Source of the DNA: Telopea speciosissima
Lineage: Eukaryota; Streptophyta; Magnoliopsida; Proteales; Proteaceae
Length of the DNA: 64,000 nt
NCBI RefSeq assembly: GCF_018873765.1
Contig: NC_057917.1
Location: forward strand, 54,181,464 to 54,245,463
Direction of reading: 5' to 3'
Shown: positions 1-64,000 of the stretch, in pieces
How the letters are laid out: each line of letters opens with the position of its first letter
Position numbering within the stretch: the stretch's first letter is position 1
The notes under the pieces: generated by a model
Told to the model about the DNA's origin: nothing
The model's database searches: none
What the model saw: only the letters and a program-made list of their open reading frames with translations
Translations under genes and position numbers: made by a program

Positions 1-545
1 ATCGACCTAGAATGCATTCCAAGAATACATACCAAACACAGCCTAAGATTGTGCATTAATCAACACCTTTTTATCATTTTTACTTTTTATTTAAAAGAAA
101 ATACCCACAAACTTCCATTTAACAGATTACATGACTAACACAATTGATATGACAATAGATAGTAGTTGGGTTATCAATGTAGCCTTCCAATTGTTCTTCA
201 GTTGGCATTAGTGTGCCTTTGTGTGTATTGACTGGGCTTAAGCATAGAATTTTGATGAATTTGATTGGCTCCTATTAATGTTACCAAATCCTTTCTAAAT
301 TTGAGTTCTCGAACTATGTGCTATAATCCTGTTTCAACACTTATAAGGTGGAATGAGAAGGTGAATGGTTAAGTGTTGTTTTCCTAGTTTACAATCTTCG
401 AGAATATTCCAATACACAAGTGTGAGTGCACATACCGTCTGTGTGTAATACAGGATCACACGAGAGTCTTACATGTGTCACTGCCACTTGATGAAATACA
501 AGATTCTCGTTAGAAGAATTCAATTGGTCCCTTGACTTGAGAGAT
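1..545. other. intergenic, nothing recognised
   Basis: AT-rich sequence with no supported coding frame. The first ~50 bases resemble the outer end of a MITE, with wording like 'accaaacacagcctaa', but the partner end lies outside the window, so no element is called. Confidence 0.4.
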
Positions 546-873
546 CCTTGTCGTTACGATTACACATTATGGGTTTTGGCACACCAATGGTTGATGTCTT
601 CTTGACTATATATCGGTGTACTGGTTTCATATAGTGTTTGATTATGAACAAAAGAGATGTTCAACATAGAACCACTGCCCTAATAGAGGAGAGAGAATAT
701 CTGTGTATCCCTATTGTTGCGGTTACACATTTTGGGTTTTGGCACACCAATGGTTGATGTCTTCTTGACTATATATCGGTGTACTGGATTCATATAGTAT
801 TTGATTATCAACAAAAGAGATGCTCAACATAGAACCACTGCCCTAAAATAGAGGCGAGAGAATATCTGTGTAT
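546..873. repeat. 163-bp tandem duplication (two units)
   Basis: Unit 1 is 546-708 and unit 2 is 709-873. They align along their whole length with few substitutions and small indels; shared landmarks are 'ggcacaccaatggttgatg', 'tatatatcggtgtactgg' and 'catagaaccactgcccta'. No coding frame is conserved between the units. This is a simple local tandem duplication, probably within an older retroelement. Confidence 0.85.
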
Positions 874-2374
874 GATTGGACAAAAATCCGGATACGACAA
901 CGATTTTCTAAAGAGTTAACAAATTGTTTTGAAAACTAATATTATTTATTAATAATATTATTTTATTAAATATTTCAAAAAATGTTTTGGTCCAATCACT
1001 GACATAGAATCTTTGTATAGTTATATTTGATGGATTGGGGTTTGGCAGTAATATAATTACCTGCCCTATAGTCTATTATGTGATATTGTTTAGTTGATGG
1101 ACCAATATGCAATTGATTAGATTAATTGACGAACATCTACTACTTTGGGGACTTAATGGTATTAACTTATTTAGTCTATAAATCATTATAATAATTATTA
1201 ATTAAATTAATGAATATTATAAGATATTCATATTATGTTGGATACCTAATGGGATTCTACCTCTTCCCTCTTTTGTAGCATACAAGGACACTGGTCATTG
1301 AAGGGATTAGCCAAATAAGGCAATGTTGAGATTAAGAATCCCAAACATCCTCCTATCAGGAAGCTTATTCTAAGTGGAGAGGGCTCACATGATTTTGGCT
1401 AACCCTCCCTCTCTCCATTAATTCTCTCCCCCCCCCCTCCTTCCGTCTTTGTCTAGAAATTAGGGTTTTAGAAACCCTAGGTGAGAGTGTGTTTGTGTGC
1501 ATTCCCAATATACACAACAGTTGCATGAACGTGTTCCTTGCATTGCTTGAGTGTGAAAGAGCTAAGCTCGCATGGAGGAGCTGCACTTGTGGTTCAAAAG
1601 TAACCTATTTCCTCCCCCATTAAAAATTTGTATGGTAAATTTCACGTGCAAGCAGAGAACAATCCAATCCTCTATTACGTCGAGCATTGCCCGACACTCG
1701 TTAGGTGTTGCCCACTTGACACAGGTAGGTGATCCTGGTTCATTACTTTCCTCCTCCTCTATACATACGTGGAGAGTAGTTACTTTTCACATACGCTAGC
1801 TTGCTACATTGTGTCTTGACTCAGACTGCAAGATTTACTTCCGTAATCTATTTTCTTTTTTTTTTTTAATTCTTTTTTTCTCACTTAATATGATTCTTCC
1901 TTTACCAAAGCCCTATCTGCTCTAAACCTCAACTGTTGTTATCGTCGAAGAGAAAACACGAAGACACTGAGCTTTCACTTTTGGCCATCGCCATCCCTGT
2001 TCCAGAGAACTTCTGGCTTCTGAGTTGGATAAGAGGGATATGCTAAATTATTGGTTGTTTTATTTATTTTTATAATCTGGGATTACTGGAAGGACATTTT
2101 CCTTCTCTTTTGAGGAATTTGAACGAGAGTGTTATGGATTTGTCATGCATGGTGCATGGTGTTGCATGGCCTTATGTGGAAGAATATGATAATGTATAGA
2201 GAGAGCTTACGTAGAAGTTATCAGAGCTATTACTCAAATTGTGTAAGTAATTATTATGTTATGTGAGTAGTTATATAAGTTATGAAGTCTTTACGTGGTT
2301 AGTGTGAATGGGTTAGAAGTTATTTGTAAATGGTTAGTATGAATATGAGAAACCATTATTTGTAAACTTGCTTT
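874..2374. other. intergenic, degenerate repeat-like DNA
   Basis: AT-rich (about 950-1240), followed by pyrimidine-rich text with a C9 run near 1430. It has the look of an old LTR but no matching partner, primer-binding site or coding domain was found. Short ORFs on both strands at 1365-1800 show no family resemblance and are rejected. Confidence 0.4.
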
Positions 2375-2763
2375 TGTTGGAAAACTACTTCTCCACTTCC
2401 ATGAAAATTTTGATGATAACAAACACATAGATGAAACTATTACTTTGCTTAAGAATAATCAAGAATGACAGGTTTGTAAAGCTTGAAAGAAAGACAAGAT
2501 GATCAAGAAAGGACTATGTGAAGAATCATAAAATTGAAGATATTCAAGACCTTGAAGCAATGTGACTTGAAGGATATACCTTTGAAGAACTCAAATAAAG
2601 GACACTTGAAGCAAAGAAGACTTGAAGTCCCTCGTGTGCACTTAGAAACACATTGCATGATTGTAATAGCATATACATATATAATGAAAAAATCATATGC
2701 ATTGTGTAGAGACCTTAGGAGGCTTTTATAGGAACCTCACTTGACCTTAGAATAGACTAGAGA

Positions 2764-3293
2764 TAAGGGTGTCAAAAAAACCCGGCCATCCTGATTTGGC
2801 CCTAATCTGCCCTGAGCTTGGACAGGGCTGGGCCGAGCCTCTGTTCTAGACAGGGTCGGGCTGGGTTTAGTATTTTGCTGGCCCTGGCAGGGCTAGGCTG
2901 GGCCTAGGTTTGAGGTCTTAGCCTTGGCAGGGCCAGCCCGACCCTGTATACACAATATATTATCTGTATAATGGGCTTTGTTAAGTGGGTTGGGGCTATG
3001 TATTCATATATATTATATGTTACAATGGGCTTGTTAAGTGGGCTAGGGCTTTGTGTATACATAATATATATATATATATATATGTTAAGTGGGCTGGGGC
3101 TTTGTTATTTGTTAAGTGGGCTCACTGGGTTGTTATGGGCTATGCACTATTCAGGGTCAATTAGGGTCGGGCTGGGTTGAGGGTATGCTTGACCCTTGCA
3201 GGGTCGGGCTGGGTTTGGGTTTAGGTTAAGGCTAACAGGGTTAGGTTAGGGTTAAGGCCAAGCCCGGCCCAGCCCAACCCATTGACACCCCTA
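2764..3293. mobile_element. hAT-like MITE, 530 bp, with 8-bp TSD
   Basis: The ends are TAAGGGTGTCAA and the inverse of TAGGGGTGTCAA (11 of 12 matching). It is flanked by a perfect 8-bp direct repeat ACTAGAGA (2756-2763 and 3294-3301). The interior is rich in 'gggctgggc'/'cagggt' words and has no transposase. 8-bp duplications and T/CA(A/G)GG-like ends point to the hAT superfamily. A relative lies at 22274-22841. Confidence 0.88.
3067..3084. repeat. (TA)n microsatellite
   Basis: Short run of alternating TA inside the 2764-3293 MITE. Confidence 0.7.
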
Positions 3294-4302
3294 ACTAGAG
3301 AGTCATTGGAATAAGTCCCCAAAAGTCAAACTATAAAAAACCAGTCAAGACAGTTTGCCAGTCAATCCACCGATCGATCGGATCACAGGGCTTTTTTCGA
3401 TCGGGACTGGCAGAACCTTGCTGGAACGTACCCACAGGTCTGTCTAGTAGACCGGATTGTGCCAGTCGATCCACTGGTCGATCGGACATCGACCAGATGG
3501 TCCAGCCCATGCCTCAACGGCTACTTTTTCCCCCAACGACTATATTCTCCGGTCGATCGATAAGGTCCTCAGGTCGATCGGATTGACAAAAATAGATCCG
3601 TTAGAGCTATTTTTGCACATGTTTTTAGAGCATTAATTGAGCTCTATAAATAGTGAATGTGTTAAACTTTTTCACCATCCACTACAGTCCAAAAGGCAGT
3701 TTTATTGAGAGGTGAAAAATCATTCAAAACTCTATTGTATTGAAGTCAAGAAGGTTTTATCAAGATCATTCAAGATTGATTTCAATGTTTTTACAAGCAT
3801 TCATTCTAAAGAGATGTTCTAAAGAAGGTCAAGTTCATGTGCATCCATTTTCATATCATTCAACACTTGCATGGAGTTCATGCCACACTCCTTGTTTAGG
3901 TAATTCTTATATTATCTTAATTGTATTAGATTTTGTTCTTACCCTTGAATTGGGTAACTCAAGATGAACAAGGTGTTTTACATTAGCCTGGACTGAACTT
4001 AGGTATGCAAAGGATTCTCTTATCCTCAAAATATTAGGATCCTCTTATCATGGTAAAAAGATTGTAAAGGTGTTCTTCCTCACCTATTGTATTAAAAGGG
4101 AGAGACTAATGAAATTCTCTCAAGGCTGAGAGGAGTGGATCTAGGCTGGATTGGCCGAACCACTATAAACTCTGGTGTTCTCTTCTTTTAAATATATATT
4201 TTATTTTACTTTGTTTAAATTAAGAATAAATTGAAAGAATTTAAAAAATACTCATATTTCACTAGTGATAACCTATTCACCCCCCTCTAGGTTATTCCAC
4301 AA

Positions 4303-5170
4303 TTTTAATGTCATTTTGGTTAGCAGTTAGTATGAACTTGGGAAATTAAGGATTGTAACCTTACTTAGAGTCGTATTCTTTAAATGGTATAAGTCTTTGA
4401 ATCCTAAATTATCTCTTGAGGTTAATTTGAGGAGAGGTTGACTCCCAAGTAAGGGTGTCTATGATTGATACTCCTAATTCTACTATATTAGGAGGATCAA
4501 ATGGTAATCCGAACATTGGAGAATGGGATGAATATATCACATTTCAAATTTCAAATTTAAGGACATTCCTAGTGCACGAGGCTTCAACTGCTAAGATGTC
4601 TGGGAAGGATCATAATGTACATAGCCTTACACCCGGTCACAATGGAGCAACCTTACAATTGCACTAAAATCATATACAAATTTAAATTCAATCATTTACT
4701 TTCCCATGTATCGCATTTGGCATGTATTCCTATGTTTGTTCATGCGCACCTACTAGTACCCCAACTACAATTGGATCATTTCCTATTTTTAATATTTTAT
4801 TTTAGGGTCGGCATTCTCTAAGGGGGAGCAGGACCCCTACATGCGCATGGGGGCCAATGAGAGCGCGTGCATTGGCATCATGGGAGATAAGATTTTCGCC
4901 TTTCATGGGGGGGGGGGGCGGAACGGTCATTTCACCCCCTCTATGTCTAGTTGTGGGCAGTCTACTACCCCACAGAGAAATTCTCTTTTATTTTATTACA
5001 CGATAAACGCAAAAACTTGACATGTGAGAAAAGGATCTTGGGATGTACCTATTTACAAAATTATAGTTTTATCTTATATTTCGAGACCAACAATGACTTG
5101 ATTAAGTGAACCGTCAGATTAAAAAATTTTATGCCTATCTATAAATTAAGGGAGGAATACATTGCCCGTG
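4303..5170. other. intergenic with a MITE-like fragment
   Basis: No supported gene. A 70-codon frame at 4455-4667 resembles nothing known. Bases ~4806-4980 hold a decayed copy of the hairpin repeat family seen whole at 40688-40866 and 42229-42363, including a G-rich centre ('catgggggggggggg') and 'tctatgtctag'. Confidence 0.4.
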
Positions 5171-6217
5171 TGTATTGATATCTCCCAAGCCAAGCCAACC
5201 GAAAAAATGAGTGCGTGTGGATTTTAATGTTCTCCAACACCCTCATCTATCAGAGGTGCAGTGCAGGCTGGCTGCATGGCACGTAAATTATTTCAAATCC
5301 AACATCTGGATGGTTTTCTTTTTTTATCCAGTTATCCAGCCGTTGGATTTGAAATAATTCACATGTCATGCAGCAACTGCAACTCACTGGCAGATGAGGG
5401 CCCTAGAGAGGACTAAATCCAGCGAGGGTTCACAATTCATTTACTGGCGGCCACGTTGACATAGTCAATTGAGATAGTTGGAAAGACAGAGAGGGCGTCT
5501 ACTACCCGATTGTTCGCATCATTTTCCAAAATTATATATAAATTAAACAAAAAAGAATCTTACTGAATTCTTCCGTTTTCAAGTAACTTCGGCCTTTAAA
5601 GCTGCAAATCCAAACCCATGTTTAGGGTTTTTAGTCCCACTCTAGTCTAGTGCGACCAATCCATCTCTCTGTGTCCATTTTAATTTTTAAACCTCTAACT
5701 TATCTGCTGCGTAAATAAGGTGAAAAAAAAAGAGACAACGGTATGCTCCTTTTCCTCTCTCTGTTTCTCTCTATTTCTCGCAGGATTCCTTCTCTCTGTG
5801 TCGTTCTATCAATCTCTCTCCCGATATCCAATTTCCCTGAGTTTCTTTTGAGGGAATTTATTATATTATTTATGTTGAAATTGTTGTCTTGTTCTGATTC
5901 TCACGTTTTTTGGTAACAAATATGTGTATTTAGAAGGATTTTCAATCATCTAGATTTAGTTTAATGATTGTTTTTTTCTGTCTGAATTTCCTCGATTTCC
6001 TCGATTCAGTTATGATTTTGAATTATGGATGCTCTTTAGTATTTATAATCTTTGGTTTTGGTAATTGGGATGGAGGAGCAGTGGGAGCTGCTGTGGAGAG
6101 AGATAGAGAGATCATGATCAGAAAATGGGTAGCCGATGAAAGTCTCTTCGCATTGGAAGAGTAGTACGCGCGCGAGAGAGAAGTTGTGATCTTTTTCACC
6201 TTGTGCTAGATTTAGCG
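5171..6217 (+). promoter_or_regulatory. 5' flank and probable 5' UTR of the WIP gene
   Basis: Non-coding. From ~5740 the sequence becomes CT-rich ('ctctctctgtttctctc') and contains 'tctcgcag', a credible 3' splice site, so the gene may have a 5' UTR intron. A GA-rich patch ('gcgcgcgagagagaag') lies just before the start codon. No TATA box can be assigned with confidence; transcript data would be needed to place the 5' end. Confidence 0.4.
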
Positions 6218-9200
6218 ATGGATTTATCGGCAGGTGAGTGTTCAGAACTTAAGCCTGCTGAGGACAAGGATGAAGCCCCAGAAAAGACGACGGTGTCGTG
6301 TGTCGATGGGATTGAGGCAGGGAATAATGGGTCTTTGGGTAATGAGGTTGTGAGCCTCGGCCGTGGAGATCGTGTGGAGATTAAGACTTTGGCGGGGCAG
6401 AGGAATCAGCCGAATGGGAAAGCAATCGGAATTAGACTTGAGAAGCAGCCTGTGGAGCCTCAACAAACTTCAACTTTCTCTGCCACAATTGAGTCTCCTA
6501 CACCATTACCCCCATCGGGAGATACTGCAGCCACGCCAACGACTCCAACGACAGCCAACAAAGGTTATGGTCTGAAGAAATGGAGGAGGATACGCAGAGA
6601 TTTCCCAAAGGAAGGAAGCACCAGTCCGGATTCCAATAGGATCTTGAAAAGGGGGCTTTCCATCCCTGTAGAACCTACGAGACCTCGAGACCCATCTGCT
6701 GAGATCAAGCTTAAGAGCGAAGGATCTGTTGCCTCTGTTAATTCATCTGTTAAGAGCCCCCCCTCTTTTACCAGTGCTCCTGCCATCAAGGGCTCGACTT
6801 CAGATTTAAGGTTGGCGGTGGGATCCACTTTTCCCGTCTGTACCGATTTCGACAACAGCGAGGATCACAGTAGCAAATCCTCTACAGCGGCCAGTGCCCC
6901 TACATTTAGGTATGATGTGCCCGTATTCATGGGAGCTTCCTCCTCGCGAGACAAATGCAAGATCAAGAATTTGAGTGGGAAGATTTCAGCTAGTGCTGCT
7001 CAGAAGGTTCAACAAGGGAAAAGTAGGATTGAGACCAGTAAGAAGTCTAGAGCAGAAAGGTTTAAAATTGAAAAGGAAAATTCGTATTCCAGCCTGGAAT
7101 CCGACTCCAGAAGCTCCAATGTCCTCTTTGCGCAGATGAAAACCTTTTCTGGGATTAGTAATGGTAGACAGAGTGAGAAGTCATGTAATTATGACGGAGA
7201 GAATGGCGATGAAGCCAATTTAAGTGAGATGCAGTCTAATAAAGGTTATGGCAAAGAAAATGGGGGAGTAGTCAAAGATGTTTCACAGGATGCTGCTGAT
7301 ATGTTGTCGGAAGTGAGGGAAGAAGAAAATGATAACCATCAGCCCACAACAGATCAGGATCCTTTGGTTGATTCAATTCTTTCGCTGCAGTCATTGCAGG
7401 AATCACTTGAAAGAGGTAGGTCTTCCTCTCTTTGCCTGCTATTTTTACTCCATTTCCCCATTTCTGAGATCTGAAGTTATTCGTGTTGTTTTGCTTTCAT
7501 GCCATCCTTGCTTTTATATCATAGTGCATTTTACTGTGAATGTATCAGTATGCTCTTTTGTTTGTCAGTGTTTAGAGCTTTAAGTTTTATTCTATGTTTT
7601 CAGGTAAAATTTTTCTCTAGTGTGAGATGATGTACTGATGCATCTACCACTAAAACTTAGAATCTGAAAGTAAAATATTTGCAGAAGGAAGAAGGTCAAG
7701 TGGCGATTCATTAGCAAGTGTGCTTCTTGGTTTTTGCTCACTTCTATAGCTTTCCATTTTCATGTGGCACATCTCTGTCATCGCTTTCCTTTCTTAATTT
7801 TTCTGTAATGGTTCTCAGATTATGTTAGTTTCTTAGTGATATTTGTTCAAAATGTCTGAGTATTTCTGTGTGCTTCTTACTAATATGTATACCCTATTAG
7901 GAAAGATATTTTTTTTAGTATTTTGTTAGATTTTAAATGAGAGACCTCACGGTCGGAATTAAATGAAGAGCCTCCCGGTGAGACCTGAGAGACCGGTGAG
8001 CCCCTCACTCTCATCCCAGGTGGTTAACCCATCACTCTCACCTTCAGATCTCTGTGTTGAATGGTTTCACCACTGAAACGGCCCTAAACCCTAACCCCTC
8101 ACCACTGCAACGACTTTCGCCCTTGATCTCTGTGGAGCTGCTCTGGGAAGATCCTCGCCGAAATTTCCAGATTCAGGTACATAACCCCCCTCACCCCCAT
8201 GATTCTCTCCCCGATGATTTTTCTCCCTACCGCTATTGACGCCCTTCACTCACCCACCATCCCCACAACCTCACGCACGGCTGTATATCTATTTTTCCCT
8301 CTCAAAGATCTCCTCGCCTCCTCGATTCTTTCCCACAACCATTTATACCCTATTTCTCCCACCCTACCACTAGCACCCACTCACCTACCCCGATTATCTC
8401 TCCCCCATCACCTGTGATTCCCCTCCTCGCTGATCTCCCAACCCCCAACTCACACAGCCACTCACATCCACGATTCCTTTCCCACAATCTCATCAGTTAC
8501 CTTCTCTCCCACCTCTACTCTCACCCAATCCGACTATCCCTTCTCCTCCTCTCTTTTCGACTGTGGCTCTCCTTCCATCTCCCTGCTCTCTCCGGCTTTC
8601 CTTCAGTCCCACTCACCACATTAACGAACTCGATTACTCTCATCACACCCCCGATTCTCCCCCACCCACCGATCATTCCTCACAGCCCAAATACAATATC
8701 CACTTACCCACCCCCGACCAATCATCTCCAGGTCTTCTCTATTATACTCCCCCTACCCTGCATCCCGCTCACCCACTGTGCACTTTGCCTCAACTCTGGT
8801 ATTGGTGACAGACCTTTGAGGTGACCTGAGAGCAACCTTGTTCCTCGGTGAAACTGTCTCGTGAAGCTCTGTAATCAGTTGGTTACGCTATATTACATTA
8901 CTCCGGTAAGAGTCTTCGGCACCTTCAGCCGAAGGGCAGCTTGGTTACCCTAGCTTCTACCGCAGTAATAACCTTTTGTATTTCGTGTTTTGTATTGCAT
9001 GCGATTAAGTCTCCCTCCCCATCGTTACTTTACCTATGGAATGTTTCATTACTATTACAATTGTATCTAGATTGTTATTTATCCGATACTATTGCCACAT
9101 TACTTTCTTCAACTATTAATTCGTTGGCCACTGTTGTTTATCTGTGAACTGTTTGTTCCTATACTTCTGTGCATCTCTACAATACGTGTTTGGGTACTGT

Positions 9201-12200
9201 CTGCTAGTATCCCTCTTTGCAAGTAGTTCTATTTGTGTCACTTTCTTTTGTTTATTTGATGCTGAAGCATTAGGAATGCCCTTTTTTTGTATTCCTTTAT
9301 TATCTTGCTCATCCACTTATAGATATTTATTTTTCTATTTTATTGGAGTGTTAGGTAGGCAGCTGGGACCGTGCTATATATATTTCAGCCAATCTCTTTT
9401 ACATGGATCCTATCTTTTGAGTTTTTTCTTCCTTTTCCTTTTTTAAGCTTCATGTCTTATCGACCGTCTGCTAGGATGTCCCCTTTTAGCGCCGCGCCGC
9501 GTCATTACTCGGATGCGGTGACAAGTAGACAAGGGTGCCCGTACATTGGACATGTGTGAGTTAAAAATCGAGTCCATAAGTGTGGGATTAGATTAGCTTC
9601 TTCGAACATTGGTTCCTTAACGGGTAAGAGCATAGAGTTGATAGATATTACGAGGAGAAGAATAATAAATATTGCTTGCATTCAGGAGACTAGATGGAAG
9701 GGTAAAAAAGCTAAAGTGTTGGATGGCTTTAAAATTTGGTATACAATAGACCAATGTAATAGAATTGGAGTGGGCATTGTAATGGATATAGACCTTAAGA
9801 ATGTTGTGGTGGATGTTAAAAGAATTGGAGATAGGATTATAACCATCAAATCGGTGTTGGAAAAAGAGGTCAGCAATATAATCAGCGCCTACACTCCATA
9901 AGTAGGATTGGATGAAAGTAGTAAGATCCAATTTTGGGAACACATGGATGGATAATGCAAGGTTTCAGTCAAGGGGATAAGATTATTATCGGGTGGGCTC
10001 TAAGTGGTCATGTTGGGAGAGATCGTAGAGGCTATGGAAGCATTCATGGGGGCTATGGAGTTGGAGAGAGATGAATGAGGAGGAGACCTCTGTTTTAGAC
10101 TTTGCGGTAGCTTACTATTTATCCATTATGAACACCTTTTTCGAAAAGAGATGGGAGCATTTGATCACCTATAAAAGTGGACATCATACCAGCCAAATAG
10201 ATTTCTTCTTAACAAGAAAGTCTGATAGGCTGTTTTGTAAAAACTGTAAGTTTATCCTGGGGGAGAGTTTAACCACTCAACATAGATTGGTAGTCTTGGA
10301 TTTTTGCCTCTTGTCGCAGTTTCGTAAGATAGGGGATCCAATTTGCCCTAAGATAAAGTGGTGGAGATTAAAAGGAGATTCCTTGAGGTCATTTATAGAT
10401 AACATGGTCGAACAAGGAAGGTGGGATCTTGAAGGCGGCACAAATTCGATGTGGAACAAGATGACGGCTTGTATGAAGAAGGTTGCAAAGGGGGTACTAG
10501 GGGAATTGAAAGGTAAACTTCTTGACCCTAGGGAGTCTTGGTGAGGATGATGGGGTCCAACCAGCCATTAAGACTAAGAAAGCTAGTTTTAAAACATGGC
10601 AAAGAACGAAGGAGGTAGAGGATTTAAAAAGTTATAAATCTGCCAGAAATGAAGCGAAGAAGATTGTGGGGAATGCTAGGGCGAGGAAATATGATAATCT
10701 TTATAACAACCTGAACACCAAGGAAGGGGAAAATGCTATCTATAGGATAGTTAAAGCAAGAGAAGGGATGAGTAGAGATGTTGACCATGTTAGATGTATA
10801 AAAGATGAAGATGGTAAAGTATTAATAAGAGATGAAGACATTAGGAAGCGATGGAATTAGTATATCTGTAGTCTTCTAAATGAAGATGTTTTGAGTAATT
10901 ATGCCCCTTCAAGCTATATTACTAATCTTGACACCACTTGCCATAGATATATACACAAAATCGGAGAGTTTGAAGTCAAAGAAGCCTTAAGAAGGATGAA
11001 AGTATGCAAGACGCCAGGACCAGACGGAGTTCCAATCGAAGTGCGGAAGAGCCTAGGATTATGTGGCTTAACCTGAGTAGCCAAGTTGTATAACAGGATT
11101 GAGTACAAAGAAAATGTCGGATGAATGAGGAAAAGCACTATGGTCCCGATTTATAAAAATAAAGGTGACTTTCAGAGCTGCAATAACTATAAAGGCATAA
11201 AGCTAATGAGCCACACAATGGAGTTATGGGAGAGGGTTATCGAAATGCATTTGAGAAAGGAAACAACTATTTTGGAGAACCAATTTGGCTTTATGCCAGT
11301 TAGATCCACGATGGAAGCTATTTTCCTATTAGGAGACTCATGGAAAGGTATAGAGAGGGGTAAGAAGGATCTTTATATGGTCTTTATTGACCTTGAAAAA
11401 GCCTACGATAGAGTCCCTAGAGAACTTATCTGGCACATACCTGAGAAGAGAAGGGTGCCATGTAAATACATGGACATCATTAAAGATATGTATGATGGCG
11501 TGGTGACTAGCGTAAAATCTGCAGGGGCTCAAGGTGGTGAGTTTGCAATTACGCTTGGGGTTCATCAAGGATCAACCTTTAGCTCTTACTTATTTGTGCT
11601 TATCATGGATGATTTAACCCGAGACATACAAGATGAGATCTCTTGGTGTATGCTTTTCGCTGATGATATTGTTTTAGTGGATGAGACAAAAACAGGGATA
11701 GCGCCAAGTTGGAGTTGTGGAGATCTACCTTAGAATCAAAAGGTCTTAAGATTAGTAGAGTAAAGACAGAGTACATTGTGTGCAACTTTAGCCACACTAC
11801 GGCGGTTGATGAGGTGGTCAATATTGATGATAAAGAGATACCTCAAAGTGATTTTTCAGATACCTGGGCTCTATCGTAAGTAAAGAAGGCGATATAGAGG
11901 ATGATGTTTCCTATAGAATTAAAATAGGATGGTTGAAGTGGAGAGGAGCAAGCGATGTTCTGTATGATCGGCGTATTCCTGTAAAGCTCAAAGGAAAATT
12001 TTACAGGGGTGCCATTAGACTGGCCATGATGTATGGTGTGGATTGTTGTGCAGTGAAAAAGCAGCACGTTGATAAAATAAGTGTGGCAGAGATGAGGATT
12101 TTGAGATGGATGTGTGGCAGACTAGGAAGGATAAAGTTAGGAATGACCATATTAGAGCTGAGTTGGGAGTAGCCCCTATTCATGAGAAGCTACGAGAGAG

Positions 12201-15200
12201 TTGTTTGAGGTGGCATGGTCATGTTCAACGGAGGCCTCGGGATGCACCAGTGCGGAGGACTGACCTGATTCAGATTGAAGGATCTAAAAGGGCTAGGTGT
12301 AGGCCTAAAATGACCCTAAGAGAAGTAGTGAAGAAAGACATGCATAGTTTGGGCCTTCTCTCAAGCATGGCCTCGAATAGAGATGTTTGGAGAACAATGA
12401 TCCATGTTACCAACCCCATTTAGGTGGGTTTTCCGAGAGAGAGTAAAAACTGATTAGGATCAAACATAATTAATTCTGGTCAAAATCAGCTGTGTTCTTG
12501 ACGCAGTTAGGCATAGGGTTAGTTAGGGATAATAATGTAATTTGCTTTTCTTTTATCTTCTTTTTGTTGGTTGTTAATAGCAAGTAAGAGTTAGAGTTTG
12601 TTTCAGTTAGAGTAGAAGTTTTAGAGTTAACTTTTACTTTCAGTTTCAGGATAAGATTAGAACTGTTTTTGTTAATTCTACAAGGCACCCTTTGTTTAGG
12701 CTTAGGTGGGGGTGGGAGAATTAGGGTGGGAAAATGCTGATGTGGCACTTCAAAATCCCACCCCAACCTTGTTTGGTTATCTTGTGGTGGTGAACTTACA
12801 AAAGCTAAGGGAATATCATTAATTGCTTTGTCTGCTGATGTGACACTTCAAAATCCCACCCCTAGCCTATCCAAAGTCCCACCAAATTGGTGGGATTTTG
12901 GTTACTATTCATGAAAAAAGTAACGTTACCTCAACATTTCCACCCCAATAAAACCCCACCAACATGTGGATCCCCATCTTCCCAACAATCCCACCCCACC
13001 TTCCTCCCTAAACAAACGGGGCCTAAAGCAGCATGTAACCCATGATTTGGATGGGATTTTTGGAATGAAATATTGAAAAAAACTGAGTTTACCTCTCATA
13101 GTGTTTCTGTGCTGCTGTTTGCGCTTCAAACTTCTCTCCTCCTCTGGTTCATCGTTTCTCAGGTCAGACTTCATCATCTAACCTCTAACCGCCTCCTTTC
13201 TATTATCTATTTCTATTTCAGCTTATTAAAGAGCTTTTGGTGGTACTCTGTTCTGGGTGATAGTTGCAGCCCACAAGAAGCTGATTGATCTCTGTCATAG
13301 TAGATCCATTCGACCTGGTATATTGTGTGCAAGTCAGTCACTCTCCCATAGGCGACCTAGCACCTACGGTCTGGTTCCCTAATAATCACTCTATATTGAG
13401 AACTAAATCTGAAACCCTCGAGTTCTTGTCTACCGCTTGGATCAGTTTCAGAAAATTTTACTCAACTTTCAGGTTGTTGAATCATGTACTTGTTGAATCG
13501 ATTCAATAGGCCTAACATCTATGAATAATCACCTGAAACTTCAGGTTGATTGAAGGCCTCTTGAGAGAGTTCTCTCTTTTGAATCAGACTTGGGTGTACG
13601 CCCTTGTTGGTCCTTTGTGAGGTTGAAGAAGATAGTAAGTTTTCATATTTACAAGTAGGTCCAATTCCTTTGATGATTAGTCATAAGCCCTTTTCCGTAA
13701 TAAGTTAATTCTGTTTTGTCTCCATACTTTCCTGAATTTCCAGTTTTTTCCCTCATCCTGTTAACTTACTAAAAGGAGTCTAGAATTTCCATTTAATTAC
13801 ATAATTACCAGTACAGTACTATACTTGGATTGTTGTCATCTGAGTGGGCCCATAGCGAACCCAAACAGGGTTGTCGAACCCTGGGATTGCATCAGTTCTT
13901 CTGTGGCAACCATGGAAAAAAAAAGAGATTTAAATGAATGTCTTTGGTTCTGTGGCTCTTGACATTTCAGATACAATCAGATGATCTTGGCATTGTATTC
14001 TTGTGATGCAGTATTAATTGAATGGGTTAACTAATGTCAGCTACTATGAGGTGTAGGATCAACATAAACAGGCTCAGATGTCGGCATTCTCTACTTGGAC
14101 CTGAAGAAAAAACAATTATCTGGCCAATTTATGAGTTAAATAGTCTAGCCTAGTTTCTCTTGTCCTTAGTTCAACAACAACAACAACAACAACAACTAAG
14201 CCTTATCCCAACTATATGGGGTGGGCTACATGGATCCATACAAAGACAAAGTATAAATAATAATAGGAAAAAGAAGGAAAAAGAAAGGAACACAGCAACA
14301 TCAACAACAACTCAGCAATATCCCACCTAAAAGGGGTCCGCTACATGGATACTTGCCCTCCAATTAGCTCTATTCGAGGTCATACTTGGGCCAAAACCTA
14401 AACTATGCATGTCTTTCCTCACTACTTCTCCTAGGGTCATTTTAGGCATGCCCCTAGCTCTTTTAGTTCTTTTGATCTGAATCAGATCACTCCTCTGTAC
14501 TGGTGCATCCCAAGGCCTCCTTTGAACATGTCCATGCCACCTTAAACGACTTTCTCACAGCTTATCATGTATCGCCATATCGGGGCAACTCCCAAATCAG
14601 CTCTAATATGGTCATTCCCTATATATCCTTCCTAGTTTTGCTGCACATTTTTTTCTTAGTTGTTTTACATCATTTTTTTTGGGGGAGGAGGTGTTAATGA
14701 TTTAATTTACTTTTATCTTAGAAGAGAGTTGGCCAAGGCATGTAGATCAAGACTTTAGGGCTATACCCTTGGGGTTTCCTGTGGACTGTTCTGTTCCTAT
14801 TTCTCTGTTAGTGATGCTCCTGAATTCTTTCTAGTTCTTAAAACAGTATTTCTTTTCCTTTAACTTACTATATTCTTTCAATTTTTAATTCTTTCCTTTG
14901 TTTTTAACCCCAAACAACATTAATCAATATTATAAACCTATTTCAAGTCCTAGTCCAATTGCCACACAGTCAATGATTGCTGACATTCTCTGGTTTTCTC
15001 ACGTGTAAAATCATCCACCCCTAACATTAGTGGAGGAATCTGCAATAAGCTAAAAGCAACCTTTTTTTATCGTGTTTTTCAAATTTCCACCTCAACTTTC
15101 AGTTACAACAGCCTTTATCTCTCTTTCTTTTCACCGATTTTCTGAACCGCAGAGTGCCATATCCAGAAGGTATTCGTTAAAACTCCTTAACCTGAACTTC

Positions 15201-18200
15201 CAATAATAAATTCTAAGTTGTGAATTTCCTCTCTTCTAAAGGCTTAAAACTCCCGTCAGATCTTATATTTTTTATTTAATTTTCTCTTTTTGTTTCTTTG
15301 GTTTTCAGTATCTGTCTGATAGGTGTCTGGAAATATAATAGTTAGATTGCACCTCTTAAGATCAACAGGGGTTATGTCCCATCTCTCTCTCTCTCTCTCT
15401 CTCTCTCATATCATGGCTGAATCACAGAAAATGATCAACTGCCCTGAGGAGACAGCTTTGATGCTGGTCTCATCCTGAAGGCACTTGAGGGAAGGAGATT
15501 CGGAGTTTGTGAATCTGCAAAATATGATTAAAATGCATTCCCTACTGTTCTTATTTTATGGATCTGAATAGGAACAGGGCCACTTCCCAATTGTATTCCC
15601 ATGTATAAGAAGGCTACTCCTAATATGTTTCAAACACCATTAGGGTTACCTAGGGTGCTATTTTGGAACTACCTTTGATGGTGGGTGTTATTTTGGCCAA
15701 CATTAGGGATCTGATTTGCAATTTACCATTTAAAGTTTAATGCGGAGAAACTTTTTCTGTGTCCCTCTACATTGCAACAAATGGAGCTGAAAAGAATATC
15801 AAACAATCTCCTGGAAAGTGAAGACATTTAATTAGTGGCCTAGTGCTCAATATGTGGAAATGAGTGCATCCTTCTCTTAGTTTATTTATTTTGGCTCCAT
15901 CTGGTTGGATGTGAAGTGTTGTAAATTAAAATATTTTAAGAAGAAAATCCAACACCAGAACAGAAAATAGTAACATTTTGGCTACTAGTTGCAAAGAGAG
16001 TTGAAATATCTTTTTAATTCTACAAAAATCTTGGTTGTGGTAAGTTTTATTTTGCATATTTTTTTAAATATACAACATTTTAGATTCAACAACCCAGCCA
16101 TCAGGACTTGAATTAATTTGTTTGAGTTAAAGTACAAGGTAGTCAAACATGAATTCATTAGCATAATAATATATTACTACCTAAGAAAAAAGTTGCAGCC
16201 TGAAAGAACATTAAGAAAAGATAGATCGCAATATAGTCTCCTGGGTCCAAGATCTGTTTTTCAGGGTTCAGAAGTATCCGACACTCCATGCCTTTGTTAG
16301 ATTTTACACCATGCTATGCAATGTTTCTGTACGTGGAAAATAATTTCTTTCTCTTTTTAATGATGTTTCAGTTTCCATTCTTTTATCTCTTGCATAAGCT
16401 TTTACATGGTCTAGGGCTCTTGCTATCGAGCTGGGATGGATTTCTTTCTGTACTTACCCTGCCACAAGGCACATTTTTCTGAACTTATATAATTAAATGG
16501 TTTGCATTGATAGAAGATTCCACTATATCGTGAGATATATGGCATGGACAGGCACACTGGATATGTCAAGTCTGTATGGTCACTCTTTGATGGAGAGTCA
16601 TGGATTAGCCCCTTCATATATGTACTTGGATATGTGAAATCTCACATGCATGAATGGTGGGGTATATTAGCTCAATTCCTGTTTAGTGCTTCACTTGGTG
16701 GTGCAAGAGCATCCAGCCACAACAAAAAAATTTCTTCTGGTTATCATCCTTATTGGTTTTGGAATTGCTGATGGGATTATAAGATTATTGATATTTTTGG
16801 AGTTAGACGTATGATGCTTACATGGTTTCCATTTTTTTAAGGGAAATTTACGCCTACCACCCTTGAAATTTCAAAAATTACCCCTGTACCCCTAAGTACT
16901 AACTCTGTTAGTTCTGGAAAGAAATGACAATTTTGCCCTTTCTTTTTTCTTAAAGAAATAAACCCACGCCACCCCACCCCTGTTACTGTTCATCTTCAAG
17001 ATCTTGAAACAGCAAATTGTTGATGATTCGCATGACATTGAGACCAGCAATAACTCCAGCATTTTTGGTAGCCTAACACTAGTAGTCATTGAAGTAGGCA
17101 GGAACAGTGACAACGACATTCTTTATTGTGGAACCGAGGTATGCCTCTGCAATCTCACGCATCTTCATCAAAATCATGGATGAGATTTCCTCTGCGGCAA
17201 ATTGTTTCTCCTCACCCTTGTAATTGACCACTATCATAGGCTTGTCACCAGGTCCAGGAATGACCTTGAAAGGCCAAAGCTTGGTATCACCCTGAACTGA
17301 GGAGTCACTGAACCGTCTACCAATCAAACGCTTTGCATCTGGAGAGTGCCATTATCAAATCTTCAAATACATTTATGAAGCAGAAGATACACATGAGATT
17401 TCAAAAACTAGAAGCAAATCACGCAACCACCATATCTAATGCCATGAATTTTAAATTGCTACAATTTCATAAATTTCTAAGCAAGTGATTCAAGGGATTT
17501 CTCCAAATTAAAATCAAAAGCAACAATTACTCACCGAAGACTGTATTGATTGGGTTCATTTCAACCTGATTCTTGGCTGCATCTCCAATCAAACGCTCAG
17601 TGTCAGTGAAGGCAGCATAAGACGGAGTAGTACGGTTTTCCCTGATCGTTGGCTATAATCTCAACACAATCGTGTTGCCACACTTCGACACACGAATATG
17701 TTGTCCCAAGATCAATTCCGATAGCCAGACCCTCACCCTTTCCGGCCATTGTTCTTGCTTTGGAAAGTACAACACAGAAAAGGGCAAGAAAAATCTGAAT
17801 CAAAATTAGTACGATAGAGAAGTTATAGCATAAAGGAATTCTAGGTTTCTAACGATTGATAGAATGAAAAACTCTGCCTCCATCATCCGGAGTGATGAAT
17901 CTGAAACCTTTCTAGGCGTTGAACCACTTCACCACTCCGATAGAGGTTGAAGGAGTACTGTGGGTCGGAGTTGCAGGAAAGAGGTTGGAGGAGGGGGAGG
18001 AAGAAGGGTAAAAGGGTCATGTTACATGGACCCAGGGTTAGTTTGGGGATTAAAAAAATTCCAGGGGTATTATGGGCATTTAGATTACATTTGGGCAATG
18101 ACATCATCACTTAACTGTTCTCATCTAACGGTAGGGGTACGTTTGTAAGAATCTTTCAAAATACAGGGGAGATTTATGAAATAGATGAAATTCCAGGGGT

Positions 18201-20330
18201 GGTAGACGTAATTGTTTGAAACCACAGGGGTGGTAAACGTAAATTTCCCTTTTTTAAATTATTTAGCATGGAATTTCCATTTTGGACTTTAATTTAATGT
18301 TTTGGTCCATTTATATTTGCAATTTTAGAAAGTGTGAGTTGTACATACCATTGATCTCCGGGGCCATATTTGTGTCAACCCAAAGGAACTCATTTATTTT
18401 CTCACCACTTTTCCCAAATTATTTTGGTCTATCCCTTGGTCTTTTAACTCTAAGCTGCATCATCACTCCTCCTTCGTAGCACTCAGTGGCCTATTTTGTA
18501 GATGCCCTACCATATCACACCTTTCCTTCAACTTATCCTCTATCAAGGTCACTTCAAATCAACTCAAAATTTATACTTCCTAGCTTTTCCATCATCCATC
18601 CTCTATCAAGGTCACTTCAAATCAACTCAAAATCTATCAATTCTTATTTTATCTTTTCTAGCTTTGTTTATGTCTTGTTTCTTTGCCATCCAAGATTTAG
18701 TCCCATGCATTTGCACGTCTGTAATAGGGGGTTAAGTTTTATGTGTCCTAATTTAGGCTCAGCAGGTTTGATGAACTGAATATGACTTTTCCTGGTTGGA
18801 ATTAACATATTCCTTCACTCTTTAGATAGTATTATAATGATTTCGGCATTGGTTGGTGTCACGTTGATTGCAGCATTGGTTGGTGCCTTGATGTCTCTTA
18901 TTGCCGCTTCTTGTTATATATGCTGATTTATTTGTGAGACTTCTCGGATTTAGTTTCCCAAAAACCAGCATCCCCCGTGATTTTTCTTGGTCATATATTT
19001 GCTGAACAATTTTCAGTCCTTTCTTTCTGTAGGTTTCTTTGGAAGTCTTCTAATTTAATTCTCCTTGACGTATGAGCTTACTCATGTCTAATGTGCTACA
19101 ATCTGAGATTTAGCTCATGTAATTTGTGGTTCTCTTCAGAATGAGTAGTTGACTAGCTGTTTTAACCACTTTCTTCTCATGATTGACCCTGCAGTGTTAA
19201 TCACTGCGAGACATCGCAGAGGATCCACACTCCCTATCTCATGGTTGTTGAATGTGAATTATTTTTTCTTCTTCTTGAAGTTATGGGTCTTTTCTTCTGT
19301 TTTATCGGTTTTTTTTTTATTCTTCTTTTGATTGGGGAAGGGGGTCCATATTCAGCTGAGTTTGAAACATTTGACCTGTATCAACATTGTCTTTCCATTT
19401 GGCAAAAAAAAAAAAGAAGAGCTTCCCATCTGTATTCAGCAAAGGATAGTTCCACAAAGGGACATTTGTTTTCACCACTCAAATACCATCTTATTTATTT
19501 CTAATTAAAACATTCCTACATGTCTGTACAGTTCTTGCAGCTATGTGCTGTTTCCAAAGGATTTTGTTGATGGAACTTTTTTTCCATTTGCAGAAATAGA
19601 AATGTTTGGGGAGATCGGACAAGAATTTGTTTTTCCAGCTAATGAGCCCGTTACCAGTCATTGCTTCGCTGCACAATTTGCTTCTGTTGACCCAGGAAGC
19701 TGTGAACTCAACTCATCTGGTCCTTCGTGCTTTGAAGAAATTGAACCAAACAGTTTGCCAAATCTGGAAGTTCAGTTGAGTAGACTGAAACAGAGTGCAA
19801 ATCTTCCTGAGAGCAATCTTGAAGAGGCAGCAGCCATCCTCAAGGCTAAGGAATCTAGTTTTGAAGATGAAGCAAACAGGGGTGAGTCATCGAAAGAAGA
19901 ATTGGGTAGCAGTCTAAAGTCCCCACAGGGGTTTAGACAGATGGAGATTGAGGTTGAGGATCTGATTAAGCAGAAGATTGAAACTGAAGTTGAGTCTCTG
20001 GTGATTACTAGATCAACTCAGAATTTTAAAGTTGCCACAGCAGACCATATCTCACTCCTTGAGGAACAGAAGTCTCTGGTAGGGGAGCAAACCCAGATGC
20101 TGGAAAAGCTCAGAGATGCTGAAAGTAATGCTGTGTTGTTGAAGAGGAAGGCAGAGGAGTTAGAGGAGTCATGTGGGGAGTTGCTGGGAACTGGAGGGGT
20201 TTTGGAGATGCAGAACAGGGTTTGTAAGTTTACATTTTGCTTTCTTATCCAGTTGATTTTGCTTTTTGTAGCCTTAGGGATATTTATCTTGCAGCTGTTG
20301 CCCCATTACGCAGGGTTTGTACCAACTTAA
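6218..20330 (+). CDS. WPP domain-interacting protein (WIP), plant KASH protein; exons 6218-7415 and 19594-20330
   Basis: The two exons join in phase to 645 codons including stop (644 aa). Exon 1 ends ...LQESLER plus one base before GTAGGT; exon 2 starts after TTGCAG and completes E, giving the family-like run [19 protein letters not shown]. Landmarks are the conserved [13 protein letters not shown] block (about residues 115-127), a long Ser-rich disordered stretch, a coiled coil (about 490-605), a transmembrane segment (about 612-636) and the C-terminal tripeptide VPT. The last two form the plant KASH tail, which binds SUN proteins in the perinuclear space. In Arabidopsis, WIPs sit in the outer nuclear envelope, bind WPP proteins such as RanGAP through the coiled coil, and join LINC complexes that shape and move nuclei. 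I start at ATG 6218 ([11 protein letters not shown]); the upstream in-frame GTG is not a plant start. The 12.2-kb intron is full of transposons, yet both splice sites and the reading frame look intact. Confidence 0.9.
7930..12445 (+). mobile_element. RTE-clade LINE, near full length, decayed
   Basis: Domain order is that of a plant RTE element. The endonuclease (about 9575-10070) shows [33 protein letters not shown] and VGLDESS. The linker follows, then reverse transcriptase (about 10890-11710) with [31 protein letters not shown] and [10 protein letters not shown], then the C-terminal block (about 11860-12420) with [12 protein letters not shown] and LRWMCGR, ending in the typical [10 protein letters not shown]. 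Several stops and frame changes break the frame (for example after SAYTP at 9901 and at 11076), so it is dead. The pyrimidine-rich 7930-9560 stretch is probably its 5' untranslated part, but that edge is a guess. No (TTG)n tail or target duplication was identified, so the 3' edge is also uncertain. Confidence 0.85.
9575..12423 (+). pseudogene. RTE endonuclease/reverse transcriptase polyprotein remnant
   Basis: Single ancestral ORF of the LINE above, now in at least five pieces in different frames (9638-9901, 10071-10544, 10522-10860, 10891-11076, 11125-11733, then 11933-12423). The RT catalytic FADD is intact. Automatic pipelines may call pieces of this as host genes ('craniofacial development protein 2-like' is a frequent mislabel of this endonuclease); it should not be counted as one. 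Confidence 0.85.
12683..13024. mobile_element. MITE-like element inside the WIP intron
   Basis: Ends are near-inverted: 'aggcaccctttgtttagg' on the left and the reverse complement of 'cctaaacaaacggggcct' on the right (16 of 18). An internal phrase 'cacttcaaaatcccacccc' occurs twice (about 12746 and 12844). No coding capacity. TIRs of the AGGCCCCGTTTG type are common in plant MITEs. I could not find a convincing target duplication, so the superfamily is left open. Confidence 0.7.
14171..14652 (-). mobile_element. two RTE LINE 3' ends, one behind the other
   Basis: Reverse-strand copies of the 3' part of the same LINE family as at 7930-12445. The outer one starts with (CAA)8 at 14172-14195, which is a (TTG)n tail on the minus strand, followed by 'ctaagccttatcccaact'. 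A second tail-like 'caacatcaacaacaactc' with 'ggggtccgctacatggata' begins near 14300. The rest, to about 14652, aligns in reverse to the LINE bases ~12100-12425 (shared 'catgcatagtttgggcc' and 'ggaaggata'). Both are 5'-truncated. Confidence 0.8.
15382..15407. repeat. (TC)n microsatellite
   Basis: About 13 uninterrupted TC dinucleotides in the WIP intron. Confidence 0.9.
16841..18249. mobile_element. Pack-type DNA element carrying an HSP70 fragment
   Basis: The outer ends are inverted: left 'gggaaatttacgcctaccac' and right the reverse complement of 'ggtaaacgtaaatttccc'. Similarity continues inward ('cacccttgaaatttc' against 'cacccctgtggtttc'). An 8-bp direct repeat TTTTTTAA flanks it (16833-16840 and 18250-18257), though this is low-complexity. 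There is no transposase. Inside, on the minus strand, lies a fragment of a cytosolic HSP70 gene with its intron still present, so the capture was at DNA level, as in Pack-MULEs and other Pack-TYPE elements. The superfamily (Mutator or hAT) cannot be settled from this copy. The right arm resembles that of the element at 20700-22995. Confidence 0.72.
17015..17749 (-). pseudogene. captured cytosolic HSP70 5' fragment (two exon pieces plus intron)
   Basis: Exon piece 1 (17749-17535) reads MAGKGEG, then [19 protein letters not shown], then VEIIANDQG, the ATP-binding start of cytosolic HSP70. One extra A in 'gggaaaacc' then shifts the frame; the next frame continues with an [19 protein letters not shown]-type run. 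A GTGAGT donor ends the piece. Exon piece 2 (from 17338 after CAG) reads [12 protein letters not shown], then [10 protein letters not shown], after which two stops replace the usual S-Q-R-Q region, then [15 protein letters not shown] and an abrupt end. The intron lies in the position and phase usual for plant HSP70 genes. The substrate-binding domain and most of the ATPase are absent, so no chaperone can be made. Confidence 0.88.
18535..18633. repeat. 63-bp-period direct repeat
   Basis: The phrase 'atcctctatcaaggtcactt' with following 'caaatcaactcaaaat' occurs at 18535-18570 and again at 18598-18633, identical apart from what follows. Small tandem duplication in the WIP intron. Confidence 0.85.
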
Positions 20331-20699
20331 GTATGCAAACAAGAAATCTTCTTTGTATTCTCATCAGATGAAAATTTGAATGTTAAAATTTTCTAGACAA
20401 CTGCCTGCCTGCCCTAAACCTTTTTTGTTTTTTGTCTTCTGAGCTGATGGATTTTAGTATGCTTATTTCTTGTCTTTGCAATTTAATACAGTATAAATTC
20501 TTATTCCTTATTATAATTTAGGAAAATCTTCATAGCTCCTCACGGGATAATATCAAAAGGCTGTGTAACTCACTTTCAGTTTTCCATGGCCAAGCCTCTC
20601 GTAGTAGTGGTGGGGTTGGTCTCTTTTCCGAGTCCTCTTAAATGTTAATACATCGGCCAAAACAGTATATATTCTGTAGGGAATATCAATCAGTTATAT
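20331..20699 (+). other. WIP 3' UTR and flank
   Basis: Non-coding, T-rich sequence after the WIP stop codon, probably containing the 3' UTR. No single polyadenylation signal can be chosen. Nothing else is seen. Confidence 0.5.
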
Positions 20700-21119
20700 T
20701 TTTTTTAAATTTTTTAAAAATTTATTGTTTCCTCCCTGGACTTTCAATTATTATACTCGGACCCCTTTTTACTGACGGTGTTAGTTGTTGTTTGTTATAA
20801 TTTTAAAAAGATTATTTTACCCTTATCTGGTGTTAGTTATAGGTTGGTTTAATGTAAAAGGTGGTATCCACCACTTTTTTTTTTCTTCTTCTTCAACCAC
20901 CGTTGCACCCCATTACACCCTCCATTGTGCACCCCACTGTCCCACCACCTCTGCACAACATTATGCGTGCAACATGATGCAACCTCCAATAAAGGGAGGT
21001 AGCTGCCCCCACCCCCCCACTCTTATGTGATATAGATGAAACCCTTAAGCCCAAACTCCAATTCCCTGACCTTGCTCAGATCATCTTTCAAGATCCAGGG
21101 ACCTTATTATGGAGATTAG

Positions 21120-21312
21120 AAAACCAAATAAGTCCTTCATTTGAGTTCCTTAGGGGTCTGTCCTCCACTATAGTTCATCAACAGCCATCTCTTTATCATT
21201 ATAATCCTCCTCAACAGTGGCCTCTGGTTCACCTTCAAGGGTCAGATCTCCCTCTACTGGTGGAGCAAATATGGCCATAAAAACCTATTTCTTCGAAGAT
21301 TCCCATCATCAT
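21120..21312 (-). pseudogene. captured EIN3-like (EIL) N-terminal fragment
   Basis: Starting at ATG 21312 on the minus strand: MMMGIFEEIGFYG, then a frame change, then IFAPPVEGDLTLEGEPEATV and EEDYNDKEMAVDEL, then a stop where the family has E, followed by degenerate sequence still alignable at base level to the family's WRDRMRLKRLKE block. EIN3/EIL proteins start with M-F-E-E-M-G-F-C-G and carry an acidic V-E-D-D-Y-S-D-E-E-I-D-V-D-E-L run before the basic DNA-binding region. EIN3/EIL proteins are the master transcription factors of ethylene signalling; this piece is broken and lacks the DNA-binding domain. The ~450 bases upstream (to 21780) look like the donor gene's 5' UTR, which is inference. 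Confidence 0.75.
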
Positions 21313-21949
21313 TGATCTACACTCAGATAACAAATCCAAGTTTTTTCAGAAAACTCAGTTAAACCCACTTCAAGTCCTGCAACTTTGCATCTCTCACTCT
21401 TTGATTGCAGGGTTTATCGTCAAATCTCACTTGGGAATTATCAATTAATCAAATAAAAAATTGATCGGGCCCTGAAAAACAGAGGTGTAAATTAGGCCTT
21501 GATTTCAATATTGCTGGTGCATCCAGGAGTAATCAACAATTTATTGATTCTGACCGAATGGAAACCAACCTGAAGAGATTAAAATTCAATTTGAAGAGAT
21601 GAAATTGCTTCACATCGATCTTGGGTATTCAACTCAGATCTGATTTCCTTAATAAAACCCTCAGAGCCAGAGACTTCTTGAAATGTAAGATTTCTATAGG
21701 GAAAGGGTTGAAGGTTGTTGATTCAAAGCTGGAGAAGGTGAATGAGATGATGAGACTCTGTTCTTGAGCCAGCTTTACCGATGATTGGGTTGGACCCATC
21801 CATCCCCCAACCCCTTTCTTATGATTCCATGGGTTCTTTCATGGAAAGTTTTGACATTAAATGAACAACAATAGGGGTAGGGGTCGGGGTCGGGGTGGGG
21901 GTGAGGGAGGAATAAGAATAAGTGGCTGGGTGGGGAGTTGCCGAGGATG

Positions 21950-22200
21950 GAGATGGGAGGTGGGACCAACAACAATGGTGAGGGGGGTGTTGTGTAGAGG
22001 GAGGAGATGGGAGGTGGGACCAACAACAATGGTGAGGGCGGTGTTGCAGAGGGCGGAGATGGGAGGTGGGACCAATAGCAAGGGTGAGAGCGGAGTTGCA
22101 GAGGGTGGAGATGGGAGGCGGGACCAATAGCAAGGGTGAGGGCAGAGTTGGCGGGACTAGTAGCAAGGGTGAGGGCAGAGTTGCAGAGGGCAGAGATTGG
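21950..22200. repeat. G-rich minisatellite, 52-54 bp units
   Basis: About five units beginning 'gagatgggaggtgggacc' at 21950, 22004, 22056 and 22108, with a last broken unit to ~22200. Strong strand asymmetry (G/A on +, C/T on -). It lies inside the second Pack-type element and leaves overlapping open frames on both strands that are not genes. Confidence 0.85.
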
Positions 22201-22273
22201 AGGAAGAAGAAAAAATCGTTTTTTATCCCAAGGGTAAGGGTCATGTTACATGTACCCCAAGGTTATTTTTGTG

Positions 22274-22841
22274 TAGAGGTGCAAGTTTGGCCCTGTCAAC
22301 CCGAATCCGCCCAGGCCCACCCTGAGCCCAAACAGGGCCTGGGCTGAGATATCTTGGCCCTAAGGGTGGGTCAGGGCTGGAAATTTCTAACCTTGAGTCA
22401 GGGTCGGGTCAGGTCAGGCCAGGGTTGAGGCCTTAGGCTAAGCCTTGCCTGACCCAGCCTGACCCTGTTTTAAGTTATCCTATAAAATATATATATTGAT
22501 ATAATATATATTATAAATTCTAAATTTCACCAACATTTTGTTAAATAATATATTATATATGAGGATAATAAGTGATAAAATACATTTTATTATAGTGTTA
22601 TTATATGTAGAATTGATAATTTTCTCCCTGGCCCAGTCCAGCTCATGTATCTCCCTTCCCACCCCCATGATCAAGGCCAATCAGGGTCAGCCCGTCTCGA
22701 CACTGAGGGTGGGTCAGGGTTGGATTTTTCAGGCCCTGAGTCAGTGTCGGGTCGGGCTTGGGCCCAGGCCCAGCTAAGGGGACTCAGGGTTAGAGTAGGG
22801 TTTTATAAAGCCCGGCCCAACCCGACCCTGTTGTAGCCCTA
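22274..22841. mobile_element. hAT-like MITE nested in the second Pack-type element
   Basis: Ends TAGAGGTGCAA and, inverted, TAGGGCTACAA. Flanked by TTTTTGTG (22266-22273) and ATTTTGTG (22842-22849), matching at 7 of 8. The interior repeats 'cagggtcgggtc' and 'ggcccaacccgaccc' words, as in the element at 2764-3293, of which it appears to be a family relative. No coding capacity. Confidence 0.8.
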
Positions 22842-23153
22842 ATTTTGTGCATTAAAATATTTTCTCCTTCGCCACGCCACGACTTAACAGATGGACACTA
22901 ACGAGCTAGGTCTAATTATAATAGATCATAACTGTAGGGGAGGGGGGAGTAATAATTGAAAATAGAGGAGGAAAGTCTAATTAGGGCAAAGTAAAGGGGA
23001 AATGGTTCTGTTTTTTTTTTTTTTTTAATTTTTATAAAGGCTTTATTTTTGAGGTTTTTGGGCTCCTTCAGGAACTCTTTTTTTTTTTTGGGGGAGGGGG
23101 GGGGGGGGGGAAAGGGAGTTATATATTTATATTAAATTGTTGTTACATGAGAG

Positions 23154-23351
23154 TTACATTCTGTAAAATATCTTTCCATTGACAAAATAACGGAAAGTGG
23201 AACGGTTAGTTGAACCAAAATTAACTTGCTTAACTCTAGTTTCAATAATGCCAAAAACTGCCAAATGATTAGAACTAGCCCAATCAATTATTGCTCTTCT
23301 TTTTCCATGTTGGTTAATCCCCCTGGCATTCCATGCACCTACCTTGATCAT
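23154..23351 (-). pseudogene. L1 ORF2 start (endonuclease N-terminus only)
   Basis: MIKVGAWNARGINQHGKRR followed by AVFGIIETRVKQVNF is the start of an exonuclease-endonuclease-phosphatase domain (WN-x-RG-x-N and E-T-R-V motifs). Its ATG overlaps the ORF1 stop as ATGA. After about 55 codons the text leaves the family and runs into the 3' UTR. Confidence 0.75.
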
Positions 23352-24874
23352 TGGGAAGCAGCAGGAGTGGAGTTTGGCATTGGGGTACTCCGCCCCGGGC
23401 TTCTATCCCTTTCACGTAAAGAGTGTTCAATAGCCCCATCGGGCTGTTCTTCATTTCCATCTGCAACATGATTTGCTAAAGCCATGAAACGATTCCCAGC
23501 ATGCATGATAGAGGAAGGCCGAGTAGGGAGACCAATAGAAGCCACGTGTGGTGCAGGTCTGGTGTTTGCCGTTGGAATCAAACCTGGCGCACTCGTGTTA
23601 ACAACGTGTGGCACTAAAGCTGGGCCCATAGAGGAAGTAGAAGTAGGTTGAGTAACTGTTTTTGACGTGGACCCCATCTCAACTATATTAGGGCCATGAC
23701 TCTCCAACCGCCCACTACTTCTCTCCATTTGAACCAAAGAGGGATCAGTTACCTCCCGTCCGTTTCTTGCCACAACTTTTCCAACAACAGGAGTGGAGAT
23801 TGCACGTTGGGGAGTCGTAACTGCCTCTCCTCCGATAACTATCACCACACTGCCGGCAACTACAGTCACACCACCAGAAACAGTCACGCCACCACTAGTA
23901 GCAGATACTCCACCACCCTCAGTGTCACCACCTGTAGCGGTGTTATCGAACTCCGCAGGCACAGGTCTCTTTGCCCTAGATTGTCGCCGATTGGGAGCCT
24001 TCCAAGGATTATCAATCTGCAGCATCTTACCTTGGCTCTGTGACTATTGCTTTCCCGATTGGGGGCCCGAATGGTCCGTATGACCAAAGACTTTGCAAGA
24101 GCTGCAAATAGACAGAGCCCAATCATACTCAACTTTTTGCTCTATAGTTGAACCATTATCAAGCACAATTGGAATGCTATCCGGCAGACCATCAACAACA
24201 TTAACAAGAACACAAAACCAGGCAAATGATAAATGCTCACGATTTGAGGTTCTTCGGTCCACGCAGATTGGCTTTCTAAGAACGCTAGCTATTCTTCCCA
24301 AAGATTGGGTGCCCCAGAAATGAAGGTTCAAGCCATAAAGTCTCACCCAAAGGGGTAGTCTAGTCTCCTCCTTCTTGGATAGGGAAATATTTGGTGTCCA
24401 TGGACGAAGGACAAGGGGGCGAGCACCCAAAGTCCAAGGACCCTCATTCAGAATTTGAAAATTGAGATCAGTGTCCTGGAAATCAAAAATGAAAATGCCA
24501 CTTTCCAATCCAAACACTTCCACTGCTTCGACATGCACCCATTTCTCCTTAACAAAGTGCTGCATCATAGATAAAGAGGGGCAAGGTCCGAAAACAAAAC
24601 CCACTAGGGCTGATTCGCATCTACCTTTCTCATAAGCTAACTCCTCCGAACTGCAATGTGCTACCTTTTTTCCATCGACAACAGATGGCTCAATAAAAGG
24701 GATTTCATCGGCCCCATCTTGGACTTGCCCTCCTGAAAAGAGACTAGCCCAAGAGTGGGAGGAAGCCCTGCGACTGTTATCAATAGGACAGACACTATTG
24801 AATGCATGGGCTACCAGAGTGCCAGCACCGGTGGCCATTGATTGTCTATTGGCCGTTGTAGAGTGCTTCTTCAA
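23348..24874 (-). pseudogene. L1 ORF1 (DUF4283 plus zinc knuckle) with one in-frame stop
   Basis: Begins MKKHSTTANRQSMATGAG. A DUF4283-type domain follows with ALVGFVFGPCPSLSMMQHFV, WVHVEAVEVFGLESGIFIF, ILNEGPWTLGARPLVL and LPLWVRLYGLNLHFW. A knuckle-like CSSCKVFGH motif comes next. One TAG at 24046-24044 interrupts the frame; beyond it the same frame runs on for 226 codons, low-complexity and rich in Val, Thr and Gly, to a TGA at 23350-23348. Family role: RNA-binding, gag-like partner of the L1 polymerase. With a single stop the copy is not very old. Confidence 0.78.
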
Positions 24875-24999
24875 AATCGCCTACAGTGCTCTTCAAAATT
24901 GCCTTCAGTCCACTTTCTATTTACACCCAAACGAATTCCAGCTCAGCCATCCAGCGTCCTTCACGAACTATGTCATTGGCAAAAGAACACAATCAAAGT

Positions 25000-25805
25000 G
25001 GAGATGGAGAAGGGAGGCATCAAAAGTTTTTTGAAAATACCCCTTGATGACCTGGTGTGTTATATATGGTCAACGGTTTCTTCCGACGCCTATGTATTAA
25101 TTTTCGCAAAGAAGAAGCCCAATCTAAATCTTCAAATTGGGTTTGGGAGGGTTACAGTGAAATGAGTGTAGGCATGCAAAAGGTTTCCAGACACTGTGTG
25201 CAGAACCTTTTCCCATATATATAAAGGAAAAAGAGCGCTACCTGGTCGCGGAGCTCTTGTGCTCAGACATAGGAGTGAGCGAAAGTATTACCCTGCCCCC
25301 TATGAAATAAAAAATCGCATCTATGTTGATGCCGCTGTGTGCGCTCTCATTAGCCCCCATGTTAGTACAGACGACATTACATGACTAGACAACAATTTGT
25401 TGCCCAATATTACAAGGAAAAAGTATATAAAGTCTAGTCTCATGGCCCCTGCACCCAGACACAAGAATGCGTGAAATTACTGCCCCACCTTTTGTGAAAT
25501 AAAAAATCTCATCCATGTACGCTACTTGGTCGCATGGCTCTTGCACCCATATACAGGAGTACTCGAAAGTACCACCCTGTCCCTCATGAAATAAAAAATT
25601 GCATCTATGTTGATACCGTTGTGTATGCTCTCATTGGCCCCCATGCTGGTGCTAACACTACACGACCAGACAACAATCTCTTGCCCAATATTATAGAGAA
25701 AAAGAATATTTTCTCGTCGCATGGCCCCTATGCCCAAACATAGGAACATGTGAAATTACCACCCGACCTCCCATGAAATAAAAAATATTATCCATGTTGA
25801 TGCCC

Positions 25806-25837
<32 letters not shown>

Positions 25838-26111
25838 AGCGTGGTCCTTGCGCCAGTACAAGGGCCAATGGGAGCACGCGAGGATGGGATTTTCACCTTT
25901 CATGGGGGTAAGGCGGTCATTTCTCCTATGTTTGGGCACGGAAGCCACACTTTTTTCGTGTAGCCCTTGCACCAGTGTGGGAGTCAATGAGAGTGTGCAC
26001 AATAGTATCAACATGGATGGGATTTGGGATTTTTATTTCGGAGAGGTTGGGCAGTAATTTTGAGAACTCCTTTGTCTAGGCACATGAGCCACATGACCAA
26101 GTAACATAATA
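25000..26111. repeat. cluster of decayed hairpin-MITE relatives
   Basis: Recurring phrases 'tggtcgc(a/g)', 'cagacata(g/a)ga', 'catgaaataaaaaat(c/t)', 'gttgatgccgctgtgtgcgc' and 'caacaatttgttgcccaata' appear in about four rounds between 25208 and 25790, and a further related block lies at 25838-26110. They share words with the complete hairpin repeats at 40688-40866 and 42229-42363. Open frames here (for example 25196-25384 and 25534-25743) are repeat translations, not genes. Confidence 0.6.
25807..25836. repeat. (TG)n microsatellite
   Basis: About 15 TG dinucleotides at the junction of two MITE-like blocks. Confidence 0.9.
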
Positions 26112-26212
26112 TACGCTAGCTCCTCCCCGTGTCTATCTCTCTCCTCCCACAATACATGGCAGATTCAAAAGAAAGAGGAGAGAGATAGACATAGGGAGGC
26201 ACGCTAGCATAC
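26112..26212. repeat. short hairpin MITE
   Basis: The left arm 'gctagctcctccccgtgtct' with 'atctctctcctc' is the inverse of the right arm 'gaggagagagatagacatag' with 'ggaggcacgctagc', with few mismatches and a ~25-base loop. No coding content. Confidence 0.8.
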
Positions 26213-26930
26213 ACTATGCATTTTGACATCGTTCTTTTTCTTCTTTGGGAGTAGTATGTGCTTTCCAAACTACACTGAAGTTGGCAAGAGTCAACTAAAG
26301 AGAAAGAAAAAAAAATTGTACTACAATTGAACGAGTAGAAGAAGAGCAAATGAGCCATGTAAAAGGTGAGAAGAAGAAAGATAATCAATCAAAGCCCAAG
26401 GGAACCATCACTGGCTAACAAAATCAACCATCATCCAACAATGCAATTGTCCAACTGACAAAGTAACCACCTCTCAACCCTGGTGTCATCTTCACCCTCC
26501 AATTTGTTTAGTGTCACCATTCAGTGTTTTCATTGAGTTCTCATCAGCAAATCAACGTAATATTGTTTTAATTCCACTCGACCTATGTACAATAGGTGGT
26601 ATATATTGCGATGTAAACGGATAGTTGAAAATCTATATTCGATTTTTGTTTGTATCTGTTTAAGGAAATACGTAATTGAAAGTGGATGCGCATATAAATA
26701 TTTCAATTCAAACTAGATGTTATCTATCTGTTTAGGTTTGATCATAAAAATATGATTAAATAATTATTTATAAATAATATTTTATAATATTGAAAGGGAT
26801 AAATCTCATGTAAATACCAGGGAATAAGGTTTGATCCTATTCATAGGGATTCCGTAAATATTCCATTTCAAAAATACAAAGTTCAAAACTATTGGGACTT
26901 TTTTAGGAGTTTGGATGCAATAACTAACTC
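26213..26930. other. intergenic, AT-rich
   Basis: No gene. Bases ~26600-26790 ('gatgtaaacggatagttgaa') resemble the hAT-like element at 54833-55096. Bases from ~26815 may already be plastid DNA upstream of ndhB. Confidence 0.4.
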
Positions 26931-27350
26931 ATGATCTGGCATTGTACAGAATGAAAACATCATTCTTGATTCTACAAGAATTTTTATGAAAGCGTTTCAT
27001 TTGCTTCTCTTCCATGGAAATTTTATTTTTCCAGAATGTATCCTAATTTTTTGTCTAAATCCTCTTTTGATGATTGATTCAACCTCTGATAAAAAAGATA
27101 TACCTTGGTTACATTTAATCTTTTCAACAAGTTTAATAATGAGCATAACGATTCTATTATTCCGATGGAAAGAATAACTTATGATTAGCCTTTCAGGAAA
27201 TTTCCAAACGAACAATTTCAACGAGATCTTTCAATTTCTTATTTTACTATGTTTAACTCTATATATTCCTCTATCTGTAGAATACATTGAATGTACAAAA
27301 ATGACTATAATAGAGTTTTCGTTATTCGTACTAACAATATTTTCTTATTG
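26931..27350 (+). pseudogene. nuclear plastid insertion (NUPT): ndhB 5' part
   Basis: Reads as the start of chloroplast NADH dehydrogenase subunit 2. After ATGATCTGGCAT with one extra T come a run translating to [20 protein letters not shown], then [20 protein letters not shown] and [10 protein letters not shown], a stop, and [19 protein letters not shown] and [15 protein letters not shown], ending near 27350. The frame has a 1-base insertion near the start, stops and many substitutions, and the rest of ndhB is missing, so it is an old non-functional plastid transfer to the nucleus. Confidence 0.88.
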
Positions 27351-28430
27351 ACACCCCTCAAAGTGTCTAATAAGATAAGGGAAAGATCCCAAGAAGATTT
27401 AAATCTTTCCTAAAAAATGTCATTTGAATTGACTCCTTAAATCTTAACGATTGAATATGAATGAACTATTATGATTTCGAACAAGTTGTCATGGTGAAAT
27501 TATTAAAATACCTTTATCAATTCACAATATATTACAAATAATTAAATAAAAAGTTAAAAAAAGGATTGATGAGGATATCTATGTAATTTCAGCTATGATA
27601 CTTCAACATTAACCTTAGTGAGGTAGGGGATTCAGCCCTTCACTTTCTTGTCTTCTCCAATTCTTTGCCGCTCAAAGCAGATAGCACCACTCTCTCCAGA
27701 CTCACGACCATCTCCACTAGGTATGTAAATTGGTCAGCCAAAAATTCATATTCGATTCGTATTTGAAATTATTTAAGCAAATTCGTACCTAAAAAATCGA
27801 TTTCTGAAAATTATCCGAATCCATTTGAAAACTAATTGGAGCAGTCCAAGTGTTATGCTAAGTTTGTATTTTTGGTTGATGGAGGCTTGTAATTCTTCTT
27901 CCACGTGTTCCACATGAAATGAAGAGATACTTGCTTACCTAAAAAAAAAATTGAAAAAATAACGTTAGCATTATATTAACAGCATAATGACATTTGTCTT
28001 TGGAGGTCAAAGAACCGTACAACTATCAATGGCCATAAATATGGGGTTACGCCATAAATATGAGTTACATATCTACGACTGGTTGAAAATATCCCCCATT
28101 GTTGTGCCACACCTGATGGACACCATCCAAAAAAAAAAAAAAATCATGCAAAAGATAAAGGTTGGAGTTTTCTTTGCCTAGGCATAAAAGTGTACAAAAG
28201 TACCACACTGCCCTTATGAAAAGACCAAAATCCTACCCAAGACTATGTGTGAACATTTGCCAGTACACATGCAGGCTCTAGAGACCCAGACATCGATCTT
28301 CTTCTTTTATTATTATTATTATGTGATAAGTCTTTTTTTTTTTTTGAGTAAATATATGTTTGAAGTCTTTGCAACCAAGCCATTGTTGCTGGAAAGATAA
28401 ATCACTTGCCTCAGATCCTCACCCATTACC
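27351..28430. other. intergenic
   Basis: AT-rich, no supported gene. 27715-27860 is another fragment of the 'gtatgtaaattgg'/'attcgattcgta' repeat type. Poly-A runs near 27935 and 28128 look like retroposon tails but no bodies could be assigned. Confidence 0.4.
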
Positions 28431-28639
28431 AACCCCAGCGGAATTCGATCCGAAAAAACCTCTGTATAATCAAGTGAGGTGAGGAAACCCTTTCCAGTTC
28501 CCGTCCCTTTCTCTCCATCTTTAATTTTTCCAAGAGTTGACTTTATATTGACTTCCAAAAGAAGACCTAAAAAAAAACAAAACGGTTCTCAAGTCTTCCC
28601 CCCAGCTTCTTTCATCGGTTACTGAATTTTCAGTGCTTT

Positions 28640-28800
28640 TATGATCTGAGTAATATGGGGTAGGCCATGGAACCAGATCCTCTCCAACGCACATCTGATG
28701 ACTGGGTAACATACTGAGATGCATGTCGGATGCGCTTGCCCTCTAATGCGTGTTGGATGCACTGATGTGTTGGGGAGGATTTGGGTCTGCAGGCTCATGG
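28640..28800. repeat. MITE-like inverted block
   Basis: 'cagatcctctccaacgcaca' on the left and 'gtgttggggaggatttg' on the right are inverted in part, with repeated 'gttggatgc'/'gtcggatgc' words between. It resembles the hairpin elements at 34904-35302 in its 'gatcctct' outer words. No gene. Confidence 0.5.
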
Positions 28801-30311
28801 TGAGGTATTAGGTGATACGTATCGATTTTGCTAGTCAACAATTCTAATAATGTATCAGTGAAACGATGCGGACAAAAGATAAAACAGTCAAAACCCATTT
28901 AAAAAAAAATTAAGAGCAAATTTGTCCATGACCACCATAAGCCGGACCTGACTCCTATCCTGCCGTGGCAGGAGCTAGACAGACCAGTGTTTGGAAACCA
29001 CCTTAAAAACAGGGGTGGTCATTCCACATGTGGGGTCCAGATGAGATCCATCTGTGAAATGACCACCCCATCCCTATTTTTTTTTTATTGTGTTTAACGG
29101 GGTTGAATAATTCAGCTTCCACCACGGCTGGGCTGGACAAAATCCTTTTTCCTAAAAACCATGTGTGGGGCCATATATACCTCTTCCAATACTCTAAATA
29201 ACCCAACCCAACCACCTTGTGGTTTCCTTCATCCAACTTTCCTACTTCCCAATGTTTCCTTGGGACCCTCCTATCGTGCTTGATGACATCAACGATTGAG
29301 CCTGTCACTACGTGGGGAGTTTGAGTGAGAAATTCCCCCTTCCTTCCCCCCCACCCTTCTCTCTCTCAAACACATTTACACACAAAAATCAACTCAACCC
29401 CACCAGCTTATGATATAAGTAAGAGCATAAGCTTTACTTTATTTTTATTCTTTCTCTTTGTGGAAAGAGGTTGGTAAGCAATTCCCAATCTCAATTGAAT
29501 CATCACGGGCATCGTTGAGACTGTTTGGGACTCCTTGTTCATCCCTTGGAGGCTGGAGCGTTGCCTTGCCTTCTGTGTTCGTTTACTTGAGAAGCTCTAT
29601 CTATCCACCTAATAAAACCTTGAATTTTGGATTAGACCCTCCAACATGTTAGCATTGAGTTCCTCTCCAGGGAGACCAGCACTCCTAAGGTCGTTGGGTT
29701 GTGTCGCACATATTCCTAGGTGTGCACCGAGATGTGTGCGTTTGGGCACTCCCTAGGTACTGAGCTCTGTGGAGAGGGATCTAACATGTTATTAGTGAAG
29801 GTTAAGCCTAATCTCAATTTAATTCTAGAAGTAATAGTGATTCTTCCCCAATATTGACGATTGGGAGCGGGTAATTTTATACTTTTAAGGGTTAGGATTT
29901 CTCTATATTTTACTGTGCTAAACGTTGGAATAGTGGAAACTCATCTTATTGATCCAATGTTTATGACTCTTCTATGCTCAAATTCATATGTGAAAGAAAA
30001 AGGTTGAACTGATCAATCCCCACAACGCTACAGATATTGAATATCATCCATCAATCAGTTAAACACCAAAAATGAATAAGCTCCACTGCGATTTCTGATA
30101 GCTAGAGAAGAAACAATTTCAATTAACTACGAAAAAAACAATTCATTTTTAAAAGATGAACAGAAACAATGTACATTCAACTTCTCCAATTTAAATATTG
30201 TTGTTACGATCGACCTACATTCTAAAACAATTGAGACAACAAAAAAAAAAACAAAAAATAGAGACCTACTTTAGCTTTGTTTTAAATATTCCCCTTTCTT
30301 TGCTTCTGTAA

Positions 30312-31274
30312 TTATCCATGGAAGCTGCAGAAACGAGGTTTCTGGTCGGTCTCTGTTGCCGAATTGTTGGAAGAAGATGCACGCTCAGCTGCCAGCCCAG
30401 CAGGCCTATTACTAGTAATGAAAGAGACAGACTTGATAACTTCATCATTATCGTCTTCCATGGATGATGACACTGGCATCTCGTTCAGATCAAAATCTAA
30501 CATCACACGCCCTGTCTTACTGATGATATCCTCCGGCGGCGCCGATGCCACGGAGCTGGACGGAGCTGTTTCGGCTGTGCTCATCCAATGACACCTCTGG
30601 TGGCCTCCAAGGGCCTGACCCGTCTGGAATGTCTTGTTGCAAATTTTGCAGGGATAGGACGACGACTGTGTTTGTGAATCTGATTCTTCTTCTTCTTCTT
30701 CATCATCAGTAATCTTATGGCTTGACCTGTGTCCACCTAAGGCTTGGTGCGAGGTGAAGGTTTTATTGCAAGTCCTGCACTTGAATCTATCCGACAAAGT
30801 CGCTGTCGTTGTCAATGGCTGCTGCTTGTAATCAATCGGACCCATCTCTACGACTCTCTCCAGATCTCTGAGCTTCATCTTTTTCTTCTTCTTCATCTTC
30901 AGCTTCTTCAACTTTTGACCCAAAACCATCTCAAACATGCAAGAGAGCTGATCGGACTGATCTGGTTGACCTCGGATGAGTGAGCTGCAATCAGTACTGG
31001 TCTTGCTACACGAATCTCCCTCCTCCTCCTCCTCTAATCTCCCGCTGCTCGGTGAAGTGATTGAAAGCTTCATGGGTAAGGGTTTAGGTAGGTATTTTGA
31101 GTTTTGTACACCATCTGACTGTGATATTGACTCCTCGTCGTCTTCGCTTTTTCGCTTCTTTGACAAATTCCCCAAGGTTTGAATAGGATCTTCAATTCTG
31201 TTTCTGTAAGAGTTTGAATGTGATTTGCTGTTAGCAAGCATCATAAGCTGATAGGCGGCTTCCATGTCGGGCAT
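30312..31274 (-). CDS. ZAT-like C2H2 protein, C-terminal half of split copy A (320 aa)
   Basis: Begins MPDMEAAYQLMMLANSKSHS; this Met is internal in the intact paralogue at 36250-38076. It contains an NLS-like KKLKMKKKKKMK (about 123-134), two fingers of the plant QALGGH type (about 165-187, FKCRTCNKTFTSHQALGGH; about 208-229, YPCKICNKTFQTGQALGGH) and an EAR-type repression motif DFDLNEMP (about 260-267). It overlaps the N-terminal ORF by 44 bases in another frame. As a separate protein it would keep paired fingers plus repressor motif, the usual layout of two-fingered C1-2i ZAT proteins, but nothing here shows an independent promoter. It may simply be the dead 3' half of a frameshifted gene. 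Confidence 0.7.
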   Translation of the reverse strand: MPDMEAAYQLMMLANSKSHSNSYRNRIEDPIQTLGNLSKKRKSEDDEESISQSDGVQNSKYLPKPLPMKLSITSPSSGRLEEEEEGDSCSKTSTDCSSLIRGQPDQSDQLSCMFEMVLGQKLKKLKMKKKKKMKLRDLERVVEMGPIDYKQQPLTTTATLSDRFKCRTCNKTFTSHQALGGHRSSHKITDDEEEEEESDSQTQSSSYPCKICNKTFQTGQALGGHQRCHWMSTAETAPSSSVASAPPEDIISKTGRVMLDFDLNEMPVSSSMEDDNDEVIKSVSFITSNRPAGLAAERASSSNNSATETDQKPRFCSFHG

Positions 31275-32148
31275 AGGGTATTGCTCCTCCGAAGCCGAAG
31301 TCGAAGCCGAAGCGGAAGCGGATGGGGGAGGAACAACAGCATGGATGGCTTTGCTGCCTCTTTTCCCAGTGGCGGACCAGCTGGAGAAGATTAAGAGCTG
31401 AGCGAACGGTGGTGGTGGTGGAAAGGGAAGAACCTATCTGATCATCTCTCAAGTTAATTGTTTTTAACTTTCCGGGATGGTGATAGACACCACAAGAATC
31501 TTTATCTGATTGAATGGTGGCGGAGGAAATGCTAGTGCTCTTCTTGAGTCCTGTTGCAGCAGCAGCAACTGGTAATGGGGGTGGAGATGGAGATGAAGAT
31601 GGTGGCGGAGGCGGTGGGGGCTGAATTCCTCTCCATGCCCTCTCGGGATGACATCTCATGTGACCGAACAACGATTTCATCGATTGGAACTTTTTTCCAC
31701 AAAGATAACAGCTAGGGTTGCTGCTGCGCTCATCAATCATCGTCTTTGTCTTCGAGTTCATGGGCCCACCAGGTGAGGCATAACCGCCACCATTGCACGA
31801 TTTCTTGGTGTTGGTGTCAGAGATTGGGAAGTTATCTTGGAGTTGAAGCTGCGCCTGCTTCTCCTGCACCTGAGTCTGTGCCTGTGGGTGTGCGTGAATC
31901 CTCATGTGACCTCCCAGAGCCTTTCCTGATCCGAAGCCCTTTTTGCAGACCTTGCATATTCGATTCTCCTTTCCTGAGCTTCGGTTGTGGTTCTGGCCCT
32001 CTTCTATGAGCTTGATCTGTAGGGCTTTCTTGGTAGGTGACACCGATCGTTCCGATGACCCAGACCCAAACCCAGAAAGATTATTGGGTTTTTGCTCGCT
32101 CTCTCGCAAGAATTGTTCATGGTGATCTGAGCTCTTCCGTTCATCCAT
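31231..32148 (-). CDS. ZAT-like C2H2 protein, N-terminal half of split copy A (305 aa)
   Basis: Starts MDERKSSDHHEQFLRES, as in copy B. Two C2H2 fingers: RICKVCKKGFGSGKALGGH (about 65-85) and SCYLCGKKFQSMKSLFGH (about 147-167), then a proline-rich run. Near 31381-31398 it departs from copy B: between 'gctctt' and 'aaaag' it has 39 bases where copy B has 50, a net loss of 11. The final ~60 residues (SHPCCCSSPIRFRFGFDFGF and on) are therefore out-of-frame text, and the EAR motif and the last two fingers are lost from this frame. The start codon is supported by conservation with copy B. A transcript with a small intron could in principle repair the frame. Confidence 0.7.
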   Translation of the reverse strand: MDERKSSDHHEQFLRESEQKPNNLSGFGSGSSERSVSPTKKALQIKLIEEGQNHNRSSGKENRICKVCKKGFGSGKALGGHMRIHAHPQAQTQVQEKQAQLQLQDNFPISDTNTKKSCNGGGYASPGGPMNSKTKTMIDERSSNPSCYLCGKKFQSMKSLFGHMRCHPERAWRGIQPPPPPPPSSSPSPPPLPVAAAATGLKKSTSISSATIQSDKDSCGVYHHPGKLKTINLRDDQIGSSLSTTTTVRSALNLLQLVRHWEKRQQSHPCCCSSPIRFRFGFDFGFGGAIPYARHGSRLSAYDAC

Positions 32149-32600
32149 GAAGAAGAATAGGAATAATCGAGAGAAAGGTAAAAGAATGATAATAATAAAA
32201 AAGGGTCTGACGAAGCAGCTTAGGTCAACCCATAGATTACGATTCGATTCGATTCGATTAGATTAGATTTAACCCAAAAAAGAAGACAGAAAGAGAGAAG
32301 TGAGTGAAAGACGAAACGGACTGCAAGTGCGCAGCTGAGACTTGGACGACTGAAGTATAAAAAGGAGGAGTTGAAACAGAAAAGACGGAGAAGATCAATC
32401 AATAGCTGAAAAAGGAAAACAGAAGCAGAGTTACATTGTTTAAGAAGACAATCGAGTCAAAAAAAAAAAAATAAAAAAATTTGTCTGCAGATAATCTCGT
32501 CAATGGAGTGGAGCTGAAGAAGAAGAAGATTGAAAAAGAAAGGAAGCATCCAATATTAGAAGAGAGACAGTAACTGCGACTGACTAATGGTCACGTTCAT
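32149..32600 (-). promoter_or_regulatory. 5' flank/UTR of ZAT-like copy A
   Basis: Conserved with the flank of copy B (38077-38480), including 'acgattcgattcgattcgat' at 32239 against 'acgattcgattggattcgat' at 38148 and 'aagaagacagaaagagag'. Likely 5' UTR and proximal promoter. No TATA box can be fixed by eye on the minus strand. Confidence 0.5.
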
Positions 32601-33031
32601 TCTCCCTCCGCCTCATTCATCCTAATATTATTTTCTTGCCTCTTATTCCGTTTGTTTTTTCTAGCCCATTCTTGTTGAAGGATATGACTCTCTGCCTTTA
32701 ACTCCAAACAATGAATCGAATCAAACACGCAAAGGATAATTATCAAATTAAAAAGCAGACGCGGACTTTTCAGATCTTGCTTTTTGAATTTCCTGATTTA
32801 AAATATTTTTTTTTTTTTTTTTTTTTTTTTGGGGTAGAACTTATTTTAATCTTTTAATGTTACAATAAAGGATTTAATTCCCATGTTGTTTATATATATG
32901 TAGGAAAAAACTAATCCCGCGCTCTTTCACAATTTCGTCTTATAATCCTTCACCTCCTCTCCCAATCCCACTCACTCCAATTTTTCTTTAATTCTCTTTT
33001 TTATTTTATTTTATTTTATATTATTTATTTA

Positions 33032-33182
33032 TTATGGAAAACGATCTCTACTTGGTGGTGTTTTCTACGCCCGAGCATCGTGAAGTGACACCTTTGCCCC
33101 CTGGATAGATACCCAAACGTGCTCTCCCATTGGCCCAAACACTTGTATAGAAACCATGCAACCAAATAGAGATCTCTTGCCC
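33032..33182. mobile_element. MITE-like insertion present only in copy A
   Basis: Flanked by 'attatttattta' at 33020-33031 and 33183-33194. The paralogous place in copy B (about 39030-39045, 'atatttatttatttatagg') has a single copy and no insert, i.e. an empty site. The arms 'gatctctacttggtggt' and the inverse of 'accaaatagagatc' are partly inverted and it shares words with the 40688-40866 hairpin family. Confidence 0.65.
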
Positions 33183-33354
33183 ATTATTTATTTATAGGAA
33201 AAGTTTTCTTTAGTTTGTTTGGAAGAAAAAACAAAAGGTGAAAATCTCTAAGCCAAAAAATGAAATTCATATGTATGTGTGTATGGAAACTTTCTTATAT
33301 TTTTCAAGGAAACTTTTTATATCTATGAAATTCTTTCCTATATATGCCAAAAGG

Positions 33355-33800
33355 CTTAACACATCACCCGTGTATCTTAAGTTAGCGTTCACTATGTATA
33401 TATCTCTCCCCCTCCCCTTTGAAATGACCCCATTGCCCCTCTTGTATGATGTCTTGTTCTATGTTGGACTCACCATCTGTGTACCATAAGTTAGCGCCCA
33501 TTGTGTCTATTTTTCACTCCCCCCTTGGAAATGACCCCATTGCTCCTCCTGTATGATGCCAGTTCATGCACTATACACACCACCCATGTAAACCGTAAGT
33601 TAACGCCTGATCTCTCTCTCTCTCTCTCTCCTTTGAACTTACCCCATCGACTATTTTATATGATGCCCTATCTTGCGTTGGACACACCACCTGTGTACTA
33701 TAAGTTAGTGTGGGCTCTCTCTGAAAGGACCTCATTGCTCCTCTTGTATGATGCATTGTCCTGTTGTAGGTATCACAACCTCTGGAAACAAGTACGAGTG
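33355..33800. repeat. ~110-bp tandem array upstream of ZAT copy A (about 4 units)
   Basis: Units carry 'cacaccacc(c/t)gtgta', 'ataagttagcg', 'gtgtctat', '(c/t)ttgaaatgaccccattgc' and 'cctcttgtatgatg'. About four diverged units, one with an internal (TC)n run near 33610. The same array with about seven units lies upstream of ZAT copy B. Confidence 0.85.
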
Positions 33801-33829
33801 GGTTCCAAAGAGCATTCTGAGTGAGTGCA

Positions 33830-34810
33830 CGTGGTCCCTTGGCAACTATTGGGGGAATTTGAGATCATGTAATATATATATAAATAAAATAAAATAGAGT
33901 CGCCACCTAGGATTAGGGCATATGACCCAATGAGTCTAGCCCTATCTACGGAAATGGAAAGGACTACGTGATTCCATATAGTATGCTTAGAGAATTTGGG
34001 TAACTTGTTAGGTTATGAGAGTCGGAAGATATTAGGCACCTATCTCGGCTAGTTGAACCGATTTTTCTACCAGATGCTTGATTTTGAATGTTTTTCAATG
34101 ATGATGCAATTTATACTAACATGTATGATGATAAATATGCAAAAAATATAATGAAAAAGATCAAAAAGAATAAAATATACTTAAACGATCTACATTGTGT
34201 CAAAATAAATGGACAAAATGACAATATGTATCTGACGGTGAAACTTGCCAAAAACGTGAAAAATGTGAAATGAGTCACCATCCGGCTTAGTTGGAGATGG
34301 ACAGACTACCTAACTCTCTCTTGTCGGATAGGATAAGAAAACAACTATAATGACGTTCACTAGTTACAACTCAGACTTAAGGTAGAGTGACGACTATACA
34401 ATTATGGGAAGGGTATTTCGCACTAAGACTTCAGGCAGAGTAACAACTTTAATGGGGACTACTATTATTCGGACTTTGGCAAAGTAACGGTTTCATTGGG
34501 GATGAAAGAGCATATTTCTCGCACTTCACGTACTACGTCAACACTATATAGACTAAAACGTCGACAAGGCTTTTGCGCCTTAGACACCAACAAGGCTTTC
34601 ACTTCGTAAACACGAGCAATTCTGTTGAATACCTTTTTTTCTTTTATGAAAGTATAATCACACAAACCACACACACTTCCCAAGAGGTTAACTGACTTTT
34701 AGGATTGTGGAATGGTGAATATACACAACACACACCACACACTGTTGAATACTTGTAACTCTTCAGTTGCATGTCCACAAGTGCTAATGAATACTCCTAT
34801 ATTTACCAAA
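33830..34810. other. possible Ty3/gypsy (Ogre/Tat-like) LTR-region fragment
   Basis: 'gagtcgccacctaggatta' followed by 'gagagtcggaagatattagg' and 'caccta' matches text commonly seen in LTR/UTR parts of plant Ogre/Tat elements. No primer-binding site, LTR partner or coding domain was found, so this is tentative. No gene in the interval. Confidence 0.35.
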
Positions 34811-34903
34811 AAAAAAATTGAAATTCGATGTGAAAACTATCTACAATCAATTGGGGTGAGAAAGCCCTTCTCAGGTGATTCCCCTCCCTTTTTTTTCCGA
34901 AGC

Positions 34904-35068
34904 CAGATCCTCTACTACCACCTACCCATCCTGTCGCGTGCTGCGTAGATACAGTAAGGCATGCAATTACCGTCTTACCCTCACTTAGGCAGGGGTAAGG
35001 CAGTAATTGCACACCTTGTCGTGTTTACGCAGCACACTGCAAGATAGGCAGCGGCAGTAGACGATCCA
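34904..35068. mobile_element. hairpin MITE
   Basis: The left arm 'gatcctctactaccacctac' through 'gtgctgcgtagatac' and 'gcaattaccgtcttaccc' pairs with the inverse of the right arm ending 'ggcagcggcagtagacgatc'. Almost the whole element folds as one imperfect stem. It occurs only in copy B of the duplication. Confidence 0.8.
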
Positions 35069-35121
35069 GATTGTTTTTTCCTCCTTCCGTCAACAAAAAG
35101 AAAGAAATTTCTTCCAATTTG

Positions 35122-35302
35122 GATCTTCTACTACCGAGCTGCCCAGCAGGACCGTGCTGCCCAGACATGGTTTTACACGCAATGTCTGCCTTACCTTTAC
35201 CCAAATGCCTTGCCCGAATGGGAGTAAAGTGATCATTACGCGTAACACCATGTCTGAGCAGCATGGTCCTGCCGAGCTGCTCGACAGTAGAGGATCTGGA
35301 TC
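35122..35302. mobile_element. hairpin MITE, same family as the one at 34904-35068
   Basis: The left arm 'ggatcttctactaccgagct' with 'gcaggaccgtgctgcccaga' pairs with the inverse of 'tgagcagcatggtcctgccg' and 'cgacagtagaggatc'. The arms are long and imperfect with a short centre. The outer words 'gatcttctacta' match the neighbouring element. Confidence 0.8.
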
Positions 35303-36249
35303 CTAATTTCTTCTTTCTGTTTGTTTAAATTTACTTTTCCATTGGTTGACATTATATTGACCTTCAACAGAAAGGCCACAAAAAGACAAGACTGGCATAG
35401 ACAGGGACCTTTCTCTAAGCTTCTCTCATCGGTTACTGCATTTTCTCTGCTTTCATTATCTGAGTAAACCCTTCCGTGGGCTATACTTCTTCCAATACTC
35501 TCTCTCTCTCCCTCTATGCGGCTCTCAGCCTTCTCCTTCAATCCAGCAACCACAATCAATCCTGTGGTTTCCTTCCAACTTCCAACTTTCCTCTTTTCTA
35601 CAGTGGGTCCTCCCCCCTGTTGTGCTTGATGATATCAACGATAGAGTCTGTCACTACGTGGGGAATTTGAGTGGAAAATTCTCCCCAACCCCCACCCCCC
35701 TTCATACACACTTTTTTTTACCCAAAAATCAACCAACCAACCGCACCAGTTTATAATATAATTAAGAGCGAGCATAAATTTGAATTTATTTTTATTCTTT
35801 CTAGCTCTTTGTGGAAAGAGGTTGGTAAGCATTTCCCAATCTCAATTGACTCAATCTCAGTTGACTTGAGACGTTGGGACTTGCATTCCCTTTGGGCTTG
35901 CTATACCTGAGAAGCTGTATATATATCCACTTAATAAAGCCTTAAATTTTGAATTGGAATCTCCAACAGTCAACCAAGAAGATATATATATTAAAGAACA
36001 ATATTTGATCCAATTGTTTTAATAGACGACTCCATACACATCTCTACTGATCTTCAAATTCATCCATCAATCCCTTAAAACACCAAAATGAATGAGCTAG
36101 CTCCACTACTCTTGTAGCCAGGGAAGATTCAATTTCAATTAACCACGAAAAAACAAAAAACAGAACCAAATAAACTGTGCATTCAACTTCTCCAGACAAT
36201 AATAAAAATTTTGTTTTAAATATTCCCCTCTCATAATTTACTTCTGCAG

Positions 36250-38076
36250 TCAACTATAGAAGGTGCACAAATGAAGTTTCTGGACAGTCTCTGTTGCCGA
36301 ATTGTTGGAAGAAGATGCTTGCTCAGCTGCCTGCCCTGGCCTACTATTAGTAATGGCGATGCCTATACTCACAGATTGAGTGAAACAGACTGAATTGATA
36401 ACTTCATCATCTTCTTCCATGGATGATGACACTGGCAACTCGTTCAGGTCGAAATCTAACATCACACGCCCTGTCTTACTGATGATATCCTCCGGCGGCG
36501 GCGCAACGGAGCTGGACGGAGCTGCTTCGGCTGTACTCACCCAATGACACCTCTGGTGGCCTCCAAGTGCCTGACCCGTCTGGAATGTCTTGTTGCAAAT
36601 TTTGCAGCGATGGGGCGACTCTGTCTGTGTCTGTGACTCTGGTTCTTCTTCTTTTTCTTCAGTAATCTTATGGCTTGACCTGTGTCCACCTAAGGCTTGG
36701 TGTGAGGTGAAGGTTTTATTGCAAGTCCTGCACTTGAATCTATCCGACAAAGTGACTGTCGTTGTCAATGGCTGATGCTGTTGATGCTTATAATCAATCG
36801 GACCCATCTCTACAACCCTTTCCAGATCTGTGAGCTTCATCTTTTTCTTTTTCCTCCTATTCAGTTTCTTCAATTTCTGATCAAAAACCATCTCAACCAT
36901 GCAAGAGAGTTGGTCCGACTCATCTGGTTGACCTCTGATGATTGAGCTGTAAAAAGTACTGGTCTTGCTACCCAACTCTTCCTCTTCCTCCCCCACTCTC
37001 CCACTGCTCGGTGAATTTGGTATGGGTCTGGGTAGGTATTCTGAGTTTCGTGCGCCACCTGACTGTGATATTGACTCATCGTCGTCGTCGCTTCTTGGCC
37101 TCTTTGACAAGTTCCCCAAGGTTTGAATAGGACTTTCAATTCTGTATCTCTGTGAGTTTGAATGTGATTTGCCGTTAGCAAGCATCATAAGATTATAGGC
37201 GGCGTCCATGTCGGGTATAGGGTGTTGCTCCTCCGAAGCCGAAGCGGATGCGAATGGGGGAGGAGCAGCAGCAGCAACGATGGCTTTGCGGCCCCTTTTC
37301 GCAGTCACAGACCAGGTGGGGAGGGGTTCTGCAATAATAAGAGCTGAGCATGCGGTAGCGGAAAGGGAAGAACCCAGTTGATCATCATCTGTCGAGTTTG
37401 TCTTTAACTTTCCGGAATGGAGATAGGCACCAGAGGAATCATCTTCATCTGAGAGAGTAGAGGGGGAGGAAATACGAGTACTGTTCTTCTTGAGACCTGT
37501 TGCAGGAACAGCAACTGGTAATGGGGTTGGGGGTTGAATTCCTCTCCATTTCCTCTCAGGATGGCATCTCATATGACCAAACAACGACTTCATCGATTGG
37601 AACTTTTTTCCACAAAGAGAACAGCTAGGGTTGCTGCTACGCTCATCAATCATCGTTTTCGTCTTCGAGTTCATGGGCCCACCAGGTGAGGTATAACTGC
37701 CAATCCACGATTTCTTGTTGTTACTGTCAGGGATTGGGAAGTTATTTTGGAGTTGAACTTGCGTCTGCTTCTCCTGCACCTGTGGCTGTGCGTGAATTCT
37801 CATGTGACCTCCTAGAGCCTTTCCTGATCCAAAGCCCTTTTTGCAGATTTTGCATATTCGATTCTCTTTTACTAAGCTTCGGTTGTGGTTCTGACCCTCT
37901 TCATCTGGTGCGCCGCCGTGATCACCGTGACTGTAGAGTTTCAGCTTGATCCGTAGGGCTTTCTTGATAGGGGACACAGATCCCTCCGATAACTCAGACC
38001 CAGAAAGATTATTGGGTTTTCGATCGCTCTCTCGCAAGAATTGTTCATGGTGATCTGAACTCTTCTGTTCATCCAT
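36250..38076 (-). CDS. four-finger C2H2 zinc finger protein, ZAT1/4/9-like repressor (608 aa)
   Basis: Intact single-exon ORF, as usual for this intron-poor family. Fingers: 75-95 (CKICKKGFGSGKALGGH), 152-172 (CSLCGKKFQSMKSLFGH), 447-469 (CRTCNKTFTSHQALGGH) and 489-511 (CKICNKTFQTGQALGGH). Three have the plant (Q/K)ALGGH DNA-contact helix; the second is the variant KSLFGH. An NLS-like KKLNRRKKKKMK lies at about 403-414 and an EAR/DLN motif DFDLNELP at 541-548, which in this family recruits TOPLESS-type corepressors. Expected role: nuclear DNA-binding repressor, often in stress or developmental responses; the targets cannot be read from sequence. Most three-finger ZATs are ~300 aa, so this ~600-aa, two-plus-two-finger layout is large. 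It is the tandem duplicate of the split gene at 30312-32148. Confidence 0.9.
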   Translation of the reverse strand: MDEQKSSDHHEQFLRESDRKPNNLSGSELSEGSVSPIKKALRIKLKLYSHGDHGGAPDEEGQNHNRSLVKENRICKICKKGFGSGKALGGHMRIHAQPQVQEKQTQVQLQNNFPIPDSNNKKSWIGSYTSPGGPMNSKTKTMIDERSSNPSCSLCGKKFQSMKSLFGHMRCHPERKWRGIQPPTPLPVAVPATGLKKNSTRISSPSTLSDEDDSSGAYLHSGKLKTNSTDDDQLGSSLSATACSALIIAEPLPTWSVTAKRGRKAIVAAAAPPPFASASASEEQHPIPDMDAAYNLMMLANGKSHSNSQRYRIESPIQTLGNLSKRPRSDDDDESISQSGGARNSEYLPRPIPNSPSSGRVGEEEEELGSKTSTFYSSIIRGQPDESDQLSCMVEMVFDQKLKKLNRRKKKKMKLTDLERVVEMGPIDYKHQQHQPLTTTVTLSDRFKCRTCNKTFTSHQALGGHRSSHKITEEKEEEPESQTQTESPHRCKICNKTFQTGQALGGHQRCHWVSTAEAAPSSSVAPPPEDIISKTGRVMLDFDLNELPVSSSMEEDDEVINSVCFTQSVSIGIAITNSRPGQAAEQASSSNNSATETVQKLHLCTFYS

Positions 38077-38480
38077 GAAGAATAAGAATAATCGAGAGAA
38101 AGGTAAAAAAATAATTTAAAAAACGCCTGAGATCAACTGGTAGATTACGATTCGATTGGATTCGATTAGATTTAACTCTAAAAGAAGACAGAAAGAGAGA
38201 GAAGAAGTGATAGACGAAAAGAACTGCAAGTGTGCAGCTGAGATACTTGAACAGTTGAACCACAGAAGCAGAGTAACGTTGTTTAAGAAGATGTATCTCT
38301 ATCTCTCTCTGTCTCTGCAGATTATCGTCAATGGAGTAGAGCTGAAAAAGTTTGAAAAAGGGCACAAGCATCCAATATTAGAAGTAGTTGAAGAAGAAAA
38401 AGAAGACTCGTTCGTCAAGAATTCAATATCAACAATGGATATCCTTCCAAAAATAAAAAACCCACTCACCCAGTAACTAG
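38077..38480 (-). promoter_or_regulatory. 5' flank/UTR of ZAT-like copy B
   Basis: Conserved with the corresponding flank of copy A, which argues that it includes transcribed or regulatory sequence. A 'ctctatctctctctgtctct' stretch lies near 38300. No core element can be placed with confidence. Confidence 0.5.
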
Positions 38481-39239
38481 GATTGACTACTACTGGTCAC
38501 GTTCATCTCATTCTCCTACTATTTCTTGCCTCTTATTCCGTGTTTTTTTTTCCATTCTTGATTAAAAAAACCCTATATAACTCTGCTTTAATTCGATCTT
38601 CTTGTATAGAGCAGGAATGAATCAAACACGGAAAAATAATAATTATCAAACTATGAAAAAGAGACACGGACTTTTCAGATCTTCCTTCTAATTTCATGAT
38701 TTTAACCTTTTAATGTTACAAAAAGGGTTTTTAGTATCGGTATCAGGATCGGTATCGATCTAGACCGATATCATAGCAATACGGATCAGCCCGTATCAGT
38801 GTGGATCGGACCGATTTTATCCCTAAAATTTCAATTAAAAATCTGATTTATTCACATTTTTATCCTTATCAGTACTCTTGGATCGGTATCGTATCGGTAT
38901 TCATAATCGGTCTCCATTGATGATATGAATTAGACAACACAACTAATCTGATATCAATTCCTTGAACCATGCTCCCACTCCCATTCACTCTAATTTTCCT
39001 TTAATTCTCTCTTCTTCTTTTTTATATTTATTTATTTATAGGTAAATTTTACTTTAGTTTGTTTTGGAAGAAAAAAAGTGGTGAAACTAATTTTCTTCTT
39101 TAGATTGTTTTGGAAAAAAACCAAAAAAAATTCTTTACATAGATATGTATGTAAACTTTCTATGTTTTCTTTTTTTTTTGGTAAGTAACTTTCTATATTT
39201 TCAAGGAAAGTTTTTTATTTCTTTGAGATTCTTTCCAAG

Positions 39240-40010
39240 GCTGGACAAGTCACTGAGTGTAAGCTAAATTAACGGCCGTTGTGTCTATCTCTTTTTCCAT
39301 TTGAAATTACCCCAATACCCCTCTTGTATGATGCCATGTCCTATGTTGGACACACCACCCATGTACCATATGTTAGCGCGTCTATCTCTTTCTCTCCCCC
39401 TTTTTGAAATGACCCCATTGCCCCTCTTGTATTATGCCATGTTCTACGCTGGACATACCACCTGTGTACCATAACTCCATAAGTTAGCGCTCACTGTGTC
39501 TATCTTTCTCTCTTCCCTCCCTTTGAAATGACCCTATTGCCCCTCATGTATGATTCCTTATCCTACACTAGACACACCACCTGTGTACCATAAGTTAGCG
39601 ACTGTTATGTCTATCTCTTCCCCCCACCCCCTTTAAAATGGTCCCATTGCCCCTCCTGTATGATTCTCTATCCTGCGTTAGACACACCACTTGTGTACTG
39701 TAAGTTAGCATCCGTTGTGTCTATCTCTTCCCCCCGCCTCTTTAAAATGGTCCCACAGCTTCTCCTGTATGATTCTCTATCTGGCGCTAGACACATCACC
39801 TGTATACCATAAGTTAGTGTCCGCTATGTCTATCTCTTCCCCCCCCCCCCTTTAAAATGGTCCCATTGCCCCTCTTGTATGATGCCTTGTCCTTCGCTAG
39901 ACACACCACCTGTGTACCGTCAGTTAGTGTCCACTCTCTCTCTCTCTCTCTCTCCTTTGAAATGACCCCATTGCCACTCTTGTACGATGTTCTGTCATGC
40001 ACCCCCATCG
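39240..40010. repeat. ~110-bp tandem array upstream of ZAT copy B (about 7 units)
   Basis: Seven head-to-tail units, each with 'gtgtctatctctt', a C-rich run, 'aaatg(a/g)(c/t)ccca(t/c)tgcccct', 'tgtatgat(g/t)', '(a/t)gacacaccacctgtgta' and 'ccataagttagcg'. Unit length 105-120 bp. The last unit has a (TC)n expansion near 39930-39953. Open frames across it are artefacts. Confidence 0.88.
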
Positions 40011-40687
40011 GTGCCGCCCGCTAGCTTACCACACACGGACAATGTACCTATCCCTCTCCCATATGAAAACTACTTAATAAATTACTTAGTAAGTGGTTTG
40101 TAGCATCTTTAAAATAATCACCTTTGATCAACCAAATAAGACCGAGTTTTCCTCTTCCTCTACTCACAATGAATGGACACTGCCGTGCTTCTTCTTTTTT
40201 CTATTATCCTATCTTAAAATCCAAATCCAATGGGTCCCCAAATAACTGGATAGACAGATGGACGGTTGGACGAACAGAAGGAAGAAAGAAAGCTATGATG
40301 ATCAACAAAAACGTACGCTAAGGTAAGGTGTACCAAACACTACAAGAAAGAAACTCTTCGGTTTCCTTTCTTGAGAAAGAAGATTATAATTATTACTATT
40401 AATTTGTTATTATGATTATCAGATAAACGTCCAACACCTAAAATTAAGCAAAAGCTCTTTATTTTAGCCACTTTATTATCATTATTTGTTTTTAAATTAA
40501 TTAAGAGAGAACCTTAATTAAGAAGGACGACTCCTCTGGGTGTCTTCTTCGATCCCTTGTGTCTTCCCAAGGATTTAATAATCGGTATCGGATATGATTT
40601 CAGTCTCAGCCGATACCGATCCAGATTGGCGGCAAGTATTGGATGGATTTGACCCTGGTCTCATTTAAAAATAGATTTTTTTTTTTG
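40011..40687. other. intergenic
   Basis: No gene recognised. 40575-40640 contains 'cggtatcggatatgatttca' repeats of the type also seen at 38730-38940, 40910-40990, 55135-55300 and 56390-56480, a dispersed family of short 'cggatcggtatcg'-like words. Confidence 0.45.
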
Positions 40688-40866
40688 GGAGAAAGAACGC
40701 CATCTGGTTGTGCGTCTGGGCATGCACCTGCGCCCAAACACAGCAGGGTGCAAAAATGATCAGCCCGCCCCCATGGAAAGGCAAGGGTGTGCCGGTCATT
40801 TTCCACCCAGCTATGTCTGGGCGCAGGTACATGCCCATGCACGACCAGGTGGCATTCTTTTTCCCC
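40688..40866. mobile_element. hairpin MITE, complete
   Basis: The arms 'gggagaaagaacgccatctg' with 'gttgtgcgtctgggcatgca' and 'cctgcgcccaaacacagc' pair with the inverse of 'gctatgtctgggcgcaggta' and 'catgcccatgcacgaccagg', ending 'tggcattctttttcccc'. About 60-base arms with a G/C-rich centre. No coding capacity. It serves as the reference copy for several decayed relatives in the window. Confidence 0.85.
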
Positions 40867-41004
40867 TTTTTTTTTTTAAAACCTTTTTACCTTTGGTTGT
40901 ATTGATCCACCGATATGGGATTGACTAGGAATCGATATCAACCCCTACAATACCCATACGGATCAGCAAATACGACCGATCCAACACCGATACAGTAATG
41001 TTTA

Positions 41005-41930
41005 GGTTTTTTTCTTTTAATGAAAAAGAAATTTCATTAAAGAGAAAGAAACATATTTACATCATAAACAAATGGGTTGATAATGAGATTTAGACTTAAC
41101 TGCCTCTAAGGCTAAAGCTCTTAAGCTACTAAACCAGTGGCAGTTCCGATTATATATATTCACAGCAAAAAAGTTTGAGGTTTGGCAGTCAGTTCAAAAT
41201 AACTTGAGATTAGGTTCCAGGGAATGCACATATTATCAACAGGTTTGAAAAAAACTGCTTGATCTGGGATTGTAGAACCAGATTTCTTTAAGATGTATCC
41301 GGTCCTCTACAGCTTGTTTCCACCCCTGCAGGATTTCGAACAGTTCAACCTCCAAACTGTCAGTCGAACTAGTAAAACCTGCAGATGTTAAAACATTTTG
41401 GCCATCTAACAAAATGCAAAAAACTCATCCTGGTAATCCTATTGAAGGTTTAAAATGCTTGCGCAACATAAGACAGGAATTGAATGTCGCAGTTAGAATC
41501 ATAAGTTGTCTCTAATATGGGATGTGTGCATGTGGGAGAATCAATAGCATTCAATTTGGAGGATGTAATTTTAAGTCCAAGATCCATTTGAGAACGTTAT
41601 TTAGGATTAAATGGGGATTAGTCGAAGATAATCTTCTAACGACCTTGTTCCGTACATGCCAAATAAAATAACAAGTTATTGAAACAACAGAGAAAAACCA
41701 CATAGCAGACAGGTTATCCAGGGCTTTAGAGTCGAAGAGAGAAGCACAAAGTTGTGCTAGAGAAGAGTTGGTAAGATGCTCTGTTCTCAGTCCGAGGGGG
41801 CTAGATGCCCAGATACGCTTAGTCCATTCACATGATAGAAATAGATGCCATTGGGATTCATCACAAGCACCCCAAAGAACACATGTAGGCTCGACGGGCA
41901 TCCATATTAAATGTCAATAATCTTTAATGG
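41005..41930 (-). mobile_element. L1-clade LINE 3' fragment
   Basis: The minus-strand frame 41901-41551 reads CVLWGACDESQWHLFLSCEW followed by ACDES/IW-type and YFIWHVRNKVV text, the zinc-binding zf-RVT end of L1 ORF2 (C-x2-C ... H-L-F-x2-C) running into the RNase H region. Downstream on the minus strand the 3' end has 'tctctttaatgaaatttctt' and an A-rich tail, typical for plant L1s. Strongly 5'-truncated. Confidence 0.75.
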
Positions 41931-42228
41931 ATGTTACCAAAAAAAAAAAAAACTTCAATGACAATTAATAATTCCTTCAAGACATGCTTTCCACTTGCAC
42001 TTCACTCCACACTCTCCAATTTGCTTTGGTTCTAGTTCCAGAACTTTCTTGTTACCTAGACTCGCGGCCAAAGAAATGGAATAATTTACTTCCCCTTTTT
42101 TAGTTCACAAATACCCTTCTAGGTTTTAGTATAAACTTCGAGATTTTGTATCTTTAGCTGCGAGCTTGGTAGCAGTAGAATTTCGTCCTTCTTCACCATC
42201 CCTTTTATTAACACCACCTGATTGCACG
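41931..42228. other. intergenic
   Basis: No gene or clear repeat; an A14 run at about 41938 may mark an old retroposon junction. Confidence 0.4.
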
Positions 42229-42363
42229 CAGCGCACGCCGCCCTTGCACCCAGACACAGGGCGTGTGTAATCAGTGTCGTACCCCTGGAAAGATGGAAAT
42301 GACCAGGGGTGCGACGGTTATTTTTGCAGTCCCTATGTCTGGGCGCAGGGGCAGCGTGCGCTG
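42229..42363. mobile_element. hairpin MITE, same family as 40688-40866
   Basis: The left arm 'cagcgcacgccgcccttgca' with 'cccagacacaggg' is the inverse, with few mismatches, of 'ccctatgtctgggcgcaggg' with 'gcagcgtgcgctg'. The centre has 'gaaatgaccaggggtgcgac'. Confidence 0.85.
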
Positions 42364-42549
42364 ACGTTCTCTTTCCCTATATATTTTTTAGAAAATCTTC
42401 TACCTGGATACCCAAGCTTCACCCCAAGTATACTATTGCAATTACCTATAAGATTTCCCCTTAGGTGGGTGGGCATAGTCCAACATTTGGATTTTAAAAC
42501 CAGTTTAGAGGTATTGACTAAGGGTGGAGTGAGCTATATCCAATATTTG

Positions 42550-42943
42550 TAAGTTATCATTGGTGCAGTATTGGATCATATAAGCACACCTTAATGGTAT
42601 GAAATACAGTGTTATATGTGGACCTAAAGCATTATTCCTTTTATGAAAAAAAAAAGCTCAAATTGTTATTGTAGGATTGGTCCCTACCCTTACTCATATA
42701 AAGAACTCACACTGGCCTATTAAGTGTTGAGCATAAGAAACCTAAGGTTGTGGTGAGAAGGGGATAGGCAAGGCCAACACAAGAGATGGAATTGTGAAAG
42801 GAATCAAAGTCAGTGGAGCTACTCTACATCAAACCATGGATTCAAGTATAACACTAACCCCCTTTGTTCTTGTTCATGTATGCCCATTGATCTCTATGAT
42901 CAGGTTGTCGCATTAAGCTCATTCTATCAATGGTATCAAAGCT
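42550..42943 (+). mobile_element. copia-type LTR end and primer-binding site remnant
   Basis: 'tggtatcaaagctgg' at 42931-42945 is close to the initiator-Met-tRNA primer-binding site (TGGTATCAGAGCC) used by many plant copia elements, so the preceding ~380 bases are probably an LTR. The LTR start is only a guess and no partner LTR was found. 42944-45430 carries no coding domain I recognise. Confidence 0.45.
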
Positions 42944-45430
42944 GGAAATGGTAGTATCAATGAGCTACAATAGATTTTGTACACTGTTTTGCTTGGATGT
43001 ATGCACAAATATTGCAATAGCAGTGGCCATGGCTGAAACTATGGCTGCGAATACTGTTCTGAATACCCTTTTTTTCCCTTCCACACTCTAAGAGGTTTTC
43101 CAGTCCGATGACTCATCCTTGCTTGGCCTTGCGAAGATGTATTTTGACCAACCGCAGTTGCAGTCTTGTGCACATAGCCAAGGCCATGTGATGAACAACC
43201 ATTCCTTAGGCAACTACGTATAGCCAGGGCCCTTAGGTGTTGTTTATTTTTTTTACCTTATCGCCAGTCGTTGCCCATCTGAGCAGCCCAATGTGGCCTC
43301 GTTGGTTCTCTCTCTCCCTGATGAATTTTTTTTTCTGCAGATTATTTAAATTGAAAAAAAAAAAAAAATCACTTGTAGAGGCTGTTTCCCTAGCATCTGA
43401 TGTCAGTGGCAGGACTGCTGGCACTCGTTACTCCTTTGTCGGGAGGTTTTAAGGCTGGTAGTGGCTTGTATTGGCCACAATCAACAAATTTTTTTGAAAC
43501 CCTCAAACATAGTCACTGTTTTGCATTCTTTTAGGCTTTTCCAACCATTTGAACCCAGAATTATGGTCACCGGAGGACAGCGATCGTTCGCCAGTGACTT
43601 CTGAGGCTATCGGCCATCTGGTAGGACCACCACAAGGACCGACAATTTGTGTTTTCAAACCCTAGAAGGGTTTTTTTCGTCTGACTCATGGTCATCATTG
43701 TGCTTCATTGGCATCTGAGGCCGGAATCGTAGTCGCCGACATTTCTCAATGCCGTCACATGCTAATTTGGCCGTCGATGGAGGCGATAGTTGATTTCCCA
43801 AAGCCCCATTAGGGTATTCTGGTTTTGCGATTTGGGGAAGAAGGAGAGGGAGTATTCCCTCTCTGATTCCTTCTTCTTTGTTTAATTAAAAAAAATGTTT
43901 AACAGAAAAAACTGAGCCATAGGACTATGCTAACGTGTGCTAGTAAGTAGTGCTAACATGCGTTGCGGGTTGGGTCGACCTAACAATCTAACCCGAAAAC
44001 CCGACCCTCATACCCGATTGGCTGGCAAGTGACCCGACCTGGTTGACGTTGACCAGTCAACCATTGACCGCTTCAATTCTGGTTTGGTTCTTTTGGTTGG
44101 TTTAACTTTGAACCAGATTTGACCATGTGAGATTATTTCTCGTGAAATCTGTTTCTGACACGAGGTATTTGTATTATTATGTTTTGATTTTTATTTTACC
44201 TTGTGTTGTCACACACTGTAACGATAGGACTTTTTTTTTACTATATGCATCGTTACATTTGTGATTGCAGGATAGGACAATCTATTACTTTGTGATATTA
44301 TGACCTGTCACTACAGGGAATACTAATGACTACCAACACTTAGAAATAATTTTGTAGTTTCATGTTCTATATTGCCTTGTGATGTTCCATTTTGACACGA
44401 TAGGGAACTTTTATGCATGGTAACACTTGGAATTTTCTGTTGTAACTGTCTCATGCTTAAAGAAGACTTTTGATGGAAATAAAATGAACCCATTTATTTT
44501 TTTGGTAACTTATTAGCATATAGTCCATTAAATTGTTAATACATAATATGGATATAAGCCCATATTACGTTTATTTGTTAAGGGCCTATTGTTGGTTAGG
44601 CGAATTAAGTCATTTGGTCCATGCGTCCTATTAGCTAATGAATTATTAACTTAAAGAAACTATGGTGCTTTATTATTAGCTTCATTGTTTATGGACTAAT
44701 GAGTGTTAACATATTAAGTCTTTTGAGCCTAAAAACCATACTTGTTACACAACTTCTTATATCTAATGCATTGTGGTTAAGGTACATGTTTATTTGCTAT
44801 CATGAAAAAATGTTTTTATTTGCTATCATGAATAAATGTTTATGAACTGCCATGTTTAGCATGTTGCCATATTGACTGGTCGAACCGGTGGGTGGATGGA
44901 ATTTAATTATGAACTTCGTTCAAAATTTGGTTCAATTCAGGCTATGAATTATTCATAGAAATTTATTTGGTTCAACCAATTGGACAATGTTATGGGCTTG
45001 GTGGTGGAGAGAGGGACATGAGTCGCTGGTGCCTGGTGGTGATGATAGAGACCTTGGGAAGGCCTGATGGTGCCAACGGGATCATGAGGGGGCCACGATA
45101 TGGTGTGGCAATGCTAGCGGGGTTGCAAGAGGTCCATTAGAGGGTCTGGCGGTGCTAGCGGTAATTGCAAGGGCCTTGAGAAGGCTTGGCAACGATGGCA
45201 AAGTCGTAGGAGGGCCACTCAAGGCCTAGTGGCGGTGGTGGAAGCCTGGTGGGGGGGTGCGCAGGCAACGGTAGTGGTACGGTATGCACTATTCAACGGT
45301 GGTTAGTGGCGATGTTAGTGGGTCACACGTGGTGCGACATGTGTTGGCGTATGTTTAGTCAACCATGCTTGACTAAAGAGGCTAGAGCCTCGAAAACTGG
45401 CAACGGAATAAAGAAAAAAAAAAAACTCAT
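42944..45430. other. decayed repeat DNA without recognisable genes
   Basis: Contains C/G-rich words at 43970-44060 ('gggttgggtcgacctaac') and a degenerate 'ggtggtg'/'gggcc'-rich repeat at about 45000-45250, plus AT-rich LTR-like text at 44460-44770. No supported ORF on either strand; probably interior and flanks of dead retrotransposons. Confidence 0.4.
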
Positions 45431-45439
45431 AGGATTTTT

Positions 45440-45605
45440 GGGCTCTGATACCAAGTTGAATATCAGAATGATTTGGCTTATCTGTAAATGACAAATGCCC
45501 ACTTTATTTGTAGGTGAGAGAAAAGTAATAGATATGGTATGCAAGGTGGAGATTGAGTTAGCTCCACCTTAGCACACAAGGTACATCGAATCTGAACACA
45601 TTAAC
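45440..45605 (-). mobile_element. minus-strand copia/TRIM-like primer-binding site with short LTR
   Basis: On the minus strand TGGTATCAGAGCCC (45453-45440) is an exact initiator-Met-tRNA primer-binding site, preceded by a segment that can be read as a ~150-bp LTR starting TGTTAATGTG (45605) and ending GATATTCA (45457). A short LTR would suit a TRIM or a small copia element. The second LTR was not found. Confidence 0.5.
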
Positions 45606-45729
45606 ACTCTTCTACATGAGTTTCATATTCCATCTTCGTACAGATAACTCATTAGTGTCCATTTTGTTAATGAATTAATGATTGATGCATCTTGGAATGT
45701 TTCCATAATCCACTTTTTCTTTCCTCCCT

Positions 45730-46818
45730 CAAGTTGTTGATGCCATTTGTAGAACTCCTATTTATATTGATCCCTCCTTATCATGTTGGTTGTGCCTTTT
45801 TTCGTCTTTTGGGACTCTTACTACCAAAGTTATCATGAAAGAGTTGCTCCGTTGGGAGCTTGGGGCCACCACCTTTTCTTGTCGTAAAAAGAAAATTTTG
45901 GAATGACTTTGGAAGTTACCTTTACATCCTCGTTCCAAAGAATTCTTTTGGAAAGTCTTAATGGTTGTATCGTGACTAAGGATAAACTTGCTGGTTTTTT
46001 TGTTTGGATTGGACGTGTTCTTTGTGTCATTTGGCAATTGAATCTAATTGGCACTTATTTTTCTCTTGTCCGATTTCCAAATGTGTCTGGGATGTTAGGC
46101 CCCTTGGGATATGGACTTAATTCCTGTGGATCCCTTCTCTTTGTGAGTATTTTGAGTCTCTTGCTTGTTATCCTTGTTCTTCACCTCTCTCACTCTGATC
46201 TCTGCTATTGCATTTGGCTGTTTAGGAATAAAATAGTTTTACAAAATAAACCCTTTTCACCTTCTCAAGTTGTATCCTTAGTTTTTAAATAATCTTTGGA
46301 TCTTAGCCTCTTCAATAGTTATAACAGCACCACACCCATGAATGACTTGTCCCATTTGTCTTTGGCTATTCACATGTTCTACCACTTAGGGATCACCTTG
46401 TCATTCTCTGTGAAGTAGTTTATGATCCCAAATCTAAGTGTAGTGGATGGGGGTTTGTTGCTTTGTTTCATTCTCACTTTTACTTTGACTGTAAGTTATG
46501 GCTTTCCAGGGACTTTGTTGGCACCAAAGGCTAGAAGCAACATGTATGATTTCTAACACACAATGGCAAAAAGATTCTAACAAATAGAGGTGTAGAGAAT
46601 CTAGACAGACTGTGACATGCTGATTCGTTGGCTTATGCAAGTACATTAGGATGGGTGGCTTTGACTACTGCGTGGACTTCTTCCTTTACTTAGTCTTTTT
46701 TACTTCCTTTTACTCCTCTTACTTCTTTAATTTCTACTATTGTCATAGCCTCTATCGGATCCATGTAGCTGATCCCATTTAGTTCGGATAAGATTATGAT
46801 TGTTGTTGTTAAAGATTT
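45730..46818 (+). mobile_element. decayed LINE 3' region
   Basis: 45903-46290 and the neighbouring frame translate to zf-RVT/RNase-H-like text (LWKLPLHPRSKEFFWKVL and CIWLFRNKIVLQNKPFSPSQ), with many stops. The stretch ends with 'ggatccatgtagctgatccc' and 'attgttgttgtt' (about 46757-46818), the same kind of (TTG)n tail as on the RTE copies at 14171-14652. Whether body and tail belong to one element is uncertain. Confidence 0.5.
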
Positions 46819-48228
46819 CTATTCCTGTCTAAAGCTTCGATTTGTATTTCATATAAACCTTTGGTTATGTTATAAGGCAGAATACCCAAATGAAAGAAAA
46901 TATTCATGGATCTGATAGCTACTTTATTCTATTGTTGAGAATTGGACAACGTTACAACAATGTACACCTGACTAACATGCTGGGCATTGGCTCATGGGAC
47001 ACATTATCTGATAAACTTCACTGTAGCGATTATTGGACAATTTTGCAAACACTTGTAGGGCACAATGGCACACATGCTTCGAACAGATTAGTGCTGCACT
47101 TTAAATCCTATAACATTGCCCAAGCAAGAATGGTGAAGGACGTCCCCTTCCCATACATTCATTCCAGTCCCTCAATATTATGACTTGAGCCTCATTTCCA
47201 TCATGACACTACTGAATTAAAAGCCCAAACCTGTTGCAAACTAAAATAGCCAAATAATAGAAGTGTTAGATCACATAGATTCAAGATCCAATTAAACTAG
47301 AATTTGGCTCATATCTGAATGTGTATGAAAGCGTAGCGAAAAAAGGATCAAAAGTCAAGCTTATGGTTACGCACACATGAACGAATCTTCACGATCACGA
47401 CATGCTTCTCCACAGAGAACTCCACACCACAAATCCCTGGGAAGAGATGGAATCCCAAAGAGAAAACAAAAACACTGAAGAAAGGGAGAGTTTGGTTTCT
47501 CAGATCATCTGGTCTTAGGGTTACAGGCTTTCTATAAGCCAAAACCCTAAGAGCCCTACCCCTATTTAGACTCTCACTGGGAATCGATCTAAGAGGGGGG
47601 AAGAGACCCAGCCACTTAAATGACTGGTTCTTTCCATGCGCAACGGGTCGGGTCAGGTCCGACCTGCCCCTTGTGGGCGGCTTGGTCCGGGCCTGACCCG
47701 TGTTCTATTTACAGGAAGAATGCCTCACATATTCAGTCGAGAGTCTTGGCACAACAGGGGCAGCAGCAATTCATGTATGCGGAGATGACATGGTGGGAGT
47801 GAATGAAAGGGTATTTTTACTGTAATACAACACACTGGTTTTTTTTTTTCTTCTTTCTTTTGGGTGGGGGGCGGGGTGAGTCTCTCACTGAAAGCATACC
47901 TGTAGTGCATTTGGTTTCTATAAGTGTACTTCTAACATTTTCCCCACAACTCTAATCGGTTTTCCCCTAGTAATACCAATAATAAATGGCTCAATAGTCA
48001 ATTTCTGAGTATTATATTCACAGAACCAAGCAAACCCACAAACATATTACTAACAGAACAATGGAACCTTCAATAATATACAAAAACTAAAAAGTCAAAT
48101 ATCGATGTAGTCTGATTTATCAAAAACATGTTCACCACACATTAGCCTGTATCGGTTCCCCCCCTCCCCCCTTCTTTTCTTTGAGGAAATGAAGTCTGCT
48201 GAGAACCCACAGGGGCTGATCACTGATG
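46819..48228. other. intergenic, between a LINE tail and the E2 gene
   Basis: No supported gene. A 97-codon frame at 46890-47183 resembles no family I know. 47640-47700 has 'cgggtcgggtcaggtccgac' text as in the hAT-like MITE interiors. 47930-48228 probably includes the 3' UTR of the E2 gene on the minus strand. Confidence 0.4.
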
Positions 48229-54420
<6,192 letters not shown>

Positions 54421-54832
54421 GGAAGGATCCTCGCCCTCTGCTAAGTCTGCAACAAGTAATCGATCGAAGAATCAAATCGCCGTGAGAGGAACGAAGGAGC
54501 GAAGAAACAAAGCAAAGGAGGAGAGGAGAGTCCAAGAGGAAGAGAGGACTTATCAAGGACTAGTGTTGAATGAAGACTTAGGAAGAAGAAGAAGTACAAC
54601 TGTAAAAAATAGAAAACTGCGGGCCCACCTGTCTAAGCAAAGTGCAAATAATTGCAATTCCATAAAAAGGAAAATTCGCGACGACCCAGACAGAGTTTGA
54701 GATATAAGATAAGATTGAGTCATCGATTTTAGTAATAATTTATCCAAAAAAAAAATCAATTTTAGTAATTGGTGTCGGACACGGTATTGGTCTCGGGCCT
54801 TCGGCCGATGCCGACCTAGATCGGCTTGTATT

Positions 54833-55096
54833 TAAAGATGTAAATGAGTAGTTAAAATCCGTTTCCGTATCCGTGTCCATTTAGTACTATTTGAATCCAT
54901 TCGAAAGTTAAACGGATGCGGATACGGATAGATAATAACTATCTGAAAAGCTATATTTATATGTCAACAGATAAAATATTCAATCCGTATCTGTGTTCGT
55001 ATCCATTTAGCGTTATCCGATTCCGTCCAAAAGCTAATCAGATACGGATGCGGATATAGCACTATCTGAGCCGAATCCGATTCGTTTAGATCCCTA
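54833..55096. mobile_element. hAT-like MITE, 264 bp, with perfect 8-bp TSD
   Basis: CTTGTATT flanks the element at 54825-54832 and 55097-55104. The ends TAAAGATGTAAATGAGT and (inverse) TAGGGATCTAAACGAAT match at 12 of 17. The interior has 'cgtatccgtgtccatttag' and its inverse 'cggatgcggatac'-type repeats. No coding capacity. Decayed relatives: about 26600-26790 and 27715-27860. Confidence 0.85.
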
Positions 55097-55104
55097 CTTG
55101 TATT

Positions 55105-55691
55105 ACAGTATTAGCTTTGGATGAGCAAGGTTCGTAGTCTCGATATTATGATGAAATCGACATATCGGATCGGATCGGCTAAATAAGACGTATTTATTCC
55201 TATTTTTTCATAAAAATTGTTTTATTATCATTTTATCCTTTGTCCATACAAGTGTATCGGATCGATACCAAGATCGATCTCAGCTGATACTGATCTGATT
55301 CATGCGATTTTACGGATCCCAAAACAAGATTACAAACATTGCTTGGATCAGATTGGAATCGGGGAAAGATTGTTTTTTCATGAAGGTGTTTGAGTTGACG
55401 AGAAGGATCAATGCATGCCTCACTTGGGAAGGCATTCGTTGGGGACAGCCTCGTGTTCTATGGTTTCTCATGGATCATCTCGTCGGATTACCTGATTCAT
55501 GTGTTCTGTGGAGTCTTACAATGTATCCAAAATTGTTGTAACATGAATAGAAGTCGTCCTCCTCCTCGTCATCATCATATATAATTGTAACAATGAATAT
55601 TTTATTTTTACTAACTCAGTATGTCTGGACCTTTGCCTCAACTAGTCCCTTAGATTTGTGCATTGCCCCTACACACATGTACCAAATCAAC
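55105..55691. other. intergenic
   Basis: 'tcggatcggatcggctaaat'-type words at 55140-55280, then an unassigned 79-codon frame (55302-55541) with no family resemblance. Nothing else supported. Confidence 0.4.
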
Positions 55692-55890
55692 ACCAGAGAA
55701 ATTTTATCTCCTCCAATTCTGATACCCTCTAATTCCCTCCAATCCCTCACATGGGAGTGAAATGATCACTTACCCATTGTCTTGGGAAGTGTGTCCAAGC
55801 AATGGGTAAGTGGTCATTTCAGCTCCAATGTGAGGGATTTGAGGGGAATTGAAGGGTGTCAGAATTGAAGGTGATAATGTTCTATCCCAG
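55692..55890. mobile_element. hairpin MITE
   Basis: The left arm 'ttttatctcctccaattctg' with 'ccctccaatccctcacatgg' and 'gatcacttacccattg' is the inverse of the right arm 'caatgggtaagtggtcattt' ... 'gtgagggatttgaggggaat' ... 'cagaattgaaggtgata'. The whole ~200 bp folds as one stem. Confidence 0.85.
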
Positions 55891-57815
55891 AGGTGATAAT
55901 GTTTTATCCCACCACCGAATCCTATGAGAACCATAAAAGTCACGCGGGGGCGCTGACCCCGAAGGGGTAAGGTTAGCACTCGAAACATTAGCTTAAGTCT
56001 TAGAGAGAGGCCGTATGTTCAACTCTCCCCTCATTGAGTGCTTGATATTTTGTAATTCCCCCTTATCCCCCTCCTCTCAAACGAACCCCACACCCCCACC
56101 CACTGGCCGCCCTCTTGGACTGCCATCCCAACTCCCAAGTTTACTTAGGGTGTAATTTGCCTACTTTGGCCCTGGTGGGTTTTTTTATTTTTTTTGTTTT
56201 GGGTGGGTGGGAATGGAGGCTCTAGGCGACAGGGCCAAATTGGCCAATAGTCCGGATACAATCCGCTCCTTAGAAAACATCTATCAAAGATTTTAAGTGA
56301 GCAAGCATGTGTTGGATTGAGAGGACATGTCCATCGCAAGAATGTCACGTACGTGAGGTGAAGTGAAGATGTCATGGTTTCAGTGCACGGTATTAGATCG
56401 AGTATCGATATCGGTCAACTTTTAAATTGACATGATATCAATTTAGATCGGCATGAATCGATCTATATCAGACAAGTTTGTCCTTAAATTTCCTAAAATT
56501 TTGGATTTTTTAATTGTTTTATCCTCATCCGTATCATTTCACCGATACTATTAGCATCATATCAGGGCCAGTGACCAAGTGATACCAATATAATTTACAC
56601 CCGATACAGGCAATTCGATACGATACCTCAAACCATGGCAGAGGTGGAGGCCTAAGCTGTAACTCAACTCCAATACGGCAATACCTCACCCCACGCCATG
56701 CATAACTCATGCCATCATTGTTGCATGAATCCAAATCAAATCGGTCAGATCAACTGGATTGGAATCGGCCATGACTGATCAGATTAAATTTGGCCAAATT
56801 CGACCAATTTCACCTATTCAAATCGAAACACTGATTTACATAACCCTGCCTGCATGTCATTCTCGCATTATTCGCTTTAGTAAACACTATGCGGCCGGAT
56901 CATTATTGTCTCCTATTCCCTGCCCAATATAGTGGTCCAATTCATCTCATAGGGGTTGAGAAATGAGGACCTAACCCCCTGCCCAAACACACTATCCAAG
57001 GAAGGTAAAAACGGGATCATTATCGTCTCCTGTTCCCTGCCCGACACAATGGTCCAATTCCTCTCATAAAGGATGGAAAATGATGACCTAACCCCCTAAC
57101 CGAACACACTGCCCGAGGGAGATTAAAACAAGATCATTATTGTCTCTTGTTCCCTGCCCGGTACAGTGATGCAATTCCTCTCATAGGGGGTGAAAAATGA
57201 CGACCTAACCCCCTACCCGAACACACTGCCCGAGGGAAGTTAAAACGTCATTTTCGCCTCCTTATGAGAGGTACTAGACCATTGTACCAGACAGGGAACA
57301 GGACAAGAAAAACATTTTGGTTAAAACATCACTTCCGCCCCCATATGAGAGGAACTGTACCACTGTACCGGACAGGTAACAAGACAGGAAAAAAATTCCT
57401 ATGTAACTACATGGCCTCTGCAGTACCGCACGATGTAGTACAGCACCGTACTGTAACAGGAGAGGATAACGATTCATGTAGCCACCACTGACAACTCCAC
57501 AAAGTAAGCATTCACATCTCAGTATCTCACACTGACGGTAACATTCTTTTTTTTTATTTTTTTTCTGAAACAGTAAATGGCCATGAGATTCAGCTTTAAC
57601 TCTATGAACCATAATTGAAAATGGACACCAACAATGATAAACAAAAATTGCCAACCTCTGGTGGCTAATAATGATGTTCCAACTAACTAATATATATATA
57701 TATATATATTAAGGCCGAAGCACCATTAAGTACATGCAGAATCCAATAAAATTAATTCCCTTTTTACCCTTTCTGTACACTAAAAACCAAAGGACAAGGA
57801 AATTTATAAGACAGG

Positions 57816-57816
<1 letters not shown>
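55891..57816. other. intergenic
   Basis: No supported gene. 55960-56030 has a SINE-like B-box phrase ('ggccgtatgttcaactctcc'). 56390-56830 carries 'cgatatcggtca'-type repeats. 56900-57480 holds an approximate four-fold repeat with 'ttgtctcctgttccctgccc' and 'aaccccctacccgaacacac' words about every 120 bases. Confidence 0.45.
57687..57708. repeat. (TA)n microsatellite
   Basis: About ten TA dinucleotides. Confidence 0.8.

Positions 57817-57855
<39 letters not shown>
57817..57855. repeat. (CT)n microsatellite
   Basis: About 18 CT dinucleotides directly downstream (on the minus strand) of the HMG-like exon at 57877-57969. Confidence 0.9.
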
Positions 57856-57857
<2 letters not shown>

Positions 57858-57876
57858 GATAATCAATTTCCATAGC

Positions 57877-57969
57877 CTATTGAAGGATTGAAGCTCTGGA
57901 TATTTTCCTGTACTCCAACATCTCACTCTGGTATCTCTCCTTGTCCTTCAGTCCCTTCTCCCGATAGAC
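57877..57969 (-). CDS. possible last exon of an HMG-box (ARID-HMG-like) protein
   Basis: After a good acceptor (TTCTGTAG) the minus strand reads VYREKGLKDKERYQSEMLEY, then RKISRASILQ and a stop: 31 codons, phase 0. This matches the end of the HMG box (helix III, '...VYQ-K-x2-KDKERY-x-E-M-x-EY') of plant ARID-HMG/HMGB proteins. The preceding exon (W-N-K-L-type helix II) was looked for up to 64000 on the minus strand and not found. The rest of the gene may lie past the window edge after a very long intron, or this may be a stranded fragment. Confidence 0.45.
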   Translation of the reverse strand, partial: VYREKGLKDKERYQSEMLEYRKISRASILQ

Positions 57970-59957
57970 CTACAGAACAGCAAGCAACAGATGGTAATAA
58001 GAATTAAGTAACGTTCAACAGATTATCATCCATATTCACAAACCACAACGCAACAAGGGGAGGGGGGTACTTTCAGTTTCTTTAATGATGATATCCAAAT
58101 CATATTCAGTGCATATTCAGATATCCTAACAAGATTAAACAGTAATTATAAAGATATGATGTGCCCTGTGACAACTTAGATGCAGCCAACCCCAAGTGGG
58201 GTAGCTCACTCAGTTGGCAAGGATCAACACCTCACAATTAAGAGGTCATGAGTTCAACTCTCCTACCAAACAAGTGGACTATTGATTAAACTTGACATCT
58301 CAAGTCAGTGGACCACTACCAGGCTGGCGTTTAACAAAGACTTGAAAAGAGTACCAAATGTTTAAGGCAATTCTCTCAACTTTGGCCTAACTGGATATGA
58401 TGCAAAAGATCGATTACCCAAGTTCAATTATTTGACCTAACACCTCACATCTGCTGGTACTCTTAAAAACAAATCTTACAAATTTAAACAGTATAAAGAA
58501 CAGGATAGATTCTAAAAGTTGGTCACACCACCCGATAGCCATGTGATAAATTTCAGAGCTTTTAACGGCTGAAATTGCAAGGGAAAATTTTTTGTGGCAT
58601 CCCCAATCAGTTGGGATAAAGCTTGGTTGAGTTGGGTTATAAAATGTCTAGGTGGCCAGATAGCTAGTTAGAACAAAACTTGAAGTGACCAGTCCATTGG
58701 ACCACCTATCTAATTGATGGCTGAATTGGCCAGTCCCCTTCCCGAATGGCTGAAATCTGAGAGGTAATTGAGTCTACTAGCAGTCAAAGGAGATCATTTA
58801 TGTTCCTCTGTGCATCCATATTGAATTTCTTCCCCTTTTTTTTATCCAAAAAGTTGTTCATAGAAGACTAGAAGTCATAGGGTTCAGAATATAATTTCTT
58901 TTTGTTTTAGCATTTTGATGAGAATTTAAGAAACCATTCTGTAAATATGCACAAGATGGCAACAGACCAGACAACAACCTGACAAAGACCAAAACTACTA
59001 GTTAGGCCTGTCTTGGTCTCAGATGATGTGATTCAATAGACAAAACCATTTTGCTCCAGAGTGTCTTCGGCATTGGGCTTTGGAATACAAATTTTCCTTC
59101 TGTATTAGCATCTTTTCAGCATTAATTTGTAACTTAGCATAAGTCAATTTTTTTTGTTCTGGCTCGGTCAATACTGGCCTCAAGTTATTCCCCCCGGTTT
59201 GTATATTATAGTTGTCAGCAAACCAAAAAAGTTTACATATCACAGATCATTTCATAATCCTCAACATATTTGAAGAAATATAAGATACAGTAGGATACAT
59301 TAAAGAAAAAATTATTCCATTGTTGAATAAGAAGATGATCTTGAAAGTATCATCGATATGCAAATACAAGCTGATACATACAAGTATAAACAAAAGGGTA
59401 AAGTAACACAATGCTAATCTCGAACCAGTGAGATCCAGTGGGAGATCAGCTTGTGACAGAATCGTAAGGAAAAGAGACAAACCAGATTAGGAGAAAAACT
59501 AATAACAAAGAACAGAGGATTCAGATTTAGCTGAAATCCTGGTCGAAGAGTCTACCTAGGATGGGGAACAGTTCTGTTGAAATTGAAGTAAAACTGATGG
59601 ACAGATTTGAAGATATTTAAACAACCTAACTTGAATAACGAAACTGAAATTCGAGAACAGAACATAATTCAATAATAGGAATAGATGCAATAAAACAGAA
59701 TTCTGAAACTGAGATAAGATGATTGTTAAAGAATGGACCTTATGCACCATGAGGGTACAGTTTTCATGTTTACCACGCTAGGGGAGTGTCCCAATCGTGG
59801 CTAGATTTTTCTTCCTTGGTGTTAGTTTATTTCTTTCCCTAGTTAGGATAGACCTCTACTTCCTAATTAGACTAGAATTCTTATTTTACTTTTCATGCTT
59901 CACAAGGACTTTGTTTCCTTATCTGATTGTATTTTGGTTGTAAATAAATGTTGGCAG
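57970..59957. other. intergenic or intron of the HMG-like gene
   Basis: AT-rich with a plus-strand SINE at 58197-58350. A minus-strand frame at 59019-59243 (LRPVLTEPEQKKLTYAKLQI) reads like protein but could not be assigned. Confidence 0.4.
58197..58350 (+). mobile_element. tRNA-derived SINE, plus strand
   Basis: The head 'ggggtagctcactcagttgg' continues 'caaggatcaacacctcacaa', then 'ttaagaggtcatgagttcaa' and 'ctctcc': A- and B-box-like pol III promoter parts in the right order and spacing. Same family as 52558-52647. The 3' end is uncertain. Confidence 0.72.
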
Positions 59958-59966
59958 TAGGAGTAG

Positions 59967-61029
59967 TTAGCAAATTCGGATTTGGGAATTATTCGGAATA
60001 ATTTGTTTTGTTAATCTAAAAATTCGGTCAAAAAAGCGGAAATAATAAAATTTGGATTTGGATTCAGATTCGAGAATTATTCATTTACAAAAAAAAAAAA
60101 AAAAAAAAGTCGGCCAAAAAATGCGGACGTTATTTTTAATATTTGTAGTACCTGTTTAACATTATCTATCAATTAACATACCTGCATAAGATACAAGTAA
60201 CATAAAAATTGGAATACATGCAATTTTTAGCTCATCTAATTCCATAATCCATAAAAGCATAACAAGAATTACAATGGTCTAAAGTATAACAAAAATCAAA
60301 ATCATAACATTTAGTTGTAGTTTGTCTAGTCTATCTCGCAGCTTATCATAATAATCCTTGCCCATCAATCAATGTTATCCAAGATTCGTATCCATCCTCT
60401 GTTTATGTTTCTATTAGACCATGTTTTGGCTTTATGTATTTTTTTTTTTCTTAATACATAAAACCTGGTCTGGTGGAGTACTTGAGTTTCAAACAATGGC
60501 TAATACTTTATAGGATAAAGTTGTGATGGGAGCTTGGAATAAAATATTCAAGAATCATTTCAAGTGGTCCATCATTACCCATATTTTAAGGGAGAGAGGG
60601 AGAAACGAGGAGAAAGAGGAGGGATCCATCTAGGAATGGGATCGGTAAAGGCAAAAAGTAAAAGTGTGAAACCCTACAACCCCAAACCCCAAATACTTAA
60701 TTTGATTTTGGATACAATTTGGTTTTTAACATAGCAGAATTATTCACCAACAATTGCCTAGCTCAATTGGTGAGCCGTGGTGCGTTTCATGTTCATGCTC
60801 ACCAGGAGGTCTAGAGTTTGAGTCCATATTCTCCCCCCCAAAAAAAAAAAAAACCATAGCAGAATTATTCGGATATTATTCCGTTCGGCCGAATTATTCA
60901 CAATTTTCAAAAAAGTTCGAAAATATCGTGACTTTTTCCTACTTTTATTTTCAAGCCAGATTTGGACAGAATTATTCATATTATTCGGTAAAATTCGGTT
61001 CGGCCAAATTATTCGGCGAATTAAATAAC
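59967..61029. mobile_element. nonautonomous DNA element (~1.06 kb) with 9-bp TSD and nested SINE
   Basis: TAGGAGTAG occurs at 59958-59966 and 61030-61038. The ends 'ttagcaaattcggatttggg' and the inverse of 'ggcgaattaaataac' are partly inverted; both sides are rich in 'attattcgg' and 'attcggcc' words. No transposase. The size of the duplication (8 or 9) leaves hAT or Mutator open. A SINE sits at 60746-60854. Confidence 0.75.
60746..60854 (+). mobile_element. SINE (109 bp) with perfect 16-bp TSD
   Basis: 'catagcagaattattc' flanks it at 60730-60745 and 60855-60870. The body reads 'cctagctcaattggtgagcc' (A-box-like) and 'ggtctagagtttgagtcc' (B-box-like), ends in C7 and an A-rich tail. The flanking repeat belongs to the host element, showing insertion after that element arrived. 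Confidence 0.92.
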
Positions 61030-61030
61030 T

Positions 61031-62880
61031 AGGAGTAGGATTGCAAGGAGAACCGAGTCTGTTGATCTCCTTGACAGTCTCTCCCTCTTCTTCCTAAAAA
61101 CTCTTCTTCTTCTCTCCCTCTCTTGTGTGGTTACTATCTACTACCTTCTGCCCTATAGTTATTGATGAAACGAAGCTAAACTAGGGCATTCTTCCACTTG
61201 TCAACTACTGTTGATGAAGATATCTACTTTGCATATAATGGTGTCGGTTTCTGGTTCTGGAGGATTTTTTCAAGTTAATAACATATGAGTTTTCTCCCTA
61301 TCCAGCCGGTGAAGTTATTGAAATTTTGAAGACTATTTGTGTTCATCTGAAGTTACACTCGATCCTAATTTGAGGATCATCTGCTGATCTGATTTTCAGG
61401 GATAAGATTTCTCTATTCAAACCTGTGGTACTCTGATTTTGGGTCAAATTTCAGACCTATTGATTCTCGAATTAGTTTTGATCCTTCAAGCTGATCAATC
61501 TAATTTTTTGGGCCATCAGTTCTCTCCCATGGGTCACTTCGATTGCAATTTCAAGTCCATACGACCTCTGATGCAGGTTCATCATAGAAATTGACTTATT
61601 TCTTCAGAAATAGGCCTAGGGTTGGGTTATATAAATGTTGGGCCTTTGTTCCCAAGGGTTTTCTATGTATTAGGCCACTTTAATGAGCCTAAACTAGGGG
61701 TACATAGGTTGCATACGGGATTAACCCAATACTTAGTTTATTTTTATGTTTTTTAATTGAATCGGTTCAAATTGGTTGCATCCAATTGGTTCAATTTAAG
61801 TGATCATGTGACTTGGTTAAGTGGTCATGTGATAACTTAAGTGGTCATGTGATGTAAGTTGGGCTGGATTAGGACTCTATAAGTCCAGCCATGTTTTGAG
61901 TCTATTTCTTTTAGTATTTTAGTTTCCGAGTTGGTTTAAGTTACCTAATAGGTTATGGATAGGGTTAGGCCATTCCTTTTTAGTGTCTAAGTCTAATTTT
62001 GAGTCTTTTATATAAGGTTGTAAAGGGGCCAAGTATTGAATACGAATTTAATTAATGAAAAAGCTTTTGTTTGCTGCCATAGTTGCTGCTCTGCTCTATT
62101 GAGTGAACCTTGTGAGTAATATCAAGGCTACCTTGTGGGTAATATCAAGGAGAAGGGATTGGTGGACTCCGATCGACTCCTTGCATCTTGTAGATCGGGA
62201 GGTCCTTCTTCTTCTGCAATCAAGCTTCCTCAACTTGCTGCTACTGCAGATCTGCGGATCCGGTGAGTTGTTTGTTAATTTAGTTATTCCCTTCATCCTC
62301 TAACCTAATCCACACCCCCCTCCATCCATCAACCCTAATTCTCCATTAAACTTGTACTCCTACCTCCACTAGGATTCCCCCATAACTCCAGATTTAGCCT
62401 TCACTTTCAAACCCTACTTCCAGCCTACATTCCCCACATCACTCCCCACACTCGACCTTAACCCTAGCCCTTAGTCTCCACTATAACCCCTCCATTCCCC
62501 CACTCCTTTAAACCTAAAAAACCTGTAACTCGATTCTACCCAACTATAGAATTTTAGAACCCTTCCAAACCCTAATATGCTTATGCCATTAAGGCCTCCT
62601 AAACCTACATATTAAAGCCATATAAGACCCATTCCCAAATTTACATCCTAAACCCTAGAATTAACCTAAAACCTAGTGCTGTCCATTCGAACCAGCAACC
62701 CCTTTTGCTAGTGATCCTGTTATCTGGCTCCTAGTAGGTCTCCTACCTATCGAGGACTACATAAACCTCCTGATATCTGCTATTTCATTATCACCCAAAT
62801 CTGGGTTTACAAGGCACTGTTTTAGAGCGTTGTTGCTGCCGGCTGCTGACTTTTTGGGGGGAACTATGTTATTACTGCCT
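61031..62880 (+). mobile_element. probable LTR and leader of a copia element
   Basis: 61614-62100 has LTR-like text: repeated 'aagtggtcatgtga' (three times at 61799-61855), TATA-like 'ttttatataagg' near 62006, then 'gaatacgaatttaattaatg'. It precedes the gag remnant at 62950-63780 in the same orientation. No primer-binding site was identified, so the LTR end is open. 62280-62700 is C/T-rich leader without a gene. Confidence 0.45.
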
Positions 62881-62949
62881 TGTTGTGTTACTACCCCTTT
62901 TTTGGTTTTTGCTTTGGATGCTCTCCTTGATTCGTATTTTACCGGAGTG

Positions 62950-63780
62950 CATGATGGCTGATCCTAAGTTACCCGTTGATAATGTCCATATTCAGATCAC
63001 TGATATTAAACTTAATGGTGTATCTAATTACATGTCATGGTCTCAAGCTGTTCATGTTTATATCCATGTCAAAGGGAAGATAAAATATCTTACTACTGAT
63101 CCTTCGTCTGCTGATTCTAAGGATACAACTGCTATCACAACATATGAAAAATGGATGTGTAAAAATTCCACTTAAAATATGGTTGTGGAACAATATGGAT
63201 CCAGCTATTGCCGCCAACATCATGTTCCATACTACTACAAAGTGGGTTTGGAATGATTTGAAGGAAAGCTTCTCTCAAGAGAAGAATATGTCCTGGGCCT
63301 AAGAACTCTATGAGAAGTTGTTCAATTTTAAACAAGGGGACAAGTCATTGAAAGAATACTTCAGCAGTTATAAGGGTATCATTGAAGAACACCAGGTTCA
63401 CCAACCCCTTGCTACTGATCTGGAACAGTTGAAGCCTCAACGGGCAGAGTTTCATGTGGCTAAATATCTGGCCGGCCCGCATCCTGACTACCAATCTGTG
63501 AAAAGTCAACTTCTTGCTGGTGAGAAAGTACCATCATTAAATGAGACATTCTCTCGTCTTCAGTGTACTGTTATTCCATCCAGTGTTGATCATTCCCCTC
63601 CTACGAGGGAAGGTTCAGCTTTTGTTGCTGGCTGAGGACAAGGTTCTACCCTCTCTGGCAAAGGCCATGGCCAATGAGAGGTCGTGGTCATGGTATAGGT
63701 GGACAGCAAATTGACAGGTCTTCTCTACAGTGTACCTTCTGCGACAGACCATATCACACTGTTGATACATGTTGGTGATG
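62950..63780 (+). pseudogene. copia gag remnant (UBN2-type) with zinc knuckle
   Basis: MADPKLPVDNVHIQITDIKL, then NGVSNYMSWSQAVHVYIHVK, GKIKYLT and TYEKWM make up the N-terminal part of copia gag. After a stop and frame change it goes on with NMDPAIAANIMFHTTTKWVW, NDLKESFSQ, ELYEKLFNFKQGDKSLKEYF and PDYQSVKSQLLAGEKVPSLN. A decayed CCHC-like C-x2-C-x4-H-x4-C (about 63730-63775) ends it. Protease, integrase and RT do not follow before the window ends. At least two stops and one frameshift: dead. Confidence 0.75.
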
Positions 63781-64000
63781 AGGACATCAGTCCACCTGAT
63801 TGAGGCTTTAGAGTTTACCAGCGGAGACGCAGGCATCAACCCTCCATGGCATCAGTGTGGGCTGATGATGAGTTTAGGGGTTATCACATTGACAGTTGAC
63901 ACCACCCAGCTGGTGGACCCCACTTCCTGGTTTTCTTTTTTTTAGTATTAGTTGTCTATTATTTTTTTAAATTTTAGTACAGCATGTATTTAGTTCTGTT
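63781..64000. other. flank of the copia remnant
   Basis: No gene seen. T-rich toward the window end. Confidence 0.35.

Follow-up and report, generated by a model that had tools for sequence, protein, structure and literature searches.

In this study, a 1409-bp element with terminal inverted repeats (TIRs) was found to carry an 846-bp 5' fragment of an HSP70 gene, intron included, within a 12.2-kb intron of the WPP domain-interacting protein (WIP1-like) gene of Telopea speciosissima. The element is very probably a Pack-MULE, a Mutator-like element that is non-autonomous and depends on a MULE transposase acting in trans, and it represents a clear and well-supported new instance of a well-known kind of element, an ordinary Pack-MULE. 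Positions below are those of the window (the whole stretch of 64,000 nucleotides that was analysed), and its features are as follows, with the basis of each in brackets.

16841..18249, no strand: non-autonomous element of 1409 bp, very probably of Pack-MULE type (TIRs, flanking duplication, recurring ends)
16833..16840, no strand: left target-site duplication copy TTTTTTAA; 9-mer TTTTTTTAA from 16832 (flank comparison)
18250..18257, no strand: right target-site duplication copy TTTTTTAA; 9-mer TTTTTTAAA to 18258 (flank comparison)
16841..16997, plus strand: left terminal segment (shell), of which 16841-16875 form the left inverted repeat (common to the family member L029)
16998..17018, no strand: ~21-bp spacer from the left shell to HSP70 (sequence comparison)
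17019..17864, minus strand: captured HSP70 5' fragment with 5'UTR, exon 1, intron and start of exon 2 (similarity to the C1 HSP70 genes)
17535..17749, minus strand: coding part of HSP70 exon 1 (frame broken by a 1-bp insertion)
17339..17534, minus strand: retained HSP70 intron, 196 bp (alignment to genomic HSP70)
17019..17338, minus strand: first part of HSP70 exon 2 (in-frame stops)
17865..17907, no strand: ~43 bp between HSP70 and right shell (sequence comparison)
17908..18249, plus strand: right terminal segment (shell) (conserved end, the last 185 bp, 18065-18249)
6218..7415, plus strand: WIP1-like coding exon 1 (spliced model and NCBI protein)
7416..19593, plus strand: WIP1-like intron holding the element (spliced model and NCBI protein)
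19594..20330, plus strand: WIP1-like coding exon 2, ending with the stop (spliced model and NCBI protein)

The element, its family and its target-site duplication

The boundaries of the element proved correct to the single base. The left end at 16841 reads GGGAAATTTACG... and the right end at 18249 reads ...CGTAAATTTCCC; the inverted arms of 37 nt are 84% complementary. Compared without gaps, the termini agree at 31 of 40 positions, a value reached by none of 200,000 random pairs of 40-mers from the window (best 26). The TIRs face outward and are more than 75% identical, the property that PMC3903597 uses for coding MULEs. The inverted repeat that can be aligned between the two ends is ~40 bp long, which is short for a TIR-MULE and counts against the Pack-MULE reading. 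No open frame of at least 110 aa overlaps 16841-18249 on either strand, and the interior consists of HSP70-derived sequence and shell; judged by open frames and content, the element has no transposase of its own. Rfam and tRNA scans of the window (the latter with the bacterial code) gave no matches.

The search for relatives covered 823 Mb in 11 large contigs; the T. speciosissima genome is described as 823 Mb in 11 scaffolds (PMC13080361). With the whole element, 78 matches were obtained (40 of 1018 candidates scored). The last 185 bp (element positions 1225-1409, within a few bases) were found at no fewer than 24 other places, with 90-95% identity, some of these places representing the two ends of one element. 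A 25-bp end pattern occurs exactly at 29 places and with at most two mismatches at 298, and its backwards control occurs at none; among 100 of the 298 places, inspected by eye, inward-facing pairs of ends lie ~0.5 to 2.2 kb apart. The initial annotation of a non-autonomous inverted-repeat element thus agrees with both the arms and the recurring ends. Thirty-five genomic stretches were then compared, 31 around element matches and four around HSP70 genes. Both ends could be called in 19 of the 31, the outermost being used where ends were doubled, which together with the window gives 20 two-ended elements. Stretches with a missing or unpaired end (L010, L011, L014, L015, L020-L023, L034, L038, L039 and L041) were left out of the duplication count.

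The 9-mers flanking the 20 two-ended elements are identical in eight cases and match at 8 or more of 9 positions in 17, compared with 5 of 380 mispaired flanks at this level (2 of 380 at 9/9). The target-site duplication of the family is therefore 9 bp, inside the Mutator-like range; PMC3903597 gives as its MULE criterion a duplication of 8-11 bp in which one mismatch or two are tolerated. The remaining three elements, with flank matches of 7/9 (L016), 6/9 (L013) and 1/9 (L024), count against the Pack-MULE reading. At the window element, an exact 8-mer stands on either side, as first annotated, and the 9-mers match at 8 of 9 positions; both values, 8/8 and 8/9, satisfy the 8-11 bp duplication of PMC3903597. 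The exact repeat stands, but its length of 8 bp is not that of the family duplication. Since the family makes 9-bp duplications, the repeat probably started out as one of 9 bp and has changed at a single position; as a T/A run, it would be weak evidence if taken alone.

The exact 8-bp flank of the window copy would also suit a gene-carrying element of the hAT superfamily instead of a MULE, as hAT duplications are given as 8 nt (PMC8903248). Such an origin would call for an 8-bp duplication throughout the family. However, 9-mers are identical in 8 of the 20 elements, whereas an 8/8 match as 8-mers is found in only four (L016, L018, L032 and the window), all with T-rich flanks. The 9-bp duplication of the family favours a Mutator-like element, and for this reason the hAT reading, which we consider very improbable, was dropped. 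A PIF/Harbinger element was rejected as well, with TAA on the left flank, TTT on the right, and family repeats of 9 bp instead of a 3-bp TTA/TAA directly adjoining the ends.

Some relatives are more complex. L012:1305-3036 and L013:1247-2946 carry doubled ends, and L014-L019 do so in part. Each side of L012 and L013 consists of a left-type end and an inverted right-type end. The outer 9-bp duplications of the doubled-end elements are exact in L012 and L019 and match at 6 of 9 positions in L013. In a search for an autonomous partner, the end motif was found at none of 30 PF10551 loci with 1.5 kb on each side (the best of 150 scored among 828 candidates); that no transposase gene with these ends appeared among them counts against the Pack-MULE reading.

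The interiors of the two-ended elements were compared after removal of 200 bp on the left side and 360 bp on the right, a shared stretch being at least 60 bp at 1e-8. Eight of the 20 interiors (L024, L029, L031, L033, L035, L037, L040 and L042) share no such stretch. Among the others, the window copy pairs with L009 through HSP70, and L025 pairs with L032. The doubled-end elements L012, L013 and L016-L019 are the core of a further group, to which L030 is linked by up to 146 bp of shared sequence and L036 by up to 60 bp. An HSP70 match was found in just one of the 19 other two-ended elements, the C5 copy (L009). Family members therefore differ in contents and insertion sites, and the recurrence of the ends around different contents, proposed as a check in the initial annotation, was confirmed. 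Two members carry pieces of other genes. L033:2086-3541, with an exact 9-bp duplication, holds the 5' end of a gene of NDR1-like type: residues 19-113 of its frame match an NDR1-like protein of T. speciosissima at residues 1-105 (56%, 7.1e-24). L040:705-2243, also with an exact 9-bp duplication, holds an F-box_5 fragment (2.6e-8, above the Pfam cut-off). In a Pfam search of ten interior frames from nine elements other than the window copy, the remaining nine frames, that of L033 included, gave no match above the cut-off. Auxin and jasmonate receptors have F-boxes of the F-box_5 type, and this domain sits near the protein start. Both the HSP70 capture and the NDR1-like one comprise the 5' portion of the gene concerned; Pack-MULEs generally favour 5' gene ends.

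Position in the WIP intron

Over 644 aa, the spliced WIP model matches the NCBI T. speciosissima WPP domain-interacting protein 1-like isoform X1 at 100% identity. The two coding exons flank the element, which is thus lodged in a WIP intron as had been proposed. WIP lies on the plus strand and the HSP70 piece on the minus strand, so the fragment is indeed antisense to WIP; judged solely by its location, it would be included as antisense HSP70 sequence in the predicted WIP pre-mRNA. The intron also contains a LINE-like remnant (window 9560-12423), with a reverse transcriptase frame at 11125-11730 (PF00078, 1.3e-24); its frame 9560-9898 gave no profile match.

Beyond being a Pack-MULE, the insertion might now act as a regulatory source of antisense HSP70 within WIP transcripts. 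This would accord with its orientation and with its aligned identity of 89-90% to the HSP70 pair on C1, and a review reports that captured fragments in maize are siRNA reservoirs able to silence their donors (PMC13317346). However, the piece is intronic and shows no sign of constraint. The second T. speciosissima WIP isoform lacks 60 residues inside exon 2 and is otherwise the same, and since the two isoforms found differ solely there, neither of them uses the element. Such a regulatory source is very unlikely. A more specific role, in which RNA from WIP transcription base-pairs with HSP70 mRNA and adjusts the level of HSP70 expression via small RNAs, is regarded as highly unlikely, whether for the window copy alone or for it together with the C5, C4 and C11 copies. 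In the preferred Pack-MULE reading, by contrast, the captured piece would have no selected function and would normally be removed with the WIP intron.

The captured HSP70 fragment and its donor

The two exon pieces of the fragment match the Pfam HSP70 profile (3.3e-28 and 1.6e-8), and its 5'UTR portion is ~115 bp long. Its kin include a tandem HSP70 pair on C1 (L026, C1:26742000-26751999). In BLAST comparison, gaps counted, the identity is 89% with C1:26743002 over element positions 183-970 and 85% with C1:26750456 over 179-1024. No HSP70 similarity extends beyond element positions 179-1024, and the end motif is absent from the 10-kb locus of the pair. Host-gene sequence has thus been captured, and the related C1 genes have no flanking element ends.

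An ordinary duplicated HSP70 pseudogene, with short flanks that resemble each other by chance, would likewise have a broken frame, and HSP70 paralogues, the tandem pair among them, are present in the genome. In the initial annotation, similarity beyond the inverted repeats was named as the sign of such a duplicate; the search showed none, as the similarity ceases within the element ends. Moreover, the ends recur at many places, a single one of the 19 other two-ended elements (that on C5) holds HSP70, and the three other HSP70-bearing copies each have at least one end with the matching junction on that side. A duplicated pseudogene is therefore extremely improbable in our view. A processed, retro-copied pseudogene, in favour of which nothing was found, is the least credible reading of all and was rejected, because introns would be absent from it, whereas the fragment retains the intron 17339-17534 and 5'UTR and is internal to an inverted-repeat element; the intron also upholds the earlier claim of capture at the DNA level.

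The same HSP70 capture occurs at three further loci, on C5, C4 and C11. The C5 copy (C5:61540514-61545279, L009) bears HSP70 between both ends, with flanks matching at 8 of 9 positions. The C4 copy (C4:47971007-47971328, L011) extends from the left end up to element position 284, and the C11 copy (C11:54667897-54668619) comprises element positions 275-320 followed by 738 to the right end. In the latter two, the missing end was not found within ~10 kb, which counts against the Pack-MULE reading; these copies are therefore truncated or interrupted. The C5 copy is interrupted by a nested element of ~3 kb (L009:1969-4974) that belongs to another inverted-repeat family, and ends similar to those of the nested element adjoin the C11 copy (L010:531-885).

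The window copy shares its left HSP70 junction with the C5 and C4 copies and its right junction with the C5 and C11 copies. The ~21-bp left spacer is present in the window, C5 and C4 copies and absent from L029 and L037; the ~43-bp right spacer is present in the window, C5 and C11 copies and absent from L023, L020 and the C1:26750456 gene. L029 has the same left shell as the window element, without an HSP70 match. Near its terminus, the window left shell is ~30-40 bp shorter than the left ends of the C5 copy (L009), the C4 copy (L011) and L029, and so is the left end of L037. Among sites comparing four sequences, 20 group the window and C5 copies against the two C1 HSP70 genes (seven of them in the 5'UTR, where C1:26743002 aligns poorly), and the alternative groupings have one site each. 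In a tree of seven rows, from which the C4 and C11 copies were excluded as too short, the support is 96/94 for the window-C5 group and 83/88 for the two C1 genes. The aligned-base identity of the window copy is 89.0% with C1:26743002, 90.1% with C1:26750456 and 91.5% with the C5 copy. The copies are thus sister to the C1 tandem pair, and the HSP70 fragment was acquired once and is now at four loci or more.

The initial annotation expected the donor to be found among the intact HSP70 genes of the species; kin were found in the tandem C1 pair, but no one intact gene fits. A single intact donor was rejected because each C1 gene shares with the element a stretch that the other lacks (an intron stretch in C1:26743002, a 5'UTR stretch in C1:26750456), and also because exon 2 of C1:26743002 is broken by two 1-bp gaps. 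Given these gaps and an upstream 5'UTR differing from that of C1:26750456, C1:26743002 could be a pseudogene in its own right or reflect an error of assembly. The donor was therefore either an ancestor of the C1 tandem pair or a close paralogue since lost or overwritten. The tandem-pair ancestor is the simpler reading and is preferred; gene conversion inside the pair could imitate the same pattern.

Unique changes are spread evenly over the codon positions in the window copy (5, 5 and 7) and almost evenly in the C5 copy (8, 10 and 13), but unevenly in the two C1 HSP70 genes summed (7, 1 and 9). Though small, these counts fit a window HSP70 piece that drifts without selection on the protein.

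Proposed history and related systems

In the proposed history, an ancestral family member took up a contiguous piece (5'UTR, exon 1, intron and part of exon 2) of an HSP70 gene, either the ancestor of today's C1 tandem pair or a very close relative of it. The acquisition may have occurred by template switching or gap repair; models of template switching and gap filling are discussed in PMC8277862. The capture, probably mobilised in trans by a putative MULE transposase, then spread to four loci or more. The window copy lies in the WIP intron, its captured piece drifting as a pseudogene. One genome holds donor relatives, sibling copies and HSP70-free family members, and the order of events (single capture, then spread, then decay) is thus directly readable. 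The case adds a Proteaceae example to a process described in rice, maize, tomato and Arabidopsis, and leaves the working picture of Pack-MULEs unchanged.

Like Pack-MULEs, the window element is non-autonomous, has inverted repeats and a 9-bp family duplication, carries the 5' part of a host gene, captured together with its intron, exists in several copies and is inserted in a gene; it differs from them in nothing essential, its alignable inverted repeat being short. A literature search by title and start of abstract did not meet with a Pack-MULE with an HSP70 capture, and the match for Mutator-like elements with Proteaceae concerns sacred lotus. In the tandem-TIR MULEs described in PMC3310237, a single captured piece of a gene has likewise multiplied to several loci, and their doubled ends on both sides resemble those of L012, L013 and other relatives. 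The window element differs from them in having single ends, and its doubled-end relatives differ in that the units on a side are of unlike type and not copies of one end. Pack-CACTA and other Pack-TYPE elements, as presented in PMC8903248, are also non-autonomous DNA transposons that capture genes, but are unlike the window element in their ends and duplication length.

Elsewhere in the window, a DUF4283 frame lies at 24047-24880 (PF14111, 6.7e-27); DUF4283 is common in plant retroelement proteins. Two adjoining minus-strand genes, at 30312-32262 and 36250-38115, look related by eye. The former is split across two overlapping frames, and the latter matches C2H2 zinc-finger profiles.
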